DNA of 56,496 nt, taken from the NCBI GenBank assembly GCA_028712885.1, contig JAQTPK010000002.1, forward strand, positions 91,876 through 148,371. Reading direction: 5' to 3'. How positions within the stretch are numbered: position 1 is the stretch's first letter; every line of letters starts with the position of its first letter. The translations under genes were made by a program, and so were the position numbers. Under the pieces are notes generated by a model. The model worked only from the letters and a program-made list of their open reading frames with translations. It searched no databases and had not been told where the DNA came from. Source of the stretch: Syntrophales bacterium (GTDB lineage Bacteria > Desulfobacterota > Syntrophia > Syntrophales > UBA4778). Positions 1-56,496 of the stretch are shown piece by piece.

Positions 1-56
1 TCAGGTATCAGGTATCAGGTATCAGGTATCAGGTATTGGGTGTTGGGTGTTGGGCG
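1..56. repeat. Heptanucleotide tandem array at window edge
   Basis: Five perfect copies of TCAGGTA (1-35) are followed by two copies of TTGGGTG and one of TTGGGCG, all in the same seven-base phase. The array may continue to the left of the window. The same unit family (GGTATT/GGGT, seen as its complement AATACC/ACCC) returns at 48843-48931. Confidence 0.95.
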
Positions 57-86
57 ATACTGAAATCGTCGCCCCTGGGCGGAAGG

Positions 87-563
87 GTGAGAGAATCGAT
101 TTTTACAGGCTTGAGCTTCGGGTTGACTTCGGCGGTAATAACTACGCTCGGGCTTATGGTAGGACTTTATTCCGGAACGGGTTCGCGGCCGGCAGTTATC
201 GGAGGGATTCTGACCATAGCCCTGGCGGATGCCTTTTCGGACGCCCTTGGAATCCATATTTCCGAGGAATCGGAAAGCAGGCATGGTAACAGGGAAGTCT
301 GGGTCTCCACTTTTTCCACCTTTTTCTCCAAGCTGATATTCGGATCCAGCTTTCTCGTTCCTGTTCTTTTTTTAGAGCTGTTTACCGCCTTGGTCGTCAG
401 CATTGTATGGGGATTGTCCATTCTCTCCTTTTTGAGTTATAAAATGGCCGTGAGGCGGAAATCAGATCCGTGGAAAGCTATCGCCGAGCACCTGTTTATC
501 GCGTGTATGGTGATCATCATGACGCACTTGATCGGAAAATGGATCTCCCGGTTTATTACCTGA
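87..563 (+). CDS. VIT1/CCC1-like small membrane protein
   Basis: A hydrophobic protein of about 158 residues with roughly five membrane segments. The N-terminal stretch GLTSAVITTLGLMVGLYSG, followed by a second helix ending in an acidic EESE, resembles the VIT1/CCC1 family of vacuolar-type iron/manganese transporters. The family link is by eye only, and the protein is shorter than typical members. The reading frame is open back to base 1, but codons upstream of 87 would be made of the heptad array, so I chose GTG 87; TTG 36 and TTG 111 are alternatives. It precedes cutA by 19 bp, which would suit a metal-related pair. Function beyond metal transport by family is inferred. Confidence 0.55.
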   Translation: MRESIFTGLSFGLTSAVITTLGLMVGLYSGTGSRPAVIGGILTIALADAFSDALGIHISEESESRHGNREVWVSTFSTFFSKLIFGSSFLVPVLFLELFTALVVSIVWGLSILSFLSYKMAVRRKSDPWKAIAEHLFIACMVIIMTHLIGKWISRFIT

Positions 564-582
564 TAATTTCAGGAGGAAGGCC

Positions 583-900
583 TTGGATTATATCCAGGTA
601 TCCACAACAACGGAAAGCAGGGAGGATGCCGGCCGGATAGCAGCGGCCCTGGTGGAGAGGGGACTTGCCGGATGCGTCCAGGTTATCGGGCCGATTGCGA
701 GCACTTACCGCTGGCAGGGGAAAATCGAGACCGCGACGGAATGGCTCTGCCTCATCAAAACCAGCAAGGACGCCTATGACCGGGTGGAAAAATCCATCCG
801 CGAACTGCATCCCTATGAAGTCCCGGAGATCATCGCTGTGCCCCTGACGCAGGGGAGCAGAAATTATCTGGCATGGCTCGGAGAGCAGATACTCCCCTGA
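583..900 (+). CDS. cutA: Divalent-cation tolerance protein CutA
   Basis: A 105-residue CutA1 protein, the usual family length. It shows the family's N-terminal beta strand (IQVSTTTES), the RGLAGCVQVI segment and the C-terminal PEIIAVPLTQG/YLAWL region. CutA1 forms small trimers with a ferredoxin-like fold and is linked to copper and divalent cation tolerance, though its biochemical role is unsettled. The start is TTG 583, supported by a strong AGGAGG ribosome site at 571-576; no ATG is well placed. It follows the VIT/CCC1-like gene and precedes the AAA ATPase by 13 bp on the same strand. Confidence 0.93.
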   Translation: MDYIQVSTTTESREDAGRIAAALVERGLAGCVQVIGPIASTYRWQGKIETATEWLCLIKTSKDAYDRVEKSIRELHPYEVPEIIAVPLTQGSRNYLAWLGEQILP

Positions 901-913
901 CCCGGAGAAGGAA

Positions 914-2155
914 ATGAGGATTCGCTCCCTTTGGGTTTCCAATTTCAAAAGTTTCAGAGAACTTCGTGTCGACCATCTCGGTAATTTTACCGTCCTTGTC
1001 GGCGCTAATGCCTCGGGTAAATCAAATTTCGTTCAGATTTTTCGTTTTTTGCGGGATATTGCCAACCATGGTCTCGTCAATGCTGTCTCCCTTCAGGGCG
1101 GGGCCGATTACCTGGCCAACGCCAACGTCCCGCCGCCCCGTACTCTGGGAATCGGTCTGACATACGACCCGGACCTCGTTCTCGATCTCAGCGAAACCGG
1201 AATTCCCGTTCTGATACGAATCCCTGAGGTCGAGTATGAGTTCAGCATCCGTTTCCCGCAAAAAGGGGGATTCCGGGTATGCAGCGACAGGCTGGAAAAA
1301 AAGCTGGAATTTTTCGAGCCGGCGGAAAAAGGAGCGCACAAGCCCCGGGGAGAAGGAAAGAGCATTCTGTCGAACCGCAATGGCAGGGTCACTTATGAGC
1401 TGTACCGGCCGGAAGACGTCCCCCTGAAGGAATCCGACATTATCCCCTCTATTCTGCGGGAAGAGCGAATTGGAGAAAATTCTCTCCTGCTGGAATCGCC
1501 TTTTTTCGGATTCGCCCACCGGCTCGACAGGTTCTTCGACCGTATAGCCATCTACAATTTCGATCCCAGACTTCCCAAAAATCAGATCTCCATGACAGGG
1601 AAGACGGACCTTGAAGAAGACGGCAGCAACCTGGCGATCGGCCTCAGACCGCTGCTGGAAGACAGGAAAAAAAGACGCAAGCTTTCTAATCTCATCAAAG
1701 ACCTCCTTCCCTTCATCGAGGAAATCGAAGTCGAAAAGGTTTCCGACCGCTCTCTCCTGCTGAAGCTGAAGGAGATATACTCGAAGGGGACTTTTGTCCC
1801 GGCCTCTTTCATATCGGACGGCACCCTTATTCTCATCGCCATTGTCGTCGCGCTGTATTTCGAAAACAAGTCCTTTATAATCCTGGAGGAGCCGGAAAGG
1901 AGCATCCACCCTCTGCTCATCCCGCGGGTGGTTGCCATGATGAAGGAATCTTCCGAACGGAAACAGCTCCTGGTCACCACTCATCATCCCGAAATCGTCA
2001 AAAATGCCGACCCGGACGATATTTTGCTTTCTTCGCGGGACCGCGAAGGTTTTTCCAATATCGTCCGCCCGGCGGAAAAAGAGGCGGTGAAAACCTTTCT
2101 CCGGCAGGAAATAGGCATAGACGAACTTTTCAGGAATGATCTGCTGGGTATCTGA
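914..2155 (+). CDS. AAA/ABC-type ATPase (AAA_21/OLD-like)
   Basis: A 413-residue ATPase of the RecF/OLD-like type. The N-terminus IRSLWVSNFKSF leads into a Walker A motif GANASGKS at about residues 30-37. A signature-like SDGTL occurs near residue 298, a Walker B LEEPE near 324 and an H-loop TTHHPE near 355. Such proteins are soluble ATPases that often work with a TOPRIM nuclease, either fused to it or encoded next door. Here the next gene starts three bases after this stop and looks TOPRIM-like. The start ATG 914 has GGAGAAGG just upstream. The specific target is unknown; roles in phage defence or DNA maintenance are both possible. Confidence 0.85.
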   Translation: MRIRSLWVSNFKSFRELRVDHLGNFTVLVGANASGKSNFVQIFRFLRDIANHGLVNAVSLQGGADYLANANVPPPRTLGIGLTYDPDLVLDLSETGIPVLIRIPEVEYEFSIRFPQKGGFRVCSDRLEKKLEFFEPAEKGAHKPRGEGKSILSNRNGRVTYELYRPEDVPLKESDIIPSILREERIGENSLLLESPFFGFAHRLDRFFDRIAIYNFDPRLPKNQISMTGKTDLEEDGSNLAIGLRPLLEDRKKRRKLSNLIKDLLPFIEEIEVEKVSDRSLLLKLKEIYSKGTFVPASFISDGTLILIAIVVALYFENKSFIILEEPERSIHPLLIPRVVAMMKESSERKQLLVTTHHPEIVKNADPDDILLSSRDREGFSNIVRPAEKEAVKTFLRQEIGIDELFRNDLLGI

Positions 2156-2158
2156 TTG

Positions 2159-2698
2159 ATGGAAAGCGGACGTATCTTTATCTGGGTTGAAGGGATCAGC
2201 GATGCCCGGTTCTTTTCAGCCGTCCTGAAGCCTTTTTTTGAGAAACATTACAGCCAGGTGGAGATACGGACGTACGCGAATCTCAAGCGCGAGAAATTCT
2301 CCCGCATTCTGCAGGCTCTCCGGGGGATCCGGGCCGAATATCTCGTTATTGCGGATATCGATTCCGAGCCGTGCGTGACTTCCAAGAAGAACTGCCTCCG
2401 CCAGCGAATCTCGGATGCAAACCCGGAGAAGATACGTGTCGTCGTCATGGAAATTGAAAGCTGGTATCTCGCCGGTCTCGATGAAGCGGGTTTCGCAGAG
2501 CTGGGGATAACGCCGTTTGAGAGGACGGATACCGTCACCAAAGAGGATTTCCTCTCCATCATGCCGCGGGAGTACGAGTCGAGAATCGATTTCATGATGG
2601 AGATACTGAAGCGATTTTCCGTGAAGTCGGCTGTTCGCAAAAACAACTCGTTCTCATATTTTTTCTCCAAGCAGGGATTCTCCGCAGCAGGTGAATGA
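2159..2698 (+). CDS. TOPRIM-like protein paired with the ATPase
   Basis: A 179-residue protein that I do not recognise with certainty. An N-terminal IFIWVEGISDARFF (conserved-type glutamate) and a later VIADIDSE (D-x-D) have the spacing expected of a TOPRIM fold. They resemble the DUF4435/OLD nuclease halves seen beside AAA ATPases. A further IEIESWYLAG segment resembles one found in RloB/DUF4276-type partners. The start is probably ATG 2159, three bases after the stop of the ATPase gene, so the two are likely translated together. The protein is shorter than the AriB subunit of PARIS systems, so a direct assignment to that system is not supported. Confidence 0.6.
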   Translation: MESGRIFIWVEGISDARFFSAVLKPFFEKHYSQVEIRTYANLKREKFSRILQALRGIRAEYLVIADIDSEPCVTSKKNCLRQRISDANPEKIRVVVMEIESWYLAGLDEAGFAELGITPFERTDTVTKEDFLSIMPREYESRIDFMMEILKRFSVKSAVRKNNSFSYFFSKQGFSAAGE

Positions 2699-2736
2699 GC
2701 TTATGTGGCCTTCAAAACGAATTCGGAGGTAGAGAA

Positions 2737-3306
2737 ATGATAGCAGACCTTGTCCTGAAAAACAGGAGCTACCGTCGCTTTTACGAAGACAGCGCGATCA
2801 GCCGGGAGACTTTACTGGAATTGGTCGGGCTGGCCCGGCTGTCCGCTTCCGCGGCTAATCTTCAACCCCTGAAATATGCGCTTTCCCGGGATCCCGGGCG
2901 GAACGCGGAGATATTCGCCACGCTCGCCTGGGCCGGATACCTGAAGGACTGGCCCGGCCCGCCGGAAGGCGAAAGGCCTTCCGGCTATATCGTTATCCTG
3001 GGAGATACGGCTATTGCGCGCACGTTCGGATGCGACCATGGAATCGCGGCGCAATCCATTCTGCTCGGGGCGGTCGAAAAGGGCCTGGGAGGATGCATGA
3101 TTGCTTCGATACGCAGGGACGATCTCCGCCGGATCCTCGGAATCCCCGAAAAATTCGAGATACTCCTTGTTATTGCGCTCGGGAAACCGAAGGAGAGGGT
3201 CGTCGTGGACCCGCTCGGCGCCGGAGGAGACATCAAATACTGGCGCGACGGCGAAGGCGCCCATCACGTCCCCAAGCGTTCGCTCGAGGAAATCGTACTG
3301 GACTGA
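2737..3306 (+). CDS. Nitroreductase family protein
   Basis: A 189-residue FMN-dependent nitroreductase-like protein. It begins with the family's flavin-binding pattern (LKNRSYRRF) and has the SASAANLQPLKY segment and the late GCMIASI...ALGKPKE region. Family members reduce nitro groups, quinones or flavins with NAD(P)H; the substrate cannot be read from sequence. The start ATG 2737 is preferred because GGAGG lies seven bases upstream; an earlier TTG at 2695 overlaps the previous gene and has no site. It sits between the ATPase pair and the NAD(P)HX repair gene on the same strand. Confidence 0.85.
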   Translation: MIADLVLKNRSYRRFYEDSAISRETLLELVGLARLSASAANLQPLKYALSRDPGRNAEIFATLAWAGYLKDWPGPPEGERPSGYIVILGDTAIARTFGCDHGIAAQSILLGAVEKGLGGCMIASIRRDDLRRILGIPEKFEILLVIALGKPKERVVVDPLGAGGDIKYWRDGEGAHHVPKRSLEEIVLD

Positions 3307-3333
3307 TCACACCCGGCGCCGGAAGGAGGGACA

Positions 3334-4899
3334 ATGAGGGTCAGCAGCGTGGAGGATATGCGCATCCTGGATCGGGAAGCGGGCCGGAAATTCGGACTTT
3401 CGGAAGATATCCTGATGGAGAATGCGGGGCATGCATCCTGTTTCGCCATCCAAAAAGAGTTCGGAATCGCCGGTCGAAAATTCGCGGTCATCTGCGGAGC
3501 CGGCAATAACGGCGGCGACGGAATGGTGGCGGCCAGGATGCTTCTGTCGAATAACGGATCGGTTCGGGTCTATCTGACCGGCGATCCGGACCGGTATACG
3601 GGTGCGGCCAGGCGGAATTTCGAAATCGCGCAGAAGGCGGGGATTGAATTCAAAGAGATCGGCTCAACGGAAAGAGTCAAAAGGGAACTGGCGCACTGCG
3701 ATGCGGTCGTAGACGCAATATTCGGTACTGGGCTGTCCCGAGCAGTCGAGGCTCCGGTGAAGACCCTTATTTCATGGTTGAACAAAAAAAAGAAGACCGT
3801 CTTCAGCCTGGACATACCATCCGGAATAAACGGCGACACGGGAGAGGTGATGGGTGAAGCGGTCCGGGCGTCCTTCACCATTGCTTTCGGTCTGCCGAAG
3901 CGCGGGAATATCCTGTATCCCGGATTCGAGTACTGCGGAAAACTGTTCGTTTCCCATATTTCATTTCCTCCTTCCCATTACGACCGGGATTCCATACGCG
4001 TCGCTCTCAACACGTCCCCGCCCCTCCCGCGCAGAAGCCGGACGGGGCACAAGGGAACTTTCGGAGACGTCCTGTTTATCGCCGGAGCGGCCGGGTATCT
4101 CGGCGCCCCGTATTTCTCGTCTTTCGCCTTCCTCAAAGCGGGAGGCGGCTATGCACGGCTGGCGGCTCCCTCGTCCATTGCGCCCCTTATCGCCTCACGA
4201 GCCAATGAAGTCGTCCTTGCGCCGCAGCCGGAAACCTCAACGGGAGGAATCGCCTTCTCCGGCCGTGACGGCCTGCTCGCGCTCGCCCGACGCGCCGACA
4301 TGGTCGTGATCGGTCCGGGCCTTTCCCTGGATGAGGAGACCCAGCGGCTCGTGCGCTCGCTTGTCCCTGAAATCGAAAAGCCGCTCCTGATCGACGGAGA
4401 CGGAATCACCGCGGTCTCTCACGATCTGCGGATTCTGGAAAAGCGCAGCGGCGAGACGATTCTCACGCCCCATCCGGGTGAGATGTCCAGACTGCTCGAT
4501 GCGGCCCTGCCGGAATGGAATGCCGGAAGAATCGATTTCCTCAGGGATACGGCGGAAAAAATCGGAGCCCACGTAGTTCTTAAGGGCGCACATTCCCTGA
4601 TCGGGACGCCGGATGGACGCGTCTATATTAATCTGAGCGGAAATCCCGGCATGGCAAAGGCGGGAACCGGGGATGTCCTCAATGGAACGATTGCGGCGAT
4701 GTTCGGGATGGGATTGTCCATACCGGAAGCGGTTCGCAAAGGGGTGTTCATTCACGGCCTGGCGGCCGACCTTGCGGCGGCGGAAATGGGAGAAGACGGG
4801 GTGACTCCACAGGACCTGCTCGCCTTTCTGCCCAGGGCGGTTCGCGCGGACCGGGAGGAACTGGGATTGAAGCAGAGGTATTGGCCGGAAATAATATAA
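3334..4899 (+). CDS. nnr: Bifunctional NAD(P)H-hydrate epimerase/dehydratase
   Basis: A 521-residue fusion. The N-terminal YjeF_N epimerase domain (about 1-215) carries GAGNNGGDGMVAAR and the DAIFGTGL/LDIPSGINGDTG motifs. The C-terminal ribokinase-like ADP-dependent dehydratase domain (about 225-515) carries LTPHPGEMSRLL and GNPGMAKAGTGDVLNG. It repairs hydrated NADH and NADPH in the cytoplasm. The length fits the bifunctional Nnr family. ATG 3334 is preceded by GGAAGGAGG. Last gene of the first plus-strand run. Confidence 0.96.
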   Translation: MRVSSVEDMRILDREAGRKFGLSEDILMENAGHASCFAIQKEFGIAGRKFAVICGAGNNGGDGMVAARMLLSNNGSVRVYLTGDPDRYTGAARRNFEIAQKAGIEFKEIGSTERVKRELAHCDAVVDAIFGTGLSRAVEAPVKTLISWLNKKKKTVFSLDIPSGINGDTGEVMGEAVRASFTIAFGLPKRGNILYPGFEYCGKLFVSHISFPPSHYDRDSIRVALNTSPPLPRRSRTGHKGTFGDVLFIAGAAGYLGAPYFSSFAFLKAGGGYARLAAPSSIAPLIASRANEVVLAPQPETSTGGIAFSGRDGLLALARRADMVVIGPGLSLDEETQRLVRSLVPEIEKPLLIDGDGITAVSHDLRILEKRSGETILTPHPGEMSRLLDAALPEWNAGRIDFLRDTAEKIGAHVVLKGAHSLIGTPDGRVYINLSGNPGMAKAGTGDVLNGTIAAMFGMGLSIPEAVRKGVFIHGLAADLAAAEMGEDGVTPQDLLAFLPRAVRADREELGLKQRYWPEII

Positions 4900-4901
4900 A
4901 G

Positions 4902-4963
4902 GCAAATCCCAAGCACAAAATCCCAAATCCCAAACAATGCCTAATTTGGTGCTTGGGATTTGC
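4902..4963. repeat. Perfect inverted repeat built from heptads
   Basis: The 15-base arms GCAAATCCCAAGCAC (4902-4916) and its exact complement (4949-4963) flank 32 bases. The left arm and loop are in seven-base phase (CAAATCC, CAAGCAC, AAAATCC and so on to 4937). It lies between convergent genes and could act as a bidirectional stop, but there is no T-run on either strand. A related unit (CTAAATC/CCAAGCA) occurs at 25191. Confidence 0.9.
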
Positions 4964-4977
4964 GAATTTATGCAGCT

Positions 4978-5952
4978 TTATTTTTGTCTTGTCAGAATAA
5001 AATCGGAAAACGTGAGGAGGGCTTCTTTCGGCTCCGAGTCTTCAAAGACATTGAGAAGATTTTTCGCTTCGAGGATCATGGCCCGGGCCCGGTCGAGGGC
5101 GTATCCGATTCCGTTCCTGCGCCGGATAATTTCAGCCACTTCCGCCATATCGGCCTTTCCGGAACTCCTTTTACGCAATATCTGACCGATTCTCTCCCTC
5201 TCCGGTTTCGTACACGTCTCAAGGGCGCGAATAAGCGGCAGGGTAATTTTCCCCTCCCGGAGATCCGTCCCGATCGCCTTCCCGAATTCCTTCTCCGATC
5301 CGGCGTAATCCAGGGTATCGTCGGTCATCTGGAACGCCGTTCCCACCTTCAATCCGAATTCCGAAAGCGCATGCATCTTTGCCTGGCCTGCATTCGCCAG
5401 AACGGCGCCCAGGGAGCACGCCGCCGAAATGAGAATGGCGGTTTTTTTGCGGATCAGAGCGTAATAATCCTCCTCGGTCATCCCGATATCGCCCGATTTG
5501 ACCAGTTGGAAGACCTCTCCCTCCGCCATGACGTTCGTCACCGCCGAGATCAGCTGGACGACCGGAAGGTTTCCATCCTGCGATATCATTTTAAAAGCCT
5601 TCGAATACAGAAAATCTCCGACCAGCACGCTGGCCGAATTTCCCCAGACGCGGTTGGCCGAGGTCAGTCCCCTGCGCGTCCGGGCGCTGTCGACGACGTC
5701 GTCGTGGAGAAGGCTCGCCGTATGGATGTATTCGAGAACGGCGGCCAGCTCGTATTTACGCTGACCGCGGTAGGAGCACAAATCGGAACAGATCAGGAGG
5801 AGGAGCGGGCGGATCCGCTTCCCGCCGCTCCGGACCAGATATCCTGATATCTCAGGAATCAATTCAATATCGGAGATGAAATTGCGGGTTATGGACAGCT
5901 CTACTTTTTTCAGTTCCGGTTCGTATTTCCGGAATATGTCCTGGATCTGCAT
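4978..5952 (-). CDS. Polyprenyl diphosphate synthase (IspB-like)
   Basis: A 324-residue trans-isoprenyl synthase. It has the first Asp-rich motif LLHDDVVD, preceded by GGKRIRPLL, and the second Asp-rich motif QMTDDTLDYAG. It condenses IPP units onto an allylic primer to make the side chain of quinones or related lipids; chain length cannot be told. ATG 5952 is chosen because the nine codons upstream consist of heptad repeat, although that leaves no clear ribosome site. It is the last gene of the minus-strand run after rimO, with about 140 bp between. Confidence 0.93.
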   Translation of the reverse strand: MQIQDIFRKYEPELKKVELSITRNFISDIELIPEISGYLVRSGGKRIRPLLLLICSDLCSYRGQRKYELAAVLEYIHTASLLHDDVVDSARTRRGLTSANRVWGNSASVLVGDFLYSKAFKMISQDGNLPVVQLISAVTNVMAEGEVFQLVKSGDIGMTEEDYYALIRKKTAILISAACSLGAVLANAGQAKMHALSEFGLKVGTAFQMTDDTLDYAGSEKEFGKAIGTDLREGKITLPLIRALETCTKPERERIGQILRKRSSGKADMAEVAEIIRRRNGIGYALDRARAMILEAKNLLNVFEDSEPKEALLTFSDFILTRQK

Positions 5953-5980
5953 TCTCAAGTTTCTGGTTTCAAGTCTCAAG
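5953..5980. repeat. Four-unit heptad array abutting a start codon
   Basis: Four units in phase, starting with TCTCAAG and TTTCTGG and ending with TCTCAAG, lie directly against the ATG of the polyprenyl synthase gene (minus strand). The array occupies the place where its ribosome binding site should be. Confidence 0.9.
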
Positions 5981-6094
5981 GCTTAAGTTGGAGCCCCGGG
6001 AAAGAAGGGCATCCGATTGAAAACCCGGAACGTCTGAATTTGTTCTGGAAGTTTTATTCCAGTCGAAATCCGGATTGCAAGGAAAATCTCGGAA

Positions 6095-7429
6095 TTACTC
6101 CGCACAGGGGCCGGCCTCGATATCATATGTGTCGGCCGACGTCACCCTGCAACGGATGATGTCGCCCGGAGCGGCTTCTCCGCGCACGTGCGTGATTCCA
6201 TCGATCTCAGGAGCCTGGCCCCGGTGTCTTCCGGATACCGTCCCCGGGGCTTCCCCCGGAGCTTCCACCAGCACTTCCTGCATGGAGCCGACCAGGGCCT
6301 GGTTGGATCGAAAAGAAATCACCGCCTGCTCTTCCATAACCTCGTTTCTTCTGCGCTTTTTCTCCGCTTCGGGAACCTGCCTCGGAAGGGAAGCCGCCGC
6401 CGTCCCTTCCTCACGCGAATAAGAAAAGACCCCGAGACGCTCGAACTCAGTTTCTTTTATAAAACCGGCCAATTTATCGAACGCGGCCGCGGTTTCTCCA
6501 GGATATCCCACCATCAGAGATGTCCTCAGCACTATTCCGGGCACTATCTGTCTTGCCCTCATTATCTTTTTGCGTATTTCCGTCCCGCTGATCTTCCGGT
6601 TCATGGAGTGAAGGATATCATCGTCTATGTGCTGGATCGGCATGTCCAGGTATCTGCAAATCTTCTCTTCCCCCGCGATCGTTTTGAGGAGGCGGTCGGT
6701 TATTCCTGCCGGGTGCGCATAGAGGATGCGGATCCAGCGGATGCCCCCGATGCGGGCCATGTCCTGCAGCAGGTCCGGCAGCTCCGGCTTGCCCGGAAGA
6801 TCCCGGCCGTAAGCGGTCGTATCCTGGGAGACAACGACTAATTCCTTGACGCCTGCGGCGGCGAGAACTTTCGCCTCCTCGAGCACGTCTTCCGGGCTTC
6901 TGCTCCGGAGCTTCCCCCGAAGGGACGGGATGATGCAGTACGAGCAGCAATTGGCGCAGCCTTCGGAGATTTTTATGTACGCCGACGGAGCCGGCATCGA
7001 GAGGAGACGGGGAAAACCTGAATTCATGAGAAACTGAGGCGGGCCTGCGACCAGGCGGGGAAATGACCCTGTCGAATAAAGGCCGCGCATGAGTTCCGCA
7101 ATCCGGCCGATTTCTCCCGTGCCGACGAACAGGTCCGCTTCGGGCATTTCCCTCTCCAGTGTTACCCCGTATCTCTGCGGAAGGCATCCGGTTACAACCA
7201 GCTTTCTGCATCGCCCCCGCTTCTTGTATTCCGCAAGGCGGAATATTTCGTAGATTGCTTCCTGCTTGGCGGAGGTGATGAATGCGCAGGTGTTGACCAG
7301 GATAAGCTCCGCTTTCGATTCATCAGCGGCGATTTCGTACCCTGCTCCGGACAGCAAAGCGGACATCACTTCCGCATCTATTTGGTTCTTCGGGCAGCCG
7401 AGGCTCAGTATATGGAATTTTTTCCCCAT
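6095..7429 (-). CDS. rimO: Ribosomal protein S12 methylthiotransferase RimO
   Basis: A 444-residue radical SAM methylthiotransferase that modifies an Asp of ribosomal protein S12. The N-terminal UPF0004 domain has ILSLGCPKNQIDAE and the cluster cysteines in VNTCAF and VTGCLPQRYG. The central radical SAM domain holds CANCCSYCIIPSLRGK (CxxxCxxC). The C-terminal region to about residue 440 fits a TRAM domain. SLGCPKN and the IPSLRG run are typical of RimO rather than MiaB. The gene follows ftsK in the same direction. Confidence 0.95.
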   Translation of the reverse strand: MGKKFHILSLGCPKNQIDAEVMSALLSGAGYEIAADESKAELILVNTCAFITSAKQEAIYEIFRLAEYKKRGRCRKLVVTGCLPQRYGVTLEREMPEADLFVGTGEIGRIAELMRGLYSTGSFPRLVAGPPQFLMNSGFPRLLSMPAPSAYIKISEGCANCCSYCIIPSLRGKLRSRSPEDVLEEAKVLAAAGVKELVVVSQDTTAYGRDLPGKPELPDLLQDMARIGGIRWIRILYAHPAGITDRLLKTIAGEEKICRYLDMPIQHIDDDILHSMNRKISGTEIRKKIMRARQIVPGIVLRTSLMVGYPGETAAAFDKLAGFIKETEFERLGVFSYSREEGTAAASLPRQVPEAEKKRRRNEVMEEQAVISFRSNQALVGSMQEVLVEAPGEAPGTVSGRHRGQAPEIDGITHVRGEAAPGDIIRCRVTSADTYDIEAGPCAE

Positions 7430-7454
7430 TCTTAATTGCTTCGCTTGATAATTT

Positions 7455-7508
7455 CACACGGGGACGCGAAGATATGAAGGTCTTCTCCGTATCTTTGTGT
7501 CTAGTGTG
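7455..7508. repeat. Imperfect inverted heptad repeat
   Basis: CACAC (7455-7459) and GTGTG (7504-7508) close an imperfect inverted repeat whose arms contain GACGCGAAGATAT and its degenerate complement. It sits in the 106 bp gap between ftsK and rimO. Unit length is about seven but degenerate. Confidence 0.7.
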
Positions 7509-7535
7509 AGGAATTATATCTCAGGTGTGCTCGGA

Positions 7536-9776
7536 TTATCGTGAGAGCTTCTTTGCCAATACTTTTCTGGGTTTCACGCCATCGGAAGGACCGACTACAC
7601 CTTCGGCCTCCATGCGTTCTATTATCCTTGCCGCCCGGTTGTAGCCGATCTTCATATATCTCTGGATCAGAGAAATGGAAGCCTGCCCGAGGTCGGTCAC
7701 CAGTTCCACGGCATCGTCGTATTTCTCATCGTAGTCCTGCTCCGATCCGCCCGCCTCCGCCTGCTCCGTCCGGACCTCCAGAATCGATTCATCGTACGCC
7801 GGCCTCGCCTGCTTTTTGATGAACTGGACGACGCGCTCTATTTCCTTATCGGAAACAAACGCCCCGTGGATTCGCTGCAGTCTCGACACCCCGGGGGGAA
7901 GGAAAAGCATATCTCCCATCCCCAGCAGATGCTCCGCCCCGAGCTGGTCGAGGATGGTGCGGGAATCCACCTTGGATGATACCTGAAAAGATATTCTCGT
8001 CGGAAAATTCGCCTTGATTATACCCGTAATAACGTCTACCGAGGGCCGCTGGGTGGCCAGGATCAGATGGATCCCTGCGGCCCTGGCCATCTGCGCCAGA
8101 CGGGTAAGCGACTCCTCGACGTTGCGCTGCGCCGCCATCATCAGGTCCGCCAGCTCGTCGATGATGATTACCACGTAAGGCATTTTGCCCTGGGCCGACA
8201 TCACGGCGGCCGAGGCCTTGTCTCCTTCCCCGGCTTCTTCCTGTTCCACCCGCCGGCGCGCATCCTCGCCTTTACCGGGAGCGGTCTCGGCCAGCTTGTT
8301 GAATTTTTCGATATTCTTGGCTCCTACCTCGCTGATGATCCTGTATCTCCGTTCCATTTCAAGCACGGCCCACCGGAGGACCTGGGAAGCGTCTTTCGGA
8401 TTGACCACGACGGGGTGAAGCAGGTGGGGAATCCCCTCATATGCGGAAAGCTCGAGCCGCTTCGGATCTATCATGAGGAATTTCACCTCATCGGGCGCGG
8501 CTTTAAAAAGAATACTGCAGATCATGGCATTGAGCGATACGCTTTTGCCCGAGCCGGTCGTCCCGGCGATGAGCAGGTGGGGCATCCGGACCAGATCGGC
8601 GATAACCGGCGTTCCGACGGTGTCTTCTCCCAATGCGATCGGCAGCCTGTATTTCCCCCCCGGAAAATCCTCGTTGTCGAGCACGTTTCGCAGATGAACC
8701 GGGTCCCGTTCGTGGTTGGGGATTTCTATACCTACGACCGATTTGCCCGCCACGGGTGCAATCCGTACGCTCGGGGCCTTGAGGGCCATGGCCAGGTCGT
8801 CCGCAAGCGCGGTAATTCTGTTTATTTTGACGCCCGGCGCAGGCTCCAGCTCATATACCGTGATCAGGGGGCCGGGTTTGACTTCCACCACCTTGCCTTC
8901 GACGCTGAAGTCGGCGAGTTTCTTCTCGAGAATCCTGGCGTTCATGAGAAGGCTGTCCTTCTTTATTCTTGTATCTTTCCTCTTCAGGTCCTCGAGCAGG
9001 GTCAACGGGGGGAGCTGAAAATCCGCGCTTGCTTCCCGTATCTCAAAGAGAGAAGCAGCCGCTCCTTCTTTTTTCTTCCTTGGCTTGCGCTCCTGGACAA
9101 CGGCTTCCTCTACTATGACAGGAGGCGGGCTTGTTTCCTTCTGTTTCATCTCCCGGTCAAGCTGTCGCCTTCTCTTCGCTTTCTCGGCTCTTTTCTGAAA
9201 CGACTCCCTTATTCGGGCAAAAGCCGCCCGGGTATACCGCGCAGTATTTATAATGAACGCTGCGAATGAAAGATCTGCGGTAACGATGAGGGAAATTACG
9301 AATATGGCGGCCAGCAGGATACCCGTTCCCGCCGTATTCAGAAAAGGCGTCAGAAATCCGATGACGGACGCGCCGAGAAAGCCTCCCGTGGGATATTCCG
9401 TGCCCATAATGCGGAAATTGATCAGGGCCAGAGACAATATGCCGGAAGTAGAGACAATAAGCCCGGCAAAACCCGCCGAGCCGGCCAATCCGACCCGGAA
9501 GTCCTCCCGCATGAAGAGCTTGAACGACAGCATGAGAAGCACTATCGGGATCCACGCCGCGCTCATGCCGAGAAAACGAAGGAACATATCCGAGGTATAA
9601 GCGCCCACGATTCCGCCGAAATTATGAACGTCCCCCCGAATCAGGCTTCGGTTTCCGAAAGAAGGGTCTTCGGGACTATAGGAAATCAGGCACAGGAAAA
9701 GAAAAAAGGCGAACGCCATAACGGCTACCGCCGCAATTTCCTGCGATCTGCTGCGTCCTGTCCGCTTATCCTTCAT
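7536..9776 (-). CDS. ftsK: DNA translocase FtsK/SpoIIIE
   Basis: A 746-residue DNA translocase with four N-terminal membrane segments in the first 190 residues and a short charged linker with REMKQKE and RKPRKKKEG. The motor domain has Walker A GTTGSGKSVSLN near residue 404 and Walker B VVIIIDELADLM. The C-terminal winged-helix gamma domain (SISLIQRYMKIGYNRAARI) reads the polar DNA guide sequences. It pumps chromosomal DNA through the closing septum. The short linker makes it SpoIIIE-sized rather than E. coli FtsK-sized. Start ATG 9776, four bases from the plsC stop. Confidence 0.97.
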   Translation of the reverse strand: MKDKRTGRSRSQEIAAVAVMAFAFFLFLCLISYSPEDPSFGNRSLIRGDVHNFGGIVGAYTSDMFLRFLGMSAAWIPIVLLMLSFKLFMREDFRVGLAGSAGFAGLIVSTSGILSLALINFRIMGTEYPTGGFLGASVIGFLTPFLNTAGTGILLAAIFVISLIVTADLSFAAFIINTARYTRAAFARIRESFQKRAEKAKRRRQLDREMKQKETSPPPVIVEEAVVQERKPRKKKEGAAASLFEIREASADFQLPPLTLLEDLKRKDTRIKKDSLLMNARILEKKLADFSVEGKVVEVKPGPLITVYELEPAPGVKINRITALADDLAMALKAPSVRIAPVAGKSVVGIEIPNHERDPVHLRNVLDNEDFPGGKYRLPIALGEDTVGTPVIADLVRMPHLLIAGTTGSGKSVSLNAMICSILFKAAPDEVKFLMIDPKRLELSAYEGIPHLLHPVVVNPKDASQVLRWAVLEMERRYRIISEVGAKNIEKFNKLAETAPGKGEDARRRVEQEEAGEGDKASAAVMSAQGKMPYVVIIIDELADLMMAAQRNVEESLTRLAQMARAAGIHLILATQRPSVDVITGIIKANFPTRISFQVSSKVDSRTILDQLGAEHLLGMGDMLFLPPGVSRLQRIHGAFVSDKEIERVVQFIKKQARPAYDESILEVRTEQAEAGGSEQDYDEKYDDAVELVTDLGQASISLIQRYMKIGYNRAARIIERMEAEGVVGPSDGVKPRKVLAKKLSR

Positions 9777-9779
9777 TTA

Positions 9780-10514
9780 CTATCGCGCCGAATCGTACCT
9801 GCAACTTCTTGTTTCGTTATATTTGGATATTATCTCGTTCCTTGCCCTCGCGATCAGATTCTCCAGGGTGCCGGCATTATATTCCGCAACAGGAACAGGC
9901 TTGCCGATTACCAGCCAGACCTTTCCGGGCGTTATCCGCAGCGACCTTTTCGGCATTACCTCGTGGCTGCCGACGATAGCTGCGGGGACTACGTTTACTC
10001 CGGTATCGAGCGCCAGATGGAATACTCCTTTCTTGAAAGGCTGGACCGAAGTATCCATGCTCCGGGTACCCTCCGGAAAGGTTACCACCGATTTTCCCCC
10101 TTTGATCCTTACGGCGGCGCTGTCGAGGCTTTTTACCGCGTCGGGGCGGTTTTTGCGGTCAATTTCGATTACTCCGAGCCTGCGAATTGCTATGCCGAAT
10201 GCGGGTATCCGGAAAAGCTCTTTCTTTGCCAGCCAGCTGAAGGGTATGGGGATATAGGCCAGCATGATAAAAATGTCATACCAGCTCTGGTGATTGGCCA
10301 TTACAATCTGGGGCGTGTCACGCCGGATATTTTCTTCCCCTTCGACCGTAACTTTCACGCCGGAAAGAGCCAGACATGTTTTCGCCCAGAAGCGGGCTAT
10401 TCTGTGGACCGTGTACTCGCCGTGCGGAAACAGCGGGTAAAAGATCGTGATAAAAACGGAAATAAACCCCGTTAAAAGTAATCCAATGCAGACCAGAAAG
10501 GCCGACCTGAGCAT
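9780..10514 (-). CDS. plsC: 1-acyl-sn-glycerol-3-phosphate acyltransferase
   Basis: A 244-residue PlsC-family acyltransferase with the NHQSWYDIFIM (HX4D) motif and the FPEGTRSMD motif, plus an N-terminal hydrophobic segment. It adds the second acyl chain in phosphatidic acid synthesis at the inner membrane. ATG 10514 is preferred over TTG 10571 because AAGGTGG lies a few bases upstream. It sits between the KefB-like antiporter and ftsK, four bases before the ftsK start, so probably co-transcribed. Confidence 0.93.
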   Translation of the reverse strand: MLRSAFLVCIGLLLTGFISVFITIFYPLFPHGEYTVHRIARFWAKTCLALSGVKVTVEGEENIRRDTPQIVMANHQSWYDIFIMLAYIPIPFSWLAKKELFRIPAFGIAIRRLGVIEIDRKNRPDAVKSLDSAAVRIKGGKSVVTFPEGTRSMDTSVQPFKKGVFHLALDTGVNVVPAAIVGSHEVMPKRSLRITPGKVWLVIGKPVPVAEYNAGTLENLIARARNEIISKYNETRSCRYDSAR

Positions 10515-10581
10515 TGCCCACCTTGCTATTAAATTCTCGAATTGTTTACTTGATCGCAGGTACGAAGTCAATATAAAGGGG

Positions 10582-12624
10582 TCACAAGGCTTCTCCTGAC
10601 CGGTCCTGCCTTCGCGCCGGCTTCGGATCCCGGGCGGAATCCTGCCCGGCCGGCCGGATCAGCCTTTCTATATCCCGAATATCCTTATCCAGACCGGCAA
10701 GGAACAGAACGTCTCCCTTCTGAAAAGCAATATCGGGAGAAGGGTTGAAGAAAGAATCCCGGTCCCGCACGAGCGACAGGAGGGTTACGCCGTATTTTTT
10801 GCGCATCTCCGTCTGGGCCAGAGTTTTACCCGCCAGGGGGGACTGTCCGGATATACGCAGGGAAACGAGCTTCATCTCGGGAATGCAGGCCCGGAAATCC
10901 ACGCAGGTGGCTGCATCCTGGGACAGCGTTCTCAGCATATCATACTGGTCCGCTCGGATTTCGGAAATCAGCTCTTCGATTTCGTCTTTGGGGATCAGGT
11001 AATTCCGCATGACGCGGCTGAATATCTCGACGGAGGTCTCGAATTCCTCGGGGATCACCTCGTTCGCGCCCAGCCCGGAGAGCCGCTCGATCTCCCGCAG
11101 GAATCGGGTCCGCACGATTATATATACGCCGGGATTGATCCTGCGGGCCAGCCATGTTATCCTTGCCGCCGCCGCAGGGTCGTTGATCACGATCACGATA
11201 CACCGGGCCTCGCCGATATTGGCGTGCTCGAGTATATTCTCCTGGGTTGCATCCCCGTAAAAGATAGGCTCCCCCTTGGCCGATTCTTCGCGGATCACAA
11301 CAGGGTTCATCTCGATAATCACATAAGGGATGACGCCTTTTCGGGCCGCTTTGGCGATGTTTCGTCCGTTGATGCCGAATCCCACGATGATCAGGTGATC
11401 CCTTTCAGGAAAACGCTGCTTTCCGGTCTCCTGAACGAGACCGCCGTTTAACGCGCTGAAGAACCGCAGGCCCGCCGTGAATTCGGCCAACCAGGGGGCC
11501 CACCTGATGAGAAACGGGGTCGCGAGCATTGTCAGAATCGAAGCGGCCAGGATCATCTGGTAATGCCCCTGGGGGAGCAGGCCGGCGCGGAGCGCCGATT
11601 CGGAGAGAATGAAAGAAAACTCCCCTACCTGCCCCAGGCAGAGGCCGGCGATAATCATGGTCCTGAGAGGCATGCCGGTAAACCCCGACGCCGCGCCGGC
11701 GAACAGGGCCTTTGCCGCGATCGCCCCGAATGCCAGCAGGATGACGGCAAAGGGGGAGAGGAAAAAGAATTCCACGTCCAGCAGCATACCCACGGAAATG
11801 AAGAAGATGCTCATGAACACGTCGCGGAAGGGAAGGAGATTGCTGAGCGCCTGGTGGCTGTATTCCGATTCGGAAATGATGAGCCCGGCAAGAAACGCTC
11901 CGAGCGCAAGCGAGAGTCCCGCGCGATAGGTGAGGAGTGCGATACTTAACCCGATCACAACCAGGGTCAGGAGGAAAAGCTCCCGGCTCCTGGTTCGGGT
12001 GACCTGATACAGGACCCACGGAACCGCTTTCCAGGAGACGAAAATGAGCAGGAGAATCCCCCCCAGCTCGACTGCCTTGGACAGAGGCATACCGATCCCC
12101 AGGCCTCCGAGCCCGGCCAGGACCGGAAGGAGGAGCATCATGGGAACTACCATAAGATCCTGGAAAACGAGAATTCCCAGGACTGCGCCGCCGTGGGGGG
12201 TATCGATTTCCGCCCGCTCCTGAAGGATCCGCATCACGATGGCCGTGCTGCTCAGCGAAAATATGAAGCCGATAAGGATGGCTTCTCCGGCAGGCAAGCC
12301 CGCCTGTGCTGCGATCAGAGCCGCCGCGAGAGTAGTGAGGCCGATCTGGAGCGAGCCGCCCATGAGCGCCGGCCTCTTGAGCCGGCGCAGGTTCTGGAAA
12401 GAGAATTCTATTCCGATGGTGAAGAGGAGGATGATAATGCCGATCTCCGCCAGGTCGCGGACGGACGCCGTGTCCGTGATCAGACCCAGTCCCTGGGGCC
12501 CGGAGATAATCCCGGTCAAAAGAAACCCGACGATGACCGGAATGCGGGCAAGATGGCAAAGAAAGAGAACGGCACCTGAAAGGATGATAATGACCAGCGT
12601 ATTTATCAAAAGAGATGCGGGCAT
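10582..12624 (-). CDS. KefB-like CPA2 cation:proton antiporter with RCK domains
   Basis: A 680-residue CPA2-family transporter. About 12 membrane segments fill residues 1-385. A TrkA-N (RCK) nucleotide-binding domain follows from about 405, with VGFGINGRN (Rossmann GxGxxG) and FYGDATQENILEHA. A TrkA-C domain lies at about 600-665. It is predicted to exchange K+ or Na+ for H+ in the inner membrane with gating by a bound nucleotide or ligand. It is divergent to the NhaP2-like gene with 126 bp between, so the two antiporters share one regulatory gap. Confidence 0.93.
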   Translation of the reverse strand: MPASLLINTLVIIILSGAVLFLCHLARIPVIVGFLLTGIISGPQGLGLITDTASVRDLAEIGIIILLFTIGIEFSFQNLRRLKRPALMGGSLQIGLTTLAAALIAAQAGLPAGEAILIGFIFSLSSTAIVMRILQERAEIDTPHGGAVLGILVFQDLMVVPMMLLLPVLAGLGGLGIGMPLSKAVELGGILLLIFVSWKAVPWVLYQVTRTRSRELFLLTLVVIGLSIALLTYRAGLSLALGAFLAGLIISESEYSHQALSNLLPFRDVFMSIFFISVGMLLDVEFFFLSPFAVILLAFGAIAAKALFAGAASGFTGMPLRTMIIAGLCLGQVGEFSFILSESALRAGLLPQGHYQMILAASILTMLATPFLIRWAPWLAEFTAGLRFFSALNGGLVQETGKQRFPERDHLIIVGFGINGRNIAKAARKGVIPYVIIEMNPVVIREESAKGEPIFYGDATQENILEHANIGEARCIVIVINDPAAAARITWLARRINPGVYIIVRTRFLREIERLSGLGANEVIPEEFETSVEIFSRVMRNYLIPKDEIEELISEIRADQYDMLRTLSQDAATCVDFRACIPEMKLVSLRISGQSPLAGKTLAQTEMRKKYGVTLLSLVRDRDSFFNPSPDIAFQKGDVLFLAGLDKDIRDIERLIRPAGQDSARDPKPARRQDRSGEAL

Positions 12625-12750
12625 ACTTGTGCTATTTTAATACTATTATCCGGCGAATGTCAAAACATCATGATGCCGGGACGCCGGATTCCGGCCTTCG
12701 CGGCGGGGTAAAGATATCCCCGTCCGCCAACCCTTTATACGGATAGTCCT

Positions 12751-14217
12751 ATGATCCAGCTCGAATGGGCCCTGATTGCCGCGTCCGTGCTCATCATTGT
12801 CAGCGTTTTCGCCAGCAAGGCCGTGGATCGCCTGGGCGTACCCTCCCTGCTGATCTTTTTGGCCGTGGGAATGCTCGCCGGCTCCGACGGCCCCGGCGGC
12901 ATCTATTTCAATAATCCTCTTCTGGCCCAGTCGCTCGGCGTTATCGCGCTCTCCTTCATTCTTTACGACGGGGGCCTTTCCACGGATTGGACCTCTGTGC
13001 GTCCTGTCCTGAAGCAGGGAATCGTGCTTTCCACCCTCGGGGTACTTCTCACCGCCGCCCTGGTCGGCTGGTTCGTATCCTTCTGTTTCGGTTTCTCTCC
13101 CGTAGAGGGATTTCTTCTCGGATCCATCATTTCCTCCACCGATGCCGCTGCTGTATTTTCCGTCCTCAGGTCCAAGCGGGTCAGCCTCAAAGGGCAGCTG
13201 AGGCCCCTGCTGGAGCTCGAGTCGGGAAGCAACGACCCCATGGCCGTCCTGCTGACGACGGCTTCCATCAGCTTGCTCCAGGTCCAGGACCTGACCGCCG
13301 CAGACCTGATCCCGTCCATTCTGATGCAGCTTTCCCTGGGCGGCGTCTCCGGCTACTTCATGGGCCTCGGACTTGTCTATGTCATGAACCACATCCGCCT
13401 TGAATACGACGGTCTTTATCCCGTCCTGAGCATCGCCCTGGTAATTCTGACCTACAGTTTTTCTTCCGTCATCAACGGAAACGGTTTCCTCGCCGTCTAT
13501 GCAGCGGGACTGGTCATGGGAAACCGCAGATTCATCCACAAAAGGAGTCTCCTGCGCTTCCACGACGGCATGGCCTGGCTCATGCAGATTTCCATGTTCC
13601 TGGTCCTGGGTCTCCTGGTCTTCCCATCGAAGCTCCCCGGTGTCGCCGGGGTGGGGCTGGCAGTCACCGCTTTCCTGATGCTTGCCGCCCGTCCCGCCGC
13701 CGTTTTCGTCTGCCTCGCCGGATCGAGATTCTCCCTGCGGGAAAAAATAATGATCGCCTGGGTGGGACTGCGGGGGGCCGTCCCGATTATCCTGGCTACT
13801 TTTCCGCTCCTGGCCGGTATTCCCCTTGCAGGACACTTTTTCAATATAGTTTTTTTCGTCGTGCTTGCATCCGCCCTGCTCCAGGGGACGTCCGTCCCCT
13901 TCTTCACCAGGCGGCTCGGCCTGGAAGCGCCGCTGGTGCAGAGACCCCCGTATCCGATCGAATGCGATCCGGCGGGGAGGACGCCCTGCGATCTCGTGGA
14001 AGTCACCGTCTCCGGCACCTCGCCGGCAGCGGGCCGGCAACTGGTGGAGTTGGGCCTGCCGGAGGGGGCTCTCATCGTCCTGGTCAATCGCGGCGATGAA
14101 TTCCTGATACCGAAGGGGAATATGGTCCTACTGGAGGGCGACCGGCTTCTTTTTCTTGCGAACAAGGAGCCTTTTGAAAAGGCCCGGGAGATTATCGAGC
14201 CGGCCGAAAAATCCTGA
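12751..14217 (+). CDS. NhaP2-like CPA1 K+(Na+):H+ antiporter
   Basis: A 488-residue antiporter with about 12 membrane segments to residue 395. These include the CPA1 motifs FILYDGGLSTDW and STDAAAVFSVLRS and the ESGSNDPMAV stretch. A C-terminal TrkA-C domain spans about 405-485. It lacks the extra C-terminal domain of E. coli NhaP2/CvrA, which is nearer 580 residues. Expected role: potassium or sodium efflux against protons. Divergent from the KefB-like gene. Confidence 0.93.
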   Translation: MIQLEWALIAASVLIIVSVFASKAVDRLGVPSLLIFLAVGMLAGSDGPGGIYFNNPLLAQSLGVIALSFILYDGGLSTDWTSVRPVLKQGIVLSTLGVLLTAALVGWFVSFCFGFSPVEGFLLGSIISSTDAAAVFSVLRSKRVSLKGQLRPLLELESGSNDPMAVLLTTASISLLQVQDLTAADLIPSILMQLSLGGVSGYFMGLGLVYVMNHIRLEYDGLYPVLSIALVILTYSFSSVINGNGFLAVYAAGLVMGNRRFIHKRSLLRFHDGMAWLMQISMFLVLGLLVFPSKLPGVAGVGLAVTAFLMLAARPAAVFVCLAGSRFSLREKIMIAWVGLRGAVPIILATFPLLAGIPLAGHFFNIVFFVVLASALLQGTSVPFFTRRLGLEAPLVQRPPYPIECDPAGRTPCDLVEVTVSGTSPAAGRQLVELGLPEGALIVLVNRGDEFLIPKGNMVLLEGDRLLFLANKEPFEKAREIIEPAEKS

Positions 14218-14234
14218 ATCTGAAACAGCTGGTT

Positions 14235-14952
14235 TCAGTACTGCTCCTGCATGCGATGCCCCTTGGGATATCCATGGCTGCACCAGAGTCTGATTGCCGA
14301 GCGCAGGCCGTCCCGGCGCTCCCGGAGAAATTCCCTGTACCTCGTTTCGATGGACTCTCGCGACCCGAGGCGGTAAAAATGGAGTCCGGCGAACGCCTTT
14401 CCGATTTCCCGGTCGGAAACGCTCTCTATTCTCTTGACGATATCCGAAAAAAATCCCTCGCCCGGATTCATTTCCCGCAGCTTTCTCAACAGGACATCGG
14501 GAAGCGCCCATCCTGAATCCGACGTGTTGTTGAAATCATAGGTCTGAAAAAAGGCGCCGATGGAGACTGAATGGCTCAGGTCTTCCACGAATCCGGGCCC
14601 GGAGAGGCTGTAGTCTATCGAGCAGGCATACAATCGGGAATCAACGCTGTAATCGTCGTCCTTCCTGTCGTAATTGCCGATCCAGAGATTGAAGGCGAAA
14701 TTGCCAATCACTTCCTTGAGATTTATAATGGATTCCAGCGGGGACAGTTTGAGAAAATTGTGAAGGGAAATGCCGTGATATCTGATCAGAAGGATGTTGT
14801 TTTGTATGATTGCTCCCGAGTATCCGGGAAGCCTTTTCCTTCAAAAGGAGGTTGAAATTCGTGCCCCCCTTCAGCCTTTCGATCACCCTGTATTTCACGG
14901 GGGCGAAGCTTGCTTTTCCGCCGCGATCCGTTTTTCCGCGATCGTTTCTCAT
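14235..14952 (-). pseudogene. Frameshifted gene with HipA/PI-kinase-like remnant
   Basis: Two overlapping minus-strand reading frames form one gene if a single frameshift near 14815-14825 is allowed. The upstream frame (from ATG 14952) reads VKYRVIERLKGGTNFNLLLK. The downstream frame resumes with GAIIQNNILLIRYHG and continues to WIGNYDRKDDDY and the final 150 residues. The frame-2 segment has a TGA about ten codons before the resumption, so it cannot start upstream on its own. GNYDRKDDDY followed by an IDYSLSG segment resembles the catalytic NGDRHxxN...IDH of HipA/PI3-4-kinase-like proteins, but the N-terminal lobe is very short. Decayed gene or sequencing error; low confidence in the family. 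Confidence 0.5.
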
Positions 14953-15060
14953 TTTGTTGCCATGTTATATTAATAGAAGAATAGGAGAGCGCATTCCATA
15001 GGGGAAAACCTTACTGGAAAATTCTGTTGTATTTATCATTCGATCCATATTAAAACGATG

Positions 15061-15094
15061 CTGCCGCGGCGGCCACATACGCCGCAAACGGCAG
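15061..15094 (+). promoter_or_regulatory. Two-step hairpin in ssb leader
   Basis: CTGCCG (15061-15066) pairs with CGGCAG (15089-15094), and inside it CGGCG (15067-15071) pairs with CGCCG (15080-15084). It lies about 30 bases upstream of the ssb start and has no T-run, so it is not a terminator. It may affect ssb mRNA stability or translation. Confidence 0.5.
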
Positions 15095-15124
15095 AATCAT
15101 TAAACTAATCATGGGGGGTGCTGC

Positions 15125-15526
15125 ATGGTGAATAAGGTCATATTGATCGGAAGGCTCGGGGCCGATCCCGAGGTGCGCTACACTCCGGACGGGACCATGG
15201 TAACTTCGTTCAGAATGGCGACCGACGAACAGTGGAAAAACAAGGGCGGCGAGAAGACGCAGAGGACGGAATGGCACAGGATAGTCACTTTTCGGAAGCT
15301 TGCCGAGATTTGTGGAAATTATCTTTCCAAGGGAAAACTGATATACCTGGAAGGCAGGATCCAGACCCGCTCCTGGGACGACAAGGACGGGAACAAACGC
15401 TACATGACAGAAATCGTGGCGTCCAACATGCAGATGCTGGACTCAAAGGGGCAGGGGAAAGAACAGGAGCCCCAATGGAATGAGCCTCCCGCATACTCCG
15501 CCGCGGATGACGACGTTCCCTTCTGA
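15125..15526 (+). CDS. ssb: Single-stranded DNA-binding protein
   Basis: A 133-residue SSB with the OB-fold start [19 protein letters not shown], the TEWHRIVTF core, the EGRIQTRSW strand and the acidic tail DDDVPF that binds partner proteins. The linker is short. It coats single-stranded DNA during replication and repair. ATG 15125 has a GGGGGG site just upstream. Convergent with tatA. Confidence 0.97.
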
Positions 15527-15529
15527 TAC

Positions 15530-15556
15530 GAAAAAAGCCCTTGCATTGCAAGGGCT
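15530..15556 (-). terminator. Intrinsic terminator of tatA
   Basis: Inverted arms AGCCCTTGCA and TGCAAGGGCT (15536-15556) form a ten-base stem. On the minus strand this is followed by a T6 run (complement of 15531-15536). It ends the minus-strand tatA transcript, just beyond the convergent ssb stop. Confidence 0.85.
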
Positions 15557-15617
15557 CACATTCTGAACAGCGGTTCTGAGCCTTCCGGTCAGGATTACGA
15601 TCGAAATCCGGTCGGGC

Positions 15618-15803
15618 TCAAGAAGGCTTCTTTTCTTCCTTCTTTTTCTCCTGGGGCGATTCTTCCGCTTCGTTAACCGACTTTTTGAAATTCTTGATGC
15701 CTTTCCCTAACGCCCCTCCGATATCGGGCAGCTTCCCCGCCCCGAAGATGATCAGGATAATCACCAGGATGATAATGAGCTCAGGCATGCCGATTCCGAA
15801 CAT
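15618..15803 (-). CDS. tatA: Sec-independent translocase TatA/E
   Basis: A 61-residue TatA. The N-terminal membrane helix ([20 protein letters not shown]) is followed by the [22 protein letters not shown] hinge and amphipathic helix, given here as positions 20-41, and then a charged tail. It forms the pore of the twin-arginine export pathway. No tatC is nearby. Transcribed alone between a sigma-70-type promoter and a strong terminator. Confidence 0.94.
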
Positions 15804-15824
15804 TTTTTTACCTCTTTTTTCTTA

Positions 15825-15853
15825 TAAATATAGATTTAATGCCGTTTTGTCAA
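15825..15853 (-). promoter_or_regulatory. Sigma-70-type promoter of tatA
   Basis: On the minus strand, TTGACA (complement of 15848-15853) and TATTTA (complement of 15825-15830) are 17 bases apart, a short distance upstream of the tatA start. Confidence 0.65.
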
Positions 15854-15916
15854 CCGCCCCGCTCAGCAGTCCGACTGGTCCGGCCGAATCGGACATAATT
15901 CCACTGTTTGCAAGCT

Positions 15917-16810
15917 TCAGTTCCGCCCGGAATTCCTCGGAAGGACCAGATGAACAACTTCCCCTCTGTTGCCAAGGCGCCCAAGCGACTTCCCCTGGAA
16001 CCGAACGTCTACCCCGCCGGCGTTCCCAACGTCGATCATAAACCTCTCCGAAGCCTCTCTCTCGATACGCTCACCGGCCCTCAGCATTATTTCATATGGA
16101 GGATTGTCGTCCTCTATTATATTCAGCCAGGTAGTTTCGCCGGCTTCGATCACCAGTTTATAAGCGGTTCTTTCCGCCGGGGCCTGGGCCGGCTCCGGTG
16201 CGGTTTTTTCTTCAGGTTTGGCTTTCTCTCCCGGAACCGGAGCGGCCGGACCTGCTCCCGGGTCAGCCGGGGGGGCGGCAGGATCTGCCGGAGGCGCCGG
16301 CTGGGTCTCTGCTGCGGGCGGGGGCGCGGTTTCAACCGGGGCCTTTACTATCTCCGGTTTAGTCGGCTCGTCCGTATACGCTATGAAAAAAGAGACAAGG
16401 AAACCGACCGCGACCAGAACCGATGCCATCCAGCCGAATACCCGAAGATAGACCCGGACCTTTCCCATATCTATTTTCCAGGAATCCTTGGGCAGCCATG
16501 AATTCCGTTCCTTGTCGACCTTCTGTTCCGGAGGGGAAGTCCTCTGCAGAAAATTTTTATAGCGGGACAGGATCGCCTCTTCCCTGACCCCTATCTCGCG
16601 GGCATATGTGCGGATGAACGTTTCGGCGTAGATCGGCTCGGGCAGGAGAGAATACTCCTCCTCCTCGATCGCTTCGAGATAAAGCATCCGTATCCTGCTC
16701 GCCTTGGAGATATCCCTGAGGGACTTTCCCGTCGCTTCGCGAACCTCCGCCCAGTTCGGCGCAGGTTGCATCCCCATTTCCGGATATTGAAATTCTTTTT
16801 CCTGGTCCAT
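15917..16810 (-). CDS. RodZ-like HTH membrane protein
   Basis: A 297-residue protein. A cytoplasmic HTH_25 domain (about 20-85, GKSLRDISKASRIRMLYLEA) is followed by one membrane segment (about 124-145), a Pro/Ala-rich periplasmic linker (about 150-215) and a C-terminal DUF4115 domain. This is the layout of the cytoskeletal protein RodZ, which links MreB to cell shape. ATG 16810 is chosen because the conserved part starts there; the frame is open further upstream without recognisable sequence. Confidence 0.85.
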   Translation of the reverse strand: MDQEKEFQYPEMGMQPAPNWAEVREATGKSLRDISKASRIRMLYLEAIEEEEYSLLPEPIYAETFIRTYAREIGVREEAILSRYKNFLQRTSPPEQKVDKERNSWLPKDSWKIDMGKVRVYLRVFGWMASVLVAVGFLVSFFIAYTDEPTKPEIVKAPVETAPPPAAETQPAPPADPAAPPADPGAGPAAPVPGEKAKPEEKTAPEPAQAPAERTAYKLVIEAGETTWLNIIEDDNPPYEIMLRAGERIEREASERFMIDVGNAGGVDVRFQGKSLGRLGNRGEVVHLVLPRNSGRN

Positions 16811-16940
16811 TATGGAATACGGTTTGTTTTTGCGCAAATTACCATCATTTTCCGGCACGCGCAAACAAAAAAGCACGAGCGATGTCGGGCTGCTTCGGTC
16901 CGCTCCCCGATCTTTTGCATGGCCATTCCTTTTCCATTGC

Positions 16941-16949
16941 TGATATACT
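16941..16949 (+). promoter_or_regulatory. Possible extended -10 for suhB
   Basis: TGATATACT (TG-n-TATACT) lies about 37 bases before the suhB start. No convincing -35 is visible at the right distance, so this is tentative. Confidence 0.35.
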
Positions 16950-16985
16950 TGGCGCGTTTCAGCCGGAACCTGGAAGGAGAGAAAT

Positions 16986-17801
16986 ATGAGCGGCACGGAT
17001 GATCTGTTGAAGTTTGCGGAGTCGACAGCGGCGGAGGCGGGCCGTTTTTTGAGGGAGCGGCTGAACTCCAAGCATTCGGTCGACTACAAGGGAGAGATTA
17101 ATATCGTCACGGAAGAGGACCGCATGTCCGAGGAAATTATCAAATCTGAAATCCGGAAGCGCTGCCCCGGACACGGCATTCTCGCCGAGGAGACGCCTGA
17201 GACCGGAAGAGGCGCCGAGTTCCGATGGATCATCGATCCGCTGGACGGAACGACGAACTATGCCCACGGCTATCCCGTCTTTTGCGTTTCTCTCGCCCTG
17301 GAAAAAAACTCCTCGGTCTTGCTCGGGGTAATTTACAACCCCATGCTGGAGGAGATGTTCACCGCACGCGCCGGCGGCGGTGCCTTCCTGAACGGGAAGA
17401 GGATCTGCGTTTCATCCGTTGCAGATCTTTCGCGCAGCCTGCTGGCGACGGGCTTCCCCTACGACATACGAACTGATCGCTTCAACAACCTCGACTACTT
17501 TGCCGCGATGGCCGTCAAGGCGCAAGCCATTCGCAGAGCCGGCTCCGCCGCTCTTGATCTCGCTTACACGGCCTGCGGCCGCTTCGACGGATTCTGGGAG
17601 CTCAAGCTCAAGCCGTGGGATACCGCTGCGGGATGCCTGCTCCTCGCGGAAGCGGGAGGAAAAATCACAGACCTTGACGGAAACGAGCACCGGATGGACT
17701 CTGCGCATATCGTCGCTTCGAACGGAATGATACACGATCAGATGCTGCGCGCGCTCGGTGAAACCGAAGGCAGCCGACGCCCCCGAACGAGCGACTTCTG
17801 A
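16986..17801 (+). CDS. suhB: Inositol monophosphatase family protein (SuhB-like)
   Basis: A 271-residue Mg2+-dependent phosphatase. It has the metal-binding motifs EEDRMSEE, AEET and the signature WIIDPLDGTTNYAHGYP, and the C-terminal KPWDTAAGCLLLAEAGG motif. It hydrolyses inositol-1-phosphate or related sugar phosphates; some members also act in rRNA maturation. ATG 16986 is preceded by GGAAGGAGAG. Divergent from the RodZ-like gene. Confidence 0.92.
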   Translation: MSGTDDLLKFAESTAAEAGRFLRERLNSKHSVDYKGEINIVTEEDRMSEEIIKSEIRKRCPGHGILAEETPETGRGAEFRWIIDPLDGTTNYAHGYPVFCVSLALEKNSSVLLGVIYNPMLEEMFTARAGGGAFLNGKRICVSSVADLSRSLLATGFPYDIRTDRFNNLDYFAAMAVKAQAIRRAGSAALDLAYTACGRFDGFWELKLKPWDTAAGCLLLAEAGGKITDLDGNEHRMDSAHIVASNGMIHDQMLRALGETEGSRRPRTSDF

Positions 17802-17874
17802 AACCCGCATGGATGCTGAGACACACGAGATCAAAATTCGGCAGAAAAAATTTCGGATAAAACCAAAAATGCTC

Positions 17875-18087
17875 TTGACATGTTGATAAAAGATGTTATT
17901 AGGAGTTCAAAAAACCGAATCTTTTTCGAACTCCTTAACCGTCCACGATCCGGTGCCCTTCTCAATTCCAAAGATCGTACCCTCCGTGTGATGGAGAGGA
18001 GAGACAGCAAGCGGGCCGAACATCACAGCAGTACAGTTCAGCAGATTCTGACGAAGCTGAAGAGCTTCAACACACGGGGGAGGGGAA
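17875..18087 (+). promoter_or_regulatory. Promoter and long leader of the kamA operon
   Basis: TTGACA (17875-17880) and TATTAG (17897-17902) with 16 bases between form a good sigma-70-type promoter. The predicted start is about 175 bases before the kamA ATG. Immediately after the -10, GGAGTTC and GAACTCC (about 17902-17935) with A-rich and T-rich inner arms can form a hairpin at the transcript's 5' end. I see no coding sequence and could not match the leader to the lysine riboswitch. Confidence 0.6.
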
Positions 18088-19458
18088 ATGGAATTGAGAT
18101 TCCCGATCAAGGAGGAAGAAGAACCTCCGGGAGACGCGGTTTCCTCTTCGTTGGCCTCCATAGAGGGAGAGGCCTCTCTTTTCGGGGGAGGAAACATAAT
18201 CCAGAAGATCTGGCCGGGCATCACGGCCGGACAATGGAACGACTGGAAATGGCAGATGGCCAACAGGCTGAGAACCATCGACGATCTCGTCATGTTTCTC
18301 AACCTCAAACCGTACCAGGTCGCAAAGTACAAAAGCCTGATCCGCGTATTTCACTTTGCTATCACCCCTTACTACCTTTCCCTGATCGACTGGTTCAATC
18401 CGGAAGATCCCATCCGCAGGCAGTGCATGCCCGATCTCCGGGAAATGGAATTCCAGATCGTAGGGGATTTTGATCCTCTCGAAGAGGACCTCGATACGCA
18501 GGTGCCCGGCCTTGTGCACCGTTACCCCGATCGCGTGCTGGCAGTCGTGACGAACACCTGCTGCATGTACTGCAGGCATTGCACCCGGAAGAGGATCTGG
18601 AGTTCGGGAGAGTCCGTGCGGTCGAAGCAGGAACTCGCGTCCATGGTAAATTATGTCCGGGCCACTCCGGAAGTCAGGGAAGTGATCATTTCGGGCGGCG
18701 ATCCCCTGACCATGAATCTTGATACGCTGGACTGGTTCATGGGAGAGCTGCAGCGGATATCCCATGTTGAAGCAATCAGGATCGGAACCCGGGTGCCCGT
18801 GGTCATGCCGATGCGGATAACGGACGACCTGGTCAAAATGCTGGCCCGCCACCGCCCGCTTTGGCTGAATACCCAGTTCAATCATCCGCGCGAGGTCACG
18901 CCCGAGTCCCAGCAGGCCTGCGACCGCCTGCTGACCGCCGGCATTCCCGTATCAAACCAGTCAGTCCTGCTGCGGGGCGTCAACGACTCGATCGAAACCA
19001 TGAGGGAGCTCTGCCACGCCCTGCAGAGAATCATGGTCCGCCCCTATTACCTCTTTCAATGCGATCCCGTCCGCGGCGTAGAGCATTTCCGCACGAATGT
19101 CTGGAAAGGCATTGAGATAATAGAAATGCTCAGAGGGTACACCGGCGGGCTTTGCATCCCTTCCTTTGTGGTCGATACGCCGGGCGGAGGCGGCAAAATT
19201 CCCCTTCAGCCTTTCTATCTCCTCTCCGCGACGGATAAGGATATCCTGCTCAGGAACTACGAAGGGATGATCGTGAAGTATTTCAACCCGCAGGACGTCG
19301 ATTTCGGACTTCTCAAAAAATCGGCCATGAACGGCAAATACGGCGGCACCGCCCAGCTTCTCAAAGGCAACGGGAAAGCCCTCGTGCCGGAAGAGACCCC
19401 GAGATACCGCCGGAGAATGAAAAGCTCCCTCCTCCAGATAAAAGAGGAGAAGGCATGA
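18088..19458 (+). CDS. kamA: Lysine 2,3-aminomutase family radical SAM enzyme
   Basis: A 456-residue KamA-family enzyme (PLP and [4Fe-4S]-SAM). The radical SAM cysteines are C158, C162 and C165 (CCMYCRHC). K370 in TPGGGGK matches the PLP lysine. D326 (QCD) and D363 (VVD) align with Asp293 and Asp330 that hold the lysine side-chain amine in the clostridial enzyme, at exactly the same offset, so the substrate is probably lysine, giving beta-lysine. All four zinc cysteines of the clostridial enzyme are absent (position 301 is Ser, and the C-terminal cysteine cluster is missing). The extra 33 N-terminal residues are unusual. The stop overlaps the next start by ATGA. Confidence 0.92.
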   Translation: MELRFPIKEEEEPPGDAVSSSLASIEGEASLFGGGNIIQKIWPGITAGQWNDWKWQMANRLRTIDDLVMFLNLKPYQVAKYKSLIRVFHFAITPYYLSLIDWFNPEDPIRRQCMPDLREMEFQIVGDFDPLEEDLDTQVPGLVHRYPDRVLAVVTNTCCMYCRHCTRKRIWSSGESVRSKQELASMVNYVRATPEVREVIISGGDPLTMNLDTLDWFMGELQRISHVEAIRIGTRVPVVMPMRITDDLVKMLARHRPLWLNTQFNHPREVTPESQQACDRLLTAGIPVSNQSVLLRGVNDSIETMRELCHALQRIMVRPYYLFQCDPVRGVEHFRTNVWKGIEIIEMLRGYTGGLCIPSFVVDTPGGGGKIPLQPFYLLSATDKDILLRNYEGMIVKYFNPQDVDFGLLKKSAMNGKYGGTAQLLKGNGKALVPEETPRYRRRMKSSLLQIKEEKA

Positions 19459-20447
19459 GGATCGGGTTCACCTATGACCTGAGAAAAGACTACCTGGAGA
19501 GGGGTTATTCGGAAGAAGAAACGGCGGAATTCGACAGCGAGGAAACCGTACAGGTCATAGCGGACACGATATCTTCGCTCGGGAATGAGGTGATACGGGT
19601 CGGGAATGTCTACGAGCTTGTAAATCGCCTTTCTTCAGGGGAGCGCTGGGATCTCGTATTCAATATCACAGAAGGTCTGCGCGGCCGCAGCAGGGAAGCA
19701 CAGGTGCCGGCCGTTCTCGAAGCTTATCACATCCCTTATACTTTCAGCGACCCGCTGACCCTCGCGCTCTGTCTTGACAAGTTTCTGACAAAAACCGTCG
19801 TCAGCCGCTGGAACGTCCCGACTCCCGCATATTTTCAGGTTGGCTCGGAAAAAGAGCTGGAAACCGCGCTCCGGGAAAACCGCATCCCTTTCCCTCTTTT
19901 CCTGAAGCCCGTTTCGGAGGGGACCGGAAAGGGAATCACTCCCGCATCGGTCATACGGAACAGCACGCAGCTGAAAAAGCAATGCCTGGAGGTTCTGGAA
20001 AAATACAGCCAGCCGGCCCTGGTCGAAAAATATCTGCCCGGGCGCGAATTCACGGTCGGCATCGTGGGGAGCGGGAAAAAAGCTGAAATCGTCGGTGTGC
20101 TCGAGGTGGAGCTTCTCGACGGCGCGGAACCTCTCGCGTACTCATACAGCAACAAGGAGCTCTGCGAGCAGCACGTCAGGTATGTTCTGACGGAGGATCC
20201 CGCGATATGCCGCGAAGCCGCGGAAATATCACTGGAGGCATACTGGGCTCTGGATTGCCGGGATGCCGGCAGGGTGGACATCAGGGCGGATGAGAACGGG
20301 AAGCTGCATTTTCTCGAAATTAACCCTCTCGCGGGACTTCATCCGACCCACTCGGATCTTCCGATTTTATGGCAGAAGACCGGAAGGACGTATAAAGAAC
20401 TGATTGCGGAAATTATCGCTTCCGCATCTGCCCGCAGACAGAGGTAG
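19455..20447 (+). CDS. D-Ala-D-Ala-ligase-like ATP-grasp enzyme 1
   Basis: A 330-residue ATP-grasp ligase. FLKPVSEGTGKG is the nucleotide-binding loop, and RVDIRADENGKLHFLEINPL with the later GLHPTHSDLP matches the metal- and substrate-binding end of Ddl (NxxPG...SxxP). FDSEETV near residue 26 may match the Ddl glutamate that binds the first amino group. It probably activates a carboxylate as acyl phosphate and joins it to an amine. It overlaps kamA by four bases and lies four bases from the next ATP-grasp gene. No murein genes are near, so a role outside cell-wall synthesis is likely (inference). Confidence 0.85.
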   Translation: MRIGFTYDLRKDYLERGYSEEETAEFDSEETVQVIADTISSLGNEVIRVGNVYELVNRLSSGERWDLVFNITEGLRGRSREAQVPAVLEAYHIPYTFSDPLTLALCLDKFLTKTVVSRWNVPTPAYFQVGSEKELETALRENRIPFPLFLKPVSEGTGKGITPASVIRNSTQLKKQCLEVLEKYSQPALVEKYLPGREFTVGIVGSGKKAEIVGVLEVELLDGAEPLAYSYSNKELCEQHVRYVLTEDPAICREAAEISLEAYWALDCRDAGRVDIRADENGKLHFLEINPLAGLHPTHSDLPILWQKTGRTYKELIAEIIASASARRQR

Positions 20448-20451
20448 TAAA

Positions 20452-21444
20452 ATGAAAGTGGCGATTGTCTATAACGAGCCGGACAAGGATCGTCTGGATT
20501 CGATCGATATCATCGATCAGGTTAACATGGTATCCGATGCCCTGCAGGAACTGGAATACGACTTCGGGATGATCGTTGTGGGAGGGGACACCTGCCCCTG
20601 CGCCGACCTCCTGTACCAGCTCGATTCCTTCGGGCCGGACGTCGTTTTTAACCTCTTCGAGGCTCTTCATGACGACCCTAGATTCCACCCCGCCATAGCT
20701 TCCTTTTACGAAATAGGCGGATTCGCGTATACAGGGGCGCCCTATCCGGCCCTCCTGACCACAACCGACAAGATCCTGACCAAAGCAGTGCTGAAGGCTA
20801 ACAATCTGCCGACTCCGCCCTGGCAGACGTTCAACGGCGCGGCGGATTCCATCCGCCTCCGTCCCCCCTGGATAGTGAAGCCCTCATGGGAAGACGGCTC
20901 CGTCGGCGTGGACGAAGAATCCATCTTCACGGAACAAAAAGCCCTCAAGAATTCCCTGTCCGCCATATACCTGAACCACCGGCGGCAGCCGCTCCTCATT
21001 GAGGAATACGTCGACGGCAGGGAATTCAATATACCCCTTGTCGAGCTGTCCGACGGCTCCGTAAGGGTGCTTCCGATTTCGGAAATAACGTTCGAGGACT
21101 GGCCGGAGGACAAACCGAAGATCGTCGGGTATAAAGCCAAATGGGACGAGAACGCTTTCGAATATGAGAATACGCAGAGAGTATTCGTTCCCGACGACGC
21201 TCCGATCGACGCTATGGCCGAAATCGGGTATCGCTGCTGGGAGGTTTTCAACCTCGGCGGATACGCCCGGGTGGACCTGAGACTGGACGAGTCGGGAGGC
21301 CTCCACGTAATCGAAATCAATGCAAATCCGTGCATAGCCGCCGAATCGGGCTACATGCGGGCCGTAGCCGAAGGCGGCTTTGAGGCGCGAGACTTCGTCC
21401 GGGAGATAATCGGGGCCGCCCGGCGGAGGCGCTACATCCGATGA
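20452..21444 (+). CDS. D-Ala-D-Ala-ligase-like ATP-grasp enzyme 2
   Basis: A second ATP-grasp ligase of exactly the same length (330 residues). IVKPSWEDGSVGV is a Ddl-type loop and RVDLRLDESGGLHVIEINANP is the metal-binding end, but the Ddl SxxP tail is replaced by CIAAESGYMRAV, so the acceptor is probably different from that of enzyme 1. ATG 20452 is chosen because it follows the previous stop by four bases and starts the conserved MKVAIVYNEP. The gene overlaps the acetyltransferase by ATGA. Confidence 0.85.
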   Translation: MKVAIVYNEPDKDRLDSIDIIDQVNMVSDALQELEYDFGMIVVGGDTCPCADLLYQLDSFGPDVVFNLFEALHDDPRFHPAIASFYEIGGFAYTGAPYPALLTTTDKILTKAVLKANNLPTPPWQTFNGAADSIRLRPPWIVKPSWEDGSVGVDEESIFTEQKALKNSLSAIYLNHRRQPLLIEEYVDGREFNIPLVELSDGSVRVLPISEITFEDWPEDKPKIVGYKAKWDENAFEYENTQRVFVPDDAPIDAMAEIGYRCWEVFNLGGYARVDLRLDESGGLHVIEINANPCIAAESGYMRAVAEGGFEARDFVREIIGAARRRRYIR

Positions 21445-21947
21445 CCGCATCTCCGGCCCGCCGGTTCCGTTTCAGGCATGAGGCCGTCGCGGGGGATTCA
21501 GGCCCGCTCCGCGGTATCCTCTCCTCTACCGGGGTTTTTTTTCCTTTCGAAATCGACGTGGCGATCGAGCTCCTGGAGGATCGCCTTGAATACGGCGACG
21601 ACAGTCCGTATTCCTTCATCTTCTGCGAACTGGACAATCGTCTCGTCGGCTATATCTGCTTCGGCCCCATCTGCATGACCGACAACCGCTTCGACCTGTA
21701 CTGGATCGCTGTCGACAAGGGCCTTCAGGGTACGGGGGTCGGGAAGCTTCTCCTCGAAAAAGCCGAGCAATCCGCGCGGGAAACAGGGGGCGTCTTCATG
21801 TACGTGGAAACTTCCGGCAGGGATGACTACTTGAAAACCCGGCATTTTTACGAAAATCAGGGCTACCTCGAAGTCGCCTGCATCCGGGACTTCTATCGGG
21901 ATGGAGACGACAAAATCATCCTGGTGAAGAAGCTGACCCGCGGGTAA
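21441..21947 (+). CDS. GNAT family N-acetyltransferase
   Basis: A 168-residue GNAT protein. LYWIAVDKGLQGTGVGKLLL contains the acetyl-CoA binding Q-x-x-G-x-G loop, and the C-terminal YLKTRHFYENQGY segment is typical of the fold. It acetylates an amine; by context this could be beta-lysine or its amide product, as AblB does in Nε-acetyl-beta-lysine synthesis. Close similarity to AblB was not evident. It overlaps the preceding ligase gene and closes the operon. Confidence 0.88.
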   Translation: MTASPARRFRFRHEAVAGDSGPLRGILSSTGVFFPFEIDVAIELLEDRLEYGDDSPYSFIFCELDNRLVGYICFGPICMTDNRFDLYWIAVDKGLQGTGVGKLLLEKAEQSARETGGVFMYVETSGRDDYLKTRHFYENQGYLEVACIRDFYRDGDDKIILVKKLTRG

Positions 21948-21968
21948 AGCCCATGTGTCTGATTTTGC

Positions 21969-21998
21969 TTGACATGATTCCGAATTGCATGATAGCTA
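21969..21998 (+). promoter_or_regulatory. Candidate promoter of the structured RNA
   Basis: TTGACA at 21969-21974 is a perfect -35. The -10 is weak (TAGCTA or ATAGCT near 21992-21998, spacing 17-18). Confidence 0.5.
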
Positions 21999-22003
21999 TA
22001 CGG

Positions 22004-22179
22004 CCATGAAGATTCTTGCCGGAAGGAATATTCTTTCAGCAGCATGCTGGTGGTGGCGGGCCAAATAAGCCTGCCCGGGCGAGTTCTTCTGAGCGAAGGC
22101 GAGCCCTGGGCGAGGAAACTCCCCATGGCTTGACCGAACAGGAAATTTAGAAAGCCATGGGATCACCATGGCTTTTTTT
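22004..22179 (+). ncRNA. Unclassified structured RNA/attenuator before trpB2
   Basis: About 175 bases, promoter to terminator, with no coding sense. Visible helices: GGCGGGC (22055-22061) with GCCTGCC (22069-22075); GGGC (22077-22080) with GCCC (22103-22106) enclosing CTTC/GAAG; and GGG-c-GAG/CTCCCC (22108-22124) capped by a GAAA tetraloop. CCCATGGCTT (22122-22131) is fully complementary to AAGCCATGGG (22152-22161). That segment is also needed for the terminator, so terminator and antiterminator exclude each other, and the GAAA hairpin competes for 22122-22124. This is attenuator or riboswitch architecture. No match to 6S, SRP, RNase P or a riboswitch class that I know. Confidence 0.6.
22152..22179 (+). 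terminator. Intrinsic terminator of the structured RNA
   Basis: AGCCATGG (22153-22160) and CCATGGCT (22166-22173) with a GATCA loop, followed by a run of seven T (22173-22179). It is about 100 bases upstream of the trpB2 start. Confidence 0.88.
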
Positions 22180-22185
22180 ATTGCA

Positions 22186-22255
22186 CAAAGGGCAAAAGGC
22201 AAAGGGTAAAAAAAGATAATCAGAGAATTAACCCTTTGCCCTTTGCCTTTAGCCT
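22186..22255. repeat. Inverted pair of heptad arrays
   Basis: The left array (22186-22213) runs CAAAGGG, CAAAAGG, CAAAGGG and so on. The right array (22228-22255) runs TTAACCC, TTTGCCC, TTTGCCT, TTAGCCT. The two are imperfect complements with a 14-base gap. They lie between the terminator and the trpB2 ribosome site. Confidence 0.93.
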
Positions 22256-22279
22256 ATTATATATAAGGAGGAAATGAAA

Positions 22280-23644
22280 ATGGAGCAGAAGAAAATCTAC
22301 TTGGACGACCTGGAGATCCCCAGGCAATGGTACAATATCCTGGCGGATCTGCCCGCTCCGATGAACCCCCCCCTGCACCCGGCGACCGGCAAACCTGTCG
22401 GTCCCGACGACCTGGCGGCGATCTTCCCGATGCCCCTGATTGAGCAGGAAGTCACGCCCGAGAGATGGGTTCCCATCCCGGATGAAGTTCTGGAAAAATA
22501 TCTCCTCTGGCGCCCTTCGCCTCTGTGCCGGGCGAGGAATTTTGAAAAAGTCCTGAATGCGCCGGTAAAAATATATTACAAGAACGAGGGAGTGAGTCCT
22601 CCGGGATCGCACAAGCCCAACACGGCTGTCGCCCAGGCGTATTACAACAAGATCTCCGGCACCAAACGGCTCTGCACCGAAACCGGCGCCGGCCAGTGGG
22701 GCAGCGCGCTCAGCATGGCATGCAACATGTTCGGACTGGACTGCCGTGTTTTCATGGTGAAGGTGAGCTATGAACAGAAACCCTACCGCCGCCTCATGAT
22801 GCAGACATGGGGTTCCGAATGCATTCCCAGCCCCAGCAATATAACAAACGCCGGGCGGAATGTACTCGCAAAGAACCCTGATTCTCCCGGCAGCCTCGGC
22901 ATCGCGATCAGCGAGGCCATTGAGGAAGCGGTCACACATCCGGGATCGAAATATTCTCTCGGCAGCGTCCTCAACCACGTCCTGCTCCATCAGACCGTAA
23001 TAGGTCTCGAGGCGCAGCGGCAGTTTGAAAAAATCGGCGTATATCCGGACGTGGTCATCGGCTGCGCCGGCGGCGGCAGCAATTTTGCCGGAATAAGCCT
23101 GCCCTATGTACGGGATAAGATCCATGGCAAACAGGTTCGGATCGTGGCCTCAGAGCCGACTTCCTGCCCCACACTGACCAAAGGGCCCTTCGCATACGAC
23201 TTCGGCGACATAGCCAGGACCACCCCGCTCCTCGCCATGTTCACGCTTGGTCATGACTTCGTTCCCGAGGCGATTCACGCGGGAGGACTCCGCTATCACG
23301 GAATGGCTCCGATCGTCAGCCATCTTTTGAAGATAGGTCTGATTGAGGCCCGCGCCTTCAACCAGATAGAAACGTTCGATGCCGGGGTGAAATGGGCGAG
23401 AACCGAAGGATTCATCCCGGCGCCGGAAACGAACCATGCCATCGCCGCCGTCGTCGAAGAGGCAAAAAAGGCGCGCGAGGAAGGAAAGGAAAAAGTAATC
23501 CTGTTTAATTTCAGCGGACACGGCATCATAGATCTTCCCGCTTACGACGCGTTCATGTCCGGAAGGCTGGAAGTACATGATCTTCCGCAGAACGAGATCG
23601 ACAGGGCGTTGAGGGCCATCGAGAAGCATCCTAAGCCTCGATGA
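22280..23644 (+). CDS. trpB: Tryptophan synthase beta-like protein TrpB2
   Basis: A 454-residue TrpB of the TrpB2 type (fold II PLP enzyme). The PLP lysine is K112 in [21 protein letters not shown] and the phosphate loop [11 protein letters not shown] are present. It condenses indole and serine to tryptophan. TrpB2 proteins often stand alone, and here there is no trpA or other trp gene. ATG 22280 fits the AAGGAGG at 22265-22271 (eight bases) better than ATG 22274 (two bases). It follows an RNA with terminator/antiterminator logic, so expression may be attenuated. Confidence 0.93.
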
Positions 23645-23700
23645 CTGAATCCGGCGAGGCGAGCGCATTCCTCGGGCGGCTTTCCACCAGTCCCGCTTTG

Positions 23701-23735
23701 AAGGCTCTCCGGGGTAGTTCCGGAGAGCCTTCTAT
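23701..23735 (+). terminator. Terminator hairpin after trpB2
   Basis: A perfect 12-base stem, AAGGCTCTCCGG (23701-23712) with CCGGAGAGCCTT (23720-23731) and a seven-base loop, then a weak T-rich tail (CTATCTT). Confidence 0.7.
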
Positions 23736-23833
23736 CTTAAAAGGGAGATATTTAAACTGATTCACTGCCGGTTCTTGCCGGCCCAATTTTTCCCCGATTT
23801 GATCGTTATCCCCCCTTGTGATACATAATCTGC

Positions 23834-25183
23834 ATGAAGTTATTCGAGTCGCCGAAAGGACAACCGGATAAGGCCGCACGTCCGCTCGCGGACAGGATGA
23901 GGCCGGAAACGCTGGACGACTATGTCGGACAATCTGATATCCTGGCGCCTGAAGGGCTCCTGCGGAAGGCCGTGCGGGAAAACCGCCTTTTTTCCATGAT
24001 CCTGTGGGGGCCTCCGGGTTCGGGAAAGACGACGCTGGCGAGAATAATCGCCTCCGAGGCGGACGCCTGTTTCGAAACATTCTCCGCGGTACTCTCCGGC
24101 GTCAAGGAGATACGTACCGTTATCGAGGAAGCCCGGGGCAACCTGCGCCGGGAAAATAAAAAGACCATCCTTTTTGTCGATGAAATTCACCGCTTCAACA
24201 AGGCGCAACAGGATGCCTTCCTTCCCCACGTGGAGAGCGGGCTCATAACCCTGATCGGCGCCACTACGGAGAACCCCTCTTTCGAAGTCATTTCCCCTCT
24301 GCTCTCACGCGCCAGAGTGATCGTGCTGAAGCCCTTTTCCGACGATGAACTTATCCTCATTCTGAAAAGGGCCCTGGCGGACCAGGAGCGGGGACTGGGC
24401 AGGCTGGGGCTTACCGCGGCTCCGGAAGCCTTGGAGTTCATGGCCTGGGCGGCGGACGGGGATGCCAGGACGGCCCTGAACAACCTTGAAGCATCTTCCA
24501 TTCTCGTCATGAAGGAACAGGAAAAGATCGTTACCAGGGAAATCGTTGAAAAGGCGATACAGAGGAAGCCTCTCCAGTACGACAAAACGGGAGAGGAGCA
24601 CTACAACTTAATATCCGCGTTTCACAAGAGCCTGCGGGGAAGCGACCCGGACGCGGCCCTGTACTGGCTCGCACGCATGCTGGAAGCGGGCGAGGACCCG
24701 TTGTACATAGCAAGACGGATGATCAGGTTCGCCTCCGAAGATTCGGGGATTGCCGACCCTAATGCGCTTTTGATCGCCGTTTCCGCGATGCAGGCCTTTC
24801 ATTTTGTCGGCTCGCCGGAAGGGGAACTTGCGCTGGCCGAAGCCGCCGTCTATCTTGCCGTCGCGCCGAAGAGCAATTCCCTGTATGCCGGATTCGGGAA
24901 AGTCCGGCGCGAAATAAGCGATACCGGAACTCTCCCGGTTCCGCTGCACATCCGCAACGCGCCAACGCGCCTGATGAAGGACCTCGGGTACGGCAGGGAC
25001 TACAAGTACGCGCATGATTTTAACGATGCGTTCGCACCGGAACAGGAATATCTGCCCGACGAGCTTCGCGGCAGGACTTATTACCGGCCGACGGATCGCG
25101 GATACGAGAAAATCGTGGGCGAGCGGCTGGAAAAATGGAAAAGATTCCGGGCAAAGTCACGCTCCGGCAAAACTGACAAGTAA
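23834..25183 (+). CDS. rarA: Replication-associated recombination protein RarA (MgsA)
   Basis: A 449-residue AAA+ protein. RPETLDDYVGQ is the N-terminal signature, GPPGSGKTT the Walker A, ILFVDEIHRFNKAQQD the Walker B and ATTENPSFEV sensor 1. The C-terminal tetramerisation region contains KSLRGSDPDAALYWLARML. It acts at stalled replication forks with SSB. It stands alone between a terminator hairpin and heptad arrays. Confidence 0.96.
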   Translation: MKLFESPKGQPDKAARPLADRMRPETLDDYVGQSDILAPEGLLRKAVRENRLFSMILWGPPGSGKTTLARIIASEADACFETFSAVLSGVKEIRTVIEEARGNLRRENKKTILFVDEIHRFNKAQQDAFLPHVESGLITLIGATTENPSFEVISPLLSRARVIVLKPFSDDELILILKRALADQERGLGRLGLTAAPEALEFMAWAADGDARTALNNLEASSILVMKEQEKIVTREIVEKAIQRKPLQYDKTGEEHYNLISAFHKSLRGSDPDAALYWLARMLEAGEDPLYIARRMIRFASEDSGIADPNALLIAVSAMQAFHFVGSPEGELALAEAAVYLAVAPKSNSLYAGFGKVRREISDTGTLPVPLHIRNAPTRLMKDLGYGRDYKYAHDFNDAFAPEQEYLPDELRGRTYYRPTDRGYEKIVGERLEKWKRFRAKSRSGKTDK

Positions 25184-25190
25184 TTAATAA

Positions 25191-25345
25191 CTAAATCCCA
25201 AGCACTAAATCCTGATTCGAATCGTAAAGCGTAAAGGGTGAGGCGTAAGGTGTCCGGGAGAGAAAACTGATTCCGGCTCGTTGAATTCTGCCAAAGGCAC
25301 GCGCTTTACGCCTTACACTTCACGCCTTACGCTTCACGCCTCTTA
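25191..25345. repeat. Compound heptad arrays, inverted pair
   Basis: 25191-25218 carries units CTAAATC/CCAAGCA. 25223-25250 carries CGTAAAG twice, then GGTGAGG and CGTAAGG. 25304-25345 carries CTTTACG, CCTTACA, CTTCACG, CCTTACG and CTTCACG, imperfect complements of the middle array. A 53-base spacer separates the arms. Confidence 0.93.
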
Positions 25346-25385
25346 GTTTCTTGATATAAAGCCCCGTTTGATGTAATGAGGAGCC

Positions 25386-26165
25386 ATGTTTCTCCTGAAG
25401 AAGATAATAACTGCATTCATCATGCCGCTGCCGCTGAGCCTGCTGATTATCCTTGCCGGATGGCTGCTCCTTTTTTCCCGGAAGAGGGCCCGCGCCGGCA
25501 GGATGATAATCTTCGCCGGCGTCCTTATTCTCATATCGTTCAGCTATACCGCCGTCGCCGATCGCCTTCTCCACCCGCTCGAGTACCGATATCTTCCCTT
25601 CTCCCTCGATAACGGCAACCTGCAAAAAGGGGCGATCCCCTGGATAGTCGTCCTGTCCGGCGGAGATATGCCTGTTCCCGGCCTGCCGGAAACGAGCCAG
25701 GTTTCGGCGGCGTCTCTCTTCCGGCTGGCCGAGGCCGCCCGGCTGAAGCGAATTCTGCCGGAAAGCAGGGTCGTTATCTCGGGCGGGGCCGTCTACGGGC
25801 CAAAACCGGAAGCCGAGGTTATCGCGGGAGTCGCTCCCCTATTCGGAATGAAACCCGAAGACCTCGCCCTGGAGGCGAATTCCCGGGACACGGAAGAGCA
25901 GGCAAAAAACATCTCCGGAATCGTGGGGAAAGATAAATGCATCCTGGTCACATCGGCATGGCACATGCCGCGCGCCGTGGCCCTGTTCCGCAAGGCCGGA
26001 CTTGACCCTGTCCCCGCGCCCGTGGGCCATTTGACCAATACGGAAAAACCTGCCAAGTTGAATCCCGGAATCTTCTTCCCCAACATTAATGCCCTGAGTA
26101 AATCGGAAATCGCCGTTCACGAGTACATCGGGATGGCATGGTCCAAGATCCGCGGCCTCGCCTGA
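25386..26165 (+). CDS. YdcF/ElyC-family DUF218 protein
   Basis: A 259-residue protein with two N-terminal membrane segments (about 5-30 and 36-55) followed by a DUF218 domain. The domain carries IVVLSGGDM, VVISGGAVYGP, EANSRDTEEQAKN and ILVTSAWHMPRAVALF. ElyC/SanA/YdcF proteins are linked to envelope integrity and lipid-carrier metabolism, but their reaction is not established. Start ATG 25386 shortly after a heptad array. Confidence 0.88.
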   Translation: MFLLKKIITAFIMPLPLSLLIILAGWLLLFSRKRARAGRMIIFAGVLILISFSYTAVADRLLHPLEYRYLPFSLDNGNLQKGAIPWIVVLSGGDMPVPGLPETSQVSAASLFRLAEAARLKRILPESRVVISGGAVYGPKPEAEVIAGVAPLFGMKPEDLALEANSRDTEEQAKNISGIVGKDKCILVTSAWHMPRAVALFRKAGLDPVPAPVGHLTNTEKPAKLNPGIFFPNINALSKSEIAVHEYIGMAWSKIRGLA

Positions 26166-26183
26166 AAGCTACATCATTGTCGC

Positions 26184-26211
26184 TTGACAATATATTTCAG
26201 CCGATGATAAT
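26184..26211 (+). promoter_or_regulatory. Sigma-70-type promoter of the GlmS-like/guaA operon
   Basis: TTGACA (26184-26189) and GATAAT (26206-26211, preceded by T) with 16 bases between. It leaves a leader of about 150 bases before ATG 26370. Confidence 0.75.
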
Positions 26212-26369
26212 TTCCCTCCGTGAGATCATTTCTATTCCTCAGAGGCATTGCGCTTCCGGGTACACGCCGCCGCAAAATCCCTTTGTAAAAATGAACAATG
26301 TTAAAAAGCTCTCCCCATATCCGGCTTGATACAATTGATTACGTTTCGCGCCGTTCCTCAGGTGAACTT

Positions 26370-29300
26370 ATGAAGACATTGTCCGGAATAGCCGGAATTT
26401 TTAGATACAACATCCTGATCGGCCGCAACCCCGAAAAGGCTCCCCCGGGATCGATCATAATTTTTCCCTGCGAACCGGGGCTGCTGGCCTGCGGACTGGC
26501 GGGCATCATCAAGGTAATAGATGCAAAGCGCGAAACCCCTTCCGCAGGTCCCGGCGAATACCCGGCGGAAAGCCTTGCCCGGGGATTTCAGAAGATCAAT
26601 GCCAAGCCGATCCGGAAAATTCTCTCGGGCGCAATTGCCCCCCGGGACTACCTCGACAGCCGGGAAGCGCTTGAAGAGATGGAAAGAAACGTTCACCTGC
26701 AGAAGACCGCCGGCAATTTCATGAGCGTATCCTTCGATCCCGGCAAAACACTCGATCTGAACGACCTGTCGGATCGGATGAGGACTTTCCTGAGCGTGGA
26801 AGAAAAGCTCCTGGAGGAAAATGCAGACCGCTTTCACACCAACGAATTGGAAATAATAAACAGCCGTTTGATCCTGCTCAAGGATATAGCATGGGGTCTC
26901 GAAAGGGATTTTCTCGCCAATATTTCGAAGATCAGGGATCTCTCCGGCGGAAAGGCCCTTTCTCCCGAGGGCTTCCGGAAATACCGCCAGCTCAATTCGC
27001 TCCTTAACGCGCTGGACCGCCTTGAGGTCCGCGGGAGAGACTCCGCAGGCATTCAGATCTCTTTCACGCTGGCCGATTCCCGCCGGCTGGACGACATCTG
27101 GAATGCTCTGAACGGGAAAGATCTCTTCCAATCCTTCCTGGAGAGAACAAATCGGAAGGATCTGGTCAACGGCTCCATTCTTTTTTCCAGCAGCCTTGCT
27201 CCGGGAAAGGAGATCTTTATCTCTTTCACCTATAAGACCGCCTCTGCCGTCGGGGAGCTGGGGAGAAACGTGCGCCGGCTCAGAGACAGCATCAGCAGCG
27301 ATCCTGTTTTTCATGTGTTCGCGGACGAGGCGGAAGGCTTCAGTTTGTCCCTGGCCCACACCCGCTGGGCGTCGGTGGGATCCATTACCGAAGAGAACTG
27401 CCACCCCGTGAACAATTTCGCGCCGGACAACTCCAGCCGGTCCGGGCCGGCTATTCCTCCGGCCGGCATGTGCGCAATCCCGGCTGCTATATTGAATCCG
27501 GCGACCCTCCAGGTTCCTCAGAGCGTAAAGGATTTTCCCTTCTACGGACAGGGAAACTGGACGATCAATGTGGTCCTGAACGGCGATATCGACAACTATC
27601 AGGAGCTGCGCTCCGATCTCGAGTCGAAGAGCCTCTCCCGCATCGCCCCCGAATTGACGACCGACACCAAGATCATCCCTCTCCGGATTGAAATGCATCT
27701 CGCCGCGGGACACGATCTGGCAGAAGCCTTCCGCCTTTCGCTGAACGACTTTGAAGGATCACACGCCATTGCGATGCAGAGCAACCTCGAGCCGGGAAAG
27801 ACATATCTGGCGCTGCGGGGAAGCGGCCAGTCCATCTATGTGGGAATCTGCCCGGACCAGTACATTTTTTCATCGGAGCTCTACGGGATCGTCGAAGAAA
27901 CTTCCCGGTTTTTGAAAATGGACGGCGAAGCGTCTCCCCCGGGATCGGACGGGGACGGAACCGGCCAGGTATTCATTATCGACCAGGAATCCGCCGGTCA
28001 CCTGGATGGAATCAGGGCGTTCTTCTATGACGGGACGGAGCTGGCCCTTGGCGAAGTCGATATCAAAAGGGCCGAGATAACCACCCGCGACATCGACCGG
28101 GGTCCCTTCCCTCATTTTTTCCTGAAGGAAATTTCGGAATCTGCGCTGTCCGTGAAAAAAACTATGCGCGGCAAGTACCGGATCACCGCCAAAAAGGAGA
28201 TAATCTTCAACCTGGGAGAGGACATAATTCCAAAGAAGCTCGGAAAATCCCTGACAAAGGGCGATATCCGCAGCATTGTGATAATCGGACACGGCACGGC
28301 AGCCGTGGCCGGAGCGGCGATTGCGGACGGCCTCGCACGCTATCTTGGAGGCACGAACCTGAGAATCGAAGCGAAGAGGGCTTCGGAGCTCAGCGGCTTC
28401 TTGCTGGAAAAAGACCTCCGGCACATGCTGGTAATCGCCGTGACCCAGTCGGGGACGACTACCGATACCAACCGCGCCGTCTCCATGGCCTCGGAGCGGG
28501 GGGCCACTGTCATCGCCGTCGTCAATCGCAGGCAATCCGATATAACCCATAAGGCGGACGGCGTCTTTTACACAAGCGACGGCCGCGACATCGAGATGGC
28601 CGTAGCTTCCACCAAGGCTTTCTATTCCCAGATAATAGCAGGGCACATCCTCGGGTTGTGCCTGGCACGGACAATGAAATCCATGCCGGACGAAATGATC
28701 GCCGCGGAGCTTTCCGTCATGGAGCAGATTCCCGGACTGATGGCCCGCGTAATCGAAAAGAGCGCCGAGATACGCGAGTCGGTGAGGAAGGCGGCAAAAA
28801 ACAAGCGCTATTGGGCGGTGGTCGGGAGCGGGCCGAACAAGGCCGCGGCGGACGAGATCCGGATCAAGTTGAGCGAGCTTTGCTATAAGACCATTTCCTC
28901 CGATTTTGTTGAAGACAAAAAGCACATCGATCTCTCCTCGGAACCCCTGATCATTGTCTGTGCGGCCGGAAGCCCCGAGGCGGTTATCGGTGACATAGTT
29001 AAAGACTCGGCCATATTCCGCGCCCACAAGGCCGGAGTCGTCGTATTCGCCGATGAGGGTGAAACCCGTTTCGATTCCGTCGCCGACAGCGTTATCAGCC
29101 TGCCGCGCGCCTCCGTGCCGGCTTCGGTGATCCTGAATACTGTTGCCGGGCATCTCTGGGGCTACTACGCCGCCTGCCATATCGATGAGGACTCCCGCTT
29201 CCTCCAGGAATTCAGGAACCGGCTCAATATGGAAATGGTCCGGCACCAGAGAAACGATTATTCCCTCTACGAGCGTATCTCGGACCGCGACTTCCACCGC

Positions 29301-30167
29301 GTGGTGGATGATTTTGCGTTGAAGTTCCACGATCTGCGCCGGGAAGGGGCCTTTTCTTTCACCAGCGTCTCGACTGTCTCGGATATCTCCCTCCTGCTGA
29401 AATATGCTGCGGGAAAACTCCCGCTTGAGGATTTCTGGCTGGATTTCAGGACGAAAGGAGGAATGACGCCGATCGATCTGCTGAATGTATCCGTCGGACA
29501 CGCAATAGATGAGCTTTCCCGGCCGATAGACGCCATCCGGCACCAGGCCAAGACCGTCACCGTCGGCACGAGCCGTAAAGACCATATCCCCAAGGGGATT
29601 CTGTTCGATCTGCTGGGCCGGATGAAATTCTCCGCGCGGAACCTCATCAGCCGCACTGTCCCGACGCTGACCCGCATCCAGAAAGCGGTGGCAACGGTCA
29701 AGGGCTTCACCCTGTACGGCGTCAACAATCTGGACGAAAAGGGAGAGCCTGCCGAGCTTTCCACCATCTCCATCCGGGAAAGGGGAGGCGTTTCCGTCCG
29801 GATGAAATCGCGCGTGGAGACGTCCGGAACCCTGACAGGAACCAAGAAAACCATCGTTCGGACGGGAAGCGTTTTTGCGGGTTATGGAAAATCGGACGGG
29901 GCGCCCGTCGTTGTCATTCCCCTGCTCCAGGATAAACCGGGGGTCCGGAACCTTCTTGTTGCGCACGTCGAGTTCAATGATAATATTTCCTTGAGAGCAC
30001 GGAAAGAAATCCTGGGAGACAAATACAAGGATATAAAAAATATGGTGAATGAATATAACCTGCCCTGGGAGGATTCATACCTGGAGCAGTTCCCGGTCGG
30101 CACCCTTCTCGGCGAATCCGTTGAGTTCGTGTCTTCCAGGATTAAAAAATTTCTGGAGATCAAATGA
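26370..30167 (+). CDS. Giant GlmS-like protein (GATase II + double SIS + extension)
   Basis: A 1265-residue relative of glucosamine-6-phosphate synthase, about twice the usual length of roughly 600. GATase II elements are spread by insertions: MKTLSGIAGIF at the start, RGRDSAGI near 221, LAHTRWAS near 328, VLNGDIDNY near 402, EGSHA near 462. The nucleophile position is Ser, not Cys. SIS 1 (about 635-790) has GHGTAAVAG, TQSGTTTDT and MAVASTKAF. SIS 2 (about 810-960) has VVGSGPNKAAADEI in place of the usual GRGxxYP. About 280 C-terminal residues match nothing I know. ATG 26370 fits AGGTGA upstream and the family N-terminus; ATG 26298 is possible. The stop overlaps guaA. Confidence 0.8.
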   Translation: MKTLSGIAGIFRYNILIGRNPEKAPPGSIIIFPCEPGLLACGLAGIIKVIDAKRETPSAGPGEYPAESLARGFQKINAKPIRKILSGAIAPRDYLDSREALEEMERNVHLQKTAGNFMSVSFDPGKTLDLNDLSDRMRTFLSVEEKLLEENADRFHTNELEIINSRLILLKDIAWGLERDFLANISKIRDLSGGKALSPEGFRKYRQLNSLLNALDRLEVRGRDSAGIQISFTLADSRRLDDIWNALNGKDLFQSFLERTNRKDLVNGSILFSSSLAPGKEIFISFTYKTASAVGELGRNVRRLRDSISSDPVFHVFADEAEGFSLSLAHTRWASVGSITEENCHPVNNFAPDNSSRSGPAIPPAGMCAIPAAILNPATLQVPQSVKDFPFYGQGNWTINVVLNGDIDNYQELRSDLESKSLSRIAPELTTDTKIIPLRIEMHLAAGHDLAEAFRLSLNDFEGSHAIAMQSNLEPGKTYLALRGSGQSIYVGICPDQYIFSSELYGIVEETSRFLKMDGEASPPGSDGDGTGQVFIIDQESAGHLDGIRAFFYDGTELALGEVDIKRAEITTRDIDRGPFPHFFLKEISESALSVKKTMRGKYRITAKKEIIFNLGEDIIPKKLGKSLTKGDIRSIVIIGHGTAAVAGAAIADGLARYLGGTNLRIEAKRASELSGFLLEKDLRHMLVIAVTQSGTTTDTNRAVSMASERGATVIAVVNRRQSDITHKADGVFYTSDGRDIEMAVASTKAFYSQIIAGHILGLCLARTMKSMPDEMIAAELSVMEQIPGLMARVIEKSAEIRESVRKAAKNKRYWAVVGSGPNKAAADEIRIKLSELCYKTISSDFVEDKKHIDLSSEPLIIVCAAGSPEAVIGDIVKDSAIFRAHKAGVVVFADEGETRFDSVADSVISLPRASVPASVILNTVAGHLWGYYAACHIDEDSRFLQEFRNRLNMEMVRHQRNDYSLYERISDRDFHRVVDDFALKFHDLRREGAFSFTSVSTVSDISLLLKYAAGKLPLEDFWLDFRTKGGMTPIDLLNVSVGHAIDELSRPIDAIRHQAKTVTVGTSRKDHIPKGILFDLLGRMKFSARNLISRTVPTLTRIQKAVATVKGFTLYGVNNLDEKGEPAELSTISIRERGGVSVRMKSRVETSGTLTGTKKTIVRTGSVFAGYGKSDGAPVVVIPLLQDKPGVRNLLVAHVEFNDNISLRARKEILGDKYKDIKNMVNEYNLPWEDSYLEQFPVGTLLGESVEFVSSRIKKFLEIK

Positions 30168-31711
30168 GCGGCATGATCGCGATCCTCGATTACGGCTCGC
30201 AGTACAATCAGCTCATCGCGCGCAGAGTAAGGGAGTGCCGCGTTTACTGCGAAATCCTGCCCCACGATATCTCTCCTGCGGAACTCGCCGGGAAAGGGGT
30301 CAAAGGAATAATTCTGTCCGGAGGGCCGGCCAGCATTTTTGACCGCGGCGTCCCGAAAGCGCATGCGGGGATATTCAAAATGGAAGTGCCGATCCTGGGG
30401 ATATGTTACGGGATGCAGCTGATGGCCCACGCGCTCGGTGGCAGGGTTACGGCCTCGGAATTCCGGGAATACGGGCGGGCGGAGCTGAAATTATCCCCGC
30501 AAGGGGAAAAATCCCTGCTCTTCTCCGGCCTGACCGGAAACCAGCGGATCTGGATGAGCCACGGCGACAAGGTCACCCGGCTGCCCCGGGGGTTTTCAGC
30601 GGTCGGCGAGACGGACAACTGCCCCGTCGCAGCGATGGAAAATCGCGCAAGGAGATTCTATGCCGTCCAGTTCCACCCGGAGGTGACGCATACCCTGAAC
30701 GGGGCGGTCATGCTCCGGAATTTCCTCTTCCAGATCGCCGGCTGCCGCCCCGACTGGACCATGGGATCTTTCATCGAGGAGAACGTCCGGAAAATAAAAG
30801 AACAGATCGGAGAGGAGCGCGTCCTCTGCGCGTTGAGCGGGGGCGTAGACTCTTCCGTCCTGGCCATACTTCTGCACCGGGCAATCGGGAAGCGCCTCGT
30901 CTCGCTCTTCGTGGATAACGGCCTGCTCAGAAAAGGAGAGCCTGGAGAGGTGGTAGCCACGTTCCGGGACTCCTTTCACCTCAACTTCCGGATGATCAAC
31001 GCGCGGCAGCGCTTTCTCGGCAGGCTCCGGAACGTGACCGATCCGGAAAAAAAGAGGAAGATCATCGGACACGAGTTCATCCGGATATTCGAAGAAGAGG
31101 CCCGAAAGCTGGGGAAGATACGTTTTCTCGCCCAGGGCACTCTCTACCCCGACGTCATCGAAAGCAAATCCTCCTTTGGAGGCCCCTCGGCCATCATCAA
31201 AAGCCACCATAATGTCGGAGGATTGCCCGAGAGGCTGAATATGGAGCTGGTTGAGCCCCTGCGGGTGCTCTTCAAGGACGAGGTTCGCGAACTGGGCCGC
31301 GAGCTTGGCGTTCCCGAATCGATCGTCGGCCGGCATCCTTTCCCCGGGCCGGGACTCGCGGTGAGGATATTGGGGCGGGTGACCAGGCGCAACATAGAAA
31401 TAGTGCAGCAGGCGGATGCGATCGTCCGGGACGAGATCAGCGACGCGGGGCTTTTCGATGAAGTGTGGCAGGATTTCGCCGTCCTCCTTCCGGTCAGGAG
31501 CGTCGGCGTGATGGGAGACGGCAGGACGTATGAAAATGTCATCGCCGTCAGGGCAGTCACCAGCACGGACGGGATGACGGCGGACTGGGCAAAGCTGCCT
31601 CATGAGGTGCTCGAAAAGATATCGAGCCGCATCGTAAATGAAGTCAAGGGAGTGAACAGGGTGGTGTACGATATCAGCACCAAGCCCCCGAGCACAATCG
31701 AGTGGGAGTAG
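30164..31711 (+). CDS. guaA: GMP synthase (glutamine-hydrolysing)
   Basis: A 515-residue GuaA. The class I GATase domain has Cys in GICYGMQL and His-Glu in VQFHPEVTH. The ATP-pyrophosphatase domain has ALSGGVDSSV. The C-terminal dimerisation domain ends in DISTKPPSTIEWE. It converts XMP to GMP with glutamine nitrogen. The start overlaps the preceding stop (ATGA), so translation is coupled to the GlmS-like gene; ATG 30173 is an alternative start. Confidence 0.97.
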   Translation: MSGMIAILDYGSQYNQLIARRVRECRVYCEILPHDISPAELAGKGVKGIILSGGPASIFDRGVPKAHAGIFKMEVPILGICYGMQLMAHALGGRVTASEFREYGRAELKLSPQGEKSLLFSGLTGNQRIWMSHGDKVTRLPRGFSAVGETDNCPVAAMENRARRFYAVQFHPEVTHTLNGAVMLRNFLFQIAGCRPDWTMGSFIEENVRKIKEQIGEERVLCALSGGVDSSVLAILLHRAIGKRLVSLFVDNGLLRKGEPGEVVATFRDSFHLNFRMINARQRFLGRLRNVTDPEKKRKIIGHEFIRIFEEEARKLGKIRFLAQGTLYPDVIESKSSFGGPSAIIKSHHNVGGLPERLNMELVEPLRVLFKDEVRELGRELGVPESIVGRHPFPGPGLAVRILGRVTRRNIEIVQQADAIVRDEISDAGLFDEVWQDFAVLLPVRSVGVMGDGRTYENVIAVRAVTSTDGMTADWAKLPHEVLEKISSRIVNEVKGVNRVVYDISTKPPSTIEWE

Positions 31712-31808
31712 GCGCTGAGTCAGAATCGTTATCCCTTTCCAACGGCTTTCTGCCCGACAGGAAAATTCTCCTCCAGAGTAACCCGACGGATCACGGCAGG
31801 ATTTTAAC

Positions 31809-31822
31809 AACAAAATCGTAGA
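31809..31822 (+). promoter_or_regulatory. Candidate activator site upstream of glnA
   Basis: The core AACAAAATCGTA (31809-31820) is an imperfect dyad sharing ACAAAATYGTAGA with the complement of the site at 34289-34302. Its centre is 105.5 bp upstream of the -24 GG, the same distance as at the glutamate synthase promoter. Confidence 0.5.
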
Positions 31823-31918
31823 AATCCTTTTCGATTCATAACAGAATTGTCCTTGCCGGTCTTTCCTCCAGGAAGCCTGCGTTTACTGAATGTTTTGATT
31901 TTTAAGTCAAATTTTTAT

Positions 31919-31934
31919 TGGCCCGCGTTTTGCT
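31919..31934 (+). promoter_or_regulatory. Sigma-54 promoter of glnA
   Basis: TGGCCCGCGTTTTGCT matches the -24/-12 consensus (TGGCACG-N4-TTGCW) with one change. GG 31920-31921 and GC 31932-31933 have correct spacing. The predicted transcription start is about 25 bases before the glnA ATG. Confidence 0.85.
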
Positions 31935-31968
31935 CTTCTGGATTCCAAACCGGAAAGGAGATGGGGTC

Positions 31969-33300
31969 ATGATTATTTGTAAAACTGCGGAAGACGTAAA
32001 AAAGATCGTCAAGGATAAAAATGTAAGTTTTGTCCAATTCTGGTTCGTCGATGTCCTTGGTATCCTGAAGAGTTTCGCCGTTACGCCTCCGGAACTGGAA
32101 GAGGGGCTGACCGAGGGCATGGGATTCGACGGGTCCTCGATTCAGGGATTCGCGCGCATTGAAGAAAGCGACATGATCGCCAAACCCGATCCCAAAACCT
32201 TTCAGTTTCTCCCCTGGAGAGGAACGGACCGGCCGGTCGGGAGGGTTTTTTGCGACATCATGAACCCGGACGGGACGCCTTATGAAGGCGACCCCCGCTA
32301 TGCTCTCAAGCGAGTCCTGAAAAAGGCGGCCGATATGGGGTACACCTATTATACCGGTCCCGAGCTTGAATTCTTCTATTTTGAAAATAACGGGAAGCCC
32401 TCCATTATTGACAAGGGCGGATATTTCGATGCCCGGCCCCTCGACAAGGGAAGCGACCTGCGCCGCGACACGATTTTCGCCATGCAGGATATGGGAATCC
32501 AGGTAGAGTACAGCCATCACGAAGTGGCCCCCAGCCAGCACGAAATAGACATGCGCTACGATGACGCGCTGAACATGGCGGATAAGACCATGACGATGAG
32601 AATGGTCGTCAAGGAAATCGCCCGCCAGCACGGCTACTACGCCACGTTCATGCCCAAGCCGATTTTCGGAGAGAACGGCAGCGGCATGCACGTCCACCAG
32701 TCACTCTTCAACGGCAAGAGGAACGCGTTTTACGACGCCGGCGACAAGTATCACCTTTCAAAGATCGGAAAAAGTTACATCGCCGGAATCCTGAAGCACG
32801 CCCGGGAAATAACGGCCGTCCTGAACCAGTGGGTCAATTCCTACAAGCGCCTCGTGCCGGGTTACGAAGCCCCGGTCTATATTTCGTGGGCCCGCCGCAA
32901 TCGCTCCGCATTGATCAGGGTGCCCATGTACAAGCCCGGCAAGGAGAAGGCCACCCGGATAGAGTTCCGTTCTCCCGACCCCTCCTGCAACCCGTACCTG
33001 GCGTTCGCCGTCATGCTGGCCGCGGGACTGAGAGGAATTGAGCAGAACTATCCGCTCGCCGAACCGATCGAAGAGGATATTTACGAGTTCACGCCGGAAA
33101 AACGGCGCAGGATGAAAATCGACGAGCTCCCCGGGAATCTTTTCGAAGCTGTTTCCCTGGTGGAGAAATCGCAGCTCGTCCGCGAAGCGCTCGGCGACCA
33201 CATCTTCAACAAGTTCATTGAAAACAAGAAAATTGAATGGGACCGCTACCGGATCCACGTGACAGAGTACGAGCTCGAAAAATACCTGCCGATCATGTAA
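31969..33300 (+). CDS. glnA: Glutamine synthetase type I (GSI-alpha)
   Basis: A 443-residue GSI. It has the beta-Grasp domain with FVDVLGILKSF and MGFDGSSIQGF, the catalytic EFFYFENNG and HEVAPSQHEIDMRY regions, and the ATP/glutamate motif NGSGMHVHQSL. It makes glutamine from glutamate, ammonia and ATP. The length is that of GSI-alpha, which lacks the adenylylation loop of the longer GSI-beta, so control is probably transcriptional or by feedback. ATG 31969 follows AAAGGAG by eight bases. Driven by a near-consensus sigma-54 promoter. Confidence 0.96.
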   Translation: MIICKTAEDVKKIVKDKNVSFVQFWFVDVLGILKSFAVTPPELEEGLTEGMGFDGSSIQGFARIEESDMIAKPDPKTFQFLPWRGTDRPVGRVFCDIMNPDGTPYEGDPRYALKRVLKKAADMGYTYYTGPELEFFYFENNGKPSIIDKGGYFDARPLDKGSDLRRDTIFAMQDMGIQVEYSHHEVAPSQHEIDMRYDDALNMADKTMTMRMVVKEIARQHGYYATFMPKPIFGENGSGMHVHQSLFNGKRNAFYDAGDKYHLSKIGKSYIAGILKHAREITAVLNQWVNSYKRLVPGYEAPVYISWARRNRSALIRVPMYKPGKEKATRIEFRSPDPSCNPYLAFAVMLAAGLRGIEQNYPLAEPIEEDIYEFTPEKRRRMKIDELPGNLFEAVSLVEKSQLVREALGDHIFNKFIENKKIEWDRYRIHVTEYELEKYLPIM

Positions 33301-33308
33301 CCAGGATG

Positions 33309-33336
33309 GCGGGGCGGCTTCATCCAGCCGCCCCGC
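33309..33336 (+). terminator. GC-rich terminator hairpin after glnA
   Basis: GCGGGGCGGCT (33309-33319) and AGCCGCCCCGC (33326-33336) form a perfect 11-base stem with a six-base loop. The T-run is only two bases, so read-through into the next gene is possible. Confidence 0.65.
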
Positions 33337-33436
33337 TTAAGATCGATGCAAGCGCCGCAGCCGGCCCATGCCGCACTATGCCGGTCCGATCCGCAACGCT
33401 CCCGGAACTTGGAAATTCGGCGAAACAGGCAGAGCC

Positions 33437-34159
33437 ATGAGAAGGAAATTCCTTGTTTTTCAGCATACGCCGTGGGAGAAGCCGGGAAGACACCTCTGGA
33501 ATTCAGCAAAAAAACGCAGAATAACGCTGGATGTCGTCCGTCTCTGGCAGGACCCCGTACCGGAGACATCCGGTCATGACGCAGTTATTGTCCTGGGCGG
33601 AACGCCCAATGTATCGGATGAAGACGAGTATCCTTTCCTCCGGGCCGAAAAGGAGGCGATCAGGAAATCCATCACCCTGAATAAACCGTACCTCGGCTTC
33701 TGCCTGGGCCATCAGCTGCTGGGAGACGTTTTGGGCGCTAAAGTCGAACCCAACTTCTGCCGGAGCATAGGCTTCATCGAGGGCCGGATCACCAGGGACG
33801 GAAAAAATCACCCCATCTTCAATAATATCCCGACCACGATAACTCTTTTCAAATGGCATTCCCAGGCCGTTATCCCCCCTCTGCCAAAAGAGCTGGAAAT
33901 ACTCGCTACCTCGGCTGACTGCCAGATAGAGAGCATCTCTCTTAAAGGAAGACCGCACATTACAGGTTTTCAGTTCGACAATTACGCGGCTGCCTATCCG
34001 GATGTCTGCGAGTGGATCGAAGGCGACCGGGACTGGCTTGAGAAAAGCGGAATGGATTTTGATGCCCTGCGCCGGACCGCCCGCGAGCAGGAACAGCTTA
34101 TGGGAGCGCAGTTTGAGCTGATCTTCGACAATTTTGCGAATCTTGTGTACCGCGAGTAA
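33437..34159 (+). CDS. Class I glutamine amidotransferase-like protein, His lost
   Basis: A 240-residue protein of the class I amidotransferase fold. GGTPNVSDEDEYPFL and the nucleophile elbow GFCLGHQLLG (with Cys) are clear. The position of the catalytic HPE reads GFQFDNYAA, so the His is Asp and the triad appears broken. It may bind rather than hydrolyse glutamine, or act on another substrate. ATG 33437 is chosen by similarity (KFLVFQHTPWE); the ribosome site is weak. It lies between glnA and the glutamate synthase operon. Confidence 0.75.
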   Translation: MRRKFLVFQHTPWEKPGRHLWNSAKKRRITLDVVRLWQDPVPETSGHDAVIVLGGTPNVSDEDEYPFLRAEKEAIRKSITLNKPYLGFCLGHQLLGDVLGAKVEPNFCRSIGFIEGRITRDGKNHPIFNNIPTTITLFKWHSQAVIPPLPKELEILATSADCQIESISLKGRPHITGFQFDNYAAAYPDVCEWIEGDRDWLEKSGMDFDALRRTAREQEQLMGAQFELIFDNFANLVYRE

Positions 34160-34184
34160 CTGAATCATTGGCGGCGGAGCGCTC

Positions 34185-34265
34185 ATTCAAGTTCACAGTT
34201 CTTCAAGAAAACCGCCCATTGCTGCCGTATAACTGCGAACTGGGAACTGGGAACTGAAAACTGTC
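34185..34265. repeat. Heptad array in the glt upstream region
   Basis: 34231-34265 holds five units (AACTGCG, AACTGGG twice, AACTGAA, AACTGTC). An opposing, degenerate partner (TTCAAGT, TCACAGT) lies at 34187-34206. The 345-base gap 34160-34504 otherwise contains the activator site, the sigma-54 promoter and about 90 bases of leader. Confidence 0.85.
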
Positions 34266-34288
34266 TCGTGGGATCGCACCGCAGAAAA

Positions 34289-34302
34289 TCTACAATTTTG
34301 TA
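34289..34302 (+). promoter_or_regulatory. Candidate activator site upstream of the glt operon
   Basis: The core TACAATTTTGTA (34291-34302) is a near-perfect dyad centred at 34296.5, 105.5 bp upstream of the -24 GG. Its complement shares ACAAAATYGTAGA with the glnA site. Confidence 0.55.
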
Positions 34303-34400
34303 TTTATTTTATCCTCTCCCCAACATTTTTGGCTGAAAAAACCCGCCCCGAAGACCCCTATTTCGACATAACATATTGTATTTGCTGTTTTTACCCCTGA

Positions 34401-34416
34401 TGGCCTGCCTTTTGCT
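34401..34416 (+). promoter_or_regulatory. Sigma-54 promoter of the glutamate synthase operon
   Basis: TGGCCTGCCTTTTGCT matches the sigma-54 consensus, with GG 34402-34403 and GC 34414-34415 twelve bases apart. The leader to GTG 34505 is about 78 bases. Confidence 0.85.
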
Positions 34417-34504
34417 TAAAATGAAACTACATTTGTGTCAACAAATTGGTATGATTTTCAAGCGACGGCTGTATTTACAAACAGGATCTTGAAAGGTTTC
34501 GGTC

Positions 34505-36028
34505 GTGCTTTACTGTGCTCCCAACAAAAAATACAGCGACTTTATTATTGTGCGCGACCCTGACAAATGCATCGACTGCCGGGTCTGTGCGCGGCAATGC
34601 TCTTACGAGGCGCACGTCTACGATGAATCTACCGGAAAGGTGTTTTCGGATGACACCAGGTGCGTGGGCTGCCACAGATGCGAAGCGTTTTGCCCGAGCG
34701 GCGCGCTGTTGATAAGGCAGAACCCTTCTGAATTCCGCGACAATGCGGTCTGGAAACCCTGGTTCATAAAAAATATTTACAAGCAGGCGGAAACGGGCGG
34801 TGTTTTGCTGACCGGCATGGGGAATTCATATCCCTATCCCGTCTACTGGGACAAAATGCTTCTGGACGCAAGCCAGGTGACAAATCCTTCTATCGACCCG
34901 CTCCGGGAACCCATGGAGCTTAAGACTTATCTCGGCTCAAAACCCGACGCACTCAGGATTGATGCCGGAAGCGGAGAGGTAAGGCTCGCCGGAGGCTTCA
35001 CGCCGCAGATAGCGATCAACTACCCGATCCTCTTTTCCGCGATGTCTTACGGCTCCATCAATCTGAACGTGCACAAGGGCCTGGCGAGGGCCGCCGAGGA
35101 GATGGGCATCCTCTACAATACCGGAGAGGGCGGTCTCCATGCATCCCTCTACCGTTACGGCAGGAACACGATCGTCCAATGCGCGTCCGGAAGATTCGGC
35201 GTCCACAGCGAATATCTGAATGCCGGAGTGGCGGTCGAAATAAAAATCGGGCAGGGAGCCAAGCCGGGAATAGGAGGCCATCTGCCGGGAGAAAAGATCG
35301 GCCCGGAAATATCCAGGACAAGGATGATACCGATCGGCGCGGACGCCCTTTCCCCCGCTCCGCATCATGACATTTACTCGATCGAGGACCTGCGGCAGCT
35401 TATCTACGCCATAAAGGAAGCAACGGATTACAAGAAACTCGTGTTCGTGAAAATAGCCGCAGTCCATAACTCGGCCGCCATTGCCAGCGGAATGGTCCGC
35501 GCGGGAGCCGATGTAATCACCCTTGACGGTTTCCGGGGCGGCACGGGGGCGGCGCCCACGATGATCAGAGACAATGTGGGCATCCCGATTGAAATGGCGC
35601 TGGCCTCGGTGGACGAGCGCCTCCGGCAGGAAGGCATCCGCAATCAGGCCTCTCTGCTGGTTGCGGGAGGAATTCGCTGCAGCGCCGATGTGGTAAAGGC
35701 AATCGCGCTGGGGGCGGACGCGGTTTACATCGGGACGGCCGCCCTCATCTCGGTCGGCTGCACTGTGTGCCAGCGCTGCTACACAGGCAAATGCCCCTGG
35801 GGAATCGCGACCAACGATCCCTTCCTGGCAAAGAGAATCAACCCGGAAATCGCCCACGAGAAGCTCGCCAACCTGATCCGGGCATGGGGCCATGAAATCC
35901 AGGAAATGCTTGGCGGCATGGGAATAAACGCCATCGAAAGCCTCCGGGGGAACAGGGAGAAGCTGCGGGGGATCGGTTTGAACGAAAGCGAGATGAACAT
36001 TCTCGGAATAAAACACGCCGGAGCGTAA
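34505..36028 (+). CDS. Glutamate synthase FMN domain with ferredoxin N-terminus
   Basis: A 507-residue archaeal-type glutamate synthase core. Residues about 15-80 hold two [4Fe-4S] motifs (CIDCRVCARQC and CVGCHRCEAFC). The rest is the FMN-binding GltB central domain, with SAMSYGSIN, KIGQGAKPGIGGHLPG, DGFRGGTGAAP and the cysteine cluster CTVCQRCYTGKCPWG for a 3Fe-4S type centre. It transfers glutamine-derived ammonia to 2-oxoglutarate. It starts at GTG 34505 and heads a five-gene split enzyme whose GATase and GXGXG domains are encoded separately downstream. Confidence 0.93.
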   Translation: MLYCAPNKKYSDFIIVRDPDKCIDCRVCARQCSYEAHVYDESTGKVFSDDTRCVGCHRCEAFCPSGALLIRQNPSEFRDNAVWKPWFIKNIYKQAETGGVLLTGMGNSYPYPVYWDKMLLDASQVTNPSIDPLREPMELKTYLGSKPDALRIDAGSGEVRLAGGFTPQIAINYPILFSAMSYGSINLNVHKGLARAAEEMGILYNTGEGGLHASLYRYGRNTIVQCASGRFGVHSEYLNAGVAVEIKIGQGAKPGIGGHLPGEKIGPEISRTRMIPIGADALSPAPHHDIYSIEDLRQLIYAIKEATDYKKLVFVKIAAVHNSAAIASGMVRAGADVITLDGFRGGTGAAPTMIRDNVGIPIEMALASVDERLRQEGIRNQASLLVAGGIRCSADVVKAIALGADAVYIGTAALISVGCTVCQRCYTGKCPWGIATNDPFLAKRINPEIAHEKLANLIRAWGHEIQEMLGGMGINAIESLRGNREKLRGIGLNESEMNILGIKHAGA

Positions 36029-36072
36029 CAGTCTTGAGGCGGGCGACTCTGAAGCCGCCGGAAGGAAACGGA

Positions 36073-36510
36073 ATGAAGCGCGTTTATCAGAAAGAAGATG
36101 TCTGCATCGGCTGCCGCCTGTGCGAGATAGGCTGCATCGTGGAGCATTCCCCGGCAAAGGATGTCGTAAAGGCATTCAGAAACGTGTCCCCGCGTCCGGA
36201 GCCGCGCAACATCGTGGAAGAGAGGGGTCCTCTTTCTTTTTCGGTCAATTGCCGCCATTGCGATGAACCGGCCTGCCTTCATGCCTGCATATCCGGGGCC
36301 ATTGCAAAGGACCCCCTTACCGGAATCGTCGGGCAGGACCCCGAAAAGTGCGTGGGATGCTGGTCCTGCATAATGGCCTGTCCCTTCGGGGTGATCCGGA
36401 AAAACGGAGCGCAGAGCAAGGCTGTAAAGTGCGATTTATGCGCAGGCCGCACAATACCGGCCTGCGTCGAAGCCTGTCCCAACCGGGCGCTTGTTTTTGA
36501 AGAGAGGTAA
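36073..36510 (+). CDS. 4Fe-4S ferredoxin subunit of glutamate synthase
   Basis: A 145-residue HycB/DmsB-like electron carrier with several cysteine clusters (CIGCRLCEIGC, CRHCDEPAC, CVGCWSCIMACPFG, CDLCAG plus CVEACP), enough for up to four clusters. It would pass electrons from the flavoprotein encoded next to the FMN core. ATG 36073 has AAGGA upstream. Only three bases separate it from the next gene. Confidence 0.85.
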   Translation: MKRVYQKEDVCIGCRLCEIGCIVEHSPAKDVVKAFRNVSPRPEPRNIVEERGPLSFSVNCRHCDEPACLHACISGAIAKDPLTGIVGQDPEKCVGCWSCIMACPFGVIRKNGAQSKAVKCDLCAGRTIPACVEACPNRALVFEER

Positions 36511-36513
36511 ACC

Positions 36514-37773
36514 ATGCGGCACGTGATCATAGGAAACGGGGTCGCTTCCGTCGGGGCGATCGAAGCCATCAGGTCGGCAGACCGGGAAAGTCCCGTCACG
36601 GTCATATCCTCCGAACCCCACCGGGTTTACGGGCGGCCTCTGATTTCCAGCCTGCTCGGCGGGAGAATCCGCGAGGAAGACATCTACTATCGGCCTGAGG
36701 GTTTTTACGCCGCCAATAATGTAACCCTCCTCACGGGGAAAACGGCGACCGGAATAAATACGCAGGCAAGGAAGGTTCGCCTGGAAAGCGGGGAAGCCGT
36801 CCCGTTCGATAAACTGCTGATCGCGACCGGCGGCGTTCCGTTCGTCCCCCCTGTGGAAGGGCTGGATGGTCCGGATGTCTATTTTTTCACCACGCTCGAC
36901 GACGCGCGCAAACTCGACATCCTGGCGGCAAAGCTCAGGAAAATAGTCGTGCTCGGCGGAGGGCTTATCGGCCTGAAAGCCGCCGAGAGCCTTCACGACA
37001 GGGGAATCCACGTCACCGTCGTCGAGTTGGCGGACAGGATTCTGAGCGCCGCCTTCGATGCGGAAGCGGGAGGAATCATCGCGCGGCGCCTCGCCGAGTC
37101 CGGGATAAGCCTGGTTCTCGGGAATACCGTCACCAAGATAGTCCGGATCAAGAAACGGGCCCGGCGGGTGGTCCTCAGCGACGGGGGGAGCGTGCCCTGC
37201 GAAGCGGTCGTGACAGCGATCGGCGTGGTCCCGAATAAGGCACTGGCGGAAAAGGCGGGAATAGGCGTGAACAGGGGTATCTTGACGGACGACTTCATGC
37301 AGACGAATGTTCCCGGCATATTCGCCGCCGGGGACGTCGCCGAGGCGAAAGACATGCTCTGGGGCGAAAGGAGGGTTACGCCTATCTGGCCTAACGCCTA
37401 TATCCAGGGAAGGCACGCGGGCCTGTCCATGGCAGGAGCAGCGAGGCCTTACCCGGGCGGCATTCCCATGAACTCGATCGAGTTCTACGGGATCCCGACC
37501 GTTTCGATGGGTATTTCCACCCCGCCGGCCGAAGGTTATGAGGTCCTGGCCCGTCTGGAGCCGGAGAAAAACTGTTACAGGAAGCTGGTGCTCAGGAATG
37601 GAAAGCTGGTGGGAGCCGTTCTGGTCGGCAGAATTGACCGTTCGGGAATTCTGTCCGGACTTATCAGGAACGGGGTCGATGTGGAACTTTTAAAACAGGA
37701 GATGCTCCGTGACGATTTCGGGTTTTCCGACATGCAGCCGGAAATACGGCAGGCGCTCCTGGCTGCTTACTGA
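36514..37773 (+). CDS. FAD/NAD(P)-dependent oxidoreductase subunit
   Basis: A 419-residue pyridine nucleotide-disulphide oxidoreductase-type flavoprotein. It has an N-terminal FAD loop VIIGNGVASVGAIEA, an NAD(P) loop VVLGGGLIGLKAAESL near 148, and GIFAAGDVAEAKD near 267. No redox-active CxxxxC is seen, so it is of the NADH oxidase or nitrite reductase-like electron-input class. By context it supplies electrons from NAD(P)H to the split glutamate synthase. Confidence 0.88.
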   Translation: MRHVIIGNGVASVGAIEAIRSADRESPVTVISSEPHRVYGRPLISSLLGGRIREEDIYYRPEGFYAANNVTLLTGKTATGINTQARKVRLESGEAVPFDKLLIATGGVPFVPPVEGLDGPDVYFFTTLDDARKLDILAAKLRKIVVLGGGLIGLKAAESLHDRGIHVTVVELADRILSAAFDAEAGGIIARRLAESGISLVLGNTVTKIVRIKKRARRVVLSDGGSVPCEAVVTAIGVVPNKALAEKAGIGVNRGILTDDFMQTNVPGIFAAGDVAEAKDMLWGERRVTPIWPNAYIQGRHAGLSMAGAARPYPGGIPMNSIEFYGIPTVSMGISTPPAEGYEVLARLEPEKNCYRKLVLRNGKLVGAVLVGRIDRSGILSGLIRNGVDVELLKQEMLRDDFGFSDMQPEIRQALLAAY

Positions 37774-37791
37774 CTTTCGGGATCTGAAAAA

Positions 37792-38913
37792 ATGTTCAAC
37801 TTGAAGAGAACCAATCATAAGCCCTGGGATTACCGGAAGGACATATCCGGCTGCGGTCTTTCCGGGCTGATCAACACGAACGGGAAGCGCGTAAGCGGTG
37901 AGGTGATCACCAGATCCATCCGGACGCAGCACGACCGGGGAAACGGTTTGGGCGGCGGATTTGCGGCTTACGGCATTTACCCGGATTTCAAGGACCACTA
38001 CGCCGTCCATGTGATGTGCGACAGCAAAACCGCGCTTAACAATTTCGAATCTTTCCTCAAGGAAGTTACGGTAATCGATCAGCAGGAACGTATACCCACA
38101 CGCGCGTCCACGACGATCAGAAACGCTCCCCTGCTGATGAGATACTTCGTAAAGCCTGACCTGGAGGCGGACAATCCCCTCTTCGACAAGGGAATGAGCG
38201 AAGACGATTTCATGGTCCGCATGGTCATGAAAATCAACCTGGACGTACCAGGAGCTTTCGTATTTTCAAGCGGCAGGAACATGGGCGCGTTCAAGGGAGT
38301 CGGGTATCCCGAAGACATAGCCGATTTTTTCCGGCTGGACGAATACGAGGGATACATCTGGACGGCCCACAACAGGTTTCCCACGAACACTCCGGGATGG
38401 TGGGGCGGCGCCCACCCGTTCACGATCCTCGACTGGTCGATAGTCCACAACGGGGAGATCTCGTCATACGGAATCAATAAGCGCTATCTCGAAATGTTCG
38501 GATATCACTGCACCCTGCTGACGGACACGGAAGTGGTGGCCTACCTCCTGGATCTGCTGATCCGCAGGCACGGCCTTCCCATCGAAATCGCCTGCCTTGC
38601 CCTGGCGCCGCCTTTCTGGAACGAGGTGGACAGGATGGAGCCGGAGAGGAAAAAACTCTGCGAAGCGATCAGGATGGTTTACGCGAGCGCCCTGCTGAAC
38701 GGCCCTTTTGCCGTCCTGTTTGCATTCAACGGGGGCCTCGTGGGACTCAACGACAGGATAAAACTGCGGCCGCTGATAGCCGCCGAAAGCGGGGAAACCG
38801 TTTACATGGCGAGCGAAGAATCCGCCATCCGCGAGATCTGCCCGGACCCGGACAAGGTCTGGATGCCGAAAGCCGGAGAGCCCGTTGTCGTGAAACTTAA
38901 CAAAACTGAATAG
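37792..38913 (+). CDS. Glutamate synthase class II glutaminase domain protein
   Basis: A 373-residue class II amidotransferase corresponding to the N-terminal domain of GltB. The likely nucleophile is Cys21 in SGCGLSG after a 20-residue leader, which suggests propeptide removal as in GltB and Pur[19 protein letters not shown] and [10 protein letters not shown] are the glutamine-binding motifs. It releases ammonia for the FMN subunit. Thirteen bases separate it from the next gene. Confidence 0.9.
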
Positions 38914-38925
38914 CGGGAGGGATTT

Positions 38926-39666
38926 ATGGAAATAAACGCAGAAGGGATCTGCTACAGAGACCTGAACAGGATGATCCGACAGGCCGTGTCCATGGGCGAG
39001 CAGAGCATCGTCCTGAGGAACATAAACGGCCAGCGCTATATCGGAAACGGAATAGACAGTAAAATAAAGCTCGTCGTCAAGGGAACTCCCGGACAGGATA
39101 TGGCGGCCTTTATGAAAGGGCCGGAGATAGACGTCGAAGGCAACGCCCAGGACGGAATCGGGAACACCATGGACGACGGCAAGATCATTGTCCGCGGGAT
39201 GGCCGGCGACATCATCGGATACGGGATGAGGGGGGGAGAGATCTACGTGAGCGGCGATGTCGGCTACAGGGTCGGCATTCATATGAAATCTTCCGACGAA
39301 AAGAACCCCGTAATAGTCATCGGCGGAAAGGCGGGAGATTTCCTGGGAGAGTACATGGCGGGAGGCATGATCATCCTCCTGGGAATGCTGAGCCGGACCG
39401 ATAAAAACGTTCCCCTTGCCGGCAACTTCCTGGGCACGGGAATGCATGGAGGCGCCATTTACACCAGGGGACCGGTCGATAAGCACAGCCTGGGGAGAGG
39501 CCTGGGGATCAGAGAGGTCAGCGGACAGGATTTCGATATAATCATGCCGTACCTTGAGGAGTTTGGAAGACAGTTCGGCGTTGACGTGAGTGTAATGCTC
39601 GAAAGCAATTTCTATTGCATATATCCGACGACCCATCGTCCGTACGGAAATATGTACGCTTATTAG
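38926..39666 (+). CDS. Glutamate synthase GXGXG domain protein
   Basis: A 246-residue right-handed beta-helix protein equivalent to the C-terminal domain of GltB. Repeating G-x-G turns include GNAQDGIGNTMDDGKI, GMAGDIIGYGMRGG and GGKAGDFLGEYMAGG. It is thought to organise the ammonia path of the enzyme. ATG 38926 follows GGGAGG. Last glt gene before carA. Confidence 0.92.
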   Translation: MEINAEGICYRDLNRMIRQAVSMGEQSIVLRNINGQRYIGNGIDSKIKLVVKGTPGQDMAAFMKGPEIDVEGNAQDGIGNTMDDGKIIVRGMAGDIIGYGMRGGEIYVSGDVGYRVGIHMKSSDEKNPVIVIGGKAGDFLGEYMAGGMIILLGMLSRTDKNVPLAGNFLGTGMHGGAIYTRGPVDKHSLGRGLGIREVSGQDFDIIMPYLEEFGRQFGVDVSVMLESNFYCIYPTTHRPYGNMYAY

Positions 39667-39676
39667 GTCTTTTGAA

Positions 39677-40768
39677 ATGATGACGGCATTTCTGGCGCTT
39701 GAAGATGGAAAGGTTTTCAAGGGGCGAACTTTTGCCGGAAAGGGTGAGGCCGCCGGCGAGGTCGTGTTCAATACGAGCATGACCGGGTATCAGGAAATTC
39801 TCACTGATCCCTCCTATAAGGGACAGATCATCAACATGACCTATCCCCTGATGGGCAACTACGGGATCAACCCCGAAGATGTCGAGTCCAAGCGGATTCA
39901 TGCGGAAGCCTTTATCGTAAAAGAGCACCAGCCGGTGCCGAGCAACTGGCGGTCCGTTCTGACGCTCGCCGAGTATCTTGACAGGAACAATGTAATCGGG
40001 ATCGAGGGAATAGACACGAGGGCCCTGACGCGGCATCTGCGGCTGAAGGGCGCCATGAAAGGAATCGTCTCCACGGAAGGCGCCGACCCCGCCGACCTGG
40101 TTCGAAAGGCAAAGGAAGCACCGGGCCTGGTCGGGCGCGATCTCGTAGAAGAGGTAACCTGCCGGGACCGTTTCACCTGGAGCGATCGCGCCGGCTTCAA
40201 GGTCGTCGTTCTCGATTTCGGGGTGAAATTCAATATCCTGAACAGCCTGGCGAAGAACGGGTGCAGTGTCGTCGTTGTACCTGCCCGGACGAGCGCCGCG
40301 GAGGTCCGCGCCCTCAACCCGGACGGTGTTCTTCTTTCAAACGGGCCCGGGGACCCCGAGCCTGTAACTTACGCGATCTCGACAATCAGGGAGCTTATCG
40401 GGGAGTTTCCCATGATGGGAATCTGCCTGGGACAGCAGCTCCTCGGACTCGCTCTGGGCGGCAGGACGTACAAGCTCAAATTCGGGCACCGCGGGGCGAA
40501 CCACCCCGTTAAAAATCTCCGGACGGGGAAGGTGGAAATAACATCGCAGAACCACGGGTTCTGCGTGGATCCGGACTCAATAAAGGGACACGATATCGAA
40601 CCGACCCATATCAATCTCAATGACGGCACCCTGGAAGGAATGCGCCACAAGGAATTGCCCGTCTTCTCCGTTCAGTATCATCCCGAGGCTTCGCCCGGAC
40701 CCCATGACGCCGCATATCTTTTCTCTGAATTTGTTTATTTGATGAGAACTCAAAAAAAGGGGACTTAG
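39677..40768 (+). CDS. carA: Carbamoyl-phosphate synthase small subunit
   Basis: A 363-residue CarA. The N-terminal domain has GEVVFNTSMTGYQEILTDPSY. The class I GATase has Cys in MGICLGQQLLGLA and His-Glu in QYHPEASPGP. It hydrolyses glutamine and channels ammonia to CarB. It begins ten bases after the last glt gene, so it probably belongs to the same transcript. Confidence 0.97.
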   Translation: MMTAFLALEDGKVFKGRTFAGKGEAAGEVVFNTSMTGYQEILTDPSYKGQIINMTYPLMGNYGINPEDVESKRIHAEAFIVKEHQPVPSNWRSVLTLAEYLDRNNVIGIEGIDTRALTRHLRLKGAMKGIVSTEGADPADLVRKAKEAPGLVGRDLVEEVTCRDRFTWSDRAGFKVVVLDFGVKFNILNSLAKNGCSVVVVPARTSAAEVRALNPDGVLLSNGPGDPEPVTYAISTIRELIGEFPMMGICLGQQLLGLALGGRTYKLKFGHRGANHPVKNLRTGKVEITSQNHGFCVDPDSIKGHDIEPTHINLNDGTLEGMRHKELPVFSVQYHPEASPGPHDAAYLFSEFVYLMRTQKKGT

Positions 40769-40786
40769 TCTGCTCCGGATTCTGCA

Positions 40787-43700
40787 ATGCCGAAAAGATC
40801 CGACCTGAAAAAAATAATGCTGATCGGTTCCGGCCCGATTGTGATCGGCCAGGCCTGTGAATTCGATTATTCGGGCACCCAGGCCTGCAAGGCCCTTAAA
40901 GAAGAAGGATTCGAGGTAGTACTCGTCAACAGCAACCCCGCCACGATCATGACCGACCCGGACATGGCTGACCGGACCTATATTGAACCGATCACTCCGG
41001 AAATAGCAGCGAAAATCCTCGAAAAGGAAAAGCCGGACGCCTTGCTCCCCACGCTGGGCGGCCAGACCGGGCTGAATACGGCCGTGCAGCTCGCCGAAAT
41101 GGGCGTACTGGACAGGCTTGGCGTCGAGCTGATCGGGGCATCGGTCGATGTCATAAGGAAAGCCGAAGACCGCAACCTGTTCCGGGAAGCCGTGGCAAGA
41201 ATCGGCTTAAGGGTTCCCAAGAGCGCCATTGCGACGGATGTTGACGCGGCGCTGGGCGCAGCGGAAAAAATCGGTTATCCCGCCATTGTGCGTCCGAGCT
41301 TTACGCTGGGCGGCACGGGAGGAGGAATTGCATATAACCGGGAGGATCTGCGGATCCTCGCCTCCAGCGGCCTTGACGCAAGCCTTATCCGTGAAATCAT
41401 GATCGAGGAGTCGGTGATCGGGTGGAAGGAATTCGAGCTCGAGGTCATGCGCGACGGCAGGGACAACGTGGTCGTCATCTGCTCTATCGAGAATCTCGAC
41501 CCCATGGGGGTTCATACCGGGGACAGCATTACCGTCGCCCCCGCGCAGACGCTGTCGGACAAGGAATACCAGATGCTCCGGAATGCATCCATCGCCATCA
41601 TGCGGGAAATCGGGGTTGATACCGGCGGCTCCAATGTCCAGTTCGCCGTAAATCCGAAAGACGGAGACCTTGTGGTCATAGAAATGAATCCGCGCGTCTC
41701 CCGGAGCTCGGCCCTCGCATCGAAGGCAACCGGCTTCCCCATCGCAAAAATAGCGGCCAAGCTGGCCGTCGGCTACTCCCTTGACGAACTGCGCAACGAC
41801 ATCACCCGAGAGACGGCTGCGGCCTTCGAACCCACGATAGATTACTGCGTCGTCAAAATTCCGCGCTGGACCTTTGAGAAATTCCCGGACACGGATGACT
41901 GCCTGACTACATCCATGAAATCGGTCGGCGAGACAATGGCCATCGGCAGGAACTTCAAGGAGGCCCTGCAGAAAGGTCTCCGTTCCCTGGAGACCGGCCG
42001 CCACGGGCTGGGAGCGGACGGCCGCGGCCGGATCGAGCAGGGAGGCGTCGTTCCATCTCCCGGGGAAATCCGGTCAAAACTTGCCGAACCGAATTCGCAA
42101 AGGATATTCTATCTGCGCTACGCCCTCCAGACCGGCATGGGGGTGGAAGAAATAAAGAATTTGACCGGGATAGACCCGTGGTTCCTGAACCAGATCGCCG
42201 ATATAGTCCGGACGGAAGAAGAAATCAGGTCCGGAAGCGGCCCCCTCTCCCGCGAATTGATGCGGAAAGCCAAGGCCCGGGGATTTTCCGACATGCAGAT
42301 TGCCCACATGAGGGGTACGGATGACGATACCGTAAGAAGTTGGCGCAGGATGTGCGGCATAACTCCCGTTTACAAGCTGGTGGACACCTGCGCGGCGGAA
42401 TTCGAGGCATACACGCCTTACTACTACTCGACCTATGAGGAAGAGAACGAATTCAGGGAAACCGATCGCGACAAGGTCGTAATCCTGGGCGGCGGCCCGA
42501 ACAGAATCGGCCAGGGAATAGAATTCGATTACTGCTGCGTCCAGGCGTCCTTCGCCCTCCGGGAGGAAGGCATAGAGAGCATCATGGTCAACAGCAACCC
42601 CGAGACCGTGAGCACCGATTACGATACCTCCGATAAACTTTACTTCGAGCCGCTCACGAAAGAGGATGTGCTCAATATAATCGAGGCGGAAAAACCCCGC
42701 GGCGTAATCGTCCAGTTCGGGGGCCAGACCCCGCTTAATCTGGCCTCCTCTTTAACTGCGGCGGGCGTCCCGATCCTGGGGACACCCCTGTCCGGCATCG
42801 CGGTTGCCGAAGACCGGAAACTGTTCAGCGCCGTGCTCCGGGAAACCGGTCTCAAGCAGCCGGACAACGGAACTGCGCTGAGCATCGAAGAGGCTGCCGA
42901 AGAAGCGGAACGCATCGGCTACCCGGTTCTCGTCCGGCCCTCTTATGTCCTGGGCGGCAGGGCCATGCAGACGGCTTATGACAGGGAATCGCTGGAAGAA
43001 TTCACCCGCAAGGCGATTATCGCGTCGCCGGGGCACCCGATCCTCATCGACAAGTTTCTGGAAGACGCCATCGAAGTGGACGTCGACGCGATTTCCGACG
43101 GAGAGTCGACGGTGATAGCCGGGGTAATGGAGCACATCGAAGAAGCGGGGGTGCATTCAGGCGACAGCGCCTGCGTGCTGCCGCCGCATACCCTTCCGGC
43201 CGATCTGATCGAAAGGATCAAGGAACAGACAAAAATTCTCGCCGCCCGGCTCAACGTGATCGGCCTGTTGAATATTCAGTTTGCGGTAAAAGACCGCGAC
43301 ATATTCGTTCTGGAAGTGAATCCCCGGGCTTCCCGGACCGTGCCGTTCGTAAGCAAGGCAACCGGTGTTTCTTTCGCAAAGCTGGCCACGAAAGTCATGC
43401 TCGGAAAGAAACTGCGCGAGCTCGGGATCAAAGGCGAAATCGAGCCCCGGCACGTATCGGTCAAGGAAGCCGTATTCCCGTTCAACAGGTTTCCCGGTGT
43501 CGACATCATCCTCGGACCGGAAATGAAGTCGACGGGGGAGGTTATGGGCATCGATTCCGATTTCGGACGCGCCTTCGCCAAGTCACAGCTCGCCGCAAGC
43601 CAGAATCTGCCGCGGAAAGGCGTCGTGTTCGTCAGCGTGCGGGATGCCGATAAGAAGAAGATGGAGCCGGTCGCCGCCAGACTCCACGGTCTTGGTTTTC

Positions 43701-44068
43701 AGTTTATCGCCACAAATGGAACTTCACGGCATCTTGACAGGATCGGAATTCCGAACAGGGTGGTCAAGAAAATAGCCGAGGGCCGGCCCAATATAATCGA
43801 CCATATCAAAAACAACTCGATCCAACTCGTCATCAATACCGCCTCGGGGAGGAGAAAGACGGCGGGAAGCGGAGAGATAAGGAGAACAGTGCTGAGGTAC
43901 GGTATTCCGTATGCCACGACCCTGGCAGGCGCCCAGGCCATGTCTTCCGCTATTGAATCGCTGCTGAAAAGCGATATAATAGTACGTTCTCTTCAGGACT
44001 ATCACGATTTCATGCCGATTCGTCCTGCAAATGAGCAGCGGGGAAAAAGAGGAAATGCGGAAATTTAA
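40787..44068 (+). CDS. carB: Carbamoyl-phosphate synthase large subunit
   Basis: A 1093-residue CarB with two homologous ATP-grasp halves. Each opens with a dinucleotide-like loop: [20 protein letters not shown] near the start and [18 protein letters not shown] near 566. The C-terminal MGS-like allosteric domain contains [11 protein letters not shown]. It makes carbamoyl phosphate for pyrimidines and arginine. The length is near the family norm. Its end overlaps the purF start. Confidence 0.98.
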
Positions 44069-45461
44069 AGGACCAAAAGAAGCATGCGGGGTGTTCGGCG
44101 CTTTCGGCCATGAAGATGCGGCAAAGCTGGCTTATTTCGGCCTGTACGCTCTTCAGCACCGGGGGCAGGAAAGTTCCGGAATCGTGTCCTCCGACGGAAA
44201 GAACGTGTATGAGCACAGGCGAATGGGTCTGGTCACCGAAGTCTTCAACGAGGAAGCAGTTAACCGCCTTCCGGGCCATATCGCGATCGGCCACGTCCGG
44301 TATTCGACGACCGGTTCTTCGGTCCTGAAAAACGCCCAGCCGTTCATAGCCTCACACGCGGGAAGAACCCTGGCGATCGCCCACAACGGAAATCTGACCA
44401 ATGCCAGGACGCTTCGCGGGGAGCTGGAGGCCAAAGGATCTATTTTCCAGACGACCATCGACAGCGAAGTGATCGTACACCTGATTGCCCGGAAGATTCA
44501 CCTGGGGCTGGAAGAGGCCCTGGTAAGGGCGATCAGGAAAATAGAAGGCGCCTATGCCTGCACTTTCATGACGGAGGACGAGCTGATCGCTTTCCGGGAT
44601 CCGAACGGATTCCGGCCGCTTTGCCTCGGTAAACTGAACGGATCATACGTGGTCGCTTCCGAGACCTGCGCCCTTGACCTGATTGAAGCGGAATACGTGC
44701 GCGATATAGAACCCGGCGAAATCGTCATCGTCAATGAAAACGGGATAAAGTCGATAAAGGTGAAAAAGCAGCACGGCCGCTCGAGCTTCTGTATTTTCGA
44801 GCTGATATATTTCGCCAGGCCGGACAGCAGGATTTTCGGCTGCAACGTTTACAACGTGCGCAAGAAATTCGGCGAGAAGCTCGCGGAGGAATACAACGTG
44901 GACGCCGATTTTGCCATGCCGTTTCCCGATTCGGGAAATTACGCCGCAATCGGCTATTGCCGCCGGTCCGGCGCAGCGCTGGAGATCGGAATGATCCGCA
45001 ATCATTATGTCGGCAGGACCTTTATCGCTCCGTCGCAATCCATGCGGGACTTCGGGGTCAAGGTGAAGCTCAATCCCGTGCACGGCCTGCTGGAAGGGAA
45101 AAAAGTCGTCATAGTTGAAGACTCCATAATCAGGGGTACGACCAGCAGGATGAGGATCAAGACCCTTCGGGACGCGGGGGCAAAAGAGGTCCACATGCTG
45201 GTGAGCTGTCCCCCGCACAGGTATCCCTGTTATTACGGAATCGACTTTTCCACAAAAGGCGAGCTGCTGGCATGCCGCAATTCCCTTGAGCAGATCAAGA
45301 GATATATCGGCGTTGACAGCCTGGGCTATCTGAGCCTGGAGGGAATGATCGAAGCGACGGGGCTTTCAAGAGATTGCTTCTGCCTGGCCTGTTTCACCGG
45401 GAAATATCCCGTGAAACACGACGGGGAGTTTTCCAAGCTTTGCCTTGAGAAAGGCGACTGA
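44055..45461 (+). CDS. purF: Amidophosphoribosyltransferase PurF
   Basis: A 468-residue PurF. A short propeptide precedes Cys11 (KEACGVFG), the N-terminal nucleophile after processing. [19 protein letters not shown] and HNGNLTN are GATase II motifs, and [14 protein letters not shown] is the PRPP-binding motif. Late cysteines ([10 protein letters not shown]) fit the [4Fe-4S] form of the enzyme. It commits PRPP to purine synthesis. ATG 44055 with an AAGAGGAA site is preferred; it overlaps carB by 14 bases. Confidence 0.96.
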
Positions 45462-45486
45462 CAGGGGAATCGGACGGGAGGCTGAT

Positions 45487-47031
45487 ATGCCGGACACCAA
45501 AAGAATAAAAGATCTCGAGCTCCTTTATGAAATAAGCACCAGCCTCAATCAGAGCTTTGACCTGAAAAAGACCCTTTACAGCGTCCTCGATATTCTGGCG
45601 AATTCGATCGGAATGATCAGGGGCACCATATTTATCCTGAACCCCCTTCGCGATGAGATAAGCATTGAGGTCGCCCACGGCCTTTCGCAGGGAGCGATTG
45701 AGAGGGGAAAATACAAGATCGGCGAAGGCATCACCGGCACGGTGATCCAGACCGGGAAGTCGGTCATCGTCCCGAAGATAAGCCAGGAGCCCATGTTCCT
45801 GAATCGTACCGCATCAAGAAAAAGCCACTCCAGCCAGGAATTGTCTTTCATCTGCGTCCCGATAAAAAAAGGCAGTCTCGTCGTAGGGGCTTTAAGCGTC
45901 GACCGTCTGTACGACGATTCCTTCTCGCTCACCGAGGGCGAAAATCTCCTGTCGGTTATCGCCACAATGATCGCCCAGCACGTGATAAACCTGGAAAACT
46001 TCTATCTGGAACAGGAACAGCTCCGGAAGGAAAACCAGCGCCTCAGGGGCGAACTCGGGAAGAAATTCCGCATCAACAATATCATTGGAAACAGCAGCAA
46101 AATGGCGGTTGTCTTCCAGATGATCTCACAGGTTTCCCAGAGCAACGCCACCGTGCTCATCCGGGGCGAAAGCGGCACGGGGAAGGAACTCGTGGCAAAC
46201 GCCATCCACTATGCGAGCCAGCGGGCGCGCAACCCGTTCGTAAAGGTAAATTGCGCCGCCATGCCTTCGAATCTGATAGAGAGCGAGCTTTTCGGCCACG
46301 AGAAGGGCTCGTTCACGGGAGCCATCCGGCAGAAGATCGGGAAATTCGAGCTGGCCAATAACGGGACTATTTTTCTGGATGAAGTGGGATCCATCGGAGT
46401 AGAAGTCCAGGTAAAGCTCCTCCGGGTTCTCCAGGAAAAAGAATTTGAGAGGGTGGGGGGATCGCATACGATTAAGACCGATGTACGGATCCTGGCGGCG
46501 ACCAACAAGAATCTTGAAGAGGCCATCGAAAAAGGGGTGTTCCGCGAGGACCTGTACTACCGGCTGAACGTCTTCCCGATATATCTGCCGCCCCTGAGGG
46601 AGCGCATGACCGACATCCTCATGCTGGCCGACTCCTTTCTCGAAAAATACGCCAAGGAAAACCACAGAAACGTGCGAAGCTTTTCCAAGGCGGCCATAGA
46701 CATGCTGATGATGTACGATTGGCCGGGCAACGTCCGGGAGCTGGAAAACTGCATCGAAAGGGCCGTCCTGCTGTGCGGGGACGAGGACATGATCCAGGCT
46801 TATCATCTCCCTCCCACGCTCCAGAGGGTCAAGATGTCATCCCTTTCGCCCGGGGCCACGCTGGAGGATACCGTCCAGCACCTGGAACGCGAAAAGATGA
46901 TAGATGCGCTGAGGACGACGCGGGGGAACATGGCCAAGGCGGCCCAGATACTCGGCGTAACGGAGCGCAAGTTCACCTACCGCGCCAAGAAATACGGGAT
47001 CGACTTTCACCGGTTCCGGGCCGAAGGTTAG
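45487..47031 (+). CDS. NifA-like sigma-54 activator (GAF-AAA-Fis)
   Basis: A 514-residue enhancer-binding protein. The N-terminal GAF domain (about 20-165) is followed by a sigma-54 AAA+ domain with Walker A GESGTGKE near 227, the sigma-54 contact loop GSFTGA (Ser variant of GAFTGA) near 274 and [15 protein letters not shown] Fis-type HTH is at about 475-510. No response-regulator receiver is present, so a ligand or partner protein probably signals through GAF. ATG 45487 follows CGGGAGG. It is the last gene of the run that begins at the sigma-54 promoter 34401, so it may activate its own operon and glnA (inference). Confidence 0.94.
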
Positions 47032-47037
47032 TGCGCC

Positions 47038-47064
47038 GCCGGGCTGAGCTGCGAGCCGGCTTTT
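47038..47064 (+). terminator. Probable terminator after the sigma-54 activator gene
   Basis: GCCGGGCT (47038-47045) can pair with AGCCGGC (47054-47060) with one bulge, followed by TTTT. It would end the long glt-car-purF transcript. Confidence 0.5.
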
Positions 47065-47123
47065 CAACCGAAATACCCTTACTTTTAAACGAAATGACTG
47101 CCGTTTTTTTTCGGAACTCCCGG

Positions 47124-47152
47124 TTGACTTTATTGCAGTGGGGAGTTAGAAA
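47124..47152 (+). promoter_or_regulatory. Sigma-70-type promoter of pyrG
   Basis: TTGACT (47124-47129) and TAGAAA (47147-47152) are 17 bases apart, about 30 bases upstream of the pyrG ATG. Confidence 0.5.
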
Positions 47153-47176
47153 TTTGTCCGATCGGAACGGCGGTGA

Positions 47177-48787
<1,611 letters not shown>

Positions 48788-48791
48788 AAAA

Positions 48792-48931
48792 CGAAGTTGC
48801 GAAATTGCGAAGATGGGAAATTAGGAAACTGCTATACTATCCGGGTATTAGGTCCTGGGTAATCGGTCAGATAAGAGCTTTGAACTTTTCAGTCCCATAA
48901 ACCATTACCTGTAACCTATTACCCAATACCT
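48792..48931. repeat. Octad array plus inverted heptad arrays
   Basis: 48792-48831 holds five units of eight bases (CGAAGTTG, CGAAATTG, CGAAGATG and two GGAAA-starting units), the only eight-base period in the window. 48843-48870 holds GGGTATT, AGGTCCT, GGGTAAT and CGGTCAG. 48904-48931 holds ATTACCT, GTAACCT, ATTACCC and AATACCT, imperfect complements of the former. Confidence 0.92.
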
Positions 48932-48941
48932 GAAAAAGCCC

Positions 48942-49190
48942 ATGTTCCATATAGAAACCAGAACAAATTTATCCCCGGAAGAATGTGCAAAAAAACTCCG
49001 TCATTATTTCGGGACGGAAGGCCTCGGCCTGAAGCTTGTCGAGGAGTGTCCGGGACGGCTCCGCTTCGAGGGGGGAGGCGGTTTCGTCGAGGCGGAAATA
49101 TGCACGTCCGGAAAGGCTACCTCCGTCAATTTGATTACGCGGGAATGGGATTATCATGTCCGGAAGTTCCTGACCTTGCTCAAGTCGTAA
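48942..49190 (+). CDS. Small conserved-looking protein of unknown function
   Basis: An 82-residue protein. FHIETRTNLSPEECAKKLR suggests a helix after a short strand, and LRFEGGGGFVEAEIC with the late ITREWDYHVRKFL looks like a small alpha/beta fold with codon use like the neighbours. I do not recognise a named family. Heptad arrays lie on both sides, and its TAA stop is inside the first unit of the downstream array. ATG 48942 is the only good start. Confidence 0.6.
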   Translation: MFHIETRTNLSPEECAKKLRHYFGTEGLGLKLVEECPGRLRFEGGGGFVEAEICTSGKATSVNLITREWDYHVRKFLTLLKS

Positions 49191-49301
49191 AGCGTGAAGC
49201 GTCAGGCGTAAGGTGTCGCATTCTCAGGCTCAGGTCAAAAGAGTCGATCTGATTATGACAGCACACCTTTACACCTTACTCCTTACGCTTTACGCCTTAC
49301 G
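49186..49301. repeat. Inverted pair of heptad arrays
   Basis: 49186-49213 holds CGTAAAG, CGTGAAG, CGTCAGG and CGTAAGG. 49267-49301 holds CTTTACA, CCTTACT, CCTTACG, CTTTACG and CCTTACG, imperfect complements. The 53-base spacer has no visible gene. Confidence 0.94.
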
Positions 49302-49318
49302 ATGCTTTCCTGGAAATT

Positions 49319-49669
49319 ATGAGGACGATTCTTCACTGGGAGCCAAAGTCCGTCAGCAGGGAAACAACATTTCAGACGGACCTCGGCAAATGGCAGGACA
49401 TTGCAAGGAGCATGGCGGAGCTTGCGCGGGAAGTTTCCGCCGACCTTCGGCGTTCCGGATACCTCGCCCGGAACGTAGGGGTCAAGGTTCGTTTCAGCGA
49501 TTTCGAAACCGTGACGAGGGCCTCCACTCTGGAAAAGCCGGTCTGCTCCGAAGAGGAGATCCGAAAAGGGGCATTCGCCTGTCTGAAAAGGATCGATCTG
49601 GCCAAAAGGGTGCGGCTGATCGGGGTTAGAGCGGCAAAACTGGAAAAGATTGTAAGGAGTGAGGAGTAA
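49319..49669 (+). pseudogene. DinB (DNA polymerase IV) little-finger fragment
   Basis: A 116-residue open frame matching only the C-terminal little-finger domain of Y-family polymerases. EPKSVSRETTFQTDL begins at residue 8, then VGVKVRFSDFETVTRA and VRLIGVRAAKLEKI follow. The palm, fingers and thumb with the catalytic acids, normally about 230 residues, are missing. Upstream of the match there are only seven unrelated codons and then a heptad array. The TAA stop is also in a heptad unit. Either a deletion remnant or, less likely, a free-standing DNA-binding domain. Confidence 0.75.
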
Positions 49670-49770
49670 GTCGTAAGGTGTCAAGGCATGCTTGGCAAGC
49701 TGTGTGTACAAGGCTGATTTGCGTCCTTCTGAAGCACACCTTACGCCTGACGCTTTACGCTTTACGACCT
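49652..49770. repeat. Inverted pair of heptad arrays
   Basis: 49652-49686 holds GTAAGGA, GTGAGGA, GTAAGTC, GTAAGGT and GTCAAGG. 49736-49770 holds ACACCTT, ACGCCTG, ACGCTTT twice and ACGACCT, imperfect complements. The left array contains the stop of the DinB fragment and the right array the stop of the convergent yhbY. Confidence 0.94.
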
Positions 49771-50072
49771 TCCATGGGAACACGATACCGTCTCTTCTCG
49801 GGGACGGGATTCTCCCGGTAAAAAATCACGATGTGTCCCACGGATCCTACTGCTTCACTCCCTGTCAGCTTTGATAATTCTCCGGACAGGATTTTCTTCT
49901 CTTCTTTATGCTCCAGAAAACGTACTTTGACCAGCTCGTGATCCCGAAGCGCCTGGTCAAGCGCGGAAACAACTTCTGAGGAAACACCCTTTTTCCCGAC
50001 CTGCACAAGGGAACGCAGGGAATGGGCCTGCGCCCGGAGGTATTTTCTCTGGTAACCCTTGAGCGCCATCAT
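49755..50072 (-). CDS. yhbY: YhbY-family CRM domain RNA-binding protein
   Basis: A 105-residue CRM-domain protein. LKGYQRKYLRAQAHSLRSLVQVGKKG (residues 4-29 region, with the GKKG loop) and VKVRFLEHKEEKK match YhbY, a pre-50S ribosome-associated protein. ATG 50072 overlaps the upstream stop by ATGA; ATG 50069 is also possible. The last codons (RKA-stop) are made of heptad-repeat sequence. Confidence 0.93.
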   Translation of the reverse strand: MMALKGYQRKYLRAQAHSLRSLVQVGKKGVSSEVVSALDQALRDHELVKVRFLEHKEEKKILSGELSKLTGSEAVGSVGHIVIFYRENPVPEKRRYRVPMEGRKA

Positions 50073-50374
50073 GCCGGCTCCAGCACCTGTACGTCCATTC
50101 CGATGACCAGCTCCTTGACCCGCTTCCGGTATTCCGCCATATGGGGGGCTTTCAGGTGGGCCTTGAGCTCGTCAAGTCCTTCCCATTTCTCCAGGATAAC
50201 GACCGTGTTTTCCCGGAAACGGACCTGCGGCATTCCCGTCGGCAGATCGACGGCAGGTCCGTATTCGATGCATCCCGCCTCCTTCCGCACAGCCGGGACG
50301 ACGTTTTTGAATTCCTTGAGAAAATCGCCTCTTCTGCCTTCCGCAACCTCGACCGTCGCAATCACATGAATCAT
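50069..50374 (-). CDS. ABM-domain (YgiN-like) monooxygenase family protein
   Basis: A 101-residue ferredoxin-like-fold protein of the antibiotic biosynthesis monooxygenase family. MIHVIATVEVAEGRRGDFL, the GCIEYG segment, VILEKWEGLDELKAHL and the terminal HMAEY region are typical. Such proteins act on quinones or heme-like substrates or are of unknown role. It overlaps yhbY by four bases. Confidence 0.9.
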   Translation of the reverse strand: MIHVIATVEVAEGRRGDFLKEFKNVVPAVRKEAGCIEYGPAVDLPTGMPQVRFRENTVVILEKWEGLDELKAHLKAPHMAEYRKRVKELVIGMDVQVLEPA

Positions 50375-50449
50375 CCGTTTTCCTCCAGCCTGTTCAGGAA
50401 TGCCTCACCTTTTAACCGTTCTGAGCAATTTATTCAATATCTCTGAATA

Positions 50450-51244
50450 TTATCCTCTGGACCCGAGGCGCAGGCCGCCATGAATAAAGAATACGTCGCC
50501 CGCCAGCGCCTCGTTGCGGTAAAGTTCCCCTACCAGAGAAGCTATTTCCTCCGGTTCTATCAGCCGGCCGATGGGGACCTCCGCCAGTATTTTTTTCAGC
50601 GCATCCTGATTCATCCCCTTGACCATCGGCGTTCCCACGTATCCGGGCGCGATCGCAACGACCCTGATCATGTTTCCCAGGCCGCGGCGGATGAGCTCCG
50701 CAGTCAACACCTTCGGAAAAACGGACATGGCCGCCTTCGATGAAGAATAGTTGATCTGGCCCGCCGTGCCGAGTGATCCCGTCGACGAGACAAGGCAGAC
50801 GAGGCCCTTGCATTTGTTGTTCATCATCCTTTCCATGCACTCGCGCACGGTCAGAAAAACGCCGGTAAGATTGATGTCGATAACCGCTTTGAACTGATCG
50901 AGGGTCATTTTCCGGACGACCTTCCCCGACACCTTGTCGTAGGAAACCGTCATCGCGTCCTTGATGATGCCGGCAAAAGGCGCCACGAGATTTATCTGTC
51001 CATACCTGGCGATCGCCGTATCCGCGAGCTTTGCGTTGTCCTCTTCCGTGGTCACGTTGCAGAGGACCGGCGCCACATCGCCGCCCATCGCTTTCAACTC
51101 TTTTTCCGCCTGCTCGAGCAGCGGAGCAGAGATATCCGCTATCACGGCCTTTCCGCCGTTCCTGATCCAGTATTTCGCGACCTCGAACCCTATCCCCCCG
51201 CCGCCTCCGGTTACGACCGCAACAGAATCCCTGATCTCCAGCAT
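50450..51244 (-). CDS. SDR-family oxidoreductase
   Basis: A 264-residue classical short-chain dehydrogenase. VVTGGGGGIG is the cofactor loop (about 9-18), SSTGSLGTAGQINYSSSKAA holds the catalytic Ser and YxxxK, and PGYVGTPMVKGM follows. The substrate is unknown; acyl or polyol reductases are common neighbours in this family. ATG 51244 is preferred because GGAGG lies six bases upstream; ATG 51250 touches the site. Ends about 75 bp upstream of the ABM gene. Confidence 0.92.
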   Translation of the reverse strand: MLEIRDSVAVVTGGGGGIGFEVAKYWIRNGGKAVIADISAPLLEQAEKELKAMGGDVAPVLCNVTTEEDNAKLADTAIARYGQINLVAPFAGIIKDAMTVSYDKVSGKVVRKMTLDQFKAVIDINLTGVFLTVRECMERMMNNKCKGLVCLVSSTGSLGTAGQINYSSSKAAMSVFPKVLTAELIRRGLGNMIRVVAIAPGYVGTPMVKGMNQDALKKILAEVPIGRLIEPEEIASLVGELYRNEALAGDVFFIHGGLRLGSRG

Positions 51245-51374
51245 GTGCATCCTCCTTTTTATGCGCTTTCCGTTTCTTAACTCATTCGCCTTTCACATTC
51301 AAGTATGACGCACCATCAGCTTAAAACAAATAAGAATGCCGCATGAAACAAAACCCTTCAATATGATGTGCTAT

Positions 51375-51398
51375 TCCGATTTTCTTTTGCGAATCGGA
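51375..51398 (+). promoter_or_regulatory. Seven-base inverted repeat upstream of PEP-CTERM gene 1
   Basis: TCCGATT (51375-51381) and AATCGGA (51392-51398) flank ten bases, about 50 bases upstream of the start. A possible operator; no sigma-54 or clear sigma-70 element could be fixed in this 204-base divergent gap. Confidence 0.4.
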
Positions 51399-51448
51399 CT
51401 GTAAAGATTTTCACCAAATCCTGAATAAGAGGGAGGTGAAAAAGCGAT

Positions 51449-51976
51449 ATGAAGAAAATCTCTGCATTACTGTTTGCCCTGTTATTGCTGTGCTTCCTTG
51501 GAGGAACCGCCGCCGCCACCCCGTTCTCAGACAACATTCCCTTTTACGGTATGGATGTCTACGACAGTTACACATACACCCACACCCTGAACCTGAATCC
51601 TCCCGGCACATCCGTCAACTGGGCGACCCTGTCCATCCGGCACATGTTAAACCAGGACAGCGCTTTTTATGGAGAGGTCTGGTATGTCCGCGACGAGGAT
51701 AACGATTATATCGGGAGACTCAGCGAAAGCGTGAGCGGCTATGTCACCGACACGTTCACTCTGAGCCAGAGTATCCTCAATGAGATTACGGACAGCCTGC
51801 CCTGGCATCTCGAGGTTCGCCTCAGGGATGCGGATTACTGGGCCGGAGACAGGATCAGGCTCGACTGGTCCTGCCTGCAAGGCGATTACAACGAAGTCGT
51901 ACCCGAACCGGCGACCATGCTCCTCCTCGGCACCGGCCTGGCCGGTCTGGCTTACAAGCGCAGGAGAAAAAGCTGA
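51449..51976 (+). CDS. PEP-CTERM sorting-domain exported protein 1
   Basis: A 175-residue protein with a signal peptide (about 1-22, cleavage after an AAA segment). The mature region is rich in Tyr, Asp and Ser. The C-terminal tag starts with VPEPATMLLLGTGLAGLA and ends in a basic RRRKS tail: the PEP motif, helix and Arg cluster recognised by exosortase (EpsH/XrtA systems). It is likely exported and processed during exopolysaccharide secretion. Start ATG 51449 after GGGAGGTGA. No exosortase gene is in the window. Confidence 0.93.
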   Translation: MKKISALLFALLLLCFLGGTAAATPFSDNIPFYGMDVYDSYTYTHTLNLNPPGTSVNWATLSIRHMLNQDSAFYGEVWYVRDEDNDYIGRLSESVSGYVTDTFTLSQSILNEITDSLPWHLEVRLRDADYWAGDRIRLDWSCLQGDYNEVVPEPATMLLLGTGLAGLAYKRRRKS

Positions 51977-52000
51977 AGGGTACATTTGAGAATCCAGATA

Positions 52001-52035
52001 AAAAAAGGGGCCGGATAACATCCGGTCCCTTTTTT
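52001..52035 (+). terminator. Intrinsic terminator between the PEP-CTERM genes
   Basis: A-tract plus GGGGCCGGAT and ATCCGGTCCC plus T6 (52001-52035) give a long stem with a three-base loop and one G-T pair. Confidence 0.88.
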
Positions 52036-52214
52036 ACTTTGTCAGAAAACTCAGGCTTGAGCGCCCCCTGCCGTCAGCACAGCGTGTGCCTGGGCCGGAT
52101 ACGTACCCGGCATCAAGAAAAATTATGGAAATATAATCCTGCTTTCCTATTCTCTTCCGGATATCGAAAGCCTAAGATTTTTCAATCCAAGATAAAGGAG
52201 GTGAAAAACAATAG

Positions 52215-52742
52215 ATGAAGAGTGTCATCGCGGTAATTCTTGCCTTCATATTGCTGTGTCTGCCGGGAAGCTACGCATCCGCAGCGTCCTTCTCGAACCC
52301 GATAGACTGGAACAATTACCGGATAACCGACGGTTACTCCTACATACATGAACTCGGCATCGGGGCAGGCAATACCCTTGATTCGGCGCGTCTCGAGATC
52401 AGGCACTATGGGAACGAGGACTGGTGCTTTTTGGGTTTCGGGGAAATCTGGTTTGCCAGCGGAGGTAACAATATCCTCATCGGCAGGCTGAGCGACAGCT
52501 CGAACTCCTGGGTGACGGACTACTTCGACCTGAGCCAGGCGATACTGGACCAGATCGAAGCCTCTACTCCGTGGACGCTGACCGTCGAGCTTATGGAATA
52601 CACGTACCTCACTAACTGCCTCACGCTCGACTATTCGGTCCTGTCGGGAGAATACTCTGAGGTAGTTCCCGAGCCGGCGAGCATGCTCCTCCTCGGCACA
52701 GGTCTGGCGGGTTTGGCTTATCGCAGGCGCAAAAAAGACTGA
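52215..52742 (+). CDS. PEP-CTERM sorting-domain exported protein 2
   Basis: A paralogue of protein 1 with the same length (175). It has a signal peptide (about 1-23), a middle region with similar landmarks (a YSYIHEL near the start of the mature part, a shared R-x-SxSxSxWVTDxFxLSQxIL pattern) and the tag VPEPASMLLLGTGLAGLA with a basic tail. AAGGAGGTG lies 11 bases before ATG 52215. The 238-base gap before it holds the terminator of gene 1 and no other gene that I can see. Confidence 0.93.
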   Translation: MKSVIAVILAFILLCLPGSYASAASFSNPIDWNNYRITDGYSYIHELGIGAGNTLDSARLEIRHYGNEDWCFLGFGEIWFASGGNNILIGRLSDSSNSWVTDYFDLSQAILDQIEASTPWTLTVELMEYTYLTNCLTLDYSVLSGEYSEVVPEPASMLLLGTGLAGLAYRRRKKD

Positions 52743-52755
52743 TCGATCAGGCTGA

Positions 52756-52788
52756 AAACGGCAGGAGCGATGTTCCTGCCGTTTTTTT
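52756..52788 (+). terminator. Intrinsic terminator after PEP-CTERM gene 2
   Basis: AAACGGCAGGA (52756-52766) and TCCTGCCGTTT (52774-52784) with a seven-base loop, followed by a T-run to 52788. Confidence 0.92.
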
Positions 52789-52807
52789 GCCGAAATGCAT
52801 CCCCTGG

Positions 52808-52848
52808 GACGCAAAGGACCCGAAGATCTTTGCCTTTTTGTCTTTGCG
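52808..52848. repeat. Short degenerate inverted heptad repeat
   Basis: CGCAAAGGAC near 52811 opposes GTCTTTGCG ending at 52848, with an inner GAAGATC/CTTTGCC pair of roughly seven-base phase. It lies at the 3' end of purQ. Confidence 0.6.
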
Positions 52849-52855
52849 CGGCAAT

Positions 52856-53683
52856 TTAAAATTCTTTACTGCGTATAAATTCCACCGCGTTCCTGAAGAT
52901 AACCGCCCCCATGCCCTCTTCCGGAAGGTCCTCCCTTGTCCAGCGGGGGTGGTTCGTCCTGTGCAGATATGCCTCCGGATGAGGCATCATTCCGAAAAGG
53001 CGTCCGTCCTCGTTGCAGATGCCGGCAATGCCGTCTTCCGATCCGTTCGGGTTTTCCGGATAACTCTCGGCCGGTCCGGAATAATCGGGCCGGCTGTACC
53101 GGACGGCTACCTGCCCTTTTTTCTGCAGTCTCTTCAGAACCGCGGCGTCTCCGGCCATGAACTTGCCTTCCCCGTGCCTGACCGGCAGATACATCCCCTT
53201 CAGTCCCCTCGTGAAAATACACGGAGAAGACTCGTTCATTTTCAGGTGAACCCACCTGTCCTCGAAGCGCCCCGAGTCGTTGAAGCTAAGGGTCGCGGTC
53301 TGCCTGCCGTAGCTCCCTCCGAAAGCGGGCAGCAGTCCCAGCTTCACCATCAGCTGAAATCCGTTGCAGATTCCCAGCACCAGCTTTCCGGCGCGAATGA
53401 AGCGGAGAAACTGATCGTACAGCTTTTCCTTTCCCTCCCGGACGCCGGCATGCAGGATCCGATTGGCATTGGCCTTTGCCGAACCGAGATCGTCGCCGTC
53501 AAGAAATCCGCCGGGGAGATTCAGAAAATGGTAATCATCAAGACGCTTCTCTCCGTACAGGAGGTCGCTCATGTATACTATGTCCACTACGTCCGAGCCG
53601 GCCATCCTGCAGGCGTGGGCCATTTCCCTCTCGCAGTTCGTGCCGTTGCCCGTCAGCACGATTGATTTTACTTTTCTCGGCAT
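52856..53683 (-). CDS. purQ: Phosphoribosylformylglycinamidine synthase glutaminase PurQ
   Basis: A 275-residue class I GATase. VLTGNGTNCEREMAHAC and NLPGGFLDGDDLGSAKA start the domain; the nucleophile is in LGICNGFQLM and the His in MMPHPEAYLHR. It releases ammonia for PurL in purine synthesis. It is longer than the small Gram-positive PurQ (about 230). It lies 27 bp downstream of purL. Confidence 0.95.
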   Translation of the reverse strand: MPRKVKSIVLTGNGTNCEREMAHACRMAGSDVVDIVYMSDLLYGEKRLDDYHFLNLPGGFLDGDDLGSAKANANRILHAGVREGKEKLYDQFLRFIRAGKLVLGICNGFQLMVKLGLLPAFGGSYGRQTATLSFNDSGRFEDRWVHLKMNESSPCIFTRGLKGMYLPVRHGEGKFMAGDAAVLKRLQKKGQVAVRYSRPDYSGPAESYPENPNGSEDGIAGICNEDGRLFGMMPHPEAYLHRTNHPRWTREDLPEEGMGAVIFRNAVEFIRSKEF

Positions 53684-53710
53684 TCTCCGCCCCGTCTGCT
53701 GTTTTTAATT

Positions 53711-56496
53711 TCAGAACCTCAAAGTCTTCTGCCAGGCTTCCTTCAATTCCCGGATATCCTCTTCGATAACGATCCGCCCGTCCAGGCCCTTTGCCCGGAA
53801 AACGTTTCCGCCGGCTACTTCCCCGATATCGGCAAATTCGTTTCCGCGCAGGATTTTTTCAAACCTGCCCTTCGCTTCCGGCCGCACGGTTGCGACAAAA
53901 CGGCTCTGCGATTCGGAGAAGAGGAGAAAATCGTCCCGCTCGACGCCCTCCCGCGGAATTTTCGCCAATTCTATATCCATGCCCAGCCCGCCCGAAAAAG
54001 CCGTTTCCGCCAGGGCGACTCCCAGTCCTCCGTCGGAGCAGTCATGGCAGGAAGCGACCAGTCCTTCCCGGATGGCCCGGCTGACGGCCTCATACAGCTT
54101 TTTCGCCTTCCGGGCATCCACTTTCGGAACGCTGTTTCCAACCGCGCCGTGCATGGCGTACCATTCGGACCCTCCCAGCTCGCGGCGGGTAATGCCCAGC
54201 ACGTAAACCCTGTCCCCCGGCCGCTTTGCATCCATGGTGACCGCCTGGCGGACATCGTCCATCATCCCGATGGTCGAGAAGAGAAGGGTGGGCGGAATGG
54301 AAATCTTTGTCGCCCCGATCTGGTAATCGTTTTTCATGCTGTCTTTTCCGGAAATGCACGGCACCCCGAAGATTGTCGTATAATCGAACAGAGCCTGATT
54401 GGCCCTGACGAGCTGCGCCAGCTTGTATTCGCCGTCCGGCGTCTTCTCCGACTGCACGGGATCGCACCAGCAGAAATTGTCCAGTCCCGCTATCTTTCCG
54501 AGGGAGCCTCCCACGGCTATTGTGTTGCGGACGGCCTCGTCCACAGCGCAGGCAGCCATATGGTACGTATCGATATCGCCGTATCTGGGACATATTCCGT
54601 TGGCAACGATAACCCCCTCGAACGAGTCGAGGAGGGGCCGGATGACGGCGGCATCGGAAGGACCGTCGTTGGCGCTCCCGACGAGCGGTTTCACGACGCT
54701 CCCGCCCTGGACCTCGTGATCGTACTGGCGGACTACGGATTCCTTGCTGCACACGTTCAGCCGCCCGAGGATGCTCCGGAGCGAAGCGCCGCAGTGGAGG
54801 GGCTCCGGTATTTCCGGCTCTTCCCGTTCGGGCGGCTTCCATTTCGCCCGCAGCTTCATCTGGGGAACGCCTTCGTGAAGGAATTTCATATCCAGATACC
54901 CGACCGTGCGTTCTCCGTAGCGGATGTGCAGACGTCCGGAGCCGGTGAATTTTCCGAGGACTGTCGCCTCGACGTCCATCCTTCGGGCCAGATCGAGGAA
55001 CGCGCCGATTCTGCGGGGCGGCACCGCCAGCGTCATCCTCTCCTGGGCTTCCGACAAAAAGATTTCCCAGGGATTCAGTCCGGCGTACTTGAGAGGGGCC
55101 CTGGCCAGGTCGATTTCCGCCCCGCCGCTCAGCCTTGCCAGTTCTCCGACCGAAGAGGAGAGCCCGCCCGCCCCGTTGTCCGTGATGCACCGGTACAGCC
55201 CGCGGTCTCTCGCCAGCAGGAGAAAATCAGTCATCTTCTTCTGGGTGATGGGGTCGCCGATCTGGACGGCGCTGACCGGCGAGCCTTCGTGCAGCTCCTC
55301 GGAGGAGAAGGTCGCGCCGTGTATCCCGTCCTTCCCGATCCTGCCGCCCGTCATGACGACGAGGTCGCCGGTCCGTATTTCCTTCACGTGGGAGGCTTTT
55401 CCCGCAATCCGGGCCGGCATTATCCCTCCCGTCCCGCAATAGACGAGGGGCTTGCCGAGGAACCTGTCGTCGAATACGATGCAGCCGTTTACCGTCGGAA
55501 TGCCGCTCTTGTTTCCGCCGTGCTCGACGCCTTCGCGCACTCCCTCATAGATGCGCCTCGGATGCAGAATGCGCGGCGGGAGAGCGCCGGAAAAAAACGG
55601 ATCTGCGAAGCAGAAGACGTCCGTGTTGAATATCAGCCTGGCGCCCAGGCCCGTCCCGAACGGGTCCCGGTTGACGCCGACGATGCCCGTCAGGGCCCCT
55701 CCGTACGGGTCCAGCGCCGAAGGCGAGTTGTGGGTCTCCACCTTGAAAACGAGGTTGAACCGGTCGTTGAAGCGGATGATGCCGGCGTTGTCCGAGAAGA
55801 CGGACAGGCACCAGTCCTTCTTCCCCATCCGCCGGCGGATCTTCCCCGTAGACCCTTTGATGAAGCGGTCGAACAAGGAATTTATTCTCGAGATTCTCCC
55901 GAGATCGTCTTCGTAATGGATCAGGCTGTTGAATATCTTGTGTTTGCAGTGTTCGGACCACGTCTGGGCGATCGACTCCAGCTCCACGTCCGTGAGCCGG
56001 CTTCCGATCCCGGCCTTTCTGCGCCCGGCCAGCACCGCCGGTTTTTTCATATAGGCCTGCACGGCTTTCATTTCCTCGAGCGACAGCGCCAGGAGCCTGC
56101 TGCCGCTTATTTCGCGCAGCGCTTCGTCCCCGACGTCGAGATCGATTTCCTCCACAACGGGCCTGTCCTCTCCCGTAACTTTCGGCGCCCGCGCGGGCAT
56201 GCCCCTGCGGAGATCCCACTGCGCGAAGCTCAGGATATCGAACCGCTGGATCAGCTCGTTCGCCAGGAGACCGGACGCGATCCACTCTATCTCATCGCGG
56301 CCGAGAGCGCCGCGGATGAGATACTGTCTCGAGGTGTACACCGAGATATCCCTGTCCGGGTCTTCCAGTAAAAGGCGAATCGCTTCGCGGGCCGTTCTCC
56401 CGACATTGTCGGTCACGCCGGGCCTGAACCCGACCTCTATCAGCCAGTCGAATTTTCCGGCCAGCCCGCCGTTGACGGCCGTCTTCTGTATGATGG
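53711..56496 (-). CDS. purL: Phosphoribosylformylglycinamidine synthase PurL (5' partial)
   Basis: At least 928 codons are visible; the frame runs off the right edge, so the true start is outside. The first visible residues (IEVGFRPGVTDNVGRTARE) are the end of a fused PurS-like domain. Then come the linker and FGAM synthase halves with WSEHCKHKIF, KVETHNSPSALDPYGGALTG, GARLIFNTDVFCF, CHDCSDGGLGVALAE and FLLFSESQSR. It converts FGAR to FGAM with ammonia from PurQ. The arrangement is a PurS-PurL fusion with separate PurQ. Confidence 0.96.
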   Translation of the reverse strand, partial: IIQKTAVNGGLAGKFDWLIEVGFRPGVTDNVGRTAREAIRLLLEDPDRDISVYTSRQYLIRGALGRDEIEWIASGLLANELIQRFDILSFAQWDLRRGMPARAPKVTGEDRPVVEEIDLDVGDEALREISGSRLLALSLEEMKAVQAYMKKPAVLAGRRKAGIGSRLTDVELESIAQTWSEHCKHKIFNSLIHYEDDLGRISRINSLFDRFIKGSTGKIRRRMGKKDWCLSVFSDNAGIIRFNDRFNLVFKVETHNSPSALDPYGGALTGIVGVNRDPFGTGLGARLIFNTDVFCFADPFFSGALPPRILHPRRIYEGVREGVEHGGNKSGIPTVNGCIVFDDRFLGKPLVYCGTGGIMPARIAGKASHVKEIRTGDLVVMTGGRIGKDGIHGATFSSEELHEGSPVSAVQIGDPITQKKMTDFLLLARDRGLYRCITDNGAGGLSSSVGELARLSGGAEIDLARAPLKYAGLNPWEIFLSEAQERMTLAVPPRRIGAFLDLARRMDVEATVLGKFTGSGRLHIRYGERTVGYLDMKFLHEGVPQMKLRAKWKPPEREEPEIPEPLHCGASLRSILGRLNVCSKESVVRQYDHEVQGGSVVKPLVGSANDGPSDAAVIRPLLDSFEGVIVANGICPRYGDIDTYHMAACAVDEAVRNTIAVGGSLGKIAGLDNFCWCDPVQSEKTPDGEYKLAQLVRANQALFDYTTIFGVPCISGKDSMKNDYQIGATKISIPPTLLFSTIGMMDDVRQAVTMDAKRPGDRVYVLGITRRELGGSEWYAMHGAVGNSVPKVDARKAKKLYEAVSRAIREGLVASCHDCSDGGLGVALAETAFSGGLGMDIELAKIPREGVERDDFLLFSESQSRFVATVRPEAKGRFEKILRGNEFADIGEVAGGNVFRAKGLDGRIVIEEDIRELKEAWQKTLRF

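Follow-up and report, generated by a model that had tools for sequence, protein, structure and literature searches.

In the AblA/AblB pathway, a KamA-type lysine aminomutase (AblA) is followed by a GNAT acetyltransferase, AblB, which is the known beta-lysine acetyltransferase, and the product, N-epsilon-acetyl-beta-lysine, is a known osmolyte. The EpmB/EpmA system of elongation factor P (EF-P) likewise takes its beta-lysine from a KamA-family enzyme. AblA/AblB occur in Pelobacter (PMC3543383). Here we examine a run of four genes, kamA-ligA-ligB-gnat, which lies on one strand (18088-21947, +) of a 56,496-nucleotide stretch of Syntrophales DNA, hereafter the window (Table 1). It shares with AblA/AblB an aminomutase followed by a GNAT, but it places two ATP-grasp ligases between them, its GNAT belongs to another, shorter family, and its KamA carries an N-terminal EPP tail and falls just under the AblA cut-off. 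Unlike the EpmB/EpmA system, the operon has no EpmA, and its kamA is not adjacent to epmA/efp, although EpmA and EF-P are both present in the genome. We found no account of the operon, its pathway or its product in the open-access literature searched. The operon points to a small molecule of many uncultured and anaerobic bacteria that is unnamed in the literature searched.

Table 1. Features of the operon and its upstream region in the window
Feature	Position	Strand	Description
promoter-like site TTGACA-16-TATTAG	17875..17902	+	~190-210 nt upstream of kamA
kamA	18088..19458	+	456 aa; radical-SAM, PLP-dependent aminomutase, lysine 2,3-aminomutase group
EEEEPPG motif	18112..18132	+	KamA residues 9-15, N-terminal tail
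ligA	19455..20447	+	330 aa; Ddl-fold ATP-grasp carboxylate-amine ligase
ligB	20452..21444	+	330 aa; second Ddl-fold ATP-grasp ligase, acceptor region differs from LigA
gnat	21441..21947	+	168 aa; GNAT N-acetyltransferase, family of solved structure 2r7h

Operon layout and conservation

The sequence-only reading held that the four genes are closely coupled, and the ORF coordinates agree: ATGA overlaps join kamA to ligA and ligB to gnat, while a 4-nt gap separates ligA from ligB. We place the start of ligB at the ATG at 20452, which is backed by alignments; the mechanical ORF list has an upstream TTG, giving 346 aa. Since relatives range from ~308 to 360 aa, the 330-aa length shared by the two ligases is a coincidence. 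Pfam and PDB searches place the first product among the KamA homologues, both ligases among the Ddl-type ATP-grasp proteins and the last product among the GNATs. A single transcription unit is the best explanation of this arrangement.

At least 575 stretches in the genome collection encode a LigA relative, and the best 80 of these loci span about a dozen phyla. Gene order among the best 80 is strongly conserved, with KamA upstream of LigA in 67 of 72, and LigB and the GNAT downstream in 65 of 74 and 53 of 60, respectively, so the co-occurrence of the four families that had been proposed as a check is overwhelmingly borne out. Such co-conservation across phyla is far from chance. Carriers include Nitrospirota, Planctomycetota, Acidobacteriota, Spirochaetota and Alphaproteobacteria, as well as the cultured Desulfocarbo indianensis (locus L111), and the record titles of many hosts indicate a freshwater or sludge origin. 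There are exceptions: LigA occurs without a nearby LigB or KamA in some loci (L118, L102 and L087), and in L158 and L190 no KamA lies near a fused LigA-LigB.

Several features had not been recognized in the sequence-only reading, namely an optional acetylpolyamine-amidohydrolase gene, gene fusions, the EPP tail, a sister cluster with polyamine genes and a link to EF-P. About one-third of related loci, L121 and L111 among them but not the window operon, carry an extra GNAT/acetylpolyamine-amidohydrolase protein. Its C-terminal domain resembles acetylpolyamine amidohydrolases (class II HDAC fold), with solved members of that group as its nearest structures (E 1e-71), but it differs from them in having a fused GNAT-like N-terminal domain and in its position within this operon. 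Apart from this protein, every further gene family was confined to at most 12 of the 99 neighbourhoods, and no murein gene, partner oxidoreductase, transporter or carrier protein recurred among them. The pathway can therefore do without a dedicated transporter, NRPS gene or murein gene. Fusions among relatives join LigA to LigB, LigB to GNAT (in several lineages) and deacetylase to GNAT, which implies that the fused partners catalyze consecutive steps. A related ligase pair also forms a sister cluster with a pyruvoyl arginine decarboxylase and agmatinase in three genomes of one family, one of which adds a deoxyhypusine-synthase-like gene; the polyamine genes in this cluster suggest that the ligases go with cationic amines.

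Aminomutase, ligases and acetyltransferase

The window KamA passes the KamA subfamily cut-off (TIGR00238; 343 bits versus 199), narrowly misses the AblA equivalog cut-off (TIGR03820; 502.3 versus 525.4) and misses that of EpmB (TIGR03821; 247 versus 369). The constant +33 offset to the Clostridium subterminale lysine 2,3-aminomutase, noted from the sequence, was recovered by alignment: D293, D330 and the PLP lysine K337 of that enzyme correspond to D326, D363 and K370, the CxxxCxxC cysteines C125/129/132 to C158/162/165, and R134 to R167. Both lysine-binding Asp residues and the PLP lysine are kept in 92/92 aligned operon KamAs, which upholds, at the level of sequence, the assignment of lysine-type determinants. 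The enzyme thus probably converts L-lysine to beta-lysine, with a stereochemistry that sequence does not reveal. A tail motif, [DE][DE]xEPP[GS], distinguishes operon KamAs (79/88) from non-operon KamAs (0/20), and the tailed operon enzymes stem from at least two lineages.

The AF2 models of LigA and LigB (pLDDT 94.4 for each) match solved Ddls best, at Z of about 33 and 32, respectively. Ddl-type ligases alone stood at the top of the PDB fold searches with both models, a ranking in which the absence of other families is no evidence. Both proteins share the fold and the ATP-grasp active site with the Ddl family, and the ATP- and metal-site residues are intact in LigA (K109, K151, D275, E288 and N290) and LigB (K107, K143, the nearly invariant D275, E288 and N290). 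Unlike in Ddls, however, the donor and acceptor recognition motifs are replaced: the SEREVSL donor loop is absent from both ligases, LigA has Glu and LigB has Trp in place of the omega-loop Tyr, and an invariant Asp follows the acceptor Ser in LigA. The extra acidic residues in LigA would suit a cationic substrate. The operon GNAT belongs to the same family as PDB 2r7h (E 1e-35), which its depositors named, putatively, a D-alanine N-acetyltransferase.

Proposed pathway and alternative explanations

We favor, with a probability of roughly 0.6, a self-contained cytoplasmic pathway leading to an acetylated beta-lysyl pseudopeptide. KamA would convert L-lysine to beta-lysine, LigA and LigB would form two successive amide bonds between beta-lysine (or another cationic amine) and one or two further amino acids, and the GNAT would acetylate a free amine; in the loci that encode the GNAT/acetylpolyamine-amidohydrolase, that protein could take the acetyl group off again. 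The end product would most likely be a small molecule retained in the cell, an acetylated beta-lysyl pseudodipeptide or pseudotripeptide. It is possible that it serves as a protective or compatible solute in place of N-epsilon-acetyl-beta-lysine, although the freshwater and sludge origin of many hosts does not favor a pure osmolyte role. The gene set, gene order, conservation, fusions, active-site residues and folds are established by the analysis, and the co-conservation and lysine determinants of the earlier reading stand with them; the substrates, the bonds formed by the ligases and their order, the product and the physiological role, including any under salt, are inferred. Should the pathway be correct, beta-lysine chemistry would extend beyond EF-P, acetyl-beta-lysine and antibiotics, and Ddl-fold ligases would gain two new specificities. 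More tentatively, at somewhat less than even odds, the operons may define a widespread, undescribed class of acetylated beta-lysyl pseudopeptides across about a dozen phyla, reversible through the bifunctional acetyltransferase/deacetylase. The shared EPP tail would then have drawn in aminomutases of at least two origins, acting as a docking peptide or in mRNA/ribosome-pausing control.

A simpler possibility is the known route to N-epsilon-acetyl-beta-lysine with a different acetyltransferase and with the ligases as passengers. An aminomutase and a GNAT are indeed present, and AblB (TIGR03827) is absent from the genome (best match of 15.6 bits versus a cut-off of 205). Within the order, AblB is never found together with the operon (0/6 versus 36/54; Fisher p 0.003), an exclusion that also counts for the pseudopeptide pathway; at the phylum level the exclusion is weaker (1/13 versus 3.7 expected; P 0.08), and it may reflect a lineage effect. 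However, the operon GNAT is not AblB, LigA is the best conserved new part and lies directly after KamA in the 67 of 72 loci given above, and the LigB-GNAT fusions tie a ligase to the acetyltransferase, all of which makes passenger ligases improbable. It is equally improbable that KamA mainly feeds beta-lysine to EpmA for EF-P, with the ligases and GNAT serving another purpose. An EpmA above its curated cut-off adjoins EF-P on contig C63 with no aminomutase beside them, and the window kamA, on contig C42, is the sole KamA of its genome; it therefore probably also supplies EF-P modification, and a dual role is likely in this genome. In most relatives, epmA/efp are accompanied by a KamA of their own, which in the window's genome speaks for this role. 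In most operon carriers, however, the KamA next to epmA is a second, phylogenetically distinct one: the EF-P-linked KamAs of relatives group apart in the tree and lack the EPP tail. The EF-P enzyme of these carriers is therefore not the operon KamA, and a general EF-P role is rejected for most relatives. Furthermore, EpmA is found in nearly all relatives whether or not the operon is present, and the EpmB cut-off is missed. A sole EF-P role is not likely.

The joining of two consecutive ATP-grasp ligases with acetylation and deacetylation recalls the way in which cofactors or thiols are assembled. Together with the wide spread over phyla, this lends some appeal to a beta-lysine-based low-molecular-weight cofactor, thiol or metallophore, or to ligation of beta-lysine onto a protein; the neighbourhoods, however, contain no recurrent partner oxidoreductase, transporter or carrier protein, and we consider this explanation unlikely. 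A Ddl-type cell-wall or D-amino-acid ligase pair that modifies murein would account for the Ddl fold (Z 32-33) and the depositors' name for 2r7h, yet it is very improbable. LigA (148 bits) and LigB (98.6 bits) miss the curated Ddl cut-off of 243 by ~95 and ~145 bits, key Ddl residues are replaced, and no murein gene recurs nearby. Moreover, two other Ddl-type proteins with the SSEREVSL motif, one with Tyr and one with Phe at the omega position, adjoin an alr-like gene on another contig of the same genome. Because of these two proteins, the replaced residues and the missed cut-offs, we reject LigA and LigB as the cell's murein Ddl. The acetylated pseudopeptide pathway remains our preferred reading.

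Upstream region and codon usage in the tail

An Rfam search of 17700-22300 returned no RNA family within or upstream of the operon, and when the 5' UTRs of operon kamA genes were searched for a conserved element, nothing was enriched except the promoter hexamer. The EPP tail itself shows codon constraint: its first Pro codon is CCT in 78% of cases, versus 14-18% elsewhere, creating a CCTCC that in the window (18124-18128) is able to pair with GGAGG at 18111-18115. A local hairpin is predicted there, with z only -1.1, which is not significant. Across operon loci, folding of CCUCC with the kamA Shine-Dalgarno sequence shows a weak excess (mean pairing of 0.106 versus 0.062 in controls; 0.45 versus 0.34 with upstream coding bases added). 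The EPP codons may sequester the Shine-Dalgarno sequence.

The promoter-like site upstream of kamA was missing from the output of a simple promoter scan because the scan demands T at the last position. At this site, the window and a genome of the same family (G001) have in common a block, CTTGACATGTT...ATGTTAT. More broadly, 16 of 70 loci have CTTGACA upstream of the operon kamA, an enrichment over the 1.4 in random stretches.

Conservation of the four-gene unit

The kamA-ligA-ligB-gnat operon is a real gene unit and is very widely conserved. The sequence-only reading had described its genes as tightly coupled and its aminomutase as offset by a constant 33 residues from the clostridial enzyme, and every one of its sequence statements that we checked holds. 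The gene junctions follow from the window coordinates, and the +33 offset of KamA to the Clostridium subterminale lysine 2,3-aminomutase (2a5h; E = 5e-131) was borne out at the cluster cysteines, R134, D293, D330, and K337. Profile searches matched both LigA and LigB to the C-terminal family of D-alanine–D-alanine ligase (Ddl) and to ATP-grasp families.

Features of the operon and its flanks (window positions)
Feature	Position	Strand	Remark
Inverted repeat	17902-17950		GGAGTTC...GAACTCC, directly after the putative kamA promoter
kamA	18088-19458	+	ATGA overlap with ligA
EPP motif	18112-18132		N-terminal tail of KamA
ligA	19455-20447	+	4-nt gap to ligB
ligB	20452-21444	+	ATGA overlap with gnat
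gnat	21441-21947	+	GNAT profile matches
Trp attenuator	22006-22180		Upstream of TrpB-like gene
Attenuator leader peptide	22006-22068		MKILAGRNILSAACWWWRAK
TrpB-like gene	22274-23644		

A LigB ortholog was found in 36/60 relatives, mainly from the same order (34 other genomes with E < 1e-40, the genome of the window itself, and G014, in which the hit is split). KamA accompanied LigA and LigB in conserved order in 18/19 fetched operon regions, and in one genome, G009, the set is divided between two contigs. Across 84,980 species genomes, a profile-derived scan returned at least 575 LigA-encoding stretches. Conserved co-occurrence of the four families is evident among the best 80 of these: KamA immediately precedes LigA in 67/72 testable loci, and LigA is followed by LigB in 65/74 and by the GNAT in 53/60. 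By record title, with some being MAGs in which binning may err, these 80 include Nitrospirota, Desulfobacterota groups, Alphaproteobacteria, Gammaproteobacteria, Planctomycetota, Spirochaetota, Acidobacteriota, Chloroflexota, Bacteroidota, Myxococcota, WOR-3, Sumerlaeota, Neomarinimicrobiota, and others. Of 395 genomes sampled within the window's phylum, 112 matched the LigA profile at E ≤ 1e-80, and about 80 of them score as operon members typically do. No description of the operon was found in the open literature searched. The single-contig genome G334 carries two full copies (L156 and L157). In two loci of one family (L151 and L189), a cupin/XRE regulator gene lies immediately upstream of kamA and is a possible sensor of the operon product.

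Ligases and candidate substrates

AF2 models of LigA and LigB (pLDDT 94.4 each) share the fold of Ddl, with Z scores of about 33 and 32, respectively, and both proteins retain the ATP and metal residues. Alignment with the window genome's own Ddls showed that the SSEREVSL donor loop is absent from both and that the omega-loop Tyr is replaced by Glu in LigA and Trp in LigB. In LigA, EGSS is replaced by EGT(G/S)KG, and the residue immediately after the acceptor Ser is an invariant Asp, at what we take to be Leu282 of E. coli DdlB; the acceptor end of LigB reads NANPC(L/I)xxxxG. The two ligases are therefore distinct from Ddl and from one another. A basic substrate would suit the acid-rich site of LigA. 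Two other Ddls are encoded on contig C63 of the same genome, adjoining a gene that by eye is alr-like.

The operon includes an additional protein of ~580 residues in 19 of the 60 loci whose downstream DNA was long enough. In this protein, a GNAT-like N-terminal part precedes a histone-deacetylase-fold domain (PF00850) that, among solved structures, is closest to acetylpolyamine amidohydrolases (E = 1e-71). When neighbor families were clustered over 99 loci, no other was found in more than 12. Some loci have the ~580-residue protein fused to the small GNAT (L076, L110, L123, and L130); LigB-GNAT fusions (L068, L109, and L114) and LigA-LigB fusions (L158 and L190, both without a nearby KamA) also occur. 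Three genomes of one family in the window's phylum (L159, L185, and L186) encode a more distant ligase pair together with agmatinase and a pyruvoyl-dependent arginine decarboxylase, and L159 also has a deoxyhypusine-synthase-like gene. Both the reversibility of the acetylation and the presence of polyamine genes suggest cationic amines as substrates. Glycosyltransferases lie downstream of this sister pair. Many of the genomes examined for the operon also encode a third, stand-alone LigB-like family of ~350 residues (L138, L139, L141, and L144), for which no common neighbors were noticed.

KamA lineages and the EPP tail

In the KamA tree, the window sequence groups with Nitrospirota operon KamAs and adjoins the clade linked to EF-P. 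The majority of operon KamAs fall in a different clade, close to AblA and the C. subterminale enzyme; operon membership requires at least two changes on the tree. Operon KamAs of these separate lineages (the window and loci L036-L134) share a motif, [DE][DE]xEPP[GSD], usually 12 to 13 codons past the start. It is present in 79/88 operon KamAs, the rest of the tail being unconserved, versus 0/20 EF-P-linked and AblB-linked KamAs (Fisher P = 3e-15). The first Pro codon of EPP is CCT in 58/74, compared with 14% in the core and 18% over the remainder of the tail, and GGT encodes the following Gly in 67%, compared with 12% in the core; the respective P values of 2e-29 and 8e-9 are too small, as related sequences are not independent. 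Because the motif is conserved and its codons are biased, the tail appears constrained at the peptide and mRNA levels alike. The constrained codons contain CCTCC, which as CCUCC in the mRNA is the complement of Shine-Dalgarno sequences; EPPG-type motifs are sites where ribosomes wait for modified EF-P. The tail may serve as a docking peptide, an mRNA element, or an EF-P pause.

Other beta-lysine routes and flanking elements

The operon KamA is the sole KamA in the window genome (99% complete), from which AblB, the acetyltransferase of the N-epsilon-acetyl-beta-lysine route, is absent; EpmA is present with EF-P, with no aminomutase adjoining. AblA-AblB occurs in some relatives without the operon, and among the 60 relatives the operon was found in 0/6 AblB genomes versus 36/54 others (P = 0.003). 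Phylum-wide, the two occurred together in 1/13 (3.7 expected; P = 0.08). This exclusion fits functional replacement, though it is confounded by descent. For the chemistry of the operon, the candidate beta-lysine pseudopeptide pathway proposed from sequence is the best available reading.

At the position of the inverted repeat, G001, a genome of the same family, has GAAATCA...TGATTTC, a stem wholly changed yet still pairing in this comparison of two sequences. The Trp attenuator 3′ of the operon comprises competing AGCCATGG hairpins and a terminator (z = −4.8), and the same place in G001 carries MKTKQIMESEMWWWQAMTGLSTGSPF.
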